This document shows positions 1 through 64,000 of a DNA stretch of 64,000 nucleotides, piece by piece. The stretch spans positions 186,001 through 250,000 of the forward strand of contig NZ_QENZ01000005.1 in assembly GCF_003096835.1 (NCBI RefSeq), written 5' to 3'. The position numbers were made by a program, and so were the translations under genes. The stretch's first letter is position 1. Every line of letters starts with the position of its first letter. The notes under the pieces are model-generated. The model was not told the origin of the DNA. It saw only the letters and a list, made by a program, of their open reading frames with translations, and searched no databases. The stretch is from Balneicella halophila. GTDB lineage: Bacteria; Bacteroidota; Bacteroidia; Bacteroidales; Balneicellaceae.

Positions 1-1225
1 ACTCCTCTTCTTCAGTCAATTGAGAATAATCTTGATACAAGTAATCGTTGTAAGGAAAACGAGTGGCATGAATCTCTTTCACCATATCATAGAGTTTCTC
101 TCTGAGTTCGTCAATATTTTGCTTTTCCTTAGCAGAAATAAAAATAGTTTCGTATTCATCCTTTGCCATCCATGTTTTTTTCCATTCGTCGAGACTGAAA
201 TTCTCTTTTAGTTTTGGAGTCAAATCATCTTCATCTTTTTTTATGTATGAAAAGGCATCCACTTTATTAAACACTAAGAGCATTGGCTTAGAATACTTGT
301 CAATCTCTGCTAATGTTTCGTTTACAATCTGTACTTGCTCTTCGAAATTCGGGTGAGAAATATCTACAACGTGCATCAAAATATCAGCTTCCCTAACCTC
401 ATCTAAGGTGGATTTGAATGACTCTACCAAGTGGTGGGGCAACTTACGAATAAAACCTACGGTGTCGGCTAATAAAAAAGGAATATTGTGTACGACAACT
501 TTACGAACGGTAGTATCTAAGGTTGCAAACAGCTTATTTTCAGCAAACACTTCAGATTTACTCAATAGATTCATCAAGGTGGATTTCCCAACGTTCGTAT
601 AACCTACTAGAGCAACGCGAACTAACTTTCCTCGGTTTTTCCGTTGGGTAGCCATTTGCTTATCAATCTTCTCTAGTTGCTTTTTCAATCGAGCTATTTT
701 ATCGCGGATAATACGGCGGTCGGTCTCAATCTCAGTTTCCCCAGGTCCTCTCATACCAATACCACCTCGTTGACGCTCCAAGTGTGTCCACATACGAGTA
801 AGTCTAGGCAATAAATACTGATATTGAGCTAATTCTACTTGCACTTTTGAGTGAGCAGTTTGAGCTCTGCTGGCAAATATGTCCAATATTAAATTTGTAC
901 GATCAAGAATACGGACTTTAAACGCACGTTCTAGGTTTCTTAATTGTGAGGGTGTTAATTCATCATCAAAAATCAAAAGACTTATTTCTTCGTGGTCTGA
1001 AAGACATTCTTTAATTTCTTCAATTTTACCTGGTCCTACAAAAGTGACAGGATGTGCTGTGTCTAGTTTTTGTATAAAACGTTTTTGAATATCTACACCT
1101 GCTGTATCAGCTAAAAATTCTAACTCATCTAAATATTCTTTTAGTAACTGTTCTGTTACTCCTGCTGATCTATCAACTAATCCAATTATTACTGCTTTCT
1201 CTCTCTTCGGTGTTCTATCAATCAT
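1..1225 (-). CDS. hflX: GTPase HflX (partial, C-terminus beyond the left edge)
   Basis: HflX is a ribosome-associated GTPase of the Obg/HflX group that helps split stalled or hibernating ribosomes. Read on the minus strand from an ATG at 1225, about 408 codons are present and the frame is still open at base 1. The HflX-family signature GGIGMRGPGETEIETD lies near residues 151-166, followed by a Lys/Arg-rich helix. The G domain has the P-loop GYTNVGKST near residues 208-216, then DTVGF (G3) and NKVD (G4). The start lies 10 bases after the transketolase stop, so the two genes are probably cotranscribed. Family assignment is firm; the missing end prevents a length check. Confidence 0.95.
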   Translation of the reverse strand, partial: MIDRTPKREKAVIIGLVDRSAGVTEQLLKEYLDELEFLADTAGVDIQKRFIQKLDTAHPVTFVGPGKIEEIKECLSDHEEISLLIFDDELTPSQLRNLERAFKVRILDRTNLILDIFASRAQTAHSKVQVELAQYQYLLPRLTRMWTHLERQRGGIGMRGPGETEIETDRRIIRDKIARLKKQLEKIDKQMATQRKNRGKLVRVALVGYTNVGKSTLMNLLSKSEVFAENKLFATLDTTVRKVVVHNIPFLLADTVGFIRKLPHHLVESFKSTLDEVREADILMHVVDISHPNFEEQVQIVNETLAEIDKYSKPMLLVFNKVDAFSYIKKDEDDLTPKLKENFSLDEWKKTWMAKDEYETIFISAKEKQNIDELREKLYDMVKEIHATRFPYNDYLYQDYSQLTEEEE

Positions 1226-1235
1226 AGAGTGATTC

Positions 1236-3260
1236 CTATCTTTTTACATATTTCATAATTTCTGCAGCAACTTGCTCAGCTGTGAATCCAAATTTTTCAT
1301 CTAAAACCTTAGCTGGTGCAGAGTATCCGAAATGATTTAGTCCAAAAACCGCGCCATTATCACCAACTAAGCCTTCAAGAGTTACGGGCAAGCCAGCAGT
1401 AAGCCCAAATCGGAATTTATCTTTTGGTAAAATTCTTTCTTGATATTCTTTATCTTGGTTGCGGAAGATGCCTTCTGACGGAACAGAAACTAAGCTTACA
1501 TTTACACCTTTTTCATTGAGTATTTGTTTTGCATCCCAAAGCGTTGAAACTTCTGAACCACTTGCTAATAATACCATCTCTGCATTTTCATCTTCATCAA
1601 TAATATAGGCACCTTTCTGTGCTCCTAATGCTTGATTGTATCGATCATCTACAGGAATAGATGGAATATTTTGGCGGGAAAGAATCAAACAAGTTGGAGT
1701 TTTTTTGTTTTCCATTGCCATTTTCCATGCTACGGTAGTTTCGTCAGCATCACAAGGTCGAACAACCATCACAGAAGGTTCTCCAGAGTGATTTTTTAAT
1801 TTCTCCAATAAACGAATTTGTGCTTCGTGCTCAATGGGTTGGTGCGTCGGTCCGTCTTCTCCCACACGGAAAGCATCATGAGTCCAAATATATTTTACAG
1901 GCAACTCCATAAGTGCTGAAAGTCTAACGGCAGGCTTCATATAATCAGAAAATACGAAGAAGGTTCCACACGCAGCAATGACACCACCATGAAGCGCCAT
2001 TCCATTACAAATAGCTGCTAAAGTAAATTCTGAAACACCGGGCTGTAAGAATGAACCTGAAAAATCATGATGATTAAATGCGGTGGTTTGCTTAAGAAAA
2101 CCGTCCGTTTTGTCTGAGTTTGATAAATCGGCAGAGCCCACAATCATATTCTCTACCTTGCCAGCTAATTCACCTAAAACTGTTGAGGATGCTCCACGAG
2201 TAGCAATATCCATCTTTTGCTCTATTTCATCAAAAGCAATAGACTTTATGTCAGAAGAAAAGAATCTGCGTAGCTTAGCTGCTAGTGCAGGATTATCTTT
2301 TTCCCATTTATCTTGTTCTTCCTTTTTCTTAGCTGCTTTAGCTTTTTTAGTTTGCATCAAACCAGCATAATATTTTGCTACATCAGGGAATATTGTTAAT
2401 TCATCAATATCTTCTACACCAAAACCTTTTAAAGTCTTTTCTAAGTCACCTCCAGCTGCAGTTAGCGGTTGCCCGTGGGTAGCTACAGCTCCTTCTAAAC
2501 TGCTTCCGTCAGCAGTAACGCCACCTTTAGCCATCACTGTGTTTCCAATGATTAGCGTAGGACGATTTTGTTCTTCATTCGCTTCTTTTAGAGCTCTACG
2601 TATTTCATTAGGATCATTCCCATCTATCTCAATGACATTCCAATGCCATGCTTCATATTTTTTAGCAACATCTTCTTTAGAGACTCTATCCACTTTTGTG
2701 GATAGTTGAACATTGTTGGCATCATAGAACATAATTAAGTTCTTTAGTCCTAAAGTTCCGGCTATGCGACCAGCACCTTGTGCAATTTCTTCTTGGATAC
2801 CTCCATCAGAAATATAAGTGTATATCTTATGAGACATCCATTCTCCAAATCGAGTCACTAGAAACTGCTCTGCAATAGCTGCCCCTACTGCCATAGTATG
2901 TCCCTGACCTAACGGTCCGGAGGTGTTTTCAATTCCTCTGGAAAAGTCAACCTCTGGATGCCCTGGTGTTGGACTTCCCCATTGACGAAAACGAGCCAAT
3001 TCATTCATACTAAAATGCCCAACCAAAGCCAATTGCGCATACAGCATTGGAGACATATGCCCTGGGTCTAAGAAGAAACGATCTCTGTTTATCCAAGTTG
3101 GATCAGAAGGGTCAAAAGACAAGAATTCAGAATATAAAATATTGATGAAATCTGCACCTCCCATAGCACCACCCGGATGACCTGACTTTGCACGTTCAAC
3201 CATTTGTACAGCTAAGGCTCTTATATTGTCTGCAGCTCTGTTTGTCAATGTATTATCCAT
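1236..3260 (-). CDS. tkt: Transketolase
   Basis: Transketolase transfers two-carbon ketol units in the non-oxidative pentose phosphate pathway, using thiamine diphosphate. The 674-residue length is normal for the one-chain enzyme. GHPGG is at residues 27-31, and the ThDP/metal-binding stretch around SDGGIQEEIAQG is followed by LGLKNLIMFYDANN. The pyrimidine-binding domain contains THDAFRVGEDGPTHQP. A Lys/Glu/Ala-rich insertion sits in the middle, near residues 305-325. It is the first gene of a probable tkt-hflX operon, with a TATATTTG -7 box about 30 bases upstream of the ATG. Confidence 0.97.
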   Translation of the reverse strand: MDNTLTNRAADNIRALAVQMVERAKSGHPGGAMGGADFINILYSEFLSFDPSDPTWINRDRFFLDPGHMSPMLYAQLALVGHFSMNELARFRQWGSPTPGHPEVDFSRGIENTSGPLGQGHTMAVGAAIAEQFLVTRFGEWMSHKIYTYISDGGIQEEIAQGAGRIAGTLGLKNLIMFYDANNVQLSTKVDRVSKEDVAKKYEAWHWNVIEIDGNDPNEIRRALKEANEEQNRPTLIIGNTVMAKGGVTADGSSLEGAVATHGQPLTAAGGDLEKTLKGFGVEDIDELTIFPDVAKYYAGLMQTKKAKAAKKKEEQDKWEKDNPALAAKLRRFFSSDIKSIAFDEIEQKMDIATRGASSTVLGELAGKVENMIVGSADLSNSDKTDGFLKQTTAFNHHDFSGSFLQPGVSEFTLAAICNGMALHGGVIAACGTFFVFSDYMKPAVRLSALMELPVKYIWTHDAFRVGEDGPTHQPIEHEAQIRLLEKLKNHSGEPSVMVVRPCDADETTVAWKMAMENKKTPTCLILSRQNIPSIPVDDRYNQALGAQKGAYIIDEDENAEMVLLASGSEVSTLWDAKQILNEKGVNVSLVSVPSEGIFRNQDKEYQERILPKDKFRFGLTAGLPVTLEGLVGDNGAVFGLNHFGYSAPAKVLDEKFGFTAEQVAAEIMKYVKR

Positions 3261-3290
3261 TATAATAATTCGTTTGTTTTAAAATCACCA

Positions 3291-3298
3291 CAAATATA
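3291..3298 (-). promoter_or_regulatory. Putative -7 box for tkt-hflX (TATATTTG)
   Basis: On the minus strand this reads TATATTTG, a perfect match to the Bacteroidota TAnnTTTG consensus, about 30 bases before the tkt ATG. No clear -33 TTTG is visible 19-21 bases further upstream, so this rests on the -7 element alone. Confidence 0.5.
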
Positions 3299-3419
3299 CA
3301 CTTTATTTCATTGAATTTTATTGCCATACAACAGCCTTAAGTGCTATGACAGATTAACTTGCTTACATTGAAAGTATTACGAAATGCCTTTATTTATTAA
3401 CAGTTAAATATGAAAACTG

Positions 3420-3451
3420 TTGATGAGAATAGAATTAAAGTTGTATTTTTG
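3420..3451 (+). promoter_or_regulatory. Putative promoter for ychF
   Basis: TTG at 3420-3422 and TATTTTTG at 3444-3451 are separated by 21 bases, fitting the Bacteroidota -33/-7 pattern. The start codon of ychF follows about 60 bases downstream. Confidence 0.5.
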
Positions 3452-3511
3452 CACTCGCAAATGTGAAAAGCTTTATTTTCACCTTTTTGAATATAATAAA
3501 GATTAGAATTT

Positions 3512-4612
3512 ATGGGATTGCAGTGTGGTATTGTTGGTCTTCCTAATGTAGGAAAATCAACACTTTTTAATTGTTTGTCTAATGCGAAAGCACAAGCAGC
3601 AAACTTTCCTTTTTGTACTAAAGAACCAAATGTTGGCGTGATAACGGTGCCAGATGACAGACTGATTAAGCTAGCGGAACTAGCTAAACCACAGCGAGTA
3701 GTCCCTGCCACTATGGAAATAGTTGACATAGCTGGACTTATACGTGGGGCGAGTAAAGGAGAAGGGTTGGGGAATCAATTTCTTGCAAATATTCGGGAGA
3801 CAGATGCCATAATACATGTATTACGCTGTTTTGATAATGATAATATTACGCACGTAGATGGTAAAATAGATCCCGTAAGTGATAAGGAGACTATAGACAT
3901 AGAACTGCAATTGAAAGATTTAGAAACGGTTGAAAACCGGTTGCAAAAATCTGCTAAAGTGGCAAAAACAGGAGGAGATCCTGAAGCAAAGAAATTAGTT
4001 GCTATACTGGAAAGATATAAAGAGGCTTTGGAACAAGGAAAATCTGCGAGAACAGTAGAGTTAGATGAATCTGAAGAACCTATTGCAAAAAACCTATTCC
4101 TTTTAACTAACAAGCCGATTCTCTATGTCTGCAATGTAGATGAAGCTTCGGTAAAAACAGGAAACAAATATGTAGATGCAGTAAAAGAAGCGGTAAAAGA
4201 TGAAGATGCAGGATTATTGGTTATCGGTGCAGCTATAGAGTCTGATATTGCAGAATTGGAAGATTATGAAGAGAAACAATTATTCTTAGACGAACTTGGT
4301 CTTGAAGAAGCAGGAGTAAATGCACTGATACGTGAAGCTTACAAATTGTTGGATTTGGAAACCTTTTTTACTGTAGGAGAAAAAGAAGTTCGAGCGTGGA
4401 CTTTCCATAAAAATGCTACGGCGCCACAGGCGGCAGGTGTTATTCATTCAGATTTTGAAAAAGGATTTATCCGTGCCGAAGTTATAAAATATGAGAACTT
4501 CATAGAGTATGGCTCAGAAAATGCTTGTAAAGAAGCAGGAAAAATGGCTATAGAGGGCAAGACTTATGTTGTAAAGGATGGCGATATTATGCATTTCAGA
4601 TTTAATGTATAA
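3512..4612 (+). CDS. ychF: Redox-regulated ATPase YchF (OLA1 family)
   Basis: YchF is a universally conserved TRAFAC P-loop NTPase that prefers ATP, binds ribosomes and is linked to stress responses. The 366-residue length is typical. The P-loop GLPNVGKST is at residues 9-17, NFPFCT forms the switch I region, and DIAGLIRGASKGEGLGNQFL forms the G3/switch II region characteristic of YchF. A coiled-coil helical insertion occupies roughly residues 130-200. The C-terminal TGS domain ends with the typical VVKDGDIMHFRFNV. A possible crcB partner follows 12 bases after the stop. Confidence 0.97.
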   Translation: MGLQCGIVGLPNVGKSTLFNCLSNAKAQAANFPFCTKEPNVGVITVPDDRLIKLAELAKPQRVVPATMEIVDIAGLIRGASKGEGLGNQFLANIRETDAIIHVLRCFDNDNITHVDGKIDPVSDKETIDIELQLKDLETVENRLQKSAKVAKTGGDPEAKKLVAILERYKEALEQGKSARTVELDESEEPIAKNLFLLTNKPILYVCNVDEASVKTGNKYVDAVKEAVKDEDAGLLVIGAAIESDIAELEDYEEKQLFLDELGLEEAGVNALIREAYKLLDLETFFTVGEKEVRAWTFHKNATAPQAAGVIHSDFEKGFIRAEVIKYENFIEYGSENACKEAGKMAIEGKTYVVKDGDIMHFRFNV

Positions 4613-4624
4613 AACCTAGGATAA

Positions 4625-5008
4625 ATGTTGAAGAATATTCTTATTGTTGGGTTTGGAGGCTTTATAGGCAGTATATTACGCTATATGGTCTCTTGGCTAT
4701 TTATGAATAATTCAGCAAATAAAACACTTTTTCCTTGGGGAACTTTTACGGTAAATATCATAGGTTGTTTGTTGATTGGCTTACTTTGGGGAATGATGGA
4801 TACCTATGATTGGTTTTCAGAAGAATTAAGACTATTTCTTATGGTAGGGTTTTGTGGTGGATTCACAACTTTCTCTTCTTATGCATTCGAAGGACTAATC
4901 ATTGGAAAAAGCAACTTAACATTGAGTTTCGTTTATATGGGAATTAGTTTATTGACAGGCTTGTTATTTGTTTATTTAGGGCATGCTCTTATTAAAGTAA
5001 TAAGTTAA
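4625..5008 (+). CDS. crcB: Fluoride ion channel CrcB/FluC
   Basis: CrcB (Fluc) is a dual-topology dimeric channel that exports fluoride from the cytoplasm. At 127 residues it has the usual four membrane helices. The signature GGFIGSILRY is near residues 10-20 and GFCGGFTTFSSYAFE is near residues 78-92, which includes the fluoride-lining Phe and Ser/Thr residues. It follows ychF by 12 bases on the same strand and overlaps the 3' end of the convergent phosphopantetheinyl transferase gene by 17 bases. No fluoride riboswitch was recognised upstream. Confidence 0.95.
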   Translation: MLKNILIVGFGGFIGSILRYMVSWLFMNNSANKTLFPWGTFTVNIIGCLLIGLLWGMMDTYDWFSEELRLFLMVGFCGGFTTFSSYAFEGLIIGKSNLTLSFVYMGISLLTGLLFVYLGHALIKVIS

Positions 5009-5651
5009 TTACTTTTTCAGTGTCGCTAGTCCAAACAACTACATAATCATGTGATAATCTCTCGTAGAAAAAGGTGTAAGGAATCATAATGTTGTCTTCC
5101 CGGACTTCGGCTACAAATTTATTCTTTCTGGGATTTATCGGGTGTACATACATATCCTCTAGGACTCTTAAATCTTTTCTATTAGCTATTTTTACCAAAC
5201 ATTCTTTTGCACACCAAATTAAATGTAACTGAAAACTTCGCTCACCTCTAACCAAACTATTCAGTTCTTCTGGGCGCAGAAAATAATCATAGACTTTATC
5301 TAAACGGGTTGACAACAACTCAATATCAACTGCAACTCGTCGATTCTTACCTAAAACTACACCTATAAATTCATTTTTATGAGTAATGCTTATTTCCCAT
5401 TCCGAATTCAGGATATATGGTTTACCAGTGGGTTCATAGCTGATACTGACATCCTCCTCTAGCATCATTTGAGTAAGTAGTCGTGAGGCTAACCACTCTT
5501 TACAGCGCTTCTCGCTATGAAACGTTGCAAACATTTCCTCATCTTTTTTTGATAAATAAACTTGCCGACGAAGTTCATCTACGCCTTCTTCAATTCGCCA
5601 AACTGCAAGAACACTATGATCATTTATATGTCGGGTTGAATATAAAGGCAT
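4992..5651 (-). CDS. 4'-phosphopantetheinyl transferase superfamily protein
   Basis: This 219-residue protein carries the two hallmark motifs of Sfp/AcpT-type phosphopantetheinyl transferases: VAVDIE near residue 107, with the Mg-binding Asp and Glu, and WCAKECLVKI near residue 145. These enzymes move phosphopantetheine from CoA to a carrier-protein serine. The start codon shares one base with the gldD stop (TAATG on the minus strand), so the pair is translationally coupled. Neighbouring gldD and a phosphopantetheinyl transferase is, from memory, common in gliding Bacteroidota. The carrier-protein substrate cannot be told from sequence. Confidence 0.88.
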   Translation of the reverse strand: MPLYSTRHINDHSVLAVWRIEEGVDELRRQVYLSKKDEEMFATFHSEKRCKEWLASRLLTQMMLEEDVSISYEPTGKPYILNSEWEISITHKNEFIGVVLGKNRRVAVDIELLSTRLDKVYDYFLRPEELNSLVRGERSFQLHLIWCAKECLVKIANRKDLRVLEDMYVHPINPRKNKFVAEVREDNIMIPYTFFYERLSHDYVVVWTSDTEKVINLLL

Positions 5652-6214
5652 TAGTTAGTCTCCCATTCTAAGGTTTGCATTAAGCGAGCTACGTCCTCTC
5701 GAAGAAAATCAATAACTACATTAAGTGAGTCTTTGTTTGGTTTTTCATTCAAGTAAAGAGACCCTCGTAAAAAATGATGAGTGCTATCCGTTAAATAAAA
5801 CTGTATTGAAGAGGCTGTATTCCCCTCAATATCATATAAGGCACCATACACTTTTCGCTCTGGAGCACGATATTCTTTCATATTTATTCCATCAGCTTTT
5901 ATGGTATGTTTGTAGACAAACTTGTGTGTATCTTCCACGTACTCAGCGAGATTTTCTTTCAAAGGGAAATAAGTCAGATGCAATTGTCCATTTTGTTTCG
6001 GAAAATAGATGTTCTGCCAACTGTATTGTGCGGTATCATCATCTTTTAAAGTTGCATATATTGGCAATTGAAAAGTATATAATCCTCTCTCTTCTACTAA
6101 GTGGTATTTTTTTTCTGGGAAACTAATCCGGAAATATCCTTTTGCTTTGGGTGTAGGTTTATCTCCACAACTTAGGAATAAAAATAGTATAAAAGCTAAT
6201 CTTATTAGTTTCAT
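5651..6214 (-). CDS. gldD: Gliding motility lipoprotein GldD
   Basis: GldD is an essential lipoprotein of Bacteroidota gliding motility and type IX secretion; its exact role is unknown. I chose the ATG at 6214 because it opens a lipoprotein signal peptide (lipobox LFLSC, Cys16); an upstream ATG at 6262 would bury the signal. The mature protein starts with a Pro/Lys-rich linker followed by KGYFRISFPEKKYHLVE, and later has YGALYDIEGNTASSIQFYLTDS and HFLRGSLYLNEKPNKDS, all typical of GldD. At 187 residues it is full length. It overlaps the next gene by one base. gldE, often next to it, is not here. Confidence 0.88.
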   Translation of the reverse strand: MKLIRLAFILFLFLSCGDKPTPKAKGYFRISFPEKKYHLVEERGLYTFQLPIYATLKDDDTAQYSWQNIYFPKQNGQLHLTYFPLKENLAEYVEDTHKFVYKHTIKADGINMKEYRAPERKVYGALYDIEGNTASSIQFYLTDSTHHFLRGSLYLNEKPNKDSLNVVIDFLREDVARLMQTLEWETN

Positions 6215-6326
6215 AACACAAATATAACTGCTAAGGCTTAAATAAAATTGTTTTTGCGACAAAAATATTATTATAATTCTAAAAGTCTTTTCTTTGTATT
6301 TTAAGTATTAAATAAAATTACTACTA

Positions 6327-7511
6327 ATGAAATTCAACTATTTGCTCATTCTGTTGTCGTTCTTGTTTCTATATTCATGCAACAACTCACCTCATAATAC
6401 TACAAACAATAGAAATAATGAATATATCATAAACGGATACGTCATTAATAAAGATAATGAAATTGTTTTACTTTCTGATAGTGTCGGGAATGAATTGAAT
6501 AGGGCAACTGTAAGAGAGAATAGGTTTTCTCTTATAGGCAAACCTAATGTTAACATTGCTTTTCTGCATTTTAAAAATGATGAAAAACACCCCATTTTTT
6601 TAGATGCACTTACGTATGAAATTCGAGTTTGGGATAATAATCCAAATCGGTTTTTCATTAATAGCTCTCATCCTGGCCAGCTTGCATATAATGAGTATCA
6701 AAAAGAATTAGCAAATATTGACAGAAAGCTTTTTCTTTCAAGTTTGTCTGCAACAAGATCGAATACTTCGAATGGTAATCAGTTAAAAAAACCGTACACA
6801 TCATTGATCAACAAACGCAAGAAACTTTCTGCTAATTACATAAAAAAGAATACAGCTAACTATATCAGCTTGTTTGAATTAAACCGATCTGTGGAATACC
6901 TGGAACGAGAAAAAGTTGAATTATTATATTCTGCTTTGGACACTGTGCTACTGAATACCCCAACTGGTACTGAATTAACTAAAAAACTAAAGCAACTAGT
7001 AAAACCTCTAGAAGTCACAGAATTAAAATCGGAGAAAATCACGGTTGATAAGACACCTGTAATAAAACCTACACCAAAGCCTAATAAGCCCGAAAGGCTT
7101 CCTGCATCACAGTTCAGTGGTTTGAGTCCTGAAGGGTATTTAGTTGATCTGCAGGATATTGTCAGCAAGAACAAAGTCGTTATGCTTGATTTCTGGGGGT
7201 CGTGGTGTCAGCCTTGTCGCATGCAAAATCCGTTTTGGAATCGACAGTACAAGAAATACCATGATAAAGGTTTTGAAATTATTAGTATTGCAGAAGAAAC
7301 AGAAGAATCACGTCCCTATTTGGAAGGTGCTATTTCGGAAGATAATATGATTTGGCAACACATCGTAGATGAAAATCATGCAATTGCAGAGCTTTACAGA
7401 GCATTTTCATTGCCACATGCCGTTCTCATTGATAATGAAGGCAGGGTCATTTACTATAAAGCAACTGCACGCGATGTGCAAGAATTTTTAGAAGCGAATT
7501 TTGCTGAGTAA
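6327..7511 (+). CDS. TlpA-like thioredoxin-fold lipoprotein
   Basis: The 394-residue protein begins with a lipoprotein signal (LFLYSC, Cys18). Residues about 30-130 resemble the DUF4369 domain often found ahead of Bacteroidota thioredoxins. After a Pro/Lys-rich linker (near residues 235-255) comes a TlpA/AhpC-TSA thioredoxin domain with the active site WCQPC (Cys294, Cys297). The Pro-containing loop LPHAVLID fits the cis-Pro of this fold. It likely acts as a periplasm-facing disulfide oxidoreductase or reductase. It is a single gene flanked by the minus-strand gldD and yegP-like genes. Confidence 0.88.
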   Translation: MKFNYLLILLSFLFLYSCNNSPHNTTNNRNNEYIINGYVINKDNEIVLLSDSVGNELNRATVRENRFSLIGKPNVNIAFLHFKNDEKHPIFLDALTYEIRVWDNNPNRFFINSSHPGQLAYNEYQKELANIDRKLFLSSLSATRSNTSNGNQLKKPYTSLINKRKKLSANYIKKNTANYISLFELNRSVEYLEREKVELLYSALDTVLLNTPTGTELTKKLKQLVKPLEVTELKSEKITVDKTPVIKPTPKPNKPERLPASQFSGLSPEGYLVDLQDIVSKNKVVMLDFWGSWCQPCRMQNPFWNRQYKKYHDKGFEIISIAEETEESRPYLEGAISEDNMIWQHIVDENHAIAELYRAFSLPHAVLIDNEGRVIYYKATARDVQEFLEANFAE

Positions 7512-7515
7512 ATTC

Positions 7516-7550
7516 AAAAAGGGTAAAAGTTAACTAACTCCTACCCTTTT
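7516..7550 (+). terminator. Weak stem-loop between convergent genes
   Basis: AAAGGGTA and TACCCTTT form an 8-base inverted repeat with a long loop and a short T-run, just after the thioredoxin-like gene and before the convergent YegP-like gene. Confidence 0.4.
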
Positions 7551-7575
7551 CTAATGAATAAAATTTGTTTTTAAT

Positions 7576-7905
7576 CTATGCTTCAGTTAAATCTTTAACC
7601 TCTCCACTTGCGTTTTTTTGTACAGAAGCGATACCGTTTTTCATACCACTTTCTGATTTATACATTTGACTAGAACCAATAATCTGTCCGTTAGTTGCTT
7701 TCAAATTAAAGAACATGCGTCCATCTTTAGCTTCTTTTATTTCAAAAAGATCTACATTTTGTGAGTTTCTTTTAACGGACTCAACTCCATTTAAACAAGA
7801 TGCTTTTGATTTGTAACCTTGACTGGTTAAAATCGCTTCTCCGTTTTTTGCTTTTAATCTGAAATAGAACTCTTGGTTCTTTTCACTCTTATATACTTCG
7901 AACAT
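7576..7905 (-). CDS. YegP-family protein with two DUF1508 repeats
   Basis: The 109-residue protein consists of two tandem copies of the DUF1508 unit, residues about 9-56 and 60-107. Each has the pattern F-x-L-K-A-x-N-G-(E/Q)-I-(L/I)-x-S-(Q)-x-Y-K-S followed by GxxSVK/Q. YegP-like proteins are small cytoplasmic proteins without an established molecular function. There is no signal peptide. It stands alone, with a perfect -7 box upstream. Confidence 0.9.
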   Translation of the reverse strand: MFEVYKSEKNQEFYFRLKAKNGEAILTSQGYKSKASCLNGVESVKRNSQNVDLFEIKEAKDGRMFFNLKATNGQIIGSSQMYKSESGMKNGIASVQKNASGEVKDLTEA

Positions 7906-7935
7906 AACAAATAAAGTTTTAGTTGATTATGGTAA

Positions 7936-7943
7936 CAAATATA
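7936..7943 (-). promoter_or_regulatory. Putative -7 box for the YegP-like gene (TATATTTG)
   Basis: The minus strand reads TATATTTG about 31 bases upstream of the ATG at 7905. The -33 side has only a weak match. Confidence 0.5.
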
Positions 7944-8033
7944 AAGATAATTACATTAAAACAGAAATTTATAGTGTTAATTTAATTTAGAGGCTATCGA
8001 TTGTGTAGTAAACATTGCACTTTACTAACTTTA

Positions 8034-10133
8034 TTAAAATTTATAGCGAATTTGGAGCTTTATTTCTTGCTGTTGATTGCCGTCAATGAGGTTTAAACCT
8101 GAGCTAATGGTTTCCCTGTCAGAGTACCTAGTTATTGCATATTTTGCCCACAATGTAAAATGTTTGTTTATGTCCCATTTAGCATTTAGATAAAAACGAA
8201 TTCCTTTGTTTTGTAATGCTGGCGTAGAAAACGCATAGAGTACATCATTTTCATAAGTATAAATTCGTGCATTGTAATCTTCAACATCAAACAGTGCATA
8301 ACGCATTGAAAAGCTTAATGGATATTGTGCATTTTTATAGATTACGTCATGGAACAGAACAATTCCTTTCATATCCTTATCTTCCTTTTTGTAGAAAGAC
8401 ATTTCACCTCTGTCTCTAAAATAAAGATTTGGCATTACTTGATAATTGAGTTGCAAACGCACTTTAGTCCTCTTCTCATCTGTAAGATACCGAAGGTTGC
8501 TTGACGGATTGGCTGTATTTCTTTGATTTGTTTCATGATAAAATTGCCCGTAGATATCAAGTTGTCGAGAATGATGATAAGCTAAACGAAGCTTATAATC
8601 ATGCCCGCGTGCCGGTGCGTCTATGCCCAAGCGTAGCCACGGAAATTCATAGGTGTCAAAATAGGCACTTAGTTTCCATTTTGCAAAGGGGAGCATTTCC
8701 ATGCCAATGTACCATCCTCTTTCGTTCTTAGTCCCCGATTTGTCTCCAAATCCTGAAGAATAGAGTCCTTGATAGGATTCTCCGTAATCTCGATAAACCA
8801 TTGAAAAATTGAGCTGATCTGTGGCATTAAAAACAGCACCGCCTAAGAATGCTTTAGAATCATCTAAATCTAAAGCTGCTTCACCAAAAAAATACAGCCT
8901 TTTAATTCTATAATTTGCATATATACTATAGTTTCTCCCATGATCGCCTGAAAAATCAAAGAAATCACTGATACTACTGCCGCCAGAAAACGGCTTAGAG
9001 AATTTATAATCTATAAAATTCAATCCAATTCTTAGATTTTTATAGAAATAATTCGTGTTGAATCCCCAGATTTCTTCTCCTATTACTTTTCTTTTTCCCA
9101 ATTCGTTATGATTCCTATGGTATCCGGAAGTCAGAAATGAAGTAAATCGTTCTTCGTCATTATCATACGCTGAACTATCCTTTATATTCCCATCAATTTT
9201 TTTGCTTGAAAAATAGGCAGTAACTAATAAACGTTTTATCGGCTCAACCGTTATAGCTACGCCTCTCATATATTGATTTTCGTTGGTGGAAGCATATTTT
9301 TTGATACCTTCGTTGCGTTTATTAACGTTTAAAAAGTAACCGGATTTCCCCATGCTATAGCCTCCCCAGGTCGCTAGTCCTTGTCCAAACCTAGGTGTAT
9401 AATCTCCAACTATTGCTGTTTTTAAAAAGCCGATATTGCTAAATTGTATGAATCCGGCATAATGGTCAAATCCTCTTTTTTGTGTGCCGGAAAAGAACTC
9501 TTCACCAGGGTCTTTTTCAGCAACTAATCCCATCTTGAACTCGTCTTTATAGCGGGTTTCATATCTCAAGTAATAACGCCATGGAGAGCCTAAATACCGT
9601 TTGTTTTGCCAATTTTCATAAGTATCGGCATCATCAAAGTCTGAAATAGCTAAATCGCTATAGCCGTATGCTTTCTCCAGTACCCGCTGCCCTCTTAACA
9701 TAATACTATTTGAGGTATATCGAATTTTCTCTTTTAAACTTCTTTTATATTTTGGTCTTTGTGGAGCTTCAAAAACAACAAAATGCTGTAAATCTTTCAA
9801 AAGTGTAGGTGTAAATCCTTCTATGGCATTCAATTCATAGATTGTATAAATCTGCTCAACCCTATTGCGATAATTGATTAGATTGATAATGTCTATTTGA
9901 GAAAGCATGGGAAGCATTTCTAACTGGTCAGCTGTGATTTCATTTATATTCAAAGGATTATCGTAGAGCTCATAAAGCTCTTGGATAAGCGTAGTATAAT
10001 CGGCTTCTTCATCAATATCCATATCTTCCAATAACCGCTCAATAACTTCATCTTTTAAGTCTTGAGCCTTACAGGTAAAGTTCAGCAGCAGAAAACAAAC
10101 AAGACAGAAAAGGATAAGTTGAAATTTTCTCAT
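8034..10133 (-). CDS. Outer-membrane protein with N-terminal helix-hairpin-helix region
   Basis: The 699-residue protein has a signal peptide (hydrophobic to about residue 20, then CKAQD). An acidic helical section (residues about 24-120) includes a ComEA-like helix-hairpin-helix stretch, NPLNINEITADQLEMLPMLSQ followed by INYRNR. The rest alternates aromatic and polar residues and ends in IKLQIRYKF, typical of an outer-membrane beta-barrel. This architecture recurs in Bacteroidota but its function is unknown. It lies 10 bases downstream of another outer-membrane barrel gene, so the two are probably an operon. DNA binding by this periplasm-facing HhH is not implied. Confidence 0.8.
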   Translation of the reverse strand: MRKFQLILFCLVCFLLLNFTCKAQDLKDEVIERLLEDMDIDEEADYTTLIQELYELYDNPLNINEITADQLEMLPMLSQIDIINLINYRNRVEQIYTIYELNAIEGFTPTLLKDLQHFVVFEAPQRPKYKRSLKEKIRYTSNSIMLRGQRVLEKAYGYSDLAISDFDDADTYENWQNKRYLGSPWRYYLRYETRYKDEFKMGLVAEKDPGEEFFSGTQKRGFDHYAGFIQFSNIGFLKTAIVGDYTPRFGQGLATWGGYSMGKSGYFLNVNKRNEGIKKYASTNENQYMRGVAITVEPIKRLLVTAYFSSKKIDGNIKDSSAYDNDEERFTSFLTSGYHRNHNELGKRKVIGEEIWGFNTNYFYKNLRIGLNFIDYKFSKPFSGGSSISDFFDFSGDHGRNYSIYANYRIKRLYFFGEAALDLDDSKAFLGGAVFNATDQLNFSMVYRDYGESYQGLYSSGFGDKSGTKNERGWYIGMEMLPFAKWKLSAYFDTYEFPWLRLGIDAPARGHDYKLRLAYHHSRQLDIYGQFYHETNQRNTANPSSNLRYLTDEKRTKVRLQLNYQVMPNLYFRDRGEMSFYKKEDKDMKGIVLFHDVIYKNAQYPLSFSMRYALFDVEDYNARIYTYENDVLYAFSTPALQNKGIRFYLNAKWDINKHFTLWAKYAITRYSDRETISSGLNLIDGNQQQEIKLQIRYKF

Positions 10134-10143
10134 GAGTTAACTG

Positions 10144-10971
10144 TTAGAAAGCGTAAGATAATGATATTGATGGCGTATAACCTAAATATTGGTGCTTGTA
10201 GAAAGCTAAATCTGCTTTGAAGTTTTGGAGCTCAACACCAATGCCTCCACTAAATTCTGTTGGGTTGGTTGTAATCCCTCCCCTTAAGAATAGTTTGTCC
10301 CACGCTCTATATTCAATACCCGCTTTCACTCTTGTATCATAATCAATATCTTTTTCCACCTCGGCAAGAAAGAAAACATCCTCTGTAAAATGATATAATG
10401 CTCCTATGCTAAGTATGGTGGGTATTGGTTCTTCATATTCATAATCACTAATAGACACTCCAAAGGGATTGTAAGCATGTGCTGAAAGCCAAAGATTTTC
10501 TATGGGTTCACCCATAATGCCCAACTCGCCGGTAACTGTTCCTGTATGACCACTTTCAGACGAACCCGAAACACTCATCCCGAGATAATCAAAAGCTAAC
10601 CCCATAGCAAAATGTTCTCCTAGAGGCATGGCATAGCCAACATTAATTCTAAACTCATTGAACTCACTGTCACCGAAATGTGTGTAAGAAAAACCAAAAT
10701 TGCCGACTCTATTTGTTGGTAGAATGAAAGCAACTGTTTTTAAGCTCATCTCTTTCATCATAAATCGCTCTTCGTAGCTAACTCCTAAAGTTGGTCGATC
10801 AATAAATGCCATCCCAGCTTGATTATTCACTATAGACCATAAATCTTTGAAGCTTATACTACTATGTCCTAAAGCAGTAGCACGTGCTCCGATGGCATGA
10901 TGATCATTAGCTCCTTTTATAACTGAGCTCGTTATCATCAAGAAAAAGAATGACAAAAGTAGATTTTTCAT
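10144..10971 (-). CDS. PorV/PorQ-like outer-membrane beta-barrel protein
   Basis: This is a 275-residue protein with a signal peptide (to about residue 20). GARATALGHSSISFKDLWSIVNNQAGMAF is the usual opening of the PorV/PorQ/UPF0164-type barrels, whose members include FadL-like transporters and type IX secretion accessory proteins. It has regular beta-strand alternation and ends in SLSYAF, a barrel C-terminus. It is the first gene of a two-gene unit with the helix-hairpin-helix barrel gene. The exact subfamily cannot be decided by eye, so no symbol is given. Confidence 0.72.
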   Translation of the reverse strand: MKNLLLSFFFLMITSSVIKGANDHHAIGARATALGHSSISFKDLWSIVNNQAGMAFIDRPTLGVSYEERFMMKEMSLKTVAFILPTNRVGNFGFSYTHFGDSEFNEFRINVGYAMPLGEHFAMGLAFDYLGMSVSGSSESGHTGTVTGELGIMGEPIENLWLSAHAYNPFGVSISDYEYEEPIPTILSIGALYHFTEDVFFLAEVEKDIDYDTRVKAGIEYRAWDKLFLRGGITTNPTEFSGGIGVELQNFKADLAFYKHQYLGYTPSISLSYAF

Positions 10972-10987
10972 AATAAGGTTTAGTTAG

Positions 10988-11012
10988 AAAACAAACTCAT
11001 AATGTTTGTTTG
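10988..11012 (-). terminator. Stem-loop downstream of the DPP IV gene
   Basis: AAACAAAC and GTTTGTTT form a perfect 8-base stem with a 7-base loop. On the minus strand it is followed by a short T-run, 30 bases after the DPP IV stop. It also falls in the leader of the next gene (start at 10971). Confidence 0.4.
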
Positions 11013-11042
11013 ATTTTTGATAATCATCAAATATACACATAA

Positions 11043-13214
11043 TTAATGGTTTGTTAACTTACGCTCCTTTAGAAATTCCATAAACTTTTTGTAAAGGTGC
11101 AATCGTGTTTTACCTCCATAAATACTGTGATTTTTGTCTGTGTAAATGTGCATATCGAATGGAATGTCTTTAGCAACCATTTTATGCGTAAGTGCATAAG
11201 TATTTTGCACATGCACATTATCATCAGCAGTACCGTGCACCAAAAGTAAATTCTTATTCGTTTTTAATTTATCCACATTTTCTAAAGGAGAATTATTGTC
11301 ATATCCATCTGGGTTTTCTTGTGGCGTACGCATGTATCTTTCAGTATATACACTATCATAAAATTTCCAATGTATTACGGGAGCCACAGCAATTGCGCTA
11401 GTAAACACATCTCCTCCTTTCATAAGACAAAGTGTAGACATAAATCCACCGTAACTCCATCCCCAAATTGTTATATCATTAGCTTTTACATAAGGCAAAG
11501 ATTGTAAATGGCGCCCAACTGCTATCATGTCTTCACTTTCTAACTTGCCTAATTGCATATAAGTTTGCTTTCGAAAATATTCTCCACGAGCTGCAGTACC
11601 TCTGGAATCTACGCAATAAACAATAAATCCCTCCTGTGCTAAATAATCATACCAACTAACACCAAATGTATTTTTTACTTGTTGTGAGTTTGGACCGCTA
11701 TACTGGGTGATAAATGCAGGATATTTTTTTGATTGATCAAAATCCTTGGGCAAAATCCGCCAAGCAGATAGTTTCACAGTATCCTCTGCTGATGGTAATT
11801 CTATAAATTCCTTTTCCGGTAAATCCATAGAGTCCCATTTTCTTTGCAATTCGTTATTGTTCTCAAGGATATAGCTTATATTATTTTGAGTAGATTTCAC
11901 CTCATAAATAGGCGCTTTTTTTGTCGAGCTATAGCTATGTATCCAGAACTTAAAATCCTTGTCAAAACGAGCATTGTGGTAGGCTTCATCTTCAGTCAAG
12001 AATAAAAGCTTCCCATGTTTATCGACTTTGCAAATAGCTCTATTATAAGGTTTCTGATTAGCCACTTGAAGATAGGCGTTTCCTTTCTTATCTACACCGT
12101 AAAAAGCTGTAATATCCCAGTCTTTTTTGAGCCATGGAGTCAAGGTTCTTGTTTTGTAATTGTATTTATACAAATTATTATAGCCACTCAACTCTGTTAA
12201 AAATGCAAATTCATCTTTATTTAAGAAAGTTAGTGCGTCAAAGTTCGTCGCATCGACATAATACTTATTCTTTTCAATAAAAACAGTTTTAACGATATTG
12301 TTTTGTGTATTTACAATAAGATACTCAAGGTTATTTTGATGACGATTGAGCCTTAAAATCATCAATTCATGCTCTCCTTTCGTCCATTTTATCCTTGGAA
12401 TGTATTGTTCACTGCCTTTATTAACATTCAATTCTGTATTTTTTGCAGTATTTAAGTCATATACCCAAACGCTTACGGTAGCATTCTTCTCTCCTGCTTT
12501 TGGATATTTATATGTGTATAAATCAGGATAAGATTTCCCATTACCGTAAAACTGTAATGAGTATGTTGGGACCTCTGTTTCATCAAATTTCATATAGGCT
12601 ATCTGCTCGCCATCGGGTGACCAAGCATAAGCTCTGCTGAAACCAAATTCTTCTTCGTAAACCCAGTCCGGCAGTCCATTAATAATTTTTGTGAATTCAC
12701 CATCACTAGTCAGCTGAGTTTCCTTTTTTGTTTCCAAATTGAATACAAATAGATTGTTTTCCCTCACATAGGCAAGTTTATCTCCTTTGGGTGAAAATGT
12801 TATTTCTTGCACTTTTCCTTTATCTGTGAGATAATAGTTTTCATTTGTTTTTATATCAACAAGATAATAATCAGCTTTATAGGAATGACGATAAATAAGC
12901 TCTACATTTGCGCTTAGCAGTATCTTGTCTCTTTCACCGCTAAATTGATAATTGCTAAACTTTATTTTTTTGCCATCATAAACTAAGCTGTCCAATAAAA
13001 TCTTTTTATAATCTTCATCTGCATATTTTCTCAATGTTATACCCTCTTTGGTATAGGTGGCATAATAACCATCGCCCACAGACCTCATTTGTTGAATACC
13101 CTTAGCACTAAAGGTGTTTTTCTCATAAAGATCTTCAAGTGTAATATCTTGACCATACAATGGAAGTGCGACAAACAACAGGAGTACAATTTTTAGTATT
13201 TTCAGTATTTTCAT
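11043..13214 (-). CDS. Dipeptidyl peptidase IV (S9 family)
   Basis: DPP IV removes X-Pro or X-Ala dipeptides from peptide N-termini. The 723-residue protein has an N-terminal signal peptide, then an eight-bladed propeller and a C-terminal alpha/beta-hydrolase domain. The propeller carries DWVYEEEF, the double-Glu motif that holds the substrate N-terminus and distinguishes DPP IV from other S9 peptidases. The catalytic triad is Ser587 in GWSYGG, Asp664 in ADDNVH and His696 in DKNHSIYGG. The length matches Porphyromonas-type DPP IV. It is probably periplasmic and feeds peptide catabolism together with PepD and the tricorn homologue in this window. Confidence 0.95.
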   Translation of the reverse strand: MKILKILKIVLLLFVALPLYGQDITLEDLYEKNTFSAKGIQQMRSVGDGYYATYTKEGITLRKYADEDYKKILLDSLVYDGKKIKFSNYQFSGERDKILLSANVELIYRHSYKADYYLVDIKTNENYYLTDKGKVQEITFSPKGDKLAYVRENNLFVFNLETKKETQLTSDGEFTKIINGLPDWVYEEEFGFSRAYAWSPDGEQIAYMKFDETEVPTYSLQFYGNGKSYPDLYTYKYPKAGEKNATVSVWVYDLNTAKNTELNVNKGSEQYIPRIKWTKGEHELMILRLNRHQNNLEYLIVNTQNNIVKTVFIEKNKYYVDATNFDALTFLNKDEFAFLTELSGYNNLYKYNYKTRTLTPWLKKDWDITAFYGVDKKGNAYLQVANQKPYNRAICKVDKHGKLLFLTEDEAYHNARFDKDFKFWIHSYSSTKKAPIYEVKSTQNNISYILENNNELQRKWDSMDLPEKEFIELPSAEDTVKLSAWRILPKDFDQSKKYPAFITQYSGPNSQQVKNTFGVSWYDYLAQEGFIVYCVDSRGTAARGEYFRKQTYMQLGKLESEDMIAVGRHLQSLPYVKANDITIWGWSYGGFMSTLCLMKGGDVFTSAIAVAPVIHWKFYDSVYTERYMRTPQENPDGYDNNSPLENVDKLKTNKNLLLVHGTADDNVHVQNTYALTHKMVAKDIPFDMHIYTDKNHSIYGGKTRLHLYKKFMEFLKERKLTNH

Positions 13215-13423
13215 TATTCAGTTTAATTATTGGGTTAACTTATAGAAATTCAATATCTTAAAAACGTTTTTACAAGTTTCAGTATCATTATTGAACATTA
13301 AAAATACAAATAATAGATAATAGTTATGCATTATTTATTATTTCTAGTATAAAATAATTGGAAAGATGCGATAGTTTTATGAAATTTACATTTTATATAC
13401 AGTAAACTAAGTAAATCATAAGA

Positions 13424-16162
13424 ATGAGCAAGAAGATTGAATTAGGAAATATGGATATTGAAGCAATTGATGCTTTGTTTCAACAATATAAAAAAGATCC
13501 TGAGAGTGTAGATGATAGCTTTCAGCATTTCTTTGAAGGCTTTGAATTAGCAACTAAGGATTATGCCAAAACAGTAAAAGACACTGGTTCTACTCCTACA
13601 TCAACTACTTCTGAAACGGAAGTTTCCAAAGAGATGAATGTAAGAAATCTAATTGATGGATACAGACGCAGAGGACATTTATTTACCAAAACTAATCCTG
13701 TGCGAACAAGGCGCAAGTATTTTCCTACTTTAGATATTGAAAATTTCAACCTTTCCAAATCTGATCTCGATACGAAGTTTGAAGCGGGGAAAGAGATTGG
13801 AATTGGCGTGGCTACCCTGCAAGACATTATTGACCATCTTCAAGAAACCTATTGTAAATCTGTAGGTGTCGAATATCGCTATATGACGCACCCACATATC
13901 ATCACATGGTTGCAAGAGAAGATGGAATCCTCAAAAAACAGAGAAGAGTTTAAGGTAGAAAGCCAAAAACGCATTTTGCAAAGATTAGTTCAAGCTGCCG
14001 GGTTTGAGAATTTTATTCACAGAAAATTCGTTGGGCAAAAACGCTTTTCCTTGGAAGGATCAGAAACGATTATCCCAGCATTAGAAGCTATTATAAGAAA
14101 TGGTGCATACGGTGAAGTGAAGGACATTGTTATCGGTATGGCACATCGCGGTCGTTTGAATGTTTTATCAAATATTCTACAAAAGCCTTATGAAGATATT
14201 TTCAGAGAATTTAATGCAGAAAGTTATGAAGAAGATATTCAATATGGCGATGTGAAATATCACTTAGGTTATAATAATATTGCTACATTTGATGGTCATG
14301 ATGTTACGGTAAACTTGGCTCCTAATCCTTCACATCTAGAGGCTGTAGGTCCTGTAATGGAAGGGATTGCAAAGGCACAATTGCAAAATGACTATACAGG
14401 TAATGAGAATGAAGTTTTGCCTATCCTCATCCATGGTGATGCTGCTATCGCAGGTCAGGGAGTGGTTTATGAAACTATTCAAATGTCAAAAATTATAGGT
14501 TATAAGACTGGTGGTACCATACATATGGTTATAAATAACCAAGTCGGCTTTACAACCAGTTATTTAGAGGCGCGTTCAAGCACCTATTGTACTGATATTG
14601 CTAAAGTAACACAATCGCCAGTATTTCATGTGAATGGTGATGATGCAGAAGCTATGGTGTATGTCGCAAAATTAGCTTTAGAATTTCGACAAAAATTCCA
14701 TATTGATGTATTTATAGATATTTTATCCTATAGAAAGTATGGACATAATGAAGGTGATGAGCCTAGATTCACACAACCTAAACTTTATGACATCATATCA
14801 AAGCATAAAAATCCGAGAGATATATACGCTGAGATATTGGTTGGAAGGAAAACCATATCACAAGAAGAGCATGAAAGGAATGTAGATGATTTTGAAAAAT
14901 TGCTAGACCGTGCTTATGAGAAATCAATAGAAAGTAATGAATTAGAAATACAACCTTTCTTAGAAGAAAAATATGAGAATATCGAGTTGCCTGAGCCTGA
15001 AGATTTCGAGGAGGTAGCAGAAACAAAGGTGACTAAGGATACTTTTCTTCAATTAGCAGATATCATCACAAGCTTGCCTGAAGAATTGGATTTCTTCAAA
15101 AAGACTAAAAAATTGTTCGAGCAAAGGACAAAAATGATAGAAAATAATAAATATGACTGGGCAATGGGTGAGCTGATGGCTTATGCTACACTTGCAAAGG
15201 AGAATCACAGTGTGCGTTTAAGTGGTCAAGACTCTGAACGAGGCACATTCTCGCATCGCCACGCTGAATTAATGACCCAAGATGGAGAAACGAAATATTA
15301 TCCTCTGCGCCATTTATTTGAGGGACAACCGTCTGTAAGAGTTTACAATTCTCCTCTTAACGAATATGCAGCTTTAGGATTTGAATATGGGTATTCGATC
15401 GCTCACCCAGAAGGTTTAACGATTTGGGAAGCACAGTTTGGTGATTTTCATAACGTTGGTCAAGTTATTGTGGATCAATTTATTTCATCAGCTCAAGAAA
15501 AGTGGGGACTCAAATCAGGCTTAGTTATGTATTTGCCCCATGGTTATGAAGGACAAGGTGCAGAGCATTCAAGTGGACGTATTGAACGATTTTTAACATT
15601 ATGTGCAAATTATAATATGCAGGTTATTAACCCTACAACACCTGCCAATATGTTCCACGCAATACGTCGTCAACTACATAGAAACATACGTGTACCTTTG
15701 ATTGTTTTTACGCCTAAAAGCTTGTTGCGTCACCCTAAATGCACCTCTACAATTGAAGATTTTACAGAAGGGCATTTTAATGAAGTCATTCCAGATAGAG
15801 AAGTAAATAACGCTAAAGAGGTAACTAAAATACTATTTTGTACCGGAAAGATATATTACGATTTGCTACAAGCTCGTGATGAAAAGGAAGCAAATCATAT
15901 AGCGATTGTTCGAATTGAACAGCTTTATCCTTTCCCTGAAAAACAAATAAGAGAAGCAATAAAAACGTATCCACCCAAGGCTAAAAAAGTTTGGGTACAA
16001 GAAGAACCTTTGAACATGGGGGCATCTTGCTTCTTAAGAAGACAAGAAGTTTTCAATGGCATAGATGCTATTGGCAGAGAACCAAGTGGCGTTACTGCTG
16101 AAGGTTTGAAAGCCACTCACAAAATTAATCAACAAGAAATAATTGACGAAGCTTTAAAATAA
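13424..16162 (+). CDS. sucA: 2-oxoglutarate dehydrogenase E1 component
   Basis: The E1 component decarboxylates 2-oxoglutarate using thiamine diphosphate and passes the succinyl group to the lipoyl domain of E2. At 912 residues it is normal length. The ThDP signature [18 protein letters not shown] is followed by [24 protein letters not shown] and [14 protein letters not shown] are typical of the OdhA/SucA family. The C-terminal half contains [16 protein letters not shown] and [16 protein letters not shown]. The E2 gene starts 8 bases after the stop, so they form an operon. E3 (lipoamide dehydrogenase) is not in this window. Confidence 0.97.
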
Positions 16163-16170
16163 GATATTAT

Positions 16171-17439
16171 ATGGCAACAATAGAAGTAAAAATTCCTAGT
16201 CCGGGAGAATCAATCTCAGAAGTAGAACTATCGTCTTGGTTAGTGGAAGACGGAGCAGTTGTTAGTAAAAATGCTGAAATTGCTGAAATAGAATCTGATA
16301 AAGCTACACTTACACTGGTGGCTGACGAAGGGGGTAAAATCAAGCAAATGGCTTCTGAAGGCGATACTTTAGAAGTAGGTGCTGTTGCATGTACTATTGA
16401 CACCTCTGTAGCTCCCAAAGCTAACGAGGACATAAAAAAGGACGAAACACCCCAAGATGATAAAAAGGAAGATAGCTCTTCTGAGGAACACCAGGAAGAG
16501 AAAAAAGAACCTAAAAAAGAAACTTCGGAAGAGTTTTCTAAAGTAAAAGTTTCCCCACTTGCTAGAAAAATGATGGATGAGGAGAACTTAAGTATTGATG
16601 ATATAATCAATGGCTTACGACGTCTCAAAAGTTCAGATGTTGAAGTGGCTAAACGAGCAGGGACACAAGCACCTACTGCTACCGGAGCTTCCCTTAAGAA
16701 AGAAGCAAACAGAGATGATAATAGGAAGCGTATGAGTACACTACGTCGCAAATTAAGCCAACGTTTGGTCTCTGTGAAAAACGAAACAGCAATGCTTACC
16801 ACTTTCAATGAAGTGGATATGTCGCCTATTATGAAACTCAGGAAGAAATATCAAGAGAAATTCATTGAAACACATGGCATCAAGCTAGGTTTTATGTCAT
16901 TTTTCATCAAAGCTTGTTCAAAAGCTCTTCAAGATTTTCCGGCTGTTAACGGAATGATTGACGGTGAAGATATTGTAACACACGACTATACAGACATTTC
17001 TGTTGCAGTGAGTACACCTAAAGGATTGATGGTTCCAGTTATTCGGAACGTCGAGTCATTAGGATTAGCAGAAATAGAAAATGAATTGAAAAAATTAGCC
17101 ACAAAAGCTCGTGATGGAAAGCTATCTATTGATGAGATGACAGGTGGAACTTTTACGATTACAAATGGCGGAGTATTTGGGTCAATGATGTCCACTCCTA
17201 TCATTAATCCACCACAATCTGCAATTTTGGGTATGCACAATATTATAGAGCGACCTGTAGCTATCGAAGGAAAAGTAGAAATCCGCCCGATGATGTATGT
17301 CGCAGTTTCTTACGACCATAGGATTATTGACGGAAAAGAGTCTGTAAGTTTCTTGGTGCGGGTAAAAGAGTTGCTAGAGAATCCAGAGAACCTTCTTTGG
17401 GATGGTAAGAACAGTACAGAAATGTTACTTGAAATTTAA
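16171..17439 (+). CDS. sucB: Dihydrolipoyllysine succinyltransferase, E2 of 2-oxoglutarate dehydrogenase
   Basis: The 422-residue E2 has one lipoyl domain (residues 1-78) with the lipoylated Lys44 in ESDKATL. A Glu/Lys-rich flexible linker follows (about 88-125), then an E1/E3-binding domain beginning SPLARKMM (about 127-165). The catalytic domain has the active-site SYDHRIIDG with His383. Position directly after sucA and the catalytic-domain sequence favour succinyl rather than acetyl specificity. The last codons run into a small membrane-protein gene 4 bases downstream. Confidence 0.96.
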
Positions 17440-17443
17440 TAGA

Positions 17444-17647
17444 ATGAAAGACATTTTTGTAAAATATAAATTGGCAATTATAGGCACTATTGTAGGAGCC
17501 ATTGCTGGTTTTTTGTACTGGAAGTATATAGGATGTGTATCAGGTACATGCCCGATTCAGACCTCCCCATTTAGGAGCACATTTATTTGTGCCTTGATTG
17601 GGGGTCTAGTTTTCGACCTGTTTAGGAAACCCGATAAAATGATATAA
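17444..17647 (+). CDS. Small membrane protein, DUF6132-like
   Basis: I take the ATG at 17444, giving 67 residues. A longer frame opening at 17402 would lie mostly inside sucB. The protein has a hydrophobic helix (about residues 9-27) with GAIAGFLYWKYIGC, a loop with GTCPIQTSPFRST, and a second helix ending in a basic tail. This matches the small Bacteroidota family annotated DUF6132, of unknown function. The two Cys in the loop are conserved in that family as I recall it. It is probably cotranscribed with sucAB and ends before a strong terminator. Confidence 0.8.
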   Translation: MKDIFVKYKLAIIGTIVGAIAGFLYWKYIGCVSGTCPIQTSPFRSTFICALIGGLVFDLFRKPDKMI

Positions 17648-17665
17648 AAAGATTAATAAACATGA

Positions 17666-17691
17666 AAGAGCTTGCTTCGGCAGGCTCTTTT
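17666..17691 (+). terminator. Rho-independent terminator after sucAB and the small membrane protein gene
   Basis: A ten-base stem (AAGAGCTTGC/GCAGGCTCTT) closes a TTCG tetraloop and is followed by a short T-run. It ends the sucAB transcription unit. Confidence 0.85.
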
Positions 17692-17800
17692 CATAAATAG
17701 AGCATTATCAGTATTTACGCAATTTTATTATTTTTACTCTCGATATAAAAACCATTATTAGAATATAAAATGGAGGCATTGAAAACATACGAAAAAGTAC

Positions 17801-18151
17801 ATACGAAAAAAGAATGTAACACCTCGTTACGATCAGATTTCGATAAGAGAAGTAGCAGAAGAATACAAATTCTATCAAGTACTTTCTCCTAATAAAGACG
17901 ACCAAGGAGTTTGGATTCATCAAGATGCATGGTTCCACTTAGGAAAATTTGAAAAAGGAAAATCAGATACTTATACAATTAAAAAAGAAGGAAATGGAGT
18001 TTATGCTTTTATTTTGGAAGGAGAAGTAGAGATTGAAGGAGAAAAATTCTCTAAAAGAGATGGAGTCGGATTTTGGGAAACAGACAAAATCACTGTAGAG
18101 GCAACTGACAATGCACGTGTACTCCTTATAGATGTACCTATGTCATTCTAA
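17801..18151 (+). pseudogene. Pirin remnant (C-terminal cupin half only)
   Basis: In the frame ending at the TAA of 18149-18151, the DNA encodes VTPRYDQISIREVAEEYKF, then NGVYAFILEGEVEIEGE and finally LLIDVPMSF, which is the C-terminal half of a Bacteroidota pirin. The match begins near KKNVTPRYDQ, where an intact pirin has already finished its metal-binding N-terminal cupin. Upstream in this frame there is a stop at about 17780 and no pirin sequence. An ATG at 17770 in another frame gives only a short unrelated peptide. The N-terminal half, with the metal ligands, is deleted, so this is a decayed gene. The interval between 17692 and 17800 holds nothing else I recognise. Confidence 0.82.
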
Positions 18152-18189
18152 TACAATGACATTTTAAAAATCATAAAGTTTTTTTAGGG

Positions 18190-18226
18190 AACAGGGTTGA
18201 AGCAATTCAGCCCTGTTTTTTTTTAC
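18190..18226 (+). terminator. Strong hairpin terminator
   Basis: A 12-base stem (AACAGGGTTGAA/TTCAGCCCTGTT) closes a GCAA tetraloop and is followed by a long T-run. It belonged to the pirin gene; the T-run reaches the stop of the convergent MurU-like gene. Confidence 0.9.
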
Positions 18227-18945
18227 AAAAAAAGCTTTTCAGCTTCCTCAATTTGTTCATATTTCCCTAAATCCATCCATTGGCTATCATTATCGATAAA
18301 TCCTGTAATTTGTTCATTTACAGCTAATCTAAGATATAAATCAATGATAGAGAAAGCTCCTTGCTCTTCTGTTTTCTTTAGAATTCGTGGCGAAAGGAAT
18401 TGAATACCGCTAAATGCGTAATTAAATAATTTATAAGCATCTCTAGACTCTTTTTGCTCTCCTGTTTTCGTATTGATCCACCCACACAAATGATTGTCTG
18501 CATCAAATTGCAAATAACGAGAGGTTTCACGTTTTCTTACAACTAAAGTGGCTAAAGCCCGTTTATTAATATGAGCATTAAGTAGCTCAGTAATAGATAA
18601 ATCGCTAAACACATCAACATTGTGCATCAGGACAGGCAAATCGTTATGTAAAAAAGTGAGTGCTTTTTTTAAACCTCCACCTGTATTTAACAGCTTATCA
18701 CGTTCATCAGAAATATGTATTGAAAGTCCAAAGTTATCATTTGCTTTTAAAAAGTCAATAACTTGGTCCGCAAAATAATGCACGTTCACGACTACTTCGC
18801 TAACTACTAATTTCTTTAGTTTTAGCAATTGATGTTCTAGTAAAGGTTTTCCTCCAATTTCTACCAAAGCTTTAGGCTTATCTTTCGTTAGCGGATACAA
18901 TCTTGTTCCTAATCCTGCTGCTGGTATAAATGCATTGAAGTTCAT
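18223..18945 (-). CDS. MurU-like sugar-1-phosphate nucleotidyltransferase
   Basis: This 240-residue NTP-transferase (GT-A fold) has the pyrophosphorylase signature FIPAAGLGTRLYPLT followed by KPKALVEIGGKPLLEHQL at its N-terminus, and HNVDVFSDL for the metal-binding Asp. Family length and the gene pair suit MurU, which in Pseudomonas makes UDP-MurNAc from MurNAc-1-phosphate. It follows 10 bases after the AmgK-like kinase gene, the same pairing as amgK-murU. Substrate is inferred from context; a mannose-1-phosphate or glucose-1-phosphate enzyme cannot be excluded from sequence alone. Confidence 0.82.
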   Translation of the reverse strand: MNFNAFIPAAGLGTRLYPLTKDKPKALVEIGGKPLLEHQLLKLKKLVVSEVVVNVHYFADQVIDFLKANDNFGLSIHISDERDKLLNTGGGLKKALTFLHNDLPVLMHNVDVFSDLSITELLNAHINKRALATLVVRKRETSRYLQFDADNHLCGWINTKTGEQKESRDAYKLFNYAFSGIQFLSPRILKKTEEQGAFSIIDLYLRLAVNEQITGFIDNDSQWMDLGKYEQIEEAEKLFL

Positions 18946-18955
18946 AAGAATTATA

Positions 18956-20404
18956 TTAATTTGCGTTTTCTTCTATTTCACGTTCAATATGGCGAACTTT
19001 CACACGAATATCATATTTTTTTTCTAAAAAATTCGCCAAATGTTCGGCTGCATACACAGAACGATGGCGCCCTCCTGTACAGCCAAAATTAACTTGTAGA
19101 TTAGTGAAACTTCTCTTAATATAACGTTTTACACTCATCTCAACCAGTTTTTTGACAGGTTTCAAAAACCGATCCATACCTTTATGCTCTTTGAAAAAAG
19201 CAATAACCTCAGGATCCTTTCCCGTTAAATTTTTATATTGCTCATAACGACCTGGATTATGAACAGCACGGCAGTCAAAAACAAAACCACCTCCATTTTC
19301 ACTTTTATCCATTGGTATTCCACGCTTGTATGAGAAACTATTAATTTCTACTTGCAGTTTTACCTGTGCATCTTGGGCTATTTTCAATAACCGTTTAGAG
19401 TTTGCTACAGCGTCCAAAGCTTTGAGTAATTGTGGAACCTTTATGGGTAAATCTGCTTTTTGAAGTACTCTTTTCAAATTTCCCATAGCATAAGGTATAG
19501 ACTTCAAAAAGTGCTCTTTTTTTTCGTAAAAGCCTCTAAATCCATAAGCCCCCATTGCCTGCATAATTCGAATCAATACGTATCCATAGTAATGCTTCCT
19601 AAAAGCATCAGCATCAATTTGTTTTTCTTTTTGCAATTCATTTAAATAATATTCAAAAAGCTCTTCCCTAACTTCCTCAGGGATATCAGCCTTAGCATCG
19701 TATAGCAAAGAAGCCAAGTCGTATTGTAAAGCTCCTTTCCTACCACCTTGATAATCAATATAGGCTGGTTTTTTACCGTCTATCAGCATGATGTTACGCG
19801 ACTGAAAATCACGATACATAAAGAAGTCATGTTCTGCCTCCAGCAAATAATCTGCAAAGCGTTGAAAATCATCTTCAAGCAATTGTTCGTCAAACGGTAT
19901 TTGAGCTAACTTTAAAAAATAATACTTGAAATAATGCAAATCCCAAAGCATTGACTGTTTATCAAACTTTGCTCGTGGATAACAATTCTCATAAGGTAAG
20001 TTTTGTCTAGCATAAAGTTGGAATTGAATCAAATCTCGCAACACATGCTGGTAAATTTCTTTCAACTCTACAGGATACTCATCTGAAACACGAGTTACTA
20101 ATAAATGTTCGAAAAGTGTTTCACCGCCAAAATCCTCAATTAAATAAATACTATTATCTAAATCTTCTGCATAGATTTCAGGGACTAACATTCCCTCTTG
20201 TTTGAAATGCTTGCTGAAGGAGATAAATGCAACATTTTCTTTATAATCTTCATTATGAACGCCTAAAACAGTCATCTTATCCCCTACAATTCGGCAATAT
20301 GTCCGCGCAGAGCCAGAAGGTGGCAATTCAATGACTTTCGTTACAGTATCATTCCCCCAATTTTCATAAAGCCGAACGAGAGCTTTCTTATTTTCTTCTT
20401 TCAA
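18956..20404 (-). CDS. AmgK-like sugar kinase fused to a RapZ C-terminal domain
   Basis: The 482-residue protein has two parts. Residues about 1-330 form an aminoglycoside-phosphotransferase-type kinase: SGSARTYCRI is the nucleotide-binding loop, YRDFQSRNIML carries the catalytic Asp and Asn, and YIDYQGGRKGALQYDLASL carries the metal-binding Asp. Residues about 348-482 match the C-terminal domain of RapZ, with GGGFVFDCRAVHNPG and the hallmark GCTGGRHRSVY. In Pseudomonas AmgK phosphorylates MurNAc/GlcNAc at C1 for cell-wall recycling; in E. coli the RapZ C-terminal domain binds glucosamine-6-phosphate and RNA. The RapZ N-terminal P-loop NTPase domain is absent and the kinase replaces it. The MurU-like gene follows. 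Confidence 0.85.
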   Translation of the reverse strand: MKEENKKALVRLYENWGNDTVTKVIELPPSGSARTYCRIVGDKMTVLGVHNEDYKENVAFISFSKHFKQEGMLVPEIYAEDLDNSIYLIEDFGGETLFEHLLVTRVSDEYPVELKEIYQHVLRDLIQFQLYARQNLPYENCYPRAKFDKQSMLWDLHYFKYYFLKLAQIPFDEQLLEDDFQRFADYLLEAEHDFFMYRDFQSRNIMLIDGKKPAYIDYQGGRKGALQYDLASLLYDAKADIPEEVREELFEYYLNELQKEKQIDADAFRKHYYGYVLIRIMQAMGAYGFRGFYEKKEHFLKSIPYAMGNLKRVLQKADLPIKVPQLLKALDAVANSKRLLKIAQDAQVKLQVEINSFSYKRGIPMDKSENGGGFVFDCRAVHNPGRYEQYKNLTGKDPEVIAFFKEHKGMDRFLKPVKKLVEMSVKRYIKRSFTNLQVNFGCTGGRHRSVYAAEHLANFLEKKYDIRVKVRHIEREIEENAN

Positions 20405-20519
20405 GATATTCTAGTTTTTTATTGAATGCAAGATACAACGAATCCAAAATCAATACAAATCGTTTGTCAAGAATTGCTTATCTTTATAGAAAATTTATTA
20501 CAATAATATTTAGATAGAT

Positions 20520-21977
20520 ATGAATAACGAAATTTCAAAACTCGACCCCAAAGTTGTATGGGAACATTTTTATTCACTAACTCAAGTACCAAGACCTTCA
20601 AAACATGAAGATCGCATACAAAAATTCATGTATGATTTTGGTAAAGACTTAGGTTTGGAAACCATTAAAGATGAGATTGGTAATATCATTATCAAAAAGC
20701 CAGCAACATCAGGTATGGAAGATCGCCAAGGTGTTATTTTACAGGCACATTTAGATATGGTTCCACAGAAAAATGCAGGTGTAGATCATGATTTTGAGAA
20801 AGATCCTATCGAAACATACATTGAAGATGGGTGGGTACACGCAAAAGACACAACTTTAGGTGCTGATAATGGTATTGGTGCCGCTGCAATGATGGCTGTA
20901 TTATCATCAGACGATTTGGAACATGGTCCTATTGAGTGTCTATTTACTTGCGATGAAGAAACAGGAATGACTGGAGCTGAAAATTTAAAACCTGGTGTTC
21001 TTGATGGTGACATCTTGATGAATTTAGACTCTGAAGATGAAGGCGAACTTTACGTGGGTTGCGCAGGTGGCGTAGATGTAGAGGTTGAAGTTCCTTACAC
21101 TTTAGAAGATTGCCCTGATAATATGCAAGGTTTTGAATTCCATATTAAAGGACTAAAAGGTGGGCATTCAGGTATGGATATCCACTTAGGAAAAGCGAAT
21201 GCCAACAAACTTTTAGCAAGATTCTTAGATAAATATGATAACTTGGGAATTCGTCTTTCTGAAGCAGAAGGCGGTTCATTACGAAATGCTATTCCTCGTG
21301 AATCGCATGCACTTCTTGCTGTTCCTAACGACAAGGTTGCAGATTTTGAAAAAGCTGTAAAGGAATATGAGAAGGATATGCAACAAGAGTTTAAAGATAT
21401 AGAACCAACTTTAAATGTTGAAGCTAAAGAAGTTGGCACACCTAAGCAGGTGATAGACGCTAAGGAAGCAAATGCAATGGTAAAGGCTCTAGTTGCTTGT
21501 CCTGATGGTGTAGAGGCAATGAGCAAAGAGATGGAAGGACTTACTGAAACATCAAATAACTTAGCGCGGATAGAATTTCTTAAAGGTAAATTATTAGTAC
21601 AATGCTTAACCCGTTCATCTAATGATGATGCTAAAATGGCATTGACAGAAAAAATACGAGATGCGTTTAAAGGTCTAGATGCAAGCTTTTCAACTTTTGG
21701 AGCATATCCAGGTTGGCAGCCAAATATGGACTCTACAATTTTAAAAGCTATGCAGGAGGTTTATAAAGATACATTCGGCAAAACACCAGAAATAAAGGCT
21801 GTACATGCAGGTTTAGAATGTGGATTATTGGGTGCAGTTTATCCAAATTGGGATATGATTTCTTTCGGTCCTACAATACGTAATCCTCACTCTCCTGATG
21901 AACGTGTAAATATTGAAACTGTTGAGAAATTCTGGACATTCTTGAAAGCTTCGTTAAAAGCAATTCCAGCAAAATAA
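20520..21977 (+). CDS. pepD: Aminoacyl-histidine dipeptidase (PepD, M20 family)
   Basis: PepD is a cytosolic metallodipeptidase that cleaves Xaa-His and other dipeptides. The 485-residue length fits. Zinc ligands and catalytic residues are visible: His77 and Asp79 in AHLDMVPQ, Asp116 in GADNGIGAA, and Glu146/Glu147 in DEETGMTGA. The dimerisation domain occupies roughly residues 190-380, with GGHSGMDIH and NAIPRE. The C-terminal metal ligand is in HAGLECGLLG/NPHSPDERV. It is a single gene ending in a strong terminator. It complements DPP IV and the tricorn homologue in peptide use. Confidence 0.95.
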   Translation: MNNEISKLDPKVVWEHFYSLTQVPRPSKHEDRIQKFMYDFGKDLGLETIKDEIGNIIIKKPATSGMEDRQGVILQAHLDMVPQKNAGVDHDFEKDPIETYIEDGWVHAKDTTLGADNGIGAAAMMAVLSSDDLEHGPIECLFTCDEETGMTGAENLKPGVLDGDILMNLDSEDEGELYVGCAGGVDVEVEVPYTLEDCPDNMQGFEFHIKGLKGGHSGMDIHLGKANANKLLARFLDKYDNLGIRLSEAEGGSLRNAIPRESHALLAVPNDKVADFEKAVKEYEKDMQQEFKDIEPTLNVEAKEVGTPKQVIDAKEANAMVKALVACPDGVEAMSKEMEGLTETSNNLARIEFLKGKLLVQCLTRSSNDDAKMALTEKIRDAFKGLDASFSTFGAYPGWQPNMDSTILKAMQEVYKDTFGKTPEIKAVHAGLECGLLGAVYPNWDMISFGPTIRNPHSPDERVNIETVEKFWTFLKASLKAIPAK

Positions 21978-21994
21978 TTGCACAGACTTATTGA

Positions 21995-22026
21995 GTACCA
22001 TTCCATCTTTGGGATGGTACTTTTTT
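21995..22026 (+). terminator. Rho-independent terminator after pepD
   Basis: GTACCAT and ATGGTAC form a stem extended by TCC/GGA around a short loop and are followed by six T residues. Confidence 0.85.
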
Positions 22027-22039
22027 ATGAGCTAAAGTT

Positions 22040-22204
22040 ATGAATAAAGCCTCTCTTTTAAGATTTATATCAATATTTTCGATGGTTATGGGTTTTATAA
22101 TTTTGTTTTCTCATCGTTATTCTACAGTAAGAATATTATTCGCCATAATTACAATTATTATCGGAATACTTATTCAATTCAAATATTTAAAAGTTAAAAA
22201 ATAG
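22040..22204 (+). CDS. 54-residue membrane protein of unknown function
   Basis: An ATG at 22040 opens a 54-codon frame ending in TAG at 22202. The product begins MNKASLLRF and has two hydrophobic segments (about residues 6-23 and 29-46) separated by SHRYSTVR, ending in the basic tail KVKK. It looks like a two-helix inner-membrane protein. I do not recognise the family. It sits 10 bases upstream of the LysR-family gene and may be cotranscribed with it. Confidence 0.55.
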   Translation: MNKASLLRFISIFSMVMGFIILFSHRYSTVRILFAIITIIIGILIQFKYLKVKK

Positions 22205-22214
22205 CTGAACTTTC

Positions 22215-23093
22215 ATGGATTTTAGACTAAAAGTATTTCAAACCGTAGCTGAGTTGCAGAGCTTCACTAAAGCAGCAAAGATGCTTTCACTATCTCAACC
22301 AGCTGTGTCCAAACATATTGCTGAATTAGAAAAGAAATACAACCACTCGTTGTTTATTCGAAACAATGGACGTGTGCAATTAACGCCAGAAGGGAATTAT
22401 TTACTCTCAAAAACCAAACAAATCTTACAGCTATTTGCAGAAACTGAAGAACACTTTTTCTCCAATCAGCACAATCTACCTAAAGAAATTTGTTTGGGAG
22501 CGAGCAGTTCTATAGCTCAATATATCCTTCCTAAAAGTTTGCCTAAGCTCAAAAAACTTTATCCCGAAACGCATTTTTTATTGAAAAGTGGCAATACCGA
22601 TGAAATTGAGAATTTGGTTATTGAACAAAAAATTCCCTTTGGTTTGATCGAAGGCACTCATCGTAATCCATCACTACAATATGAGCGTTTTTTAAAGGAT
22701 GAAATTGTTTTGGTGTGCAATTCCAACACCCAGACTAATGATAGCATTAAACTAAAAACTCTCTTGAAGTTACCTCTCGTTTTACGAGAACAGGGGTCTG
22801 GAACAAGAGCTATTATTGAAAACCATTTACGTGAAAATAATATCTTTTTAAAAGATTTGCAAGTAGATGCTGTTTTAAATAATTCTGAGAGCATTAAAAC
22901 CTATCTGAACCATTCAGATTCATTTGCATTTATTTCAATTCATGCAATTTTAGATGATTTAAAAGGTGGGAATTTGAAGATTGTAGATATTGCTAGTTTT
23001 AGTATGGAGCGCTATTTCTATTTTACAACTTTAAAAGGACACTACTCTCCTAATTATACTACATTGAAAAGATTTTTCAGTAAAAATATTTAA
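22215..23093 (+). CDS. LysR-family transcriptional regulator
   Basis: The 292-residue protein has the LysR winged helix-turn-helix at residues 1-60 (DFRLKVFQTVAELQSFTKAA, then LSQPAVSKHIAELE), followed by a CysB-like effector domain. REQGSGTRAIIENHL near residues 192-206 is typical of the CysB/CysL branch, so an anionic or sulfur-related effector is possible. Auto-regulation is usual for LysR proteins but no divergent target lies next to it. The 54-residue membrane protein gene just upstream is the only same-strand neighbour. Confidence 0.9.
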   Translation: MDFRLKVFQTVAELQSFTKAAKMLSLSQPAVSKHIAELEKKYNHSLFIRNNGRVQLTPEGNYLLSKTKQILQLFAETEEHFFSNQHNLPKEICLGASSSIAQYILPKSLPKLKKLYPETHFLLKSGNTDEIENLVIEQKIPFGLIEGTHRNPSLQYERFLKDEIVLVCNSNTQTNDSIKLKTLLKLPLVLREQGSGTRAIIENHLRENNIFLKDLQVDAVLNNSESIKTYLNHSDSFAFISIHAILDDLKGGNLKIVDIASFSMERYFYFTTLKGHYSPNYTTLKRFFSKNI

Positions 23094-23168
23094 TTCTAAT
23101 TCAATAAAAAAAGGGAATATCTCTGTCAAATAAAGATACTCCCCCGTATTCATTATTAAAATTATATA

Positions 23169-24044
23169 TTATTTCTTATAAATTTCTCCTTTAGCTGCTA
23201 AGAGTGTATTTTGCAATAAAGAAACAATTGTCATTGGTCCTACACCTCCTGGAACTGGTGTAATATAGCTACATTTTGGAGCCACATTTTCAAAATCAAC
23301 ATCACCATAAAGTTTTACTCCGTTTTCTTTTTCCTCTCTGTGAATACCCACATCAACAATCACTGCTCCATCTTTTACCATATCTTCAGTAAGGAAATGT
23401 TTTTTTCCTATGGCAACAATAATAATATCAGCTTGAAGTGTATGCGCCTTGATATCTGCAGTGCGACTATGGCAAAGTGTAACAGTACTATTTCCACCTT
23501 CTGTTTTGCGTGAAAGCAATATACTAACTGGTGTACCTACGATATTACTTCGACCTATGACTACGCAGTTTTTTCCTGAAGTCTCGATATTGTATCTTTT
23601 TAGCAATTCAACAATGCCCGCTGGTGTTGCAGGTAAATAAGTAGGCAAACCAAGCGTCATGCGTCCAATATTTGTAGGATGAAATCCATCAACATCTTTC
23701 TTAGGATTTATTGCTTGAAGAATTACATCCTCGTCAATATGCTTAGGAAGAGGAACTTGAACGATAAAGCCATCAACTTCATCATCATTATTCAATTTTT
23801 CAACTTCTTTTAAAAGTTCATCTTGCGTCATACTTTCTTCAAAATGTAAGGTTTCTGTGCCAAAACCAACTTTTTCACATGCTTTACTCTTTGCATTGAC
23901 ATAAGTACGACTAGCTCCATCATTGCCGACTAATACAGCAACTAACTTTGGTGTACGCTTTTCAGATGCCGTCATTTCTTTAACTTCTTCGGCAATCTCT
24001 TCTCGTATTTCTTTACTTGTTTTTTTTCCGTCTATTAACTGCAT
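23169..24044 (-). CDS. folD: Bifunctional methylenetetrahydrofolate dehydrogenase/cyclohydrolase FolD
   Basis: FolD interconverts 5,10-methylene- and 10-formyl-tetrahydrofolate with NADP. The 291-residue length is typical. The catalytic Y-x3-K is Tyr48 to Lys52 in TYVNAKSKAC; DGFIVQVPLPKHI and NPKKDVDGFHPTNIG are family signatures. The dinucleotide-binding motif is VVIGRSNIVGTPVS, and the C-terminus has TPVPGGVGPMT. It starts 20 bases after the ffh stop, suggesting an ffh-folD operon. Confidence 0.97.
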   Translation of the reverse strand: MQLIDGKKTSKEIREEIAEEVKEMTASEKRTPKLVAVLVGNDGASRTYVNAKSKACEKVGFGTETLHFEESMTQDELLKEVEKLNNDDEVDGFIVQVPLPKHIDEDVILQAINPKKDVDGFHPTNIGRMTLGLPTYLPATPAGIVELLKRYNIETSGKNCVVIGRSNIVGTPVSILLSRKTEGGNSTVTLCHSRTADIKAHTLQADIIIVAIGKKHFLTEDMVKDGAVIVDVGIHREEKENGVKLYGDVDFENVAPKCSYITPVPGGVGPMTIVSLLQNTLLAAKGEIYKK

Positions 24045-24064
24045 TGCTTCACGTTTTTTAGAAT

Positions 24065-25396
24065 TTATCTTCTCATGCCACCCATCGGCATTTTGGGTAA
24101 TTTACCTCCATTTTTAGAAACCATTTTCATCATCTTACGCATCTCATCAAATTGTTTTAACAGACGATTAACATCAGCAGTGCTACTACCACTACCTTTG
24201 GCAATACGCTTACGACGCGAGCCGTTCAAAATTGATGGCTTTTCGCGTTCTTCGGGCGTCATAGAATAAATAATCGCTTCAACTCCTTTAAAAGCATCAT
24301 CATCAATATCAACATCCTTCATTGCCTTTCCCATTCCTGGAATCATTCCCATGAGGTCCTTCATATTCCCCATTTTCTTGATTTGGTTAATCTGCTTTAA
24401 AAAGTCATTAAAATTAAATTGATCTTTAACTAATTTCTTTTGGAGTTTCCTCGCCTCTTCTTCATCAAATTGTTCTTGTGCTTTTTCAACAAAAGAAACA
24501 ATATCACCCATACCTAAGATGCGGTCTGCCATACGCTCTGGATGGAATACATCTAAAGCATCCATCTTCTCTCCCATACCGACAAACTTAATCGGCTTAT
24601 TGACAACTGAGCGAATGGATAAAGCGGCACCACCGCGTGTATCACCATCTAACTTTGTAAGAACAACACCATCAAAGTTCAAGACATCATTAAATGCTTT
24701 AGCCGTATTTACCGCATCTTGACCAGTCATGGAATCCACAACAAACAAAATCTCATCTGGGTTTACAGCCTTTTTTATAGCTGCTATTTCGTTCATCATT
24801 TGCTCGTCCACAGCCAAACGTCCTGCGGTATCTATGATAACTAAATCCTGTCCTTTTTGTTCTGCCTCTTCTACAGCTGAAGTAGCAATATTCACGGGGT
24901 CTTTACTTCCTTCAATCGTATAAACAGGAACATTGATTTGTTCTCCTAATATTTTCAATTGGTCAATCGCTGCCGGACGATAAACGTCACCTGCAGCAAG
25001 CAACGGGAATTTCCCTTTTTTACGTTTTAAATGATTCGCTAATTTCCCGGAAAATGTTGTTTTACCAGAACCTTGAAGCCCGGCAATTAAAATAACAGAT
25101 GGCTTTCCTGAAAGGTTAATTCCTTCGGCACTTCCACCCATCAATTCAGCTAGTTCATCATGAACTAACTTCACCATCATCTGACCTGGATTCACAGCTT
25201 TGAGTACATCTTGCCCTAATGCTTTTTCCTTGACTCTATCAGTAAAGTCCTTCGCAATTTTGAAATTAACATCGGCGTCTAAGAGTGCACGGCGTACATC
25301 TTTCAATGACTCAGCAATATTTATCTCTGTTATCTTATGACTTCCTTTTAATATTTTAAAGGAACTTTCTAACTTTTCCGTTAAATTCTCAAACAT
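24065..25396 (-). CDS. ffh: Signal recognition particle protein Ffh
   Basis: Ffh is the SRP54 GTPase that binds signal sequences and 4.5S RNA and hands ribosomes to FtsY. The 443 residues comprise the N domain (about 1-90), the G domain with P-loop GLQGSGKTT (106-114), DTAGR and TKLDGD, and a Met-rich M domain. The M domain has [22 protein letters not shown], and the RNA-binding [10 protein letters not shown]. The C-terminal tail is [22 protein letters not shown]. The 4.5S RNA gene was not seen in the window. Confidence 0.97.
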
Positions 25397-25544
25397 AATT
25401 TCATCTCATTTATTAATTGTCACAAAAGTAATAAATCATAGGTAAAATCCCTTATTATATTGATAAGAAGCTTTCTTTTTCATCTTAAAAATTGTATAAC
25501 TATCCAATTATAGCTAATTTGGCAGCTTGAAAATAGACTTTTAG

Positions 25545-26243
25545 ATGAAAGCAATGAAAAGAATATTAGTATGGGCGCTTGTTATTTTAACGTTTACAGC
25601 CTGCGATGACGATGACGATAAGCAAACTGTTGTGGAGTTAAAACACGATATGCGTTACACTTTTAATGTAACAGTAAGAGGACAATGGACTGAAGAAACT
25701 CATCCAAACTACTTCCCTGGTGATGCTGGTTTTGGGAAAGTTGTAGCTATTACTCAAAAAGATGATAATGTTCTCTTTCAAAAAGGTAAAAAGGCTCCAA
25801 CTTGGATGAAGTCTTATTTCGAAAATGAAGACACATCTAACTTTACTAACTACTTTACAGAGCAAAAGACGAATAACAGAGTGAGTGGCTTTACTTCATC
25901 TGAGGGTTGTCCCGCTACTGGCAGTTCAGAATTCGAAATAACCACAGAGGGCAGATTCAATAAATTTTCTATGATAACGAAACTATCTCCTTCAGCTGAT
26001 TGGTTTATTGGAGTTAATAATATTGATCTTGACGGTTTGGCATATGGAGGTTCTGCTACATTTATCACTTCAGTTTGGGATGCTGGATTATTCTCAGGCG
26101 AATATCATTCAAATAAAGGAAGTGCAACAAACGAATCCATCGAAACTTACAAAGGAGCTCCGCTTAGTTACCCTGATGGAGGAATCAACAACTTTGCTAT
26201 TGTTACGATAAAGCTGAAATCTTCAGAAAAAATAGAACCGTAA
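25545..26243 (+). CDS. Spondin-domain lipoprotein
   Basis: The 232-residue protein has a lipoprotein signal with Cys20 (LTFTAC) followed by five Asp residues. An acidic stretch after the Cys resembles surface-export signals described in some Bacteroidota lipoproteins, but that is only suggestive. The mature part matches the spondin N-terminal fold: YTFNVTVRGQWTEETHPNYFPGDAGF near the start and the hallmark SPSADWFIGVNNIDL in the middle. Spondin domains in bacteria are extracellular and of unknown binding partner. It stands alone, convergent with the PLPBP gene 1 base away. Confidence 0.78.
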   Translation: MKAMKRILVWALVILTFTACDDDDDKQTVVELKHDMRYTFNVTVRGQWTEETHPNYFPGDAGFGKVVAITQKDDNVLFQKGKKAPTWMKSYFENEDTSNFTNYFTEQKTNNRVSGFTSSEGCPATGSSEFEITTEGRFNKFSMITKLSPSADWFIGVNNIDLDGLAYGGSATFITSVWDAGLFSGEYHSNKGSATNESIETYKGAPLSYPDGGINNFAIVTIKLKSSEKIEP

Positions 26244-26244
26244 T

Positions 26245-26910
26245 TTAGCGCTTCCCAAAGATTTTACTTCCTACGCGTATCATGGTACTTCCCTCCTTTA
26301 TGGCAATCGGATAGTCTCCTGACATTCCCATAGATATTTCTTTGAATTCATCAGCAGAGTCAAAGAACTCTTTTTTGATTTGAGTAAAATATTCCTTTAG
26401 TCGTGCAAATTCATCATGTATCTGTTGCTGATTATCAGTGAGTGTTGCCATTCCCATAATACCACAACAACGAACATGTTGCATCTCCTTATAAGTATCA
26501 CTTTGTAATAATTCTTTAGTTTCTTCTAATGAAAGACCACTTTTTGTTTCTTCTTCCGCAACCTTTATTTGAAGTAAAAAACTGATGATTCGGTCATTCT
26601 TTCTACCCTCCTTCTCTACAACTTTTAATAAGCTCAAAGAATCAACGGAATGAATCATGGCAACGTATGGGGCAATATATTTCACCTTATTTTTCTGTAA
26701 ATTACCAATCATATGCCATTCAATATCTTTAGGTAAAATAGCTTCCTTTTCTCTCAACTCTTGTGGCCTGCTTTCTCCAAACACTTTGTATCCTCCATCA
26801 TAAGCTTCCTGTATTTTTTCGGGGGCATGAGTCTTTGAAACTGCTACTAATTTTACATTATCAGGGATTGATTTTAATATTTGTTGAATATTTTCAGAAA
26901 TACAAGACAT
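26245..26910 (-). CDS. PLP homeostasis protein (YggS/PLPBP family)
   Basis: This family binds pyridoxal 5'-phosphate and helps keep B6 vitamers and amino acids in balance; it has no known catalytic activity. The 221-residue single-domain alanine-racemase-like barrel has the PLP Lys26 in LVAVSKTHAP, GESRPQELREK, WHMIGNLQKNK and the phosphate-binding end EISMGMSGDYPIAI. The length and all motifs are standard. It diverges from the Cys-rich secreted protein gene across a 96-base gap. Confidence 0.95.
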   Translation of the reverse strand: MSCISENIQQILKSIPDNVKLVAVSKTHAPEKIQEAYDGGYKVFGESRPQELREKEAILPKDIEWHMIGNLQKNKVKYIAPYVAMIHSVDSLSLLKVVEKEGRKNDRIISFLLQIKVAEEETKSGLSLEETKELLQSDTYKEMQHVRCCGIMGMATLTDNQQQIHDEFARLKEYFTQIKKEFFDSADEFKEISMGMSGDYPIAIKEGSTMIRVGSKIFGKR

Positions 26911-26947
26911 GTAACTCTTTTTTTTTGATTAAAATTTGATATTATAG

Positions 26948-26977
26948 TTGCGAAAGTAATCATTTTATCTATATTTG
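26948..26977 (+). promoter_or_regulatory. Putative promoter for the Cys-rich secreted protein
   Basis: TTG at 26948-26950, a 19-base spacer and TATATTTG at 26970-26977 are a full Bacteroidota -33/-7 match. The ATG lies 29 bases after the -7 box. Confidence 0.6.
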
Positions 26978-27006
26978 TTCCAAATAATCACTTAACAAAA
27001 CAATTT

Positions 27007-27360
27007 ATGAAACATTTATTTTTAGTATTTGGACTCTTATTCTCATTAGCTGTAAGCACAGCTACTATGGCTCAAGATAACAAAAAAGAACCCGTAAAGA
27101 AAACCTGTGTTGATAAAGCAAATAAAAAAGACACCAAAACTTGTTGCAGTGAAGCTAAAATGCTAGCTTGCTCAGACAAGACCAAAGGAGTAAAAGCTAC
27201 AGACTGTGCTAGAAAAACAAAATCAGATTGTAGTAAGACACAAAAGGTCTCTTGTGCTGACAAAGCTAAGACTAACTGTAGCAAAGCAAGCAACAAAGCC
27301 TGTGCTAACAAGCCGAAAGCAGAAAAAACGACTCCTTATACTACAAAAGAAAAAGAATAA
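27007..27360 (+). CDS. Secreted Cys- and Lys-rich protein of unknown function
   Basis: This is a 117-residue protein with a clear signal peptide (about residues 1-23, cleaved near TMAQ). The mature part is almost entirely Lys, Cys, Ala, Thr, Ser and Asp. Eleven Cys recur every 8-14 residues in loose repeats such as KTCVDKANKK, KTCCSEAK, SDCSKTQKVSCADKAK and TNCSKASNKACANK. The tail is rich in Lys and Glu. I do not recognise a family. The pattern could suit metal binding or disulfide cross-linking at the cell surface, but that is inference. It has its own promoter and terminator. Confidence 0.75.
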   Translation: MKHLFLVFGLLFSLAVSTATMAQDNKKEPVKKTCVDKANKKDTKTCCSEAKMLACSDKTKGVKATDCARKTKSDCSKTQKVSCADKAKTNCSKASNKACANKPKAEKTTPYTTKEKE

Positions 27361-27394
27361 TTAACTGGAAAAATTAGTATAATAATTTGACTTA

Positions 27395-27425
27395 AGTGTA
27401 TCTTTGAAAAAAGATACACTTTTTG
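27395..27425 (+). terminator. Rho-independent terminator after the Cys-rich protein gene
   Basis: AGTGTATCTTT and AAAGATACACT pair around a short A-rich loop and are followed by five T residues. Confidence 0.85.
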
Positions 27426-27443
27426 TTTATAATTTAATATCGG

Positions 27444-27782
27444 ATGAAAAACACATTAATACAGATTAATAGTAATGGAATGGGAACTAGCGAACTAGCC
27501 CTAGCCAGTATTCTTATTGAGAAGTATTTCCAACTATTACTCGAAGAAGACGTAGCTCCCAAATTTATTGTATTTTATAATGAAGGTGTTAAGTTGCTTT
27601 GCGAAGATTCTAATTGCCTAAAGTTCTTGCAGGAGTTAGCTGAGAAAGGCACAAAACTTATTGGCTGTAGCACTTGCCTCAACTATTTTAAGCTCACCGA
27701 GAAGCTAGCTGTAGGTACACGAGGTAGTATGCAAGATATTATCAGCTTACAGGCTAAGGTTGATAAAGTCATCAGTTTATAA
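27444..27782 (+). CDS. DsrE/YedF C-terminal-like protein
   Basis: The 112-residue protein matches the C-terminal DsrE-like domain of the selenium-metabolism-associated YedF family: NSNGMGTSELALASILIEKYF, then FYNEGVKLLCEDS, GCSTCLNYF and KLAVGTRGSMQDI. The N-terminal TusA-like part of long YedF proteins is missing, so this is a single-domain form. The Cys pair in GCSTC is conserved in the family and may carry sulfur or selenium; function is not established. No other selenium genes are nearby. Confidence 0.75.
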   Translation: MKNTLIQINSNGMGTSELALASILIEKYFQLLLEEDVAPKFIVFYNEGVKLLCEDSNCLKFLQELAEKGTKLIGCSTCLNYFKLTEKLAVGTRGSMQDIISLQAKVDKVISL

Positions 27783-27845
27783 AGTCCAATACATACTTAT
27801 CATTAAATTCTTAGTCATATCCTATTTATCTTATAATTTATTAGG

Positions 27846-27853
27846 TATATTTG
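27846..27853 (+). promoter_or_regulatory. Putative -7 box very close to the OlsF-like start
   Basis: TATATTTG ends only 7 bases before the ATG at 27861, so transcription would start within about 3-5 bases of the start codon. The -33 region is weak. Confidence 0.4.
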
Positions 27854-27860
27854 TATTAGT

Positions 27861-29639
27861 ATGAGTTTAGTTGACCCCAAAGACTTGTTGGCTGCAAGCG
27901 ATAGCTTGAATAAATTTGGAGGTATGGGTGGTGCCAAACTACTGATGTACTTTCTACGCCTTACCAAGCTTAATAAAATATATGACACTTTAGATGATTC
28001 TGATGGTTTAAAATTTATTGATTCCATTTTGGATTCTCTCCAGATAAATTTTACTATAGACGAGGATTATTTACAACGAATCCCTAAAGAAGGGCCCTTT
28101 ATCGTTGTTGCTAATCATCCTTTTGGAGGTGTTGATGGAATTATTTTACTGAAAGTTTTAGCAGAAGCCAGACCCGACACTAAAGTAATGGCAAATTTTT
28201 TATTGAAGAAAATTGAGCCTATTGCTGATTACATTATAGAAGTGAACCCCTTTGAAAATCGCCCTGATATTAAGAGTACTAAAGGGTTGAAAGAGGCTAT
28301 AAAACATTTAAATGATGGAGGTCCATTAGCGATATTTCCCGCCGGTGAGGTTTCTTCTTTCCAAAAAGGTTTTCGTATTTCTGACAGAAAATGGAGTAAT
28401 TCTATTCTTCGCTTTATTAAGAAAGCGAAGGTTCCGGTAGTTCCTATTTATTTTCATGGAAATAACAGTCTTACATTTTATATGCTAGGAAAAGTACACC
28501 CGGTGCTACGCACTATAAAATTACCATCTGAGCTGTTAAACAAGCAAAATAAAGAAATTAAACTATCCATTGGAAAACCTATATCTGTAAAAGAACAAGA
28601 TTACTTTTCGGATATAGAGCATTATGGACGCTACTTACGTGCCAACACATTTACTCTCTCTAACACACTAAAATTGAGGGATTTTTATGAGGATGAGACG
28701 AAATCTTTAGAAAAATCTGAACTTATTGATGCCATTGATCCTAAAATTCTCAGAGCAGAATTGGATGCTATCCCAGAAGAATTCAAACTCTACGAGATTA
28801 AAAATTACAGAATTTATTGTACTAATAGCAATATAATTCCTAATATTCTCAGAGAAATCGGTCGTTTACGAGAACTAACTTTTCGTGAGGTAGGTGAAGG
28901 TACTAACCAACCGATGGATTTAGATGAATATGATCTTTATTACCATCAGTTGTTTATCTATGATATTGAAGTCGACAAGATAGTCGGTGCTTATCGTATA
29001 GGGAAAGGCAAAGAAGTTATCCAACAATATGGTATTGAGGGCTTTTACCTTCACTCATTATTTAAGTTAAAGAAGCCCTTCCACCCTATTTTGGAAGAGT
29101 CCCTAGAGTTAGGTCGTTCATTTATTACACCAGATTATCAACGGAAAGCCTTACCCTTATTTTTATTATGGAAAGGTATCCTATACATGATGCTCAAAAA
29201 TCCTGAATACCGATACCTTATTGGTCCGGTCTCTATCAGTAATGACTATTCTGATTTGGCTAAAGAGATGATCATAAAGTTCATTATGAAACATCACTTT
29301 AATTATGAGCTTTCAAGATACGTGAAACCGAGACATAAGTTCAAATTCAAAACTAAAAATATTGATACTGAAATTATGCTTGAAATTGCACAAGAAGATA
29401 TTAATAAGTTAGACAAATATATTGGGAAGTTTGAAACAAAGGACGTTAGACTTCCGGTATTGTTGAAGAAATACATTTTCCTTAATGCAAAAATTTTAGG
29501 ATTTAATAGAGATCCCCTATTTAACAATTGTTTAGATGGATTTATCCTATTGGATATTTATGAAATTCCTGATAAAGTGATAAACTCCCTCACTGAAGAT
29601 TTGAATGAGGACACCTTAAAATCAAAATTGGAAAAATAG
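27861..29639 (+). CDS. OlsF-like bifunctional acyltransferase (aminolipid synthase)
   Basis: The 592-residue protein fuses two acyltransferases. Residues about 60-260 are a PlsC-type O-acyltransferase with VANHPFGGVDG (a His-x5-Asp version of the catalytic motif) and IFPAGEVSSF. Residues about 310-500 are an OlsB/hemolysin-like N-acyltransferase of the GNAT type with RELTFREVGEG, VGAYRIGKG, and LELGRSFITPDYQR. OlsF of Flavobacterium johnsoniae and Serratia has the same order and makes ornithine lipid; related Bacteroides enzymes make glycine lipids as two separate proteins. Which amino acid is used here cannot be read from sequence. The exporter gene overlaps its stop by one base. Confidence 0.85.
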   Translation: MSLVDPKDLLAASDSLNKFGGMGGAKLLMYFLRLTKLNKIYDTLDDSDGLKFIDSILDSLQINFTIDEDYLQRIPKEGPFIVVANHPFGGVDGIILLKVLAEARPDTKVMANFLLKKIEPIADYIIEVNPFENRPDIKSTKGLKEAIKHLNDGGPLAIFPAGEVSSFQKGFRISDRKWSNSILRFIKKAKVPVVPIYFHGNNSLTFYMLGKVHPVLRTIKLPSELLNKQNKEIKLSIGKPISVKEQDYFSDIEHYGRYLRANTFTLSNTLKLRDFYEDETKSLEKSELIDAIDPKILRAELDAIPEEFKLYEIKNYRIYCTNSNIIPNILREIGRLRELTFREVGEGTNQPMDLDEYDLYYHQLFIYDIEVDKIVGAYRIGKGKEVIQQYGIEGFYLHSLFKLKKPFHPILEESLELGRSFITPDYQRKALPLFLLWKGILYMMLKNPEYRYLIGPVSISNDYSDLAKEMIIKFIMKHHFNYELSRYVKPRHKFKFKTKNIDTEIMLEIAQEDINKLDKYIGKFETKDVRLPVLLKKYIFLNAKILGFNRDPLFNNCLDGFILLDIYEIPDKVINSLTEDLNEDTLKSKLEK

Positions 29640-30277
29640 TGGAGGTTTGGGTGAAAATAATCAAAGGTTTTGTAATAGGACTAATGGTTTCTATTCCCTT
29701 GGGTCCTATTGGTATAATCGTAATTCGTCGTACATTAAATAGAGGCTGGCTTTCGGGATTCTTCTCAGGTCTGGGTGCTGCAAGTGCAGATATCCTTTAC
29801 GCTATTATAGCAGCTACAGGTTTCGGGTTAATCCTAAATCTAGTCAACGAGCATATTCACAACTTACAGATTTTTACATTCTGCATTATTATAGGCATTG
29901 GCTATGTGATTTCAAGGAAAAGCGTAAGAAAATTGCGCCAAGAACGCTCAAAGTCTTCCAACCTGTTTTCAGATTTCATTTCTATATTTTTCCTGACACT
30001 TTCTAATCCATTGATTCTTGGAGTCTTTTTAGCTTTCTTCACAGGTGCCGCCAGCATGGAAGATGCCTCTATCCAAAACATAATATTAATTCTTTTTGGC
30101 GTATTTATAGGCGCTATATTCTGGTGGTTCAGCTTAACACTTTCAGTTAGCCTTTTTCGAAAAAAATTCCGTTTTCGTAATCTTTTTTGGATAAACAAAA
30201 TAACTGGCATTGTAATTTTAGTTTTTGGTATAGTAGGACTCCTTTACTCTATAGCGGAGCCTTGGTTGGTTAACTAG
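29639..30277 (+). CDS. LysE/RhtB-family transporter
   Basis: The 212-residue protein has about six membrane segments and the LysE-family opening GFVIGLMVSIPLGPIGIIVIRRTLNRG. LSNPLILGVFLAFFTG in the middle is typical of amino-acid exporters of this group. The best start is a GTG at 29639 that shares one base with the OlsF-like stop (TAGTG), indicating translational coupling. Pairing an amino-acid exporter with an aminolipid synthase is interesting, but the substrate is unknown. Confidence 0.85.
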   Translation: MEVWVKIIKGFVIGLMVSIPLGPIGIIVIRRTLNRGWLSGFFSGLGAASADILYAIIAATGFGLILNLVNEHIHNLQIFTFCIIIGIGYVISRKSVRKLRQERSKSSNLFSDFISIFFLTLSNPLILGVFLAFFTGAASMEDASIQNIILILFGVFIGAIFWWFSLTLSVSLFRKKFRFRNLFWINKITGIVILVFGIVGLLYSIAEPWLVN

Positions 30278-30296
30278 CAAATAAAACGTACCTTTG
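30266..30296 (+). promoter_or_regulatory. Putative promoter for the DUF4290 gene
   Basis: TTG at 30266-30268 and TACCTTTG at 30289-30296 are separated by 20 bases. The ATG is 42 bases downstream of the -7 box. It overlaps the last codons of the exporter gene. Confidence 0.55.
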
Positions 30297-30338
30297 CCCT
30301 ATCTAAAATGATTGTGACATCAAACGTAATATCAACAC

Positions 30339-30944
30339 ATGACAACAACTTATAATAGCAAAAAGAAACCATTAATATTTCCAGAGTATGGAAGACACAT
30401 TCAAAAAATGGTAGATTTTGCCGTAACTATAGAAGATGATGAAAAACGCAAAGAAACTGCGTACGCTATCGTAAATATTATGGGGCGTATGCATCCTAAT
30501 TTAAAGGACGTAGATGATTTTAATCATAAACTTTGGGATCACCTCATCATTATGTCAGACTATCAATTAAATGTAGAATCTCCTTATGGAAACCCTACCC
30601 CCTCCGACACTATAATCACTCCACGTCATATTGAATACAAAGATTCAGACATCAGATACAAGCAATACGGTCGCATTCTTTTCAAAATGATTGAAGAAGA
30701 GAAAAATTGTAAAACGGAAGAAGAGAAGCAGGCCTTAGCCCTTATCGTTGCAAATCATATCAAAAAATCATTAAGCATCTGGAATAGTGATAACGTTAGC
30801 GATGAGTTAGTTCTAGAAGCTATGGAGAAATTATCTAACTCTAGATTGACCTTGCCTAAGGATACCGAACTTGTTGAGATACGTTCTGCAAATTCGAACT
30901 CTAGCAACAATTCTAGACGTAAAGGAAGAAAAAAAGGTAGATAA
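30339..30944 (+). CDS. DUF4290 protein
   Basis: This 201-residue cytoplasmic protein matches the Bacteroidota-specific DUF4290 family: FPEYGRHIQKMVDFA, AIVNIMGRMHPNLKDVDDFNHKLWDHLIIMSDYQLNVESPYG and MIEEEKNCKTEEEKQAL. It is mainly helical and ends in a Ser/Asn stretch followed by a basic RRKGRKKGR tail that could bind nucleic acid or acidic surfaces. Function is unknown. It has its own promoter and lies upstream of the grpE-dnaJ heat-shock unit without an obvious link. Confidence 0.85.
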   Translation: MTTTYNSKKKPLIFPEYGRHIQKMVDFAVTIEDDEKRKETAYAIVNIMGRMHPNLKDVDDFNHKLWDHLIIMSDYQLNVESPYGNPTPSDTIITPRHIEYKDSDIRYKQYGRILFKMIEEEKNCKTEEEKQALALIVANHIKKSLSIWNSDNVSDELVLEAMEKLSNSRLTLPKDTELVEIRSANSNSSNNSRRKGRKKGR

Positions 30945-30978
30945 AATCCTGCCCATTTATCACTCATTTAATTTAAGC

Positions 30979-31018
30979 CTGCCAAACTGACACTAAAGTG
31001 CTATTGGCAGTAATTTTG
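30979..31018 (+). promoter_or_regulatory. Putative heat-shock promoter/operator of grpE-dnaJ
   Basis: TAATTTTG at 31011-31018 is a perfect TAnnTTTG -7 box. Where the -33 TTTG should be there is instead TGCCAAACTGACA (30980-30992), two TGnCA units 8 bases apart, and CTGCCAA/TTGGCAG forms an inverted repeat (30979-30985 and 31004-31010) up to the -7 box. No CIRCE element is present. A specialised sigma or repressor site is an inference. Confidence 0.45.
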
Positions 31019-31063
31019 TATGCACCATCAATACAAAATTGAACAATATTTTTGAAAAAAGAC

Positions 31064-31582
31064 ATGACAGATAAAAAGAAGAAAAAGAGTTCTGAGAAGG
31101 AGCCTAAGGTTGATGAGCTTCAGCTATTGGAAGAGAGAATAGCAGAACTGGAGAATGAGGTTGAAACACTCGAGGATAAAAATTTGCGACTTACTGCTGA
31201 GTTTGACAATTATAGAAAGCGTACGCTGAAAGAAAAAATGGAGTTGACGAAACATGCAGGAGAAAAAATATTGACAAATATTCTTCCGGTTATAGACAAC
31301 TTCGAGCGTGCTATGGATGTCATGCAAGATACTAAAGACATTGAAGCAGTTAAGGAAGGGATTGAACTCATTTATAGTAACTTTAAAGACTTTCTACGTC
31401 AAAATGGCGTGACTGAGATTGAAGTGCTTAACGAAGAGTTTGATACAGATGTGAGTGAGGCAATCACAAAAATACCAGCTCCATCGGAGGATATGAAGGG
31501 CAAAGTTATCGATTGTACAGAAAAGGGATATAAACTTAATGATAAAGTGATTCGCTACGCAAAGGTAGTAGTCGGAGAATAA
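31064..31582 (+). CDS. grpE: Nucleotide exchange factor GrpE
   Basis: GrpE releases ADP from DnaK. I take the ATG at 31064 (172 residues); an in-frame TTG at 31052 is less likely. After a Lys/Glu-rich N-terminus, residues about 18-60 form a long coiled coil with [19 protein letters not shown], the GrpE signature, followed by [17 protein letters not shown]. The beta-wing domain includes [15 protein letters not shown] and ends [18 protein letters not shown]. dnaJ starts 19 bases after the stop, so they are an operon. dnaK is not in the window. Confidence 0.96.
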
Positions 31583-31601
31583 AAAAAGAAAGAAAAAGTA
31601 T

Positions 31602-32747
31602 ATGGCGAAGCGAGATTATTATGAAGTATTAGGTGTAAGCAAATCAGCATCTCCTGAGGAAATAAAGAAAGCCTATCGAAAATTAGCACTAAAATATCAT
31701 CCAGATAAAAATCCGGACGATAAAGAGACAGAGGAGAAATTTAAAGAAGCAGCTGAAGCCTATGATGTATTAAGTTCACCAGAAAAAAAACAACGCTATG
31801 ATCAGTTTGGTCATGCAGGAATGGGTGGTGCCGGTAATTTTGGTGGTGCAGGAATGTCTATGGAAGATATTTTCTCACAATTTGGCGACCTTTTTGGAGG
31901 TGGTGGCGGTTTTTTTGGCGGTTTTGGAGGCGGACAACAACGCCAGCAAGTTAACAGAGGATCCAACTTGCGCCTCAAAGTAGAATTAACACTTGAAGAA
32001 ATTGCAAAAGGTGTTGAGAAAAAATTAAAAGTAAAGAAATATACTGCATGTAACTCTTGCCATGGAAATGGGGAGAAAAATGGAAATTCACATACCACTT
32101 GTTCTGAATGTAATGGCACAGGACAAGTCACTAGAATACAAAACACACTTCTCGGTCGAATGCAAACAACATCAAGTTGCCCCGTTTGTAATGGACAAGG
32201 TAAAGTGATAAAAGAAAGATGCCCTGACTGTAATGGTGAAGGAATTGTAAGAGGTGAAGAAGTTATTTCAGTAAAAATACCAGCTGGCGTTTACGAAGGC
32301 TTGCAGCTTTCAGTTTCAGGAAAAGGAAATGCAGCACGTCGTGGCGGTATCAATGGAGACTTGCTAGTGCTTATTAAGGAAAAAGAGCATCCTGACTTGA
32401 TGCGTGATGGCAATGATTTGCTTTATAACTTATTTATAAGCATCCCTGATGCTATATTAGGTGCATCTGCGGAGATACCTACTTTAGATGGTAAGGTAAA
32501 AGTCAGTATCGAAAAAGGAACCCAATCGGGTAAAATCCTTCGCTTGCGTAAAAAAGGCTTACCTAATATCGAGGGCTACGGAGTTGGCGATTTATTGATA
32601 AAAGTCAATGTATTTATCCCCAAAGACATCAGTAGTGAAGAGGAAAAAATTATGGAGAAATTAGAGAAATCTCCTAATTTTGATACTGCCCATGTAGAAC
32701 GTGAAAAGGGATTCTTTCAAAAGGTAAAAAGCTTTTTTTCAGAATAA
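31602..32747 (+). CDS. dnaJ: Chaperone DnaJ
   Basis: This is a full-length type I J-protein of 381 residues. The J domain (1-70) has the HPD tripeptide at residues 33-35. A Gly/Phe/Met-rich linker follows (about 75-120). The zinc-binding domain has four CxxCxGxG units: [24 protein letters not shown] and CPDCNGEG. The C-terminal substrate-binding domains are intact. It is translated from the grpE-dnaJ message and works with DnaK. Confidence 0.97.
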
Positions 32748-32803
32748 TTGGCATATTTTTTGGAAACATTGATTAAGAAAAAATGCAACTTTGTATTTTT
32801 CAT

Positions 32804-32811
32804 TATCTTTG
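32804..32811 (+). promoter_or_regulatory. Putative -7 box for gldJ (TATCTTTG)
   Basis: TATCTTTG matches TAnnTTTG 20 bases before the gldJ ATG. No well-spaced -33 TTG is visible. Confidence 0.45.
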
Positions 32812-32831
32812 TAGCAAAATAATAGTATTAT

Positions 32832-34361
32832 ATGAAGCAAATAATCTTTTACGGAATTTTCTTTACGTTTATCATTAGCTTAAGTTCCTGCAATAGCAAA
32901 TTGAATGTTTTTGGAGGGAAAAATAAAACGCATTCTTCAACTACAGGTTGGAAATACAATGATCCTGACAACGGGGGGTTTCAGTATTACAATGGATATC
33001 AGGCACAAATAGGACCAGGATTAGTGCATATTCCTGGGGGAACATTCGTTATGGGGCAAAACCAAAAAGACGTCATGGGCGATTGGAATAACATAAGAAG
33101 ACGAGTAACTGTTGCTTCTTTTTTTATGGATGAAACGGAAGTTCGAAATGTTGACTATCGCGAGTATCTATATTGGCTTTCACGTGTTCACGGTGGAGAT
33201 GATTCTATAACTCAAACGGCACTGCCAGATACCTTAGTTTGGCGCGATGAGCTAGCATATAATGAGCCACAAGTTCAAAATTATTTCAGACATACTGCTT
33301 TTTCTGAGTATCCTGTAGTTGGTGTTTCTTGGGAGCAAGCTAATGCCTATGCGAAGTGGCGTTCTGATCGTGTTAATGAAATTATGCTCATTAAAAATAG
33401 AGTAATTAAAGAAAATCCTGACCAGCAAGGTGCTGAAAATTTCAATACAGAAGCTTATTTAGCAGGACAATATGATGCAGAATTAGATAAAGGCTTAAGA
33501 GATTTAAGTTCTCAAGACGGAAAAGATATAAGACATGCGAATTGGTCTGATGGTATTATGTTACCAGACTATCGTCTTCCAACTGAAGCAGAATGGGAGT
33601 ATGCGGCATACGGTCTGTTAGGAAACACTGAAAAAGAAATTATTAAAGAAGGTCGTGTTTATCCTTGGACCGGAAAATGGGTGCGCAATGACGGTTCACG
33701 TAAAAGTGGAAACAAACGTAAAGATATGGGTAAAATGATGGCAAACTTTGCCAGAGGAAATGGTGATTACATGGGGCTGGCAGGCTCTCTCAATGACGGA
33801 GGAGATATTACTGTGCCTGTGAAGTCATTTTGGCCTAATGATTTTGGACTGTATAATACGGCAGGCAATGTTAATGAATGGGTTGCAGATGTATATCGTC
33901 CGATGAATCCCCTGGACGTCAGCGAATTTAACCCTTATCGTGGAAACGTTTTTAAAGTCAATGTAACTGATGAAAATGGTAATATCGTTGAAAAAGACAA
34001 ATACGGTAGAATAAAAAAACGCGTTCAAACAAAAGAGGAACTTAAAAACAGGAAGAACTACACCGTAGGTGATGCAAGAAATTACAAAGATGGTGACCCT
34101 GGCTCTAGAATAGATCAAGGTGACAGCACTTTAGATCCTATGTATAATAATGGTTCGGGTAATGAACTCATTGGGATCACCTCTATGATAAGTGATAAGT
34201 CAAGAGTTTATAAAGGCGGATCTTGGCGCGATAGGGCTTTTTGGCTCTCCCCCTCTACGCGTCGCTTCATGAATCAAGATATGGCACGTGATGATATTGG
34301 TTTCCGATGTGCAATGAGTCAAATTGGTTCTCCGGAGAATAAACCCAAGAAATGGAAATAA
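32832..34361 (+). CDS. gldJ: Gliding motility lipoprotein GldJ
   Basis: GldJ is an outer-membrane-associated lipoprotein needed for gliding and for stability of the type IX secretion ring. The 509-residue protein has a lipobox Cys20 (LSSC). TGWKYNDPDNGGFQYY followed by GPGLVHIPGGTFVMGQNQKDVMGDWNN separates it from the paralogue GldK. The rest is a formylglycine-generating-enzyme-like (SUMF1) fold: FFMDETEVRNVDYREYLYWL, YPVVGVSWEQANAYAKWRS, LPTEAEWEYAA, GNVNEWVADVY and GGSWRD followed later by GFRCAM. The family is not expected to be catalytic. murF follows after a terminator, an order I also recall from Flavobacterium. Confidence 0.88.
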   Translation: MKQIIFYGIFFTFIISLSSCNSKLNVFGGKNKTHSSTTGWKYNDPDNGGFQYYNGYQAQIGPGLVHIPGGTFVMGQNQKDVMGDWNNIRRRVTVASFFMDETEVRNVDYREYLYWLSRVHGGDDSITQTALPDTLVWRDELAYNEPQVQNYFRHTAFSEYPVVGVSWEQANAYAKWRSDRVNEIMLIKNRVIKENPDQQGAENFNTEAYLAGQYDAELDKGLRDLSSQDGKDIRHANWSDGIMLPDYRLPTEAEWEYAAYGLLGNTEKEIIKEGRVYPWTGKWVRNDGSRKSGNKRKDMGKMMANFARGNGDYMGLAGSLNDGGDITVPVKSFWPNDFGLYNTAGNVNEWVADVYRPMNPLDVSEFNPYRGNVFKVNVTDENGNIVEKDKYGRIKKRVQTKEELKNRKNYTVGDARNYKDGDPGSRIDQGDSTLDPMYNNGSGNELIGITSMISDKSRVYKGGSWRDRAFWLSPSTRRFMNQDMARDDIGFRCAMSQIGSPENKPKKWK

Positions 34362-34372
34362 TCTAAAGCTCA

Positions 34373-34399
34373 AAAGCCCTGTTGTTAAGGGCTTTTTTT
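34373..34399 (+). terminator. Rho-independent terminator after gldJ
   Basis: AAAGCCCT and AGGGCTTT form an 8-base stem with a 7-base loop followed by a T-run. It ends just 16 bases before the murF ATG. Confidence 0.85.
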
Positions 34400-34414
34400 A
34401 GTACAATATATTTT

Positions 34415-35695
34415 ATGGAAATTGCTAAATTACATCAACTTTTCTTACAACATCCCACAGTTTGCACCGACACAAGAAAAGCCAAAATAGGGAGCATTTT
34501 TTTTGCATTGAAAGGCGAAAATTTTGATGCAAATTATTTTGCCAAAGATGCAATAAAAAAAGGTTGTGAGTTAGCTGTAGTTGATGATCAATCAGCCGTA
34601 TTGTCCGAACAGTATATCCTTGTTGATGATGTCTTAGAAACATTACAAAATCTTGCTAATTTTCATCGTCAATATTGCAACACAAAAATTATAGGGATTA
34701 CTGGCACTAATGGCAAGACAACGACCAAAGAGCTTATAAAATCAGTATTGGAAACCACATATGATACCTTAGCAACAGAGGGTAATCTCAATAATCACAT
34801 CGGTGTGCCACTGACTTTGCTTCGCCTCACTCCTGCTACGGAAATTGCAGTCATTGAGATGGGTGCTAATCATAGGCATGAAATTGCAGAACTTTGTGCC
34901 ATAGCTGAACCTGATTATGGCATTATAACGAATGTTGGGAAAGGACATATTGAGGGATTTGGTTCGCTTGAAGGTGTCATCAAAACAAAGACTGAGCTGT
35001 ATGAAGCAGTCGAGAAAAAAAATGGAACGCTTTTCGTAAATGCAGATAATGAAATACTATCCGAAAAAGCGTCTGCAACTAAATGTCATCTTTATAGTTA
35101 TGGCAGTGAGCATGCACAAGTTACAGGCAAATTCATTGCAGCTTCACCTTTCCTAAACATGGAGATAGAAAACGTTGAACTACAGACTAAACTGCTGGGA
35201 GCTTACAATTTTGAAAATATATTAGCTGCTTTTGCCATTGGTAAATTCTTTGATGTTCCTAAGAATAAAAACTTAAATGCTTTAGCTAATTATGTCCCAA
35301 AAAATAACCGCTCACAACTTATAGAGACCAAATATAATACAATTCTATTAGATGCCTACAATGCGAATCCGACAAGTATGAAATTATCTATCTTAAATTT
35401 CATACAAACTGAATATCCTCATAAGATGCTCATTCTTGGTGATATGTTGGAATTGGGGCACTTGAGTGAAACAGCACACGAAGAAATCATCACTCTGATA
35501 AAAGATAAAGGATTAGCACCCAACACCTGGCTAGTTGGCACTCATTTTTTAAAGAGAAAAACAGATTCATTTTTATATTTTAACGATGCAGAACAAGTTA
35601 TCGACTATCTAAGCAAAAACCCTATAAGAGGGAACCAAATCTTAATAAAAGGTTCACGAGGAATAAAGTTAGAGACTTTAGTCAAAATGTTGTAA
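34415..35695 (+). CDS. murF: UDP-N-acetylmuramoyl-tripeptide:D-alanyl-D-alanine ligase MurF
   Basis: MurF adds D-Ala-D-Ala to the peptidoglycan precursor using ATP. I use the ATG at 34415 (426 residues); an upstream TTG would start inside the gldJ terminator. The N-terminal UDP-binding domain has TDTRKAKIGSIFFALKGENFDAN, the P-loop GITGTNGKTTTKE is at residues 94-106, NLNNHIGVPLTLL and IEMGANHRHEIAELC follow, and the C-terminal domain includes LDAYNANPTSM and LGDMLELG. The length fits a short MurF. Confidence 0.95.
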   Translation: MEIAKLHQLFLQHPTVCTDTRKAKIGSIFFALKGENFDANYFAKDAIKKGCELAVVDDQSAVLSEQYILVDDVLETLQNLANFHRQYCNTKIIGITGTNGKTTTKELIKSVLETTYDTLATEGNLNNHIGVPLTLLRLTPATEIAVIEMGANHRHEIAELCAIAEPDYGIITNVGKGHIEGFGSLEGVIKTKTELYEAVEKKNGTLFVNADNEILSEKASATKCHLYSYGSEHAQVTGKFIAASPFLNMEIENVELQTKLLGAYNFENILAAFAIGKFFDVPKNKNLNALANYVPKNNRSQLIETKYNTILLDAYNANPTSMKLSILNFIQTEYPHKMLILGDMLELGHLSETAHEEIITLIKDKGLAPNTWLVGTHFLKRKTDSFLYFNDAEQVIDYLSKNPIRGNQILIKGSRGIKLETLVKML

Positions 35696-35720
35696 ATTTA
35701 CCCAAATTAAAACCTAAAAT

Positions 35721-36200
35721 ATGAATTTGAGAATTGGACAAGGATATGATGTTCATAAACTTGCAGCAGGATATGAATTTTGGCTTGGGGGAATTTTAAT
35801 ACCTTACGAATTAGGCTCAGTTGGACATTCTGATGGTGATGTATTGATTCACGCCATTTGTGATGCCATATTAGGTGCAGCATGCTTAAGAGATATTGGA
35901 TACCACTTTCCTGACACTGACAATGCATATAAAAATATTGATAGTAAAATTCTACTTCAAGATACACTAGAATTGATTAAGAAAGAAGGATATTACATCA
36001 ACAATATTGATGCGACAGTCTGCTTACAAAAACCCAAGGTAAAAGATTATATTCCCAAAATGAGAGATGTACTTGCTGAGATATTAGAAATTGATAAAAA
36101 TACGCTTTCTATAAAAGCAACGACAACAGAACAACTTGGTTTCGTAGGTCGCAGAGAAGGCGTAGAAGCACACGCTGTTGTTCTTCTAATTAAGGAATAA
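35721..36200 (+). CDS. ispF: 2-C-methyl-D-erythritol 2,4-cyclodiphosphate synthase IspF
   Basis: IspF closes the cyclic diphosphate in the MEP isoprenoid pathway. The 159-residue length is standard. Zinc ligands are Asp10 and His12 in GYDVHKL and His44 in HSDGDVLIHA. DIGYHFPDTDNAYKNIDS and the C-terminal KATTTEQLGFVGRREGVEAHAVVLL are family signatures. It starts 25 bases after murF and is followed 17 bases later by the CoA-binding protein gene, suggesting a murF-ispF-CoA_binding-murQ run. Confidence 0.97.
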   Translation: MNLRIGQGYDVHKLAAGYEFWLGGILIPYELGSVGHSDGDVLIHAICDAILGAACLRDIGYHFPDTDNAYKNIDSKILLQDTLELIKKEGYYINNIDATVCLQKPKVKDYIPKMRDVLAEILEIDKNTLSIKATTTEQLGFVGRREGVEAHAVVLLIKE

Positions 36201-36217
36201 AAAATAGACAGAATTGC

Positions 36218-36577
36218 ATGAAAAAATCATTAGTTATAGGTGCTAGTACCAACCCTCAACGCTATGCATATCAATGCATTACTATGCTGAGAGATCATAA
36301 TATCGAAACAGTAGCGATAGGGTTACGAGAAGGAAATGTACAAGATGTAAAAATCACAACAGAAAAAGAAAAATTTGAAGATATCCATACCGTCAATATT
36401 TATCTTTCAGCCAAGAATTTGAAGGAATACGAAGACTATATCATTGACTTAAAACCCAAACGTGTACTGTTCCCACCGGGAACAGAAAATCCTGAGTTTG
36501 AAAATCGCTTGACTAAAGAAAAAATTTTGCATGAGAGAGCTTGTCCTCTAGTTATGCTATCCGTATCAACTTACTAA
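36218..36577 (+). CDS. CoA-binding domain protein (YccU-like)
   Basis: The 119-residue Rossmann-fold protein opens with KSLVIGASTNPQRYAYQCITMLRDH, where the Gly-Ala-Ser and Tyr positions match CoA_binding_2 proteins such as YccU. VNIYLSAKNLKEYEDYIIDLKPKRVLFPPGTENPEFE covers the second half of the fold. Such proteins bind CoA in crystal structures but their role is unknown. It sits between ispF and murQ on the same strand with gaps below 20 bases. Confidence 0.9.
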   Translation: MKKSLVIGASTNPQRYAYQCITMLRDHNIETVAIGLREGNVQDVKITTEKEKFEDIHTVNIYLSAKNLKEYEDYIIDLKPKRVLFPPGTENPEFENRLTKEKILHERACPLVMLSVSTY

Positions 36578-36584
36578 GCAAACT

Positions 36585-37388
36585 ATGAAAAACATCACAG
36601 AATCTTCATCCGAATATGAACATCTTGACGAAATGAGCGTAAGCGCTCTATTGGAGGGGATGAATGAAGAAGATCGCAAAGTTTATGAAGCGATACAAAA
36701 AACACTCCCAGAAATAGAAAAGCTTGTAAAGGCAATCGTACCACGCATAAAAGAAGGTGGACGTGTATTTTATATAGGTGCGGGTACTAGCGGTCGATTA
36801 GGTGTATTAGATGCCTCAGAACTTCCTCCTACTTTTGGTGTTTCTGATGGTATTTTCATTGGATTGATCGCCGGGGGTGATATTGCACTGCGTAAAGCGG
36901 TAGAAAATGCTGAAGATGATACGAAACAAGCTTGGAAAACTCTTCAAGATTATGAGATTAACGAAAAAGATGTTGTTATTGGCATCGCTGCTTCGGGAAC
37001 AACTCCCTATGTAATTGGAGGTGTGAAAACAGCCCGAGATAATGGCTTGCTTACTGCCTGCATTACTTGCAACCCAAACTCTCCTCTTGGGAAAGCCGTT
37101 GATATTCCTATTGAAGCTGTTGTAGGCAGTGAATTTGTTACGGGAAGTACACGGTTAAAATCAGGAACGGCACAAAAAATGATCTTGAATATGATAAGTA
37201 CTGTAACGATGATACAATTAGGAAAAGTATCAGGAAACAAAATGGTTCATATGCAATTGACTAATCAAAAATTGGTAGAGCGTGGTAGCCGAATGCTTAT
37301 GGATGAGTTAGATATTTCTTATAATGAAGCCAAAAAATTACTAAGACAACATGGTAGTGTTTCTGCAGCTTTGAATTCCAAAAGATAA
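36585..37388 (+). CDS. murQ: N-acetylmuramic acid 6-phosphate etherase MurQ
   Basis: MurQ removes lactate from MurNAc-6-phosphate to give GlcNAc-6-phosphate in peptidoglycan recycling. The 267-residue SIS-domain protein has the signature FYIGAGTSGRLGVLDASELPPTFG, with the catalytic Glu in SELPPT, plus GIAASGTTPYVIGG and GSTRLKSGTAQKMILNMIST. It is somewhat shorter than the roughly 298-residue E. coli enzyme, having a shortened C-terminus. It starts 8 bases after the CoA-binding gene. Together with the AmgK/MurU-like pair at 18-20 kb it indicates two branches of MurNAc use. Confidence 0.96.
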   Translation: MKNITESSSEYEHLDEMSVSALLEGMNEEDRKVYEAIQKTLPEIEKLVKAIVPRIKEGGRVFYIGAGTSGRLGVLDASELPPTFGVSDGIFIGLIAGGDIALRKAVENAEDDTKQAWKTLQDYEINEKDVVIGIAASGTTPYVIGGVKTARDNGLLTACITCNPNSPLGKAVDIPIEAVVGSEFVTGSTRLKSGTAQKMILNMISTVTMIQLGKVSGNKMVHMQLTNQKLVERGSRMLMDELDISYNEAKKLLRQHGSVSAALNSKR

Positions 37389-37462
37389 TCAACTTTGTTT
37401 TGCAAATCTATTATTATCTTGAATCCAAATTTTATATAATATATAGTTAAAACGAAATCTAT

Positions 37463-38022
37463 ATGAAAAAAGCATTACTAGTCCTAATTTTTTGTACATC
37501 AGTATTCATAGCCAAATCACAAAACGCAAGTGTAGAAAAATCTGTTTATGGAATCCAAATAGGATTTTTAGGCGTTTATGCACACAATGAAAGTTACCTA
37601 ACAGATAATATGCCCTTCGCACAGAAGTAGGATTAGATTCAGGTATTTGGTGGGGTAAAGCTTACGATGGAGTGAGCTTTGTAATGGCACCTGCTTTTAC
37701 TGTAGAACCGAGATATTATTACAACCTGAATAAACGGATAAATAAGGCACGAAGTATCACTGGGAATAGTGGCAATTTTATTTCTTTGAAGACAACTTTT
37801 CATCCGGATTGGTTCTTAATTTCCAATGAAGATAATGTAAATGTAGTGAGTGATATCTCGTTTGTTCCAACTTGGGGAATTAGAAGAACTATTGGAATGC
37901 ACTTTTGTTATGAAGCTGGTTTTGGCATTGGCTATCGACGCTATCTACAAAGTGATGGATATTATGGTGATAAAGATTATGTAGCTGTAAACCTGCACTT
38001 AAGGATTGGCTATAAGTTTTAA
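37463..38022 (+). pseudogene. Outer-membrane beta-barrel protein, frameshifted
   Basis: The ATG at 37463 opens a signal peptide (MKKALLVLIFCTSVFIAKSQ) followed by VYGIQIGFLGVYAHNESYLTDN; that frame stops at about 37630. The homologous continuation ALRTEVGLDSGIWWG starts at 37612 in another frame and runs to a barrel-like end LHLRIGYKF at 38022. The two halves join if one base is restored near 37605-37615. The whole resembles a small porin-like Bacteroidota barrel with EPRYYYNLNKRI and TFHPDWFLI. It is either a genuine frameshift or an assembly error. Confidence 0.75.
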
Positions 38023-38082
38023 TTCATTATTTTTCATTTTTGGCAAAGGTTTTGCTTTTATTAAAAATAAAAACTTGGTATT

Positions 38083-38808
38083 ATGAAATATTTTATTGGA
38101 ATTCTCAGTTTTTTATTATTTACAGCTTGCCAAAATAACTCCACTATTGAGCATTCGAAATTTAAAACGATAATGCTCAAGTTATCTTGAGAAGTTGAGG
38201 TATTACCTGACCAAGCAAGTTTTTCTATTGATTTAGAATGTCTGGATAAATCCATTAAAAAATCCAAAAACTGTTTAATTGAAAAATCGAATAAATTGAA
38301 TGAGCAACTGCAGTCGTTGGGCGTAAATAAAAACGACATCCTTACGATGAATATCAATCTTCGCAAAAGTTATAAATGGTGGAACAATTCACGTATTTTT
38401 GAAGGCTACAAAAGTTCAACCAGTTTAATTGTAACAGTAAAAGATATTGACATATTAGATGGTATTTATACTCAAATTTTAGATCATAAAAATCTTTCTA
38501 TTGGAAGGCTTAGTTTTACCCATTCAAACATGGACAGTTTAAGAAATGATGCCTACATAAAAGCATTAGAAAAGTCAGCTATTCTTGCCGATAAACTTTT
38601 AGATAAGCTTCCTGAGTCTGGAAAAGAGATAGTAAAGATAGGTAATGTAAAAATTTCATCTTCAACACCTAATCCAAGAGTTGAATATCGGTCTGATTCA
38701 TATAAAACAATAATGGAAGAAGCTGAAGTTGCTTATGAAACGTTAGAGATAAACAAAGGTACTATTAAGGTAAATGCGACATTATTTGTAGAATATCAAA
38801 TACAATAA
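38083..38808 (+). pseudogene. SIMPL/DUF541-domain lipoprotein with an in-frame TGA
   Basis: The ATG at 38083 gives a lipoprotein signal (LLFTAC, Cys16). After 35 codons there is an in-frame TGA at 38188-38190, and the same frame then continues with EVEVLPDQASFSIDL, the typical opening of a SIMPL domain, and runs to 38808. Homologous proteins usually have Gly just before EVEV, so GGA to TGA is the simplest explanation. LQSLGVNKNDILTMNINLRKSYKW and FVEYQIQ fit the family. If the TGA is read as stop, no signal peptide is attached to the remaining 38296-38808 frame. Confidence 0.8.
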
Positions 38809-38812
38809 AAAC

Positions 38813-38841
38813 ATCCTATTCTCTAGATAAAAGAATAGGAT
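38813..38841 (+). terminator. Hairpin between convergent genes
   Basis: ATCCTATTCT and AGAATAGGAT form a perfect 10-base stem with a short loop, between the SIMPL gene and the convergent permease gene. T-rich sequence follows only after a few bases, so efficiency is uncertain. Confidence 0.6.
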
Positions 38842-38866
38842 ATCTAATTTTTAGTTAAAACGAGTC

Positions 38867-40141
38867 TTAGTTTTCTAATTGAGACTCTTTTCTTTTGGGT
38901 AAAATTAAGTTCAAAAGTACCCCTACGATACTTGCCAAACCAATCCCAGAAAATTCTGCTTTGATGTTTCCCATCTGTATTCCTTGCTCGGCAAGCCACT
39001 GAGTCATTGCATCAGGAAGATGCATTGGTAAAACAGCTCCACCTATTCCTATAACGAGAATGACAGATGCAATCACTTGATTTCGAGTATTGTCAAAATC
39101 AATTTTATTACTAATCAGTGTTTTGATACCTACCGAGGCTATCATTCCGAATAGTAACAACATCACTCCTCCCAAAACGGCTTGTGGTATTGTTGTCAAT
39201 GCAGCTGCTACCACTCCAATGAATGAAAAAATAATAGCTGTAATGGCAGTAATACGTAACACTCTAGGGTCAGTTACTTTAGTTAATTGCACAGCTCCAG
39301 TAACTTCTGAGTAAGTCGTATTTGGAGGCCCTCCAAGACAAGCAGCTACTAATGTTGCCACACCATCACCAAGAATCGTTTTATGGAGTCCCGGTTTTTT
39401 GACAAAATCCTTTCCCGCAACATTACTTACCGCATAGATATCACCAACGTGTTCTACTAATGGTGCTACCGCGACAGGAAGCATAAACAAAATTGCGCCC
39501 CAATTAAACTCAGGAAAAACAAGTCGAGGAGCTTCTAGAACAGGTGCTTGAGTTATGACATGATAATCGACTTTCCCTAACAACATAGCTACAATGTAGC
39601 CCACCAGCAATGCAATAAAAATAGGGATTAACTTTATAAACCCTTTACCAAACATAACTACGATAATGGCTGTGGCTAATGTTATCAATGCTAGAACCCA
39701 ATCACTGCGTGACATATCTACAGCAACGGGTGCTAATGACAAACCAATCAGCATAATTACAGGCCCTACTACGATAGGTGGGAAAAGTCGGGTAATGACT
39801 CTAAGTCCAAAAGCTCTTACCAAAAATGAAAATATCACATAGAATACACCAACAGCTATCAATCCTGATAGTGTCCCTGCATATCCATACGCATTGATAG
39901 AGGCAATAATCGGTGCAATAAATGCAAAACTACTTCCTAAAAAAATCGGAATACGTCCTTTGGTGATTAAGTGAAAAATAAGTGTACCCACCCCGGCTGT
40001 AAATAACGCTGTAGTGGTTGAAAAGTCTTCTCCAGTACTTTGAGAAATAAGAATAGGAACTAGAACAGTAGCACCAAATGCAACGAAAAGAAACTGCATC
40101 CCTAAAGCTACCCTTCTTAGAGGGTTTTTGATAGTTTCCAT
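38867..40141 (-). CDS. Uracil/xanthine permease (NCS2 family)
   Basis: I favour the ATG at 40141 (424 residues), because LRRVALGMQFLFVAFGATVLVPIL then begins about 10 residues in, as in UraA; an in-frame ATG at 40186 would add 15 residues. The protein has about 14 membrane segments. Signatures are FLGSSFAFIAPI near the first half-helix, VAPLVEHVGDIYAVSN with the substrate-binding Glu and His, and GGPPNTTYSEVTGA in the second repeat. UraA-like proton symport of uracil is most likely; xanthine specificity cannot be excluded. Confidence 0.9.
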   Translation of the reverse strand: METIKNPLRRVALGMQFLFVAFGATVLVPILISQSTGEDFSTTTALFTAGVGTLIFHLITKGRIPIFLGSSFAFIAPIIASINAYGYAGTLSGLIAVGVFYVIFSFLVRAFGLRVITRLFPPIVVGPVIMLIGLSLAPVAVDMSRSDWVLALITLATAIIVVMFGKGFIKLIPIFIALLVGYIVAMLLGKVDYHVITQAPVLEAPRLVFPEFNWGAILFMLPVAVAPLVEHVGDIYAVSNVAGKDFVKKPGLHKTILGDGVATLVAACLGGPPNTTYSEVTGAVQLTKVTDPRVLRITAITAIIFSFIGVVAAALTTIPQAVLGGVMLLLFGMIASVGIKTLISNKIDFDNTRNQVIASVILVIGIGGAVLPMHLPDAMTQWLAEQGIQMGNIKAEFSGIGLASIVGVLLNLILPKRKESQLEN

Positions 40142-40277
40142 AGAAAGATTTCTTTCAAAGTTAATCGTTAAGACTATTTTCTCCAAAAGATTATAAATAT
40201 TTAAGATTCAAATCAATTTAAAATATAGCTTCAACTAATTGACAATCAGATGTTTTATAGTTATAAAAAAGAAAAGA

Positions 40278-40285
40278 TATTTTTG
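40278..40285 (+). promoter_or_regulatory. Putative -7 box for the outer-membrane protein operon
   Basis: TATTTTTG fits TAnnTTTG about 88 bases before the ATG at 40373. No clear -33 element. Confidence 0.35.
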
Positions 40286-40372
40286 CAGATTTTTAATAGG
40301 GGTTTTTAATAAAGTTGCGTCTTATATATGTATGAGAACAAAAACATAAACTTAATTTTAAAAATAAAAAAA

Positions 40373-41147
40373 ATGAAAACAATTGTAAAAACCACAGTAC
40401 TTTTAGCAACTTTGATTTTAGGAGCTACAACTTTGAATGCACAAAATGCGTATAAAACAAACAGACATGAGATCAGACCATTTTATGGAACTGCTTATGC
40501 ATCAAGTGACACTGATATCTTTGCCAACACTCTTTCCAACGGACTGCTAGGCATTGCAGAAAAGTCAGAAACAACAACTTTCGGTATGGCAGGGATAGGC
40601 TATCGTTATCACATCAAGCGATTAGCTTTAGGAGTGGATTTAGGTTATTCAACAGCAACTGAGGAGTTGTTCAAAAAAAGAAAAAGATGCGAAACCTTTT
40701 GAAACAAAAAAAATCAAGAGATACTTCCCTAATGCTCTCACTCCTACCCATATTTTAATGTTAACTACAGAATATTCATTTAATAAAATACACAGCATTT
40801 CTTTAATGTGGGAATATAATACAGAACGCTATATAAGTATTCCTATTTATGAAATTGCAAATATCGATAATGTGATAAATGATGATTCTCCTAGTATAAA
40901 AAACTACGTTTATGGTGACATAAATGGTTTTCAACTAAAAGATAATTATCGAATTGACGCTGGATATACATTTCAAATAAAAGGGAAGAAATATGCTAAG
41001 CATATTTTAAAGACGGGCATTTATAGTTTAGTGGGTAAAGCTGCTCCTTTTCGTGCAACATCAAGCGTTTTTGAAGGCGAAGTTAATATTGAAGAGGTAG
41101 CTCTCCCCTCTCCAATGCCATATGTTAGTTATACTTTTAAATTCTAA
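40373..41147 (+). pseudogene. Outer-membrane beta-barrel protein, frameshifted in an A-run
   Basis: The ATG at 40373 starts a signal peptide (MKTIVKTTVLLATLILGATT, then LNAQ). The mature part, FGMAGIGYRYHIKRLALGVDLGYS, is barrel-like. The frame breaks at about 40674-40690, inside an A-rich run, and stops at about 40700. The other frame continues through KKDAKPFETKKIKRYFPN and LTTEYSFNKIHSISLMWEYN to a barrel end SYTFKF at 41147. One inserted or deleted A explains it, so sequencing error and true inactivation are both possible. A lipoprotein gene starts 5 bases downstream. Confidence 0.75.
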
Positions 41148-41152
41148 ACAAG

Positions 41153-41974
41153 ATGAAAACTATATATCTTTTATGCTCAATAATACTTTTCTTCAGTTCT
41201 TGCAGTAACGAATATACACCTCCACCCCAGCAGAAGGAAAATGTTCCAGTTGTATTAGGAGAAGCTGTGCAAAATGAGTATTTTAAAATTACCTTAACAA
41301 ATGCAAGAAATAGAACATATCCTGAAAATAAGAGTGTTGTTTCTATTAAAGAAGTGAGTCTTTGGGATAGTTCTAATAATTTTCTAGATAAATTGGCTGC
41401 ACAAGGAAATAATAAAAGGAAATCGAACCAAAAAGCAGAGGCTGGCAAAAGTTATATTTTAAAGTTTAAATATGACAATGAAGAAATAACAGCAAAGACA
41501 ACAATACCTTCTTCTTTCACAGCTAACATTCATAGGAAGACACAGCTTTCTAATGATTCTTTATTAGTTGAGTTATCCATAAAAAATAATGCATCAAGCA
41601 CTGATGATTCATTTTATGTAATAGAGTGTTGGGCATCTATTAATAAAAAACAAACTAAATTACCCTTTGCAAATAATGACTCTTTTATACATAATAATAA
41701 GTACGGAATGCTTTCTTCTCCTTTTAAACGTTTGTTTTTCAGTAGTACATCACCACAACAATTAAGTATAAAATTTTTAAGCAATATCTACCTTTATTTT
41801 AAAGATGGTGATTCTTTGATTATTAAGATAAAAAGCGTCAATCCTGATTATTATAAATACTTATATAATACAGAAATTCAACTTCAAAACGAAGAGTTTT
41901 ATCTCCCTAATAACGCCAATGGTTATTTAGGCGTTTGGGGAGGAGCTTACGAGGAAACCCTTACAATCTTTTAG
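41153..41974 (+). CDS. Lipoprotein, DUF4249-like
   Basis: The 273-residue protein has a lipoprotein signal with Cys17 (FFSSC). The N-terminal region (KITLTNARNRTYPENKSVVSIKEVSLWDSS) and the turn EAGKSYILKFKYDNEEITAKTTIP resemble DUF4249 lipoproteins, which often sit beside TonB-dependent receptors or barrels in Bacteroidota. It is the second gene of a unit with the frameshifted barrel and overlaps the convergent ppk1 gene by 4 bases. Function is unknown. Confidence 0.68.
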   Translation: MKTIYLLCSIILFFSSCSNEYTPPPQQKENVPVVLGEAVQNEYFKITLTNARNRTYPENKSVVSIKEVSLWDSSNNFLDKLAAQGNNKRKSNQKAEAGKSYILKFKYDNEEITAKTTIPSSFTANIHRKTQLSNDSLLVELSIKNNASSTDDSFYVIECWASINKKQTKLPFANNDSFIHNNKYGMLSSPFKRLFFSSTSPQQLSIKFLSNIYLYFKDGDSLIIKIKSVNPDYYKYLYNTEIQLQNEEFYLPNNANGYLGVWGGAYEETLTIF

Positions 41975-44031
41975 TTTTTATTTTCTAATCCTTGAACATA
42001 ATCACACATTTCCGCCTGTGCTCGAATAGCTGGAGTATTAGGTTCTCTTTCGATTCTCACATTTTCCAATTTCTCATTGACAAGACAAGCAGAAAGATTA
42101 TCAGCCAATTGTATATCTAAGAAGTCTTTTATTTGTTTTTTTAATGGTTCATCAACTATTGGGAATGCACTCTCTATACGTCTGTGCATATTTCTGTTCA
42201 TCAAATCAGCTGAAGAAAGATAAAATTCCTCGTCACCATCATTATAAAAATAAAAAACTCTTGCATGTTCGAGAAAGCGATCGACAATACGAATAATTTT
42301 GATGTTTTTGCTGTATTTCTGATTAGGGACTAAACAGCAAATACCTCTGACAATTAAATCGACCTTTACCCCTGCCAAACTGGCTTCATAGAGCTTTTCA
42401 ATTACATTCTTCTCTTGCAAACCATTCATTTTCAAAATCATATGGGCTTTTTTGCCATCTTTTTTATTTTTGATTTCTCGCTCTATTAATTTTATGATAT
42501 TCTTATAAAGATTGAATTGTCCTATGAAAAGATGCTTGAAACGAGGTGAGGTATTTTGATTTTCAAGGTAATCAAACAAATTAACTAAATCAGTAATGAT
42601 TTCTGGCTTCTTGGTAAAATAACCGATATCAGAATACAAGGTTGCCGTCTTTTCATTAAAATTACCAGTACTTAAAAATGCATAATTTGTGCTGTCTCCT
42701 TTGCGTAAAACTAAGGCGACTTTAGCATGAACTTTTATACCCGGGATACTGTAGATAATTTTGATACCTGCATGTTGCATTTCTTTTGCAAAATGCAGGT
42801 TTGCAGTTTCGTCAAAGCGGGCTTTCACTTCTACAAAAACAGTGACCTCTTTACCATTTCGTGCGGCACCAATCAATGCTTCAACAACTGCTGAGTTTTT
42901 GGCTACACGGTATTGTGTTACCATTATTTTTTCAACTTTAGGGTCTATTGCTGCTTCATTAAGCATTCTAATCACATAATGATAAGAGTGATATGGGAAA
43001 TGCAATAAATATTCCTTTTTCTTTAGTGCTTTTAAAATTGTATTTGCTTCATCTAACTCTTTCACATTGAGATGGTGAAATTTCTCTCTCTCCATTTCAG
43101 GATAAAACGGGTTGGGGAATGAAAATAAATCATTCAATTTAAGATACTTGCCAGCTTCCAACATGTCTGTATAGATCAATTTGAAATTGTCCTTTAAGAC
43201 TTCCACCATTCGTGCAGGCATATTATGATCATAAGAAAAACGAGAATATTCTCCTACTTCTCTTCTCAATACGTTTTTCTCAATATTGTCGATAATATCT
43301 CCATCTAATTCATCTTCTACCTCAAAATCTGCATCGCGCGTAACCATAAATGTATGGGCTTTGTCAATTGTATAGCCTGGAAATAGCGAGCTTAAATTAT
43401 AACGAACGATGTCGTCCAAAAACATGATAAAATGACGTCCATCTCTTTGGGGTATTTCAATAAATCTATCAAAATGATGACTCGGAATGCGAACAATAGC
43501 GTACCGTGGCTGTGGTTTGGATGCTTTTGACTTTTTCTTATAAAGTCTAAGCAGATAATATGGCACATTATTCTGCAAGAATGGGTTCACTCTATCCTTG
43601 AGCAAAAGCATAGGGTGAGTATGAGGAATTAATGCATCATGAAAAAGCTCGGTGATATACGACTTCTGATTCTCATCCAGTTTTTTGAAATCACGGACTA
43701 AATATATGTTATTTGATTTCAACTTTTCAATTACATCATCAAAAATCTGATTAAATTCTTGGAGGTGACTATTTACCGTTTTTCTAATTTCATTGAGGAT
43801 CTTACCAGGTTTAGTATCACCGTTGCCTATATCTTCAGAAAGTCGTTGCAACTTTTTGTATGAGGCAACCCTTACACTAAAAAATTCCTCAAGGTTGTTT
43901 GAATAAATAGCTAAGAAATTGATACGTTCATACAACGGCAACTCTTCAGACTTTGCTTCATCCAAAACTCGTTTATTGAAAGACAACCAACTTAATTCTC
44001 TATTAAAGAAACGATAGGTATTCGTAGGCAT
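41971..44031 (-). CDS. ppk1: Polyphosphate kinase 1
   Basis: PPK1 polymerises ATP gamma-phosphate into polyphosphate. I take the ATG at 44031 (686 residues), where the conserved N-terminus YRFFNRELSWLSFNKRVLDEA begins a few residues in; an in-frame ATG at 44097 would overlap prmA. Other signatures are YSNNLEEFFSVRVASYK, FPYHSYHYVIRMLNEAA, VFVEVKARFDE, GIKVHAKVALVLRK with the autophosphorylated His, and ADLMNRNMHRRIE near the C-terminus. Length and motif order are standard. Confidence 0.95.
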   Translation of the reverse strand: MPTNTYRFFNRELSWLSFNKRVLDEAKSEELPLYERINFLAIYSNNLEEFFSVRVASYKKLQRLSEDIGNGDTKPGKILNEIRKTVNSHLQEFNQIFDDVIEKLKSNNIYLVRDFKKLDENQKSYITELFHDALIPHTHPMLLLKDRVNPFLQNNVPYYLLRLYKKKSKASKPQPRYAIVRIPSHHFDRFIEIPQRDGRHFIMFLDDIVRYNLSSLFPGYTIDKAHTFMVTRDADFEVEDELDGDIIDNIEKNVLRREVGEYSRFSYDHNMPARMVEVLKDNFKLIYTDMLEAGKYLKLNDLFSFPNPFYPEMEREKFHHLNVKELDEANTILKALKKKEYLLHFPYHSYHYVIRMLNEAAIDPKVEKIMVTQYRVAKNSAVVEALIGAARNGKEVTVFVEVKARFDETANLHFAKEMQHAGIKIIYSIPGIKVHAKVALVLRKGDSTNYAFLSTGNFNEKTATLYSDIGYFTKKPEIITDLVNLFDYLENQNTSPRFKHLFIGQFNLYKNIIKLIEREIKNKKDGKKAHMILKMNGLQEKNVIEKLYEASLAGVKVDLIVRGICCLVPNQKYSKNIKIIRIVDRFLEHARVFYFYNDGDEEFYLSSADLMNRNMHRRIESAFPIVDEPLKKQIKDFLDIQLADNLSACLVNEKLENVRIEREPNTPAIRAQAEMCDYVQGLENKN

Positions 44032-44069
44032 AATTCCGTATTTAAAATTTTGAACATTAAAGATATAAA

Positions 44070-44900
44070 TTATTTTCGCACACTCAGCAATACCCACTCA
44101 TTTAGCACAGTCTTTTCACAATTTGTTAACGCTGATTTTTCGATAGCTTCTTCTAATTTTGGAACATCTTGCTCAAGAAAACCGCTCAATAGCAAGACAC
44201 CATCATCATGTAGTCTGCTTGCGTATTTATGCATATCTTGTAATAAAACATTCCTATTGATATTGGCTAAAATAATATCAAATGGTTTTTCATCAACATT
44301 GTCTATTGTTCCCTTCAGAATGGAAAATCGACCTTCTACTTTATTCAGTTTCTGATTCTCGAAGGCATTTTCATATGCATTGGAGTCTATATCTACACCG
44401 ACTACATTAGCACCCTGTTTTGCAACAAATAAAGACAAAATCCCAGTGCCATATCCCACATCTAACACTTTTTTAGCAGTCAAATCCATTTTTAACAATG
44501 CCTCTAGCATAAGGCTGGTTGTTTCATGGTGACCTGTCCCAAACGACATTTGAGGATTAATAATAATCTCATATGGAATATTAGGTATAGACTCGTGAAA
44601 TGTGCTCCTTACCAATAGTTTATCAGCGATAATCACAGGTTTATAATTTTCCTCCCAAAGCTGATTCCAATTTTTATCTTCCAATTTTCTCCACTTATAA
44701 TCAAAACTCAAAGTAGGCACCGATTGCTTCAACTCATCTAGCGCTTCTTTATTAAAATCACTAGCTGTGATATAGGCATCTACTCCACTGAGGTGTTCTT
44801 CAAAACCCTCATAGCCCATTTCGTTAAGATAAGCGATAAGGATCTCATTTGTTTCCTTTTTAATCTTGTGATTGGTAAAGCTGACAACAATATATTCCAT
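44070..44900 (-). CDS. prmA: Ribosomal protein L11 methyltransferase PrmA
   Basis: PrmA methylates lysines and the N-terminus of ribosomal protein L11. The 276-residue protein has an N-terminal substrate-binding domain (about 1-90) and a SAM-binding domain with FGTGHHETTSLMLEALL, VLDVGYGTGILSLF and ILANINRNVLL. The usual Cys or Gly in VLDVGCGTG is Tyr here, a mild variation. It lies 38 bases upstream of ppk1 on the same strand. Confidence 0.93.
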   Translation of the reverse strand: MEYIVVSFTNHKIKKETNEILIAYLNEMGYEGFEEHLSGVDAYITASDFNKEALDELKQSVPTLSFDYKWRKLEDKNWNQLWEENYKPVIIADKLLVRSTFHESIPNIPYEIIINPQMSFGTGHHETTSLMLEALLKMDLTAKKVLDVGYGTGILSLFVAKQGANVVGVDIDSNAYENAFENQKLNKVEGRFSILKGTIDNVDEKPFDIILANINRNVLLQDMHKYASRLHDDGVLLLSGFLEQDVPKLEEAIEKSALTNCEKTVLNEWVLLSVRK

Positions 44901-44957
44901 TTTCTATCCTATAAGTTTCGGTATTTGACAAAAATACAAGATAAAACTCATTTTTCG

Positions 44958-44987
44958 TTGGCATTTCCGCTAAAGTTCATAACTTTG
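44958..44987 (+). promoter_or_regulatory. Putative promoter for korAB
   Basis: TTG at 44958-44960, a 19-base spacer and TAACTTTG at 44980-44987 are a full Bacteroidota match, 28 bases before the korA ATG. Confidence 0.65.
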
Positions 44988-45015
44988 TTTTTCATATAAT
45001 AAAAATCACAACCTA

Positions 45016-46851
45016 ATGGAAAAAGTAATAAAAGTCCTAGAAAAGGATCATATTGTCATACGATTTTCTGGAGACTCAGGAGATGGGATGCAGCTAACAG
45101 GGACACAATTTGCAGCTACTTCTGCCCTCTTTGGAAATGATATTTCAACTTTCCCAGATTATCCTGCGGAAATACGTGCACCACAAGGCACTATTGGTGG
45201 TGTTTCCGGATTTCAATTACATATTGGACAAAAAACTGTTTATACTCCTGGAGATTTTGCTGATGTGCTCGTTGCTATGAACCCAGCGGCATTACGTGCA
45301 AATTTGAAAACAGTCGCAAAAAATGCTGTTATCATTGTCAATAAAGATGCATTTACTGCTAAAAATATTGAGAAGGCAGGCTATACAGAAAATCCTCTAG
45401 AGAACGGTTCATTAGAACAATATAAAGTTATTTCGGTGCCAATCTCGAGTTTGACTAAAGAGGCGCTTTCTGAGTTTGACATAGATGCAAAAACAATAGA
45501 CCGCTCTAAGAACATGTTTGCTTTAGGTCTTACCTATTGGCTTTTTGAGAAAGAACTCACTCATACTGATAGTTTTTTAGACAAGAAGTTTAAAAAGAAA
45601 GGTAACATTGCAGCAATCAACAAAAAAGTACTAAGAGCTGGTTATAACTATGGAGAAGCAACCCATGTAACTGCTAATCATTACGTTATAGCTCCGGCAA
45701 AAATAAAGAAAGGTACGTACCGAACGATTACTGGAAATGAAGCGACAGCATGGGGACTAATGGCGGCCACTGAAAAAGCTAACTTACCTTTATTCTGCGG
45801 TTCTTACCCTATAACACCAGCTACGGATATTTTGCAATATTTAGCAGCTTACAAAGAATTAGGCATCAAGACTTTCCAAGCAGAAGACGAAATTGCTGGA
45901 ATATGTACGGCTATTGGTGCTTCCTTTGCCGGAAATCTGGCTGTCACCACAACATCAGGCCCCGGCTTGGCTTTGAAAACCGAAGCTGCAGGTCTGGCAG
46001 TGATGACCGAACTACCACTGGTTATTATTGATGTACAGCGTGGAGGTCCATCTACAGGTTTACCTACCAAGACAGAACAATCGGACTTGCTTCAAGCTAT
46101 TCATGGAAGAAACGGTGAAAGTCCTTTAATAGTGATGGCAGCAAGTACTCCTACAAATTGTTTTGATTATGCTTATTATGCTGCAAAACTTACGCTTGAG
46201 CATATGACACCTGTTATATTACTCACTGACGGTTTTATTGCCAATGGTGCAGAACCTTGGCGTATCCCGTCTATGGACGTTATACCAGAAATCAAACCAC
46301 GAATTGCTTCATTGGATAAAGAATATCAACCTTATCAGCGAGACGAAAAAACCTTAGCAAGAGAATGGGCGTTCCCAGGAATGAAAGGACTTGAGCACCG
46401 TATTGGTGGTTTGGAAAAGGAAAATATAACCGGACATGTATCGCACTCTCCTTTGAATCATCAAATAATGAGTGACTTAAGAAAAGAGAAGGTAGAACGA
46501 GTAGCCGATAGCATTCCTGATCAAAAAATATACGGAAAAGACAATGCTGAGACCCTTATTGTAGGCTGGGGAGGTACTTTTGGTCATTTGCTAACAGCCG
46601 TTGAACAATTGGTTGATGAAGGACATGATGTGGCTTTAGCTCAATTTAACTATATCCATCCTCTTCCAAAAAACACAAAAGAGCTATTTAAAGACAGAAA
46701 GAATATCCTAGTTTGTGAGCTTAACCAAGGACAATTTCTTGAGTACCTAAGAGGACAATTCCCTCATGTTGATTTTAAACAGTACAATAAGTTGCAAGGT
46801 TTACCATTTACTGTAAAAGAAATTAAAGAAGCTATCCTTAACTTGAAATAA
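45016..46851 (+). CDS. korA: 2-oxoacid:ferredoxin oxidoreductase, fused gamma-alpha subunit
   Basis: The 611-residue subunit joins the gamma domain (residues about 10-190, with RFSGDSGDGMQLTGTQFA) to the alpha pyrimidine-binding domain (about 220-600, with GNEATAWGL, CGSYPITPATDIL, QAEDEIAGICTAIGASFAG and TTTSGPGLALKTEA). This fused form with a separate beta subunit is typical of 2-oxoglutarate:ferredoxin oxidoreductases, which oxidatively decarboxylate or reductively carboxylate with low-potential ferredoxin. Substrate assignment to 2-oxoglutarate rests on the architecture. korB starts 10 bases downstream. Confidence 0.9.
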   Translation: MEKVIKVLEKDHIVIRFSGDSGDGMQLTGTQFAATSALFGNDISTFPDYPAEIRAPQGTIGGVSGFQLHIGQKTVYTPGDFADVLVAMNPAALRANLKTVAKNAVIIVNKDAFTAKNIEKAGYTENPLENGSLEQYKVISVPISSLTKEALSEFDIDAKTIDRSKNMFALGLTYWLFEKELTHTDSFLDKKFKKKGNIAAINKKVLRAGYNYGEATHVTANHYVIAPAKIKKGTYRTITGNEATAWGLMAATEKANLPLFCGSYPITPATDILQYLAAYKELGIKTFQAEDEIAGICTAIGASFAGNLAVTTTSGPGLALKTEAAGLAVMTELPLVIIDVQRGGPSTGLPTKTEQSDLLQAIHGRNGESPLIVMAASTPTNCFDYAYYAAKLTLEHMTPVILLTDGFIANGAEPWRIPSMDVIPEIKPRIASLDKEYQPYQRDEKTLAREWAFPGMKGLEHRIGGLEKENITGHVSHSPLNHQIMSDLRKEKVERVADSIPDQKIYGKDNAETLIVGWGGTFGHLLTAVEQLVDEGHDVALAQFNYIHPLPKNTKELFKDRKNILVCELNQGQFLEYLRGQFPHVDFKQYNKLQGLPFTVKEIKEAILNLK

Positions 46852-46861
46852 AGAAAACATT

Positions 46862-47881
46862 ATGACACAGCAATATAAATATACGCCAAAAGATTTTAAA
46901 AGTGACCAAGAAGTAAGATGGTGTCCTGGTTGCGGAGATTATGGCATCCTGAATTCTGTACAAAAAGCACTGGCATCTTTACCTTACCCAAAAGAAAACT
47001 ATGCTGTTATTTCCGGTATTGGTTGTTCTTCACGCTTTCCTTATTATATGAATACCTATGGTTTTCATTCTATACATGGACGTGCAGCAGCAATTGCTTC
47101 AGGAGTTAAAACAGCTAATCCGGAGTTGAAAGTAATACAGATTTCCGGTGATGGAGATGCCTTAGCGATTGGAGGTAATCACTTTATCCACACTATTCGC
47201 AGGAATATAGATATCACGATGATTGTTTTTAATAATGAGATCTACGGGCTTACAAAAGGGCAATACTCTCCTACTTCAAAATTAGGTAAACAAACAAAAA
47301 CTTCACCTGAAGGAACCATTGAAAAACCTTTCCGAGTTGCCGAATTGGCACTTGGTGCTAGGGCTCGTTTCTTCGCTCGCAGTTTAGACATTAACATCAA
47401 ACTATCATCAAGCATCATAACAGAAGCTATAGAACATAAGAGCACAGCCGTTATCGAAATTTTACAAAATTGTGTAATTTTCAATGATAAAACACATAGA
47501 GCCTTTTATGACAAAGAGAATAAGTTGAACAACTTTATTATTTTAGAAGATGGTAAACGAATGATTTTCGGAAAGAATCATGACAGGGGACTTAGACTTG
47601 ATGATAATGGATTCATAGAGGTTGTTGAAATCGGCAAGAATGGCATTACTGAAGAAGATATATTAATTCATGATGTGGCTAATCCAAATCCTATGATTCA
47701 TTGGCAATTAGCAGATATGGCATATCCAGAATATCCGGTAGCTTTAGGTATCATTCGTAAAGTAGAAGACAAAACTTATTCAGAGGAGTTGGAAAAACTG
47801 ATAAATGCTAAGAAAGAGAAATCTTCCTTCAAATCAGTAGAAGATGTTCTTACTAGCGGTGAAACTTGGGAAGTAGAATAG
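46862..47881 (+). CDS. korB: 2-oxoacid:ferredoxin oxidoreductase, beta subunit
   Basis: The 339-residue beta subunit binds ThDP and an iron-sulfur cluster. WCPGCGDYGILNSVQKAL near residues 20-37 supplies the first cluster Cys pair, GIGCSSRFPYYMNTYGFHSIHGRA follows, and the ThDP motif is ISGDGDALAIGGNHFIH. NNEIYGLTKGQYSPTS is typical of KorB/OorB. It forms an operon with korA. The ferredoxin at 50.9 kb is a possible electron partner, though in a separate unit. Confidence 0.93.
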   Translation: MTQQYKYTPKDFKSDQEVRWCPGCGDYGILNSVQKALASLPYPKENYAVISGIGCSSRFPYYMNTYGFHSIHGRAAAIASGVKTANPELKVIQISGDGDALAIGGNHFIHTIRRNIDITMIVFNNEIYGLTKGQYSPTSKLGKQTKTSPEGTIEKPFRVAELALGARARFFARSLDINIKLSSSIITEAIEHKSTAVIEILQNCVIFNDKTHRAFYDKENKLNNFIILEDGKRMIFGKNHDRGLRLDDNGFIEVVEIGKNGITEEDILIHDVANPNPMIHWQLADMAYPEYPVALGIIRKVEDKTYSEELEKLINAKKEKSSFKSVEDVLTSGETWEVE

Positions 47882-47910
47882 TCTTGCTAATAGAAATATA
47901 AAACATCTTT

Positions 47911-48480
47911 ATGTCTTTGGATATAAAAAGAATACCCATACAGCCAAACAGCTCTGATTTTGAAGAGATATGGGATATTTATATCAATTCTTTTCCTGAA
48001 GAGGAACGAAGGCATAGAGATGCACAAGAAAATCTTATCAAGGAAATCCCTTACTATCATTGTGAGGGATTATTCGATTCAAAAAAAATAATTGGTTTAT
48101 TTTTCTGGTGGGATTTTCCAATGACCCGTTTTATCGAACACTTTGCTACCCATACAGAATATAGAAATAAAGGGATAGGCAAAGTGGTGATGAATGATTT
48201 TATGCCTGAAAAAGACACACCTATTATTTTAGAGGTTGAACTGCCTGAAGATGAGCTTCAACAGAGGAGAATTAAATTTTACCAGCGCTTAGGGTTTCAT
48301 ATTAATGCAATAGAATATCTTCAAGCCCCCTATCGTGTCGGGGAACCATTTAGCTCTCTATTATTAGCGTCTTATCCAACACCGCTTACCCCTAGCCTTT
48401 CTTCCTATTTCGCTTCAGATTGTCTGCCTATTATCTATCTTGAACATTATCATTCAATAAGGCAAAGAAATCGTGAATAA
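47911..48480 (+). CDS. GNAT-family N-acetyltransferase
   Basis: This is a 189-residue single-domain GNAT. The acetyl-CoA loop is EYRNKGIGKVVMNDF (about residues 89-103), preceded by a beta strand FIEHFATHTE and followed by ILEVELPEDELQQRRIKFYQRLGFHINA. Substrate is unknown. It follows korB by 29 bases on the same strand and may be read through. Confidence 0.85.
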   Translation: MSLDIKRIPIQPNSSDFEEIWDIYINSFPEEERRHRDAQENLIKEIPYYHCEGLFDSKKIIGLFFWWDFPMTRFIEHFATHTEYRNKGIGKVVMNDFMPEKDTPIILEVELPEDELQQRRIKFYQRLGFHINAIEYLQAPYRVGEPFSSLLLASYPTPLTPSLSSYFASDCLPIIYLEHYHSIRQRNRE

Positions 48481-48492
48481 TCAGTTTGTGAC

Positions 48493-48521
48493 TTGGCATA
48501 AGTCATAAAAATGTAACTTTG
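48493..48521 (+). promoter_or_regulatory. Putative promoter for the FUSC-family gene
   Basis: TTG at 48493-48495 and TAACTTTG at 48514-48521 are separated by 18 bases. The ATG is 34 bases downstream. Confidence 0.55.
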
Positions 48522-48555
48522 CAACTTCAATTAACCCAATAGAATAGGCCAGCTC

Positions 48556-50688
48556 ATGAAAGAATCATGGAATAAAGTCCGCAATAAGATAGAGGTTCTT
48601 TGGATAAATGTTTTTTGGCAATATCCACAAAGGCTTCTTGCTCTAAAGATAGCTATTGCCGTTGCTTTGCTCATTATTCCATTTGAAATTATAGGAAAAC
48701 CTTTCTTTGGAATGACACTGGCACTGGGTGCTGTGGCTACGGCTTTGTCTGAAACGGATGACTATCCGAGAGGGCGTATCAAAGCGCTGGCAATTATGTT
48801 ATTGAGTTTTTTTGTGTCAAGTGCCTCTGTAGAATTATTGCGTCCACATCCGCTCTTATTTGGAATAGGACTCATTGGCTCTACTTTCTTTTTTATTATT
48901 CTAGGTGGTATGGGCGAGCGCTACAGGGGAATCACCTTTGGGGCTTTATTGATAGCTATTTACACCATGTTAGGAACGTATTTTGGCAATCCTTGGTACT
49001 ATCAACCGATATTACTCCCTCTGGGTGGATTAGGATATGGAGTTGTCTCATTGGTGTTGCTTTATATCCGTCCTTGGAGGCTTCTAAAAGAACAACTTGC
49101 ACAAGGTTATCGAAAATTAGGAGATTATACCGCACACAAGGCAAAATTCTTTCCAAGTGACCCGAAGCTACAAGACACGCTAAGAAATCAGTTAGCTCAA
49201 AAAAACATTGCGGTGGTTCAATCAATTGGACAATCTAGAACGGCACTTATCAGCTATGCCAAAGAAGTTAAGGATCATCCGGTTATGCCGATATACTACA
49301 ATAAATGGTTGCTCTTACAACAAATGCATGAGCGTGTAGCATCTAGCCATGAGCGCTATGACTTATTAAGTCAAGACACCAAAAATCCTCAACTCATAGA
49401 AGGCTTTGGGCAATTACTTAAAGAAATCTCTAAAGCAATACAGCAAGTTGGCACTTCGTTACTTACTGATATTCCTTACAAGCACCCTATTTCCTTATCT
49501 TGGACAATTACAGCCCTGCATGAGATGATGCAAAGAAGTGAGAGTGATCCACAGTATCCATCACTTAGTTTATTGCTAAAGAATCTTACTGAATTAGAAC
49601 AAACGCTTCGCACTATAGACGACCAGCGAGTGATTACTTCTATGCCAGATATTGAATATCAATCGCAACCAATAGTAACACGCCTCAAAAAGTTAATGAG
49701 GCATACACATCCAAGGTTTCGTTATGCAGTTCGCCTTAGTATTTGTTTTGCCATTGGTTATGCACTCATGTACTTCTTAAAGATAGAAAAGGGAGACTGG
49801 ATATTACTGACCTCGCTGTTCGTTTGTCAGCAAACCTATAGTGAAACTCGCCAGCGACTATTCGAAAGAGTTATGGGAACAATAGCGGGCGTAATACTAG
49901 GGATTTTATTAGCTCAACTGCTTCCTACGCCCACAGGACAAATTATCTTACTAGTAGGCTCTATATATCTCTTTATGATATGGTTACGAAAGAAATATGC
50001 AGTTGCTGTTATTTTCATTACCACCTATGTACTTGCAGCTTTTAATATCCAAGCAGATCAAGGAATAGCAGTAATGGGACCACGCATTGTTGATACCTTG
50101 ATAGGTGCATTCTTAGCTTATTTTGTGGTTCGTTTCATTTGGCCTGATTGGCAATACAAACATCTGCCGGAATTATTGAGAAATGCATTGGCTAAAAATG
50201 AAGCCTATTTACAAGCTATTTATACACCCAATTATCCTCCGATGCAGTACCGTGAAAGCAGACAACAAACGCATGAAGCCGATACGGCATTAACACTTGC
50301 TTGGCGAGGGATAAAGGTTGAGCCAAAGCGCAAATCATTTTATGAGAAAAAAGCATTTACATTGACTTATCTAAATCATGCCCTATTGTCTTATTTATCA
50401 GCCTTAGGAGCCCATGCACAGAATCAACAATTTAATGAAGAAGAACTATCTATATGTAAAAATGTGACTGAGGTTTTGCAACAGGCACAAATATTGTTAG
50501 CTGATAAAGACATTTTACCCAATACCCCTTTAGTACTCAGAGAAATAAAAGAATGGGAAGACGTATTGTATGAGCGAAAGAAGGAATCCAACAACAGACG
50601 AATCACGTTACTATATAATCTAGCCCATACGGCTAAGGAACTACTAAAAGAGGCACAGTTATTACAGCAAAATAAAGTAACAGCATAG
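48556..50688 (+). CDS. FUSC-family inner-membrane protein (YccS/YhfK type)
   Basis: The 710-residue protein has two bundles of about six membrane helices (residues about 25-170 and 395-530), each followed by a soluble helical domain. FGMTLALGAVATALSETDDYPRGRIKA in the first bundle and YAVRLSICFAIGYALMYFLKIEKGDWILLTSLFVCQQTYSETRQRLFERVMGT in the second are typical of FUSC/aromatic-acid-exporter-like proteins. They are thought to move small acids or drugs, but no substrate is known here. It is the only gene of its unit. Confidence 0.88.
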   Translation: MKESWNKVRNKIEVLWINVFWQYPQRLLALKIAIAVALLIIPFEIIGKPFFGMTLALGAVATALSETDDYPRGRIKALAIMLLSFFVSSASVELLRPHPLLFGIGLIGSTFFFIILGGMGERYRGITFGALLIAIYTMLGTYFGNPWYYQPILLPLGGLGYGVVSLVLLYIRPWRLLKEQLAQGYRKLGDYTAHKAKFFPSDPKLQDTLRNQLAQKNIAVVQSIGQSRTALISYAKEVKDHPVMPIYYNKWLLLQQMHERVASSHERYDLLSQDTKNPQLIEGFGQLLKEISKAIQQVGTSLLTDIPYKHPISLSWTITALHEMMQRSESDPQYPSLSLLLKNLTELEQTLRTIDDQRVITSMPDIEYQSQPIVTRLKKLMRHTHPRFRYAVRLSICFAIGYALMYFLKIEKGDWILLTSLFVCQQTYSETRQRLFERVMGTIAGVILGILLAQLLPTPTGQIILLVGSIYLFMIWLRKKYAVAVIFITTYVLAAFNIQADQGIAVMGPRIVDTLIGAFLAYFVVRFIWPDWQYKHLPELLRNALAKNEAYLQAIYTPNYPPMQYRESRQQTHEADTALTLAWRGIKVEPKRKSFYEKKAFTLTYLNHALLSYLSALGAHAQNQQFNEEELSICKNVTEVLQQAQILLADKDILPNTPLVLREIKEWEDVLYERKKESNNRRITLLYNLAHTAKELLKEAQLLQQNKVTA

Positions 50689-50778
50689 TTTAATGCTTTG
50701 GCAGTATATGGACACAATTAACTATCATTATTCTTTTTTAGACTAATATTAAATTAGAAGACAACTTAGTATTTAGAC

Positions 50779-50808
50779 TTGTTCTACCATACCCCCCCAT
50801 TACTTTTG
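50779..50808 (+). promoter_or_regulatory. Putative promoter for the ferredoxin gene
   Basis: TTG at 50779-50781, a 19-base spacer and TACTTTTG at 50801-50808 are a full Bacteroidota -33/-7 match. The start codon is 48 bases downstream. Confidence 0.65.
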
Positions 50809-50850
50809 TAGTAGTGTTTAAGTAACCAAATAATAACTGAAAAAAAATAG

Positions 50851-51024
<174 letters not shown>

Positions 51025-51045
51025 ACGAAGACAAAAAACATCTTG

Positions 51046-51079
51046 AAAGACTATCCTAAATTTGGATGGTCTTTTTTTT
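51046..51079 (+). terminator. Rho-independent terminator after the ferredoxin gene
   Basis: AAAGACTATCC and GGATGGTCTTT form an 11-base stem (two G-T pairs) with a 7-base loop followed by a T-run. Confidence 0.88.
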
Positions 51080-51112
51080 ATTCCATATTTTAATTTAATC
51101 ACTTTACAAACA

Positions 51113-51196
51113 CAAAAAGCGACAAGTCTAAGTTGCCGCTTTAAATGTTTTCACAACGGAATAATCCTTATTGTGAATTGGTTCAATTTTTATCAC
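51113..51196 (-). ncRNA. tracrRNA of the type II-C CRISPR system
   Basis: On the minus strand, 51196-51170 reads GTGATAAAAATTGAACCAAT then TCACAAT, nearly the same as the plus-strand repeat section ATGATAAAATTGAAACCAAT then TCACAAC. It is therefore complementary to crRNAs transcribed from the minus strand of the array. TTCACAA and TTGTGAA (around 51174 and 51153) can also form an internal stem with GGA/TCC inside. The 3' end is a perfect 8-base hairpin (AGCGGCAA/TTGTCGCT, 51140-51118) followed by TTTTT. A TATATTTG -7 box lies just upstream. It diverges from cas9. Ends are estimates; predicted length is about 80-85 nt. Confidence 0.85.
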
Positions 51197-51198
51197 TA

Positions 51199-51206
51199 CA
51201 AATATA
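51199..51206 (-). promoter_or_regulatory. -7 box of the tracrRNA (TATATTTG)
   Basis: A perfect TAnnTTTG on the minus strand, placing the start of transcription at the beginning of the anti-repeat. The -33 region is TTTC-like rather than TTTG. Confidence 0.65.
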
Positions 51207-51284
51207 CAAATTCTTTTCAATAAATGAAATAACGTTTTGGCATATTTTTATTAAATTAGTCTCCATAATTAATTAATAATTGCA

Positions 51285-54200
51285 ATGAAAAGAATATTAG
51301 GACTTGATTTAGGGACAAACTCTATCGGTTGGGCATTAGTACACCAATCAGAAGCTAAAGAAGAATTATCAGAAATTATAAAGTTAGGTGTAAGAGTAAA
51401 TCCTCTAACAGTTGATGAAAAGAGAGATTTTGAAGCTGGACGTCCTTTGTCAACCAATGCAGAAAGAACATCAAAACGTGGAGCAAGACGTAATCTTCAA
51501 CGCTTTAAGTTAAGACGTAAAAAACTAATTGAAATTTTAATAAAAAACCATTTTATTACTGAGGAGACACCTTTGACGGAGATTGGAAAAGGAACTACTC
51601 ATCAAAACTTAGAATTACGTGCGAAATCAGCCAGAGAAAAAGTAGAATTAGAAGATTTAGCAAAAATATTTTTAGCCATAAATAAAAAGAGAGGCTATAA
51701 AAGTAGTCGTAAGGTTCAGAACGAAGAAGATGACCAACCTATTGATGCAATGTCAATAGCTAAAGAAATATATGAAAAAGAAATTACAGTAGGACAATAC
51801 GTTCTTAATCTCTTAGAAGAAGATAAAAAATATATTCCTGACTTTTACCGTTCGGATTTACAGCAGGAATTTGATAAAGTTTGGAATTTTCAAAAACGAT
51901 TTTATCCTGAAATCTTAACAGATGAGTTATACAAAGAGTTGCAGAATAAAAATAAAACACGTACTTGGGCAATCTGCAAAGAGCCTTTTCAACTTGTTGG
52001 TATTAGCCTAACAGAAAAAGGTGCAGATCTAAAAAAGAAAAAGTACCAACTTCGTTCGCAAATGATAGCTGAGAAGTTAGATTTAGAATTATTGGCTATT
52101 GTACTTCAGGAAATAAATAACGATTTGAATAAATCAAGCGGCTACTTAGGTGCTATTTCAGACAGAAGTAAAGAGCTTTATTTTAATAATGAAACGGTAG
52201 GTGAAAATCTTTGGAAGCAAATTAAAGATAATCCTCATACTTCTCTTAAGAATCAAGTCTTCTATAGGCAAGATTATTTGGATGAATTTGAGCAAATTTG
52301 GGAAACTCAAGCGAAGTATCATAAGGAACTGACACCTAAATTAAAAGAAGAAATTCGAGATGTAATTATTTTTTATCAACGCAAATTGAAATCACAAAAG
52401 AGTTTACTTAGTTTCTGTCAATTTGAGAGCTGGAAAATTGATAAGAAAGATGAAAAAGGCAATATTATACAAAATAAATTAAGTGGTTTGCCAAAGCAAC
52501 AAAGAATCGGCAGGCGTGTAATTTCAAAGTCGTCTCCCCTATTCCAGGAGTTCAAGATTTGGCAAAATATTAATAATCTTGTTTTTCGAAGAATGTATGG
52601 CGCCACTAAAGATTTATTTAACCAAGAAATTCAGACTGACTATATACTTAAAGACGAAGACAGGAATTTACTTTTTGAACAATTAAATATAAGAGGAAAA
52701 CTTAAAGAGAAAGATGTTTTAAAGACGCTTGGATTGAATGCAAAGCTTTGGAAAACAAATTTCCCTGAAGGTCTTGAAGGAAATCGGACAAATGAAGCAT
52801 TATATAAGGTTTATAAACTGATTGCAGAAAATGAAGGCTATGGATTTAACTGGGACAGAAAAAATGCAACTGAGATAAAAGAAGAATTGAGTGCGATATT
52901 TACGGAAATAGGCATAAATTCAAATATATTAGATTTCGATGCAAATATTGAAGGTGAAGAGTTTGAAAAACAAGCTTCATATCAATTATGGCACTTGCTA
53001 TATTCCGCAGAAGATGATAACAATACAAAAATATCAGAAGAGGATATTGAAAAATATGGAAATACATCTGTAAATCTAAAAAAGAAACTTTGTGAGAAAT
53101 TTGGTTTTATCCCCAAGTATGCAAAATTATTGGTAAATATTCCACTGCAACCAGATTATGGCAATCTTTCAAGCAAAGCTATACGTAAGATTATGCCTTA
53201 TTTACAAGAAGGACATATCTATTCTGAGGCTTGCAGTTTGGCTGGCTATAATCACTCAAATAGCTTAACAAAAGAAGATAATGAAAATAGAGAATTAGCT
53301 GATTATTTAGAGTTATTGCCAAAAAACAGCTTAAGGAATCCAGTAGTAGAGAAGATTTTGAATCAAATGGTCAATGTAGTTAATCAAATCATTGACGAAT
53401 ACGGAAAACTCGATGCAATACATATAGAATTGGCCCGTGAGTTGAAAAAGAATGCTAAAGAACGTGAGTTAGCAACTAAAAGGATAAATGAAGCAACAAA
53501 ACGAAATGAAGAAATTAAAAAGAAAATTTCTGAAGATTTTAATATTCCCAATCCTACACGAAATGATGTCATAAGATACCGACTTTGGGAGGAATTAAAG
53601 ACAAATGGTTATAAAACTGTCTTTACTAATCAATATATACCTTATGAAAAGCTTTTTTCTAAAGAAATTGAGATTGAGCATATTATGCCTAAAGCTTTAA
53701 TTTTTGATGATTCTTTTTCAAACAAAACATTAGCTTATCACTCAGAGAACCAAGCTAAAGGAAATAGAACGGCAATCGATTTTATCAGTAACGATAATAG
53801 CCTTGACGTTGAAAACTATCAAACAAGAGTAGATTTATTATATGATAATGGAAAAGGAACTATCACCAAAGCTAAACGAAACAAGTTGTTGCTATCGCAA
53901 AAGGATTTGCCAGATGGATTTATTGAAAGGGATTTACGCAATAGTCAATATATTGCTAAGCAAGCAAAAAATATGTTGCAAACAGTAGTAAGAGAGCCTG
54001 TCGTTTCTACTTCAGGAAATATTACGAATAAATTACGTGAAGATTGGGACTTGATTAATATAATGAAAGAGTTAAATCTTCCTAAATATCGAGCATTGGG
54101 TTTAACAGAGTTTGAAGAGAGACTAAATAAACAGACAGGTAAATGCGTCAAGCATGAAGTTATTAAGGACTGGACGAAACGTAATGATCATCGTCATCAT

Positions 54201-55487
54201 GCTATGGATGCTCTAACAGTTGCTTTTACAACACACAATCATATCCAATATTTAAATAATTTGAATGCTCGGAAAGATGAAAATCACGATAAGCATCTAA
54301 GTATTCTTAAAATTCAAAACAAGATAACAAAGTATGAAGATAGCAAAAGAAAATTCATAGCACCGATGCCTAATTTCCGTTCTGAAGCCAAAAGGCATAT
54401 AGAGTCCATTTTAGTTTCTATAAAGAATAAAAATAAAGTTGTTACTATAAATAAAAATTACACAAAAGGAGGCACTGCAAAACCTCAACAAACCTTTACC
54501 CCAAGAGGGCAACTACATAAAGAAACCGTGTACGGTAAGTCGAAGCGTTTAATGACAAAACCAACAAAACTAAACAAGAATTTTACCCAGGAGTATTGTC
54601 GTCTTATTGCAAACCCATACTTGAAAGGTATTGTTGCTGAACATTTAGCAAAATATAATAATAAACCAGAGATTGCGTTTAGTGCAAAGATATTGAAAAA
54701 AGAGCCTATTTTATATAAAGATAATGCTATAAAAGAAGTATTGTGTTACGAAGATATTTTTACTATTCGTAAAACTATAGCACCGGACTTGAAATTGGAT
54801 AAAGTGATTGACTTGAGGGTGCAAGATGTATTGCAAAATCGCTTAAATGAATATAATGGTAATTCTAAAAAGGCATTTTCTGACATTGAAAAAAATCCTA
54901 TATGGTTAAATAAAGAAAAAGGAATTGCTATTAAGCGTGTAACCATAACCGGCGTGAGTAATGTCGAAGCTTTGCATACTAAAAAAGACCATTTAGGACA
55001 AAACATATTAGACGAGCAAGGTAATACACAGCCTATTAACTATGTTAGTACAGGAAATAATCATCATGTAGCAATATATCGGGATAGTGAAGGAGATTTA
55101 CAAGAAAAAGTTGTCTCTTTATTTGAGGCAGTAGAGAGAGTTAATCAAAGACTTGCAATTATTGATAAGGAATATAAGAAAGATTTAGGCTGGGAGTTTT
55201 TATTTACAATGAAGCAAAATGAAATGTTTGTTTTTCCGACAGAAGATTTTAAACCTCATGAGATTGATTTATTAGATATTGAAAATGCAGACAGAATAAG
55301 TCCACATTTATTTAGGGTACAGAAAATCGGCTCTAAAGATTATTGGTTCAGACATCATTTAGAAACTACAATAACAAATAATCTAAACTTCACCTATTGC
55401 AGAGTAACAAGTACAAAACCATTAGAAGGAATTGTAAAAGTTAGGATTAACCACATTGGCGAAATAGTTCAAGCTGGAGAATATTAA
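51285..55487 (+). CDS. cas9: CRISPR-associated endonuclease Cas9 (type II-C)
   Basis: Cas9 uses crRNA and tracrRNA to cut matching DNA. The 1400-residue protein is a long II-C type, and neither csn2 nor cas4 is present. RuvC-I has LGLDLGTNSIGW with catalytic Asp8. An Arg-rich bridge helix follows (SKRGARRNLQRFKLRRKK). RuvC-II has IHIELARE with Glu715, HNH has EIEHIMPKA with His799 and later SENQAKGN, and RuvC-III has DHRHHAMDA with His972 and Asp975. All nuclease residues are intact, so it should be active. The C-terminal PAM-interacting domain gives no PAM by eye. cas1 follows 12 bases downstream; the tracrRNA diverges upstream. Confidence 0.98.
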   Translation: MKRILGLDLGTNSIGWALVHQSEAKEELSEIIKLGVRVNPLTVDEKRDFEAGRPLSTNAERTSKRGARRNLQRFKLRRKKLIEILIKNHFITEETPLTEIGKGTTHQNLELRAKSAREKVELEDLAKIFLAINKKRGYKSSRKVQNEEDDQPIDAMSIAKEIYEKEITVGQYVLNLLEEDKKYIPDFYRSDLQQEFDKVWNFQKRFYPEILTDELYKELQNKNKTRTWAICKEPFQLVGISLTEKGADLKKKKYQLRSQMIAEKLDLELLAIVLQEINNDLNKSSGYLGAISDRSKELYFNNETVGENLWKQIKDNPHTSLKNQVFYRQDYLDEFEQIWETQAKYHKELTPKLKEEIRDVIIFYQRKLKSQKSLLSFCQFESWKIDKKDEKGNIIQNKLSGLPKQQRIGRRVISKSSPLFQEFKIWQNINNLVFRRMYGATKDLFNQEIQTDYILKDEDRNLLFEQLNIRGKLKEKDVLKTLGLNAKLWKTNFPEGLEGNRTNEALYKVYKLIAENEGYGFNWDRKNATEIKEELSAIFTEIGINSNILDFDANIEGEEFEKQASYQLWHLLYSAEDDNNTKISEEDIEKYGNTSVNLKKKLCEKFGFIPKYAKLLVNIPLQPDYGNLSSKAIRKIMPYLQEGHIYSEACSLAGYNHSNSLTKEDNENRELADYLELLPKNSLRNPVVEKILNQMVNVVNQIIDEYGKLDAIHIELARELKKNAKERELATKRINEATKRNEEIKKKISEDFNIPNPTRNDVIRYRLWEELKTNGYKTVFTNQYIPYEKLFSKEIEIEHIMPKALIFDDSFSNKTLAYHSENQAKGNRTAIDFISNDNSLDVENYQTRVDLLYDNGKGTITKAKRNKLLLSQKDLPDGFIERDLRNSQYIAKQAKNMLQTVVREPVVSTSGNITNKLREDWDLINIMKELNLPKYRALGLTEFEERLNKQTGKCVKHEVIKDWTKRNDHRHHAMDALTVAFTTHNHIQYLNNLNARKDENHDKHLSILKIQNKITKYEDSKRKFIAPMPNFRSEAKRHIESILVSIKNKNKVVTINKNYTKGGTAKPQQTFTPRGQLHKETVYGKSKRLMTKPTKLNKNFTQEYCRLIANPYLKGIVAEHLAKYNNKPEIAFSAKILKKEPILYKDNAIKEVLCYEDIFTIRKTIAPDLKLDKVIDLRVQDVLQNRLNEYNGNSKKAFSDIEKNPIWLNKEKGIAIKRVTITGVSNVEALHTKKDHLGQNILDEQGNTQPINYVSTGNNHHVAIYRDSEGDLQEKVVSLFEAVERVNQRLAIIDKEYKKDLGWEFLFTMKQNEMFVFPTEDFKPHEIDLLDIENADRISPHLFRVQKIGSKDYWFRHHLETTITNNLNFTYCRVTSTKPLEGIVKVRINHIGEIVQAGEY

Positions 55488-55499
55488 AATAAAACAACA

Positions 55500-56722
<1,223 letters not shown>

Positions 56723-56745
56723 AATATGATTCCTAATAACAAATA

Positions 56746-56772
56746 AAAACCACTGAATATCAGTGGTTTTTA
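56746..56772. terminator. Bidirectional hairpin between cas2 and the array
   Basis: AAAACCACTGA and TCAGTGGTTTT pair around a 3-base loop with T-runs on both strands. It can end the cas operon on the plus strand and array transcription on the minus strand. Confidence 0.8.
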
Positions 56773-56777
56773 TTTAG

Positions 56778-58534
56778 GTTGTGATTCCTCACAAAGTTAA
56801 TGATAAAATTGAAACCAATTCACAACGGATGTTAAGAAACATATGGAAACGGATGAGTTGTGATTCCTCACAAAGTTAATGATAAAATTGAAACCAATTC
56901 ACAACTAATTGAGCTTGTGCCTAACACCAGTTATGGTTGTGATTCCTCACAAAGTTAATGATAAAATTGAAACCAATTCACAACAAGCAGCGGTAATGCC
57001 TAAAACAGCAAGTCGTTGTGATTCCTCACAAAGTTAATGATAAAATTGAAACCAATTCACAACTATTTGATTTTGAAGTGCCTAATGAACGTAGTTGTGA
57101 TTCCTCACAAAGTTAATGATAAAATTGAAACCAATTCACAACTATCAAGTGGAACATGATTGAATGGTTACTGTTGTGATTCCTCACAAAGTTAATGATA
57201 AAATTGAAACCAATTCACAACATCGTTTCCTCGATAATTCGTATGTGTTTTGTTGTGATTCCTCACAAAGTTAATGATAAAATTGAAACCAATTCACAAC
57301 CCTTTGCTATTTAAGGCTTACAGAGCATAAGTTGTGATTCCTCACAAAGTTAATGATAAAATTGAAACCAATTCACAACATGATTCATTAAAGCAAACCC
57401 CATTAGGAGTTGTGATTCCTCACAAAGTTAATGATAAAATTGAAACCAATTCACAACTAAGGAGTCTGCCTATTTTGAAAGCTTAAAGTTGTGATTCCTC
57501 ACAAAGTTAATGATAAAATTGAAACCAATTCACAACAAAATTCAAAGAAGGGATTAAATGTATTGTGTTGTGATTCCTCACAAAGTTAATGATAAAATTG
57601 AAACCAATTCACAACGACTAATGGAGATATTACAAATCCTAAAGAGTTGTGATTCCTCACAAAGTTAATGATAAAATTGAAACCAATTCACAACATTAAG
57701 CACCCAAACAAAAAATTTCCCTACGTTGTGATTCCTCACAAAGTTAATGATAAAATTGAAACCAATTCACAACGCATTTTGTTCCATTGTATGTCATTCC
57801 AATGTTGTGATTCCTCACAAAGTTAATGATAAAATTGAAACCAATTCACAACTAGCAACACTTGAAAGCACAGGTATAGGCAGTTGTGATTCCTCACAAA
57901 GTTAATGATAAAATTGAAACCAATTCACAACATTTTCTTTTAGAATGTCAAAAATGCTTTTGTTGTGATTCCTCACAAAGTTAATGATAAAATTGAAACC
58001 AATTCACAACTACCAACACTTGAAAGCACAGGTATAGGCAGTTGTGATTCCTCACAAAGTTAATGATAAAATTGAAACCAATTCACAACACTTCCTTATC
58101 AACTCTGCCACCCAACGGCGTTGTGATTCCTCACAAAGTTAATGATAAAATTGAAACCAATTCACAACAGAAGATTCAAAATGTTGAAAGTTTAACCGGT
58201 TGTGATTCCTCACAAAGTTAATGATAAAATTGAAACCAATTCACAACGTAAACGTTGTGATGGTGTAGTCTCTTCTTGTTGTGATTCCTCACAAAGTTAA
58301 TGATAAAATTGAAACCAATTCACAACGGATTTTTTATGACAATTTTCCATTTGAAGTTGTGATTCCTCACAAAGTTAATGATAAAATTGAAACCAATTCA
58401 CAACAAATTCCCTATTTGCCCAACAATCCAAAGGTTGTGATTCCTCACAAAGTTAATGATAAAATTGAAACCAATTCACAACAGTGGAACGATAATGCCT
58501 GAGCAAAGAAGTGTTGTGATTCCTCTCAAATATT
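56778..58534 (-). CRISPR. Type II-C CRISPR array, 22 full repeats plus one degenerate
   Basis: A 49-base repeat recurs at 56778, 56857, 56936, 57015, 57094, 57173, 57252, 57331, 57409, 57488, 57567, 57646, 57725, 57804, 57883, 57962, 58041, 58120, 58199, 58278, 58356 and 58434. A degenerate copy at 58513 keeps only about the first 18 bases. Spacers are 30 bases, three being 29. On the plus strand the repeat starts GTTGTGATTCCTCACAAAG and ends TTGAAACCAATTCACAAC; its ends are inverted (GTTGTGA/TCACAAC). The tracrRNA anti-repeat shows that crRNAs come from the minus strand, giving 5'-spacer-GTTGTGAATTGG. All 22 full repeats look identical on reading. The 14th and 16th spacers differ at one base. 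Confidence 0.97.
56792..56799 (-). promoter_or_regulatory. Intra-repeat -7-like box (TAACTTTG), first of 22
   Basis: On the minus (crRNA) strand each repeat contains TAACTTTG at the same place, 14 bases before the repeat/spacer boundary. It fits TAnnTTTG, the element seen upstream of several genes in this window (TAACTTTG itself precedes korA and the FUSC gene). Predicted transcription would start within the last 8-11 repeat bases. The same box lies at offset +14 to +21 of every other repeat. The -33 side is weak. Confidence 0.45.
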
Positions 58535-58603
58535 ACCGCATTATTATTAGTGTTTGAAGAAAAAAAGCTCAAATTTTGGTTTGCTATTTATCATTAAACA
58601 AAA

Positions 58604-58628
58604 AGAGCCTCACCGAAGTGAAGCTCTC
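58604..58628 (-). terminator. Terminator of the tricorn-like protease gene
   Basis: AGAGC-TCAC and GTGA-GCTCT pair around CGAA, with one mismatch in the stem and a T-rich tract on the minus strand. It lies 28 bases after the protease stop. Bases 58535-58603 hold nothing else I recognise; no long leader-like tract was evident. Confidence 0.7.
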
Positions 58629-58655
58629 TTGCAATGATTAAAATTCAGTTGATAA

Positions 58656-61600
58656 TTATTTATTATCCAGCTCTCGTAACATTTCTTTAACGGCAGCTTC
58701 CAATTGTTGGTCTCTTCCGTTGGTCACTTCTTCTATTTCATTACGAACTTTTAAATCTGGTTCCAATTGTTGATTCTCAAGATATTTTCCGTCCATACCT
58801 TTTGCACCTACTTGTGGAATTCCGAAAACAATTGAATTATCAATCTGTGTTTCCCACCATACTGCTGTAAACGTTCCAGGAACAGGCATTCCTACCAATT
58901 TACCTATACCTAATTCTTTGTAAGCATAAGGAAATCCGTGAGCATCAGAGTAGTTCCCCTCGCCCATCAACAATATACTCGGTTTGCTCCATTTAAATAA
59001 AGGTTCTGTTCCGATAACTTGTCCTCTTGGAGTTAGTGTCCAATAAGGTTTACCACTTAAAAGAGTTACTAAATCATCGTGCAACCATCCTCCACCATTG
59101 AAACGAGTATCAACAACTACAGCTTCTTTGTCAGCATATCTACCTAACAAATCTGAATAGACTTCACGGAAGCTTGGACTGTTCATGCCCTTTACATGGA
59201 CATAACCTAAACGACCGTTTGAAAGACGTTCTGTTTCTGCTCGCATTATTTTTACCCAGCGATTATAAAGCAAAGTATTTTCTTCTCCTCTGCTAATTGG
59301 CTTTATTACTTCATCCCATTTTTTTCCTCCTCTGGCTAATGAAATAACAACATTTTCATCTTTTTTGCGATTAAGGAGTTTAAAGTAATCATTATTCGGA
59401 TTAATTTCTTCCTTGTTAATATGAGTTATCACATCACCAACTTTGATGTCAAGCTTTGCTTTATCTAAAGGTCCATTCTCAAGAATTTCTGCAATCTTAA
59501 TTCCTTTTTTATTATAATCGTAATCAACTAATATTCCTAAAGATGCTGTATTGTCTCCGTTGGAATCACGATGACGATAACGTGCACCTGTATGCGAACC
59601 ATTTAATTCACCTAAAAGTTCTCCGAGCATTTCAGAGAAATCATAATTATTATTAATATGAGGCAGAAATTTTGCATAATTTTTCTTCAATCCTTCCCAA
59701 TCTAAACCATGAATATCAGGATCATAGAATTTACGCTTCACTTGACGCCAAGCATGTTCAAAAATATACTCACGTTCTCCTGCTTTGTCTAATTCAAATT
59801 CTGCAGAGTAGCTAATGTTCTTCTTCTTTTCTGAGCTTATTGGCATTTTATAAATACTACCTCCAGAAACGAAGAATAAGTTTTCTGCATCTTTATCCAT
59901 AGCAAATCCGCCACCGCCTCCTTTGAGTTTAAAAACCAATTCAGTTTTATTTTCCAATAAATTCTTACGCCATAAATCGAATCCTCCTTCGAACCTGCTC
60001 ATATAATATAGCTTCTTGCCATCAGGAGTTACTATAGCATCAGAGAGTTGAGAAGAGTTAATGGTTAAACGCTCCACTCTATCCTCAATACCATCAAGTT
60101 CTATTTTGATTGGCTCGAAAGTTTTATCATCTTTCTCCTTGCTTTTGTCTTTCTCTTCGTCTTTGTCATTGTCTTTACTCTCCTCATCCTTGTCATCATC
60201 CTTTTCTAACTCTTTTTCAAGTTCAAATTCTTCTTTGGACAATTGAAATTTATCATAAGCCTCTTGAGTTAAAAACATTGCATAAACATCATCTTCAGCT
60301 CCCCAGCTACCATGGCTACGATATCCGGCTTTGTCAGATGTCCAAATAATCATCTCCCCATCCATCATCCACTTTGGAATATTGTCTTCATATCCGCTTT
60401 GTGTAAGGTTAATAACTTCCTCGCCTCCTTTTGCACTTACCAAACCAACTTCACCTATCCAAAGATTCTTATCAAGATATCTTACCACAAACCATTTACC
60501 ATCAGGAGACCAATCATACCATTGGTCACCATCACTATACGAGAAGTTCAGTTTACTTGGAACAATAGTTCGTGTTTTTTTACTATCCAAATTAATCACA
60601 CGTAGTGCTGCTCTATTTTCAATAAAAGCAACTTCTTTCCCATCAGGAGAGTAGCTGGGCTGGAATGTTTCCTCTGGAGATTCTAAAATAACTTCTTCTT
60701 TCAATAATGTTGAATTTGCAAAATATTTTTCTTCATCTCGCACTTTTTTCGTTTGATATAGATTCCAACTTCCGTTACGCTCGCCTGCATATAAGATAGC
60801 ATCACCATCAGGACTAAAACTTACTGAGCGTTCCTGCTCTGGTGTGTCAGTAATACGTTTTGTAGTTTTATAGTCTGTTGAAGTTACAAACACCTCACCT
60901 CTTATGATAAAAGCAACCTCTTTACCATTTGGAGAAACTGCCATTTCTGAAATGCCTGAACCTTTACGTAAATGAACAATCTCATTAGCAACATCGTCTA
61001 CAAATAATGAAACGCTTAACTTTTGAGGTTTCTCATTTGGCAGTTGCGTATAGATTTCACCATTATATGAATAGCATAGCTTTCCTTGGTCTGAGATTGT
61101 TAAAAAGCGTACTGGATGTGTTTGAAATTTTGAAACCTGAGTAATTGCTGACGGATTGTCAATAGGCATTTTTGCCACATTAAACGTTCCAAACTGCTCA
61201 GTTAAATAATATATATTGCCATTGTTATCAGATACAGGATTTCTATCTTCTCCAGGAAATGTAGTGAGTTTAGTATGCTTCTCTGTTTTAGCATCATATT
61301 TCCACACATCACGAGTCACTGATGATTGATGGTGTTTGCGCCAAGGATCCTCATATCCCTTCTTATCATGATATAATAATGTTTTTTGATCTTTTGTCCA
61401 CACTGCATTCTCTGCTGGTGAGGTTAAAACCTGAGTTAATTGTCCTCCTTTTAATGGCACTTGATATAGCTCTGGAAGAACTCCAGTTGGAAACATATAG
61501 TTGTCAGGATCATCTTGAATCAATGCTGTAAATAAGACATATTTCCCATCTGGTGTTATACTCTCTGGTTTTTCACTTCCTGAATGGAAAGTTAGGCGAG

Positions 61601-61898
61601 TTGCGCTACCACCGATAGCATTCATTCGGAATAGGTCAAAATTTCCATATCTATCTGAAGCAAAAACAATCTGTTTGCTGTCTGGTGTCCATACGGGTTG
61701 TGTATCATGCCCTTCGTGCCTTGTTAATTGTAAAGCTCTCCCACCCCTTGTTGGTACAACAAAAATATCTCCTTGATAAGAAAAAGCGATTTGCTGACCA
61801 TCAGGCGATATTGCTGGATATCGCATCCACAAGGGTGTTTCTCCCCATGCAATCCATGAGGTTACCATCATAAAAAAGATTAAAAATACTTTCTTCAT
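58656..61898 (-). CDS. Tricorn-like S41 peptidase with WD40/PD40 propeller
   Basis: The 1080-residue protein has a signal peptide (about 1-18). Two propellers of PD40/TolB-type repeats cover residues about 25-650 (SPDGQQIAFSYQGDIFVVP, SPDGKEVAFIE and similar). A Asp/Glu/Lys/Ser-rich stretch lies at about 550-600. A tricorn C1-like helical region follows, then a PDZ domain (about 792-832, KVGDVITHINKEEI) and the S41 core with VVVDTRFNGGGWLHDDL and the catalytic Ser984 in GNYSDAHGFP. Archaeal tricorn trims peptides made by the proteasome; the bacterial homologue is exported and probably degrades oligopeptides. It is a single gene. Confidence 0.92.
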   Translation of the reverse strand: MKKVFLIFFMMVTSWIAWGETPLWMRYPAISPDGQQIAFSYQGDIFVVPTRGGRALQLTRHEGHDTQPVWTPDSKQIVFASDRYGNFDLFRMNAIGGSATRLTFHSGSEKPESITPDGKYVLFTALIQDDPDNYMFPTGVLPELYQVPLKGGQLTQVLTSPAENAVWTKDQKTLLYHDKKGYEDPWRKHHQSSVTRDVWKYDAKTEKHTKLTTFPGEDRNPVSDNNGNIYYLTEQFGTFNVAKMPIDNPSAITQVSKFQTHPVRFLTISDQGKLCYSYNGEIYTQLPNEKPQKLSVSLFVDDVANEIVHLRKGSGISEMAVSPNGKEVAFIIRGEVFVTSTDYKTTKRITDTPEQERSVSFSPDGDAILYAGERNGSWNLYQTKKVRDEEKYFANSTLLKEEVILESPEETFQPSYSPDGKEVAFIENRAALRVINLDSKKTRTIVPSKLNFSYSDGDQWYDWSPDGKWFVVRYLDKNLWIGEVGLVSAKGGEEVINLTQSGYEDNIPKWMMDGEMIIWTSDKAGYRSHGSWGAEDDVYAMFLTQEAYDKFQLSKEEFELEKELEKDDDKDEESKDNDKDEEKDKSKEKDDKTFEPIKIELDGIEDRVERLTINSSQLSDAIVTPDGKKLYYMSRFEGGFDLWRKNLLENKTELVFKLKGGGGGFAMDKDAENLFFVSGGSIYKMPISSEKKKNISYSAEFELDKAGEREYIFEHAWRQVKRKFYDPDIHGLDWEGLKKNYAKFLPHINNNYDFSEMLGELLGELNGSHTGARYRHRDSNGDNTASLGILVDYDYNKKGIKIAEILENGPLDKAKLDIKVGDVITHINKEEINPNNDYFKLLNRKKDENVVISLARGGKKWDEVIKPISRGEENTLLYNRWVKIMRAETERLSNGRLGYVHVKGMNSPSFREVYSDLLGRYADKEAVVVDTRFNGGGWLHDDLVTLLSGKPYWTLTPRGQVIGTEPLFKWSKPSILLMGEGNYSDAHGFPYAYKELGIGKLVGMPVPGTFTAVWWETQIDNSIVFGIPQVGAKGMDGKYLENQQLEPDLKVRNEIEEVTNGRDQQLEAAVKEMLRELDNK

Positions 61899-62067
61899 AT
61901 TTGTTTTAATTTAAGGTTATACTATTAAATTAGACGTAAAGTTTAAGTTTATGTTACAATGCTATTACGGTATTGTCTTTTCATTAAATTAAGGTTAAAA
62001 ATACATTCAATATTCTAAAATTGAGATATGTTATAAGACATTTTCCTATTTTTTATCAAAATATAAT

Positions 62068-62075
62068 TAGCTTTG
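62068..62075 (+). promoter_or_regulatory. Putative -7 box of the riboswitch-controlled receptor
   Basis: TAGCTTTG fits TAnnTTTG about 10 bases upstream of the first conserved bases of the cobalamin riboswitch. Confidence 0.55.
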
Positions 62076-62084
62076 CAATCGATT

Positions 62085-62270
62085 ATTAGGTGACAGAGTT
62101 TCTAATAATAGAAATTTTGTAAAAGGGAATACGGTGAAAATCCGTAGCAGTACCCGCTACTGTAAGTCCTACAAAAACGTTTTTATATCTAAATGCCACT
62201 GTTATTGTAATGGGAAGGCTATAAAAACAGGACGAGCCAGGAAACCTGCCTAAGTATCATAATATTACGT
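62085..62270 (+). promoter_or_regulatory. Cobalamin (AdoCbl) riboswitch
   Basis: Conserved pieces are in order: AGGTGACAGAGTT near 62087, GGGAATACGGTGAAAATCCG and GCAGTACCCGCTACTGTAAG near 62135-62170, GCCACTG and TGGGAAGGC near 62195-62222, and the B12 box GAGCCAGGAAACCTGCC at 62234-62250. About 130 bases separate it from the receptor ATG; CTTCCGGGAATAGAAG near 62279-62294 may be part of the expression platform. Such switches lower expression when cobalamin is plentiful. The rest of 61899-62084 and 62295-62397 shows nothing else I recognise. Confidence 0.93.
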
Positions 62271-62397
62271 AAAAATGCTTCCGGGAATAGAAGTAAGATT
62301 ACAAGGATTGTTATGTATCTACAATACATCATCTTTTTAGTCCATTCTTGCCAACGCATTTTTAACATTGATTAATTTATAACTTAAATATTTGACT

Positions 62398-64000
62398 ATG
62401 TTAAAAAAAACAATGCTTATCGCAACGATGCTCATAGGATTATGGACAAATGCACAAAATTTAGTACTTACGGGCAAAATTACTGATCAAAAAACAAAGC
62501 AACCTATAGAAGGGGTAAATGTTTTTATTGAAAGTCTGCAAAAAGGAAATGCGACCTCCGAAGATGGAACCTATGCTATCCGTATTCCTAAAGCAGGTAA
62601 ATACCGATTGCATGTGAGCTTTATTGGTTACAAGACAGAAGAAAAACTTATTAATATCACACCTAATAGCCATACTGCAAATTTTTCATTAGTGAAAGAC
62701 GTGAGTTTATTGGACAATGTTGAAATAACTGCTAAAAAGAAGAAAAGGGCATCAGTAGCTAAAATAGATATTCCTCTAAAAGATATTCCTATAACAACTG
62801 CACAAGTAAGTCAAGAGCTTTTTGACCAAGTACAAGTTAATAATGTAAACGATGCATTACGTTATGTTACAGGTATAAAACCCACTGTAAATTATGGAGG
62901 ATTTCAGACCTTCAAAATGCGTGGATTTGGCTCCCCTATAATGATGCTTGATGGTGCGAGAGATGAACGGATGAACCTATCAAACAGTGCACCAGTGACA
63001 TCTTTAGCAGCGGTTGAGAGAATTGAATACTTAAAAGGCCCAAGCTCTGTTCTTTATGGACATTCTGCGGTAGGTGGAATTATCAATATCGTACGCAAAC
63101 AACCAATTGAAGAATTTACAGCTAACTTTTCAGGCACCTATGGCACTTGGAACAGGAAAAGAACACAAATGGGTGCTGGGGGCAAAATTTGTGACAAATT
63201 AAATTATAGACTGGATGCGTCATTAAGTGATAGTGAAAACTGGAGAGACAATGCTACAAAAGCTGCAAATGCTTACTTAGGGCTTGATTATTCAATTAAT
63301 ACTAAGAATAAAATAGAATTCCGCTGGGCAGTAAATGATGACTTTTATGGTACTGAAACGGGATTTCCAATAATTACAGACTCTATCTTTGACTTGAATG
63401 ATAATCTTACTTATCAACCAGCAGATTTTCCGAAAGAATTTAGCACTGAACAACGCTACAACGACCCTCAAGATTTCTTAAAACATAAGAATTACAACCT
63501 ATCATTGAAGTATATTCATAATTTCTCTAATGATTCTAAACTATCCATATATGCAGCCTATGCTGATGACTTAATAGATTATTTCTCGACAGAGTCATTA
63601 TCTTATCCTACTGATGATTCTCCTGTTTATGATAACTATTTCTTCAAGAAAGGAAAGAAGAAATATATTGATTTGACAAAATTGCAACGAACTTTTCCTC
63701 TACGTTTTTCACACGAAACGAGATCCTTTCAAAACTATCTAGAATATACTATGAAGTTTCTTACAGGAAATATAAAGCACAATTTTCTTGGAGGATATTA
63801 TATTATGCATTTAGATAGAGTTAGTTTTAAGGGCTATAATTTAGGCACAGATGTATTTGGTGACGGATTGTACGCCAAAGTTGATATTAAAAACCCTATA
63901 CTAAACCAAGGGAATTTAGAAGAACAATTTTCTGCAGCAAGTATATATGATGAACTCGTTAACAGTCTATATATACAAGATTTAATGGATATTTCAGAAA
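62398..64000 (+). CDS. TonB-dependent receptor, probably for cobalamin (partial, right edge)
   Basis: An ATG at 62398 opens a frame that runs to the window end (534 codons seen). There is a signal peptide (about 1-20, ending TNAQ), then a carboxypeptidase-regulatory-like domain (about 24-100, TGKITDQKTKQPIEGVNVFIE), typical of SusC-like Bacteroidota receptors. The plug domain includes VNDALRYVTGIKP, FKMRGFGSPIMMLDGARDE and VERIEYLKGPSSVLYGHSAVGGIINIVRKQP. The barrel is cut off. The plug resembles siderophore receptors, but the upstream cobalamin riboswitch makes a BtuB-like role, or uptake of another corrinoid, more likely. Confidence 0.9.
   Translation, partial: MLKKTMLIATMLIGLWTNAQNLVLTGKITDQKTKQPIEGVNVFIESLQKGNATSEDGTYAIRIPKAGKYRLHVSFIGYKTEEKLINITPNSHTANFSLVKDVSLLDNVEITAKKKKRASVAKIDIPLKDIPITTAQVSQELFDQVQVNNVNDALRYVTGIKPTVNYGGFQTFKMRGFGSPIMMLDGARDERMNLSNSAPVTSLAAVERIEYLKGPSSVLYGHSAVGGIINIVRKQPIEEFTANFSGTYGTWNRKRTQMGAGGKICDKLNYRLDASLSDSENWRDNATKAANAYLGLDYSINTKNKIEFRWAVNDDFYGTETGFPIITDSIFDLNDNLTYQPADFPKEFSTEQRYNDPQDFLKHKNYNLSLKYIHNFSNDSKLSIYAAYADDLIDYFSTESLSYPTDDSPVYDNYFFKKGKKKYIDLTKLQRTFPLRFSHETRSFQNYLEYTMKFLTGNIKHNFLGGYYIMHLDRVSFKGYNLGTDVFGDGLYAKVDIKNPILNQGNLEEQFSAASIYDELVNSLYIQDLMDISE

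Follow-up and report, generated by a model that had tools for sequence, protein, structure and literature searches.

A candidate Bacteroidota-type promoter box in the repeats of a type II-C CRISPR array of Balneicella halophila

Introduction

From which promoter are the crRNAs of a type II-C CRISPR array transcribed when, in crRNA orientation, the region beside cas2 comes after the last spacer? The question is raised by an array of Balneicella halophila, for which the original prediction proposed an answer within the repeats themselves: each repeat, read in the crRNA orientation, would carry a match to the -7 box of Bacteroidota promoters, and transcription would start near the repeat/spacer junction. 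Promoters borne by the repeats are known from the II-C arrays of Neisseria and Campylobacter (described in part of PMC8616872), and one was suggested for Clostridium cellulolyticum because its repeats end in a sequence like an extended -10 element (a passage of PMC7038990). In this study, the repeats of the B. halophila array were compared with those of other Bacteroidota type II loci, with type II repeats of other phyla and with repeats at cas3 loci, using the -7 consensus TAnnTTTG of the Bacteroidota sigma(ABfr) promoter as given in PMC7366714.

Methods

The relatives consisted of the best 80 of 140 Bacteroidota loci and of 63 further stretches from 62 Bacteroidota genomes with a Cas9 above the family cut-off. 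Such a Cas9 was present in 65 of 395 genomes, including that of B. halophila itself, and two genomes with fragments (G092 and G200) were left out. Together with three Bacteroidota plasmids and the window (the whole stretch of 64,000 nucleotides analysed here), 147 type II loci were obtained in total, and a usable array was present in 116 of them (59 of the 80, 53 of the 63, all three plasmids, and the window). The usable set excludes repeats shorter than 34 nt or containing N, any second array of a locus, and loci in which no array was detected. Repeats with a length of at least 43 nt were regarded as long (78 distinct sequences), and the box was sought after position 17.

The controls were the reverse strand of the same repeats, dinucleotide shuffles, and a set in which each 80%-identity group was represented once; the repeats share ancestry, and the last set lessens this relatedness but does not abolish it. 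The orientation of the repeats was checked against the anti-repeat at the 116 loci, with agreement at 91, conflict at 10 and no anti-repeat at 15; judging by the positions of the matches, some of the conflicting cases seem to stem from stray repeats beside the array and others from weak matches. For the terminal units, only arrays that had at least four units and were not too close to a contig end were used, which gave 91 arrays for the crRNA-5' end and 109 for the leader side.

Results

The window contains a cas9-cas1-cas2 operon with an adjoining repeat array, which is type II-C by gene content. The cas9 gene (51285..55487, plus strand) encodes 1400 aa with RuvC_III and HNH_4 domains and matched TIGR01865 at 493 bits, followed by a type II cas1 (55500..56387, plus; TIGR03639, 297 bits) and cas2 (56384..56722, plus; TIGR01573, 78 bits). 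A fourth operon gene (csn2 or cas4) was not found, as the ORF list held no extra plus-strand ORF of at least 80 aa between cas9 and the array. A predicted tracrRNA (51114..51198, minus strand) was located by local alignment. It has the parts expected of a type II-C locus, namely an anti-repeat (51198-51171), which matches positions 2-29 of the minus-strand reading of the repeat, a body, and, at about 51139-51113 (minus), a GC stem and T-run that resemble a terminator when judged by eye. In local alignment this anti-repeat was the only good partner of the repeat outside the array, and no exact copy of the repeat was present outside the array in the 2.09-Mb assembly. Because the anti-repeat and the predicted tracrRNA give the orientation, the crRNA strand is the minus strand, opposite to cas9. 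Elsewhere in the window, a cobalamin riboswitch was detected at 62071-62267 (99.8 bits), and a 55-aa ORF with two cysteine groups (50857-51024), small-ferredoxin-like by eye, is located between the FUSC gene and the tracrRNA.

The array (56778..58482, crRNA strand minus) is composed of 22 identical 49-bp repeats and 21 spacers of 30 nt (18) or 29 nt (3). The spacers at 57853-57882 and 58011-58040, with one other spacer between them, differ by a single base, as though one target had been sampled on two occasions. In minus-strand reading the sequence of the repeat is GTTGTGAATTGGTTTCAATTTTATCATTAACTTTGTGAGGAATCACAAC. As originally predicted, TAACTTTG is present in all 22 intact repeats at repeat positions 28-35, 14 nt short of the spacer, from the cas2-nearest repeat (56792..56799, minus; first of the 22 by plus-strand position) to the cas2-distal one (58448..58455, minus; the last), and in each of them it agrees with the sigma(ABfr) consensus TAnnTTTG. 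The same sequence also stands, as had been stated, before two ORFs for which we keep the names korA and FUSC from that earlier work: at 44980-44987, 28 nt from the ORF at 45016, and at 48514-48521, 34 nt from the ATG at 48556.

The array by itself does not establish the significance of the box. TAACTTTG occurs 29 times in the window against 4.8 expected, an excess that arises because the repeat itself recurs and means nothing more. TAnnTTTG is expected 92.9 times per 64 kb on both strands and is thus so common that one 49-nt strand contains one with an estimated chance of about 3%. Chance, to which the original prediction had left room, would accordingly be a possible origin from this array alone, and it is conservation in the relatives that supplies the statistical significance. 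A scan for sigma70-type promoters over 56400-58900 gave five sites, compared with 10.4 in shuffles; one was inside the array on the plus strand, none recurred with the repeats, and this type of promoter was rejected as a candidate.

The survey of Bacteroidota II-C repeats showed that TAnnTTTG is kept at a near-fixed distance in the long class. Five or six of the six fixed bases were matched in 73 of the 78 distinct long repeats, perfectly in 21 and at 5/6 in 52, whereas the reverse strand gave 24 (2 perfect) and the shuffles 31.5 (2.7 perfect). TAnnTTTA, a 5/6 match, accounted for 28 of the 78. With the 80%-identity representatives, all 17 matched at 5-6/6 (6 perfect), compared with 5 (1 perfect) on the reverse strand and 6.3 (0.57 perfect) in shuffles. 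When the start of the box was confined to positions 20-29, 70 of the 78 still matched (20 perfect), against 24 (2 perfect) on the reverse strand. A repeat-encoded promoter calls for a promoter-like box that recurs throughout the array in crRNA orientation and is kept in relatives, and such a box was found in 22/22 intact repeats of the window and in 73/78 distinct long repeats. Aligned on the box, 70 repeats selected for having it showed 1.5-2.0 bits at box positions 1, 2, 5, and 6, about 1.0 bit at the last two consensus columns, and about 0.7 at the n positions; in the same selected set, the eight columns before the box held 0.33-0.76 bits and the ten after it 0.05-0.37. One locus, L089 from a Paludibacteraceae MAG, differed from the other arrays compared in that its crRNA strand is the cas9 strand, with the place of the box in the repeat unchanged.

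Conservation across related repeats held for the long class and only partly for the 36-nt Bacteroidota repeats. Among 23 distinct repeats of this length, 13 had the box at 5/6, four of them perfect, compared with none on the reverse strand and 4.4 in shuffles, while ten (L093, L094, L097, L098, L106, L111, L137, L139, L144, and L147) had no 5/6 box. These ten end in TACATT, TAGATT or GATATT, 19 nt past a TTG that ends at position 11, and their box may lie at the repeat end with its last two bases within the spacer. No excess of TG was found at the first spacer bases of arrays without an internal box, and because the spacers lack such a bias we offer the end-of-repeat box as a suggestion only.

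Repeats from outside this group presented a different picture. Sixteen non-Bacteroidota Cas9 loci, a small sample drawn from plasmids only, gave an array in seven, and since these repeats were oriented by their start rather than by a tracrRNA, both strands were scored. A perfect TAnnTTTG was present in 0/7 on either strand, and one (Ilyobacter) matched at 5/6. Instead, four of the seven ended in TATAAT or TACAAT (5-6/6 of TATAAT), whereas such a Neisseria-type hexamer at the repeat 3' end was found at 0/116 Bacteroidota loci at a threshold of at least 5/6, the window included. The repeat started with TTG in five of the seven; as this start is common outside the Bacteroidota as well, a TTG in that place is weak evidence for a promoter. 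At Bacteroidota cas3 loci, 26 of 40 had an array, and a perfect TAnnTTTG was present in none of the 26 distinct repeats on either strand; at 5/6, one matched as printed and four on the reverse strand (n=26), in a comparison that involves shorter repeats (28-31 nt) and no shuffle control. The proposal that the repeats would use the distinct Bacteroidota sigma is supported in part by this comparison, given a box kept in the long repeats and no perfect match in the 7 + 26 contrast repeats, though the conservation is not universal.

A like box was observed at the tracrRNAs. Anti-repeat matches numbered 108, and 94 were accompanied by a tracrRNA-like body motif. Within 51 nt upstream of the anti-repeat, 49 of the 94 had a perfect TAnnTTTG in the sense direction and 4 in the antisense direction, and TAnnTTTR started 8-14 nt before the anti-repeat in 54 of them. 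In the window, the -7-like box TATATTTG (51199..51206, minus) abuts the anti-repeat on its upstream side. Upstream of host ORFs in 684 kb of genome, TAnnTTTG was enriched (154 sense vs 88 antisense), TAnnTTTA weakly so (141 vs 113), and TATAAT not (64 vs 71). The host's own gene promoters in these 684 kb showed no clear -33 peak of TTG before TAnnTTTG, and the tracrRNA promoters were therefore taken as the yardstick for spacing: before 61 tracrRNA TAnnTTTR boxes, the TTG distance peaks at 19 nt (8 cases) and 20 nt (15 cases). Of 70 distinct long repeats, 60 have 18-21 nt between the box and the TTG at positions 2-4, so that most long repeats hold both elements near the tracrRNA-promoter spacing. 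The window's repeat departs from both ranges with a gap of 23 nt (TTG 2-4) or 16 nt (TTG 9-11), in agreement with the weak -33 side noticed at the outset.

Next, the terminal units of the arrays were compared. The unit at the crRNA-5' end was partial in 41 of 91 arrays, and that on the leader side in 4 of 109, which fits spacer entry at the opposite end; the array would accordingly be read from its old end toward its new end. The whole box was kept in 34 of the 41 partial units, where 25.2 would be expected for random breakpoints (p 0.003, with relatedness ignored). In these 34, the loss stops short of the box, so that the 3' part stays and the part pairing with the tracrRNA is mostly or partly gone. 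The repeat's own TTG was mostly lost as well, and a TTG stood 17-22 nt ahead of the box in 9 of the 41. The window itself has such a partial unit (58513..58534, minus), in which the 3' part is kept with the 5/6 box AATATTTG and the tracrRNA-pairing half is absent. Between this unit and the upstream gene stands an intrinsic-terminator-like hairpin (58630-58601, minus), which on the crRNA strand precedes the array. On that strand, a perfect TAnnTTTG was not found from 58455 to 59759, where 5/6 matches do occur.

Discussion

Taken together, these findings suggest, with a probability that we put at roughly 0.78, that each repeat is a two-module element in which a Bacteroidota sigma(ABfr)-type promoter reads into the next spacer. 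The 5' part of the repeat (about positions 1-22 in the crRNA orientation) would be the tracrRNA-pairing handle for the preceding spacer. The 3' part would be a promoter of the Bacteroidota primary sigma, with the -7 box TAnnTTTR, serving the following spacer; its -33 TTG would come from the repeat's own first bases, 18-21 nt upstream of the box in most relatives. From the sequence we infer recognition by the sigma factor, the position of the start, and the independent transcription of the units. As the box is taken to be centred at -7, transcripts are predicted to start about 9-11 nt before the spacer, inside the repeat, and the short primary crRNAs would therefore bear a repeat-derived 5' leader of about 10 nt. 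The start would thus be near the repeat/spacer junction, as first proposed, but not at it, and given this leader it does not follow that the 5' end of the crRNAs escapes trimming by RNase III. The window's array would be transcribed one unit at a time, in the direction opposite to cas9, beginning at its old, cas2-distal end and proceeding to the leader side beside cas2. With the same offset from box to start, many tracrRNAs would begin close to the anti-repeat or right at it.

A wider scheme appears to us slightly better than an even bet. In it, the repeat is bipartite, with a 5' tracrRNA handle and a 3' promoter for the host's own sigma, and the promoter half has been rewritten so that the array follows the sigma of its host: other phyla have a TATAAT-like sequence where the repeat ends, and TAnnTTTR stands midway in the longer repeats here. 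The truncated first unit would then be a stand-alone promoter half, and in the boxless 36-nt class the box may be a TAnnTT or GAnnTT that closes the repeat. If that end box is completed by spacer bases, the strength of the promoter would depend on the spacer. We presume that this boxless class may include the repeats of Flavobacterium columnare and F. psychrophilum.

Three other explanations were weighed, and all are weaker than a promoter within each repeat. One long pre-crRNA might start outside the array and be cut by RNase III on duplexes with the tracrRNA, the box being inherited without function. The intact anti-repeat makes such processing possible, ten of the 23 distinct 36-nt repeats have no box, and a paper on Riemerella describes, in the part relevant here, repeats without a promoter and promoters predicted in a 107-bp region on the cas2 side (PMC5006608). 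In the window, however, the cas2-side region follows the array in crRNA orientation, and transcription from there into the array would yield the wrong strand. The other end of the array offers a terminator-like hairpin and, apart from 5/6 matches, no perfect box until 59759. Moreover, the columns of the box are conserved while those after it drift, and the Riemerella repeat itself (L013) has TATCTTTG, a box that a predictor built for other promoters may miss. We consider a single long precursor unlikely.

The remaining two would keep the box for other purposes, and we give either of them very little credence. The box might be a recognition or measuring element for spacer integration by Cas1-Cas2, retained for adaptation and not for transcription; the repeats are indeed the substrate of integration, and spacers of Riemerella enter beside cas2 according to part of PMC6008519. 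Against such a role, 34 of the 41 partial units, which stand far from the site of spacer entry, keep the box; the same consensus stands at the 5' end of the tracrRNA; and four of seven type II repeats from other phyla end in a TATAAT-like hexamer instead. Alternatively, pairing with the tracrRNA or the structure of the repeat RNA might preserve the box. At 69 loci with long repeats, the anti-repeat match extends into the start of the box in 26 and spans the box in 12, so that part of the conservation of its TA could reflect pairing. The box nevertheless lies outside the match in the other 31, and its TT columns are more constant than the two n positions; as to structure, the window's repeat folds no better than most of its shuffles (z -0.92). 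A promoter within each repeat thus remains the reading that we prefer.

If it is true, such a promoter would explain the expression of II-C arrays across much of the phylum despite a leader at the far end, and would suggest why these repeats run to 45-50 nt. It would also correct the published claim that the Riemerella repeats are promoterless. For users of Bacteroidota Cas9, it would mean that one repeat may be enough for crRNA expression in a Bacteroidota host, which would perhaps fail in hosts with another sigma factor.

Comparison with known systems would place the array among the II-C arrays with repeat promoters and sets it apart by its box. In Neisseria and Campylobacter, as described in passages of PMC8616872, PMC8092290, and PMC12080349, each repeat likewise carries a promoter, crRNAs are made one by one, and transcription runs toward the acquisition end. 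Their extended -10-like element, in contrast, is located in the last nine nucleotides of the repeat (a passage of PMC7038990), whereas TAnnTTTR here stands in the middle of a 45-50-nt repeat with a predicted start within it. The arrays of Flavobacterium columnare and F. psychrophilum are Bacteroidota II-C arrays as well, and repeat promoters reading toward the leader were proposed there from a TTG alone, 33-35 bp before the spacer, a direction backed in F. columnare by eight RNA-seq reads on the array; in the relevant parts of these papers (PMC8092290, PMC10309648), TAnnTTTG is named for cas9 and not for the repeat.

Truncated first repeats have been considered too. In II-C arrays the first repeat is mutated mainly in its first 15 nt, and a need to retain the promoter was suggested in a section of PMC12080349, the main text of which does not contain the term 'bacteroid'; in the present set, the retained part holds the Bacteroidota box in 34 of 41. 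For the type II-C arrays of B. fragilis, the pertinent part of PMC5704556 states that no leader could be assigned and makes no mention of repeat promoters. For Prevotella intermedia, promoters of the tracrRNA candidates could not be predicted, according to an excerpt of PMC5608340, and the 47-bp repeat printed there has CAAAGATA, the complement of TATCTTTG.

Among these systems, CRISPR1 of Riemerella anatipestifer is a close relative (L013), with a Cas9 67% identical over the best segment. The tracrRNA is encoded upstream of cas9 and spacers enter beside cas2 (parts of PMC5006608 and PMC6008519), as in the arrangement discussed here. The difference concerns the repeats, in which a promoter was denied in the relevant section of the 2016 paper (PMC5006608, a passage of which also reports a palindrome in Riemerella); in our comparison, the L013 repeat has TATCTTTG 20 nt after its first TTG. 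In the parts of the openly licensed PubMed Central literature searched, TAnnTTTG was not found to be described as an element of CRISPR repeats. The view that the case was undescribed consequently stands for this box and gives way for the repeat promoter as such, which had already been proposed in Flavobacterium (passages of PMC8092290 and PMC10309648). Repeat promoters themselves are known in type II-C systems; what appears to be new here is the candidate Bacteroidota -7 box in the repeats.
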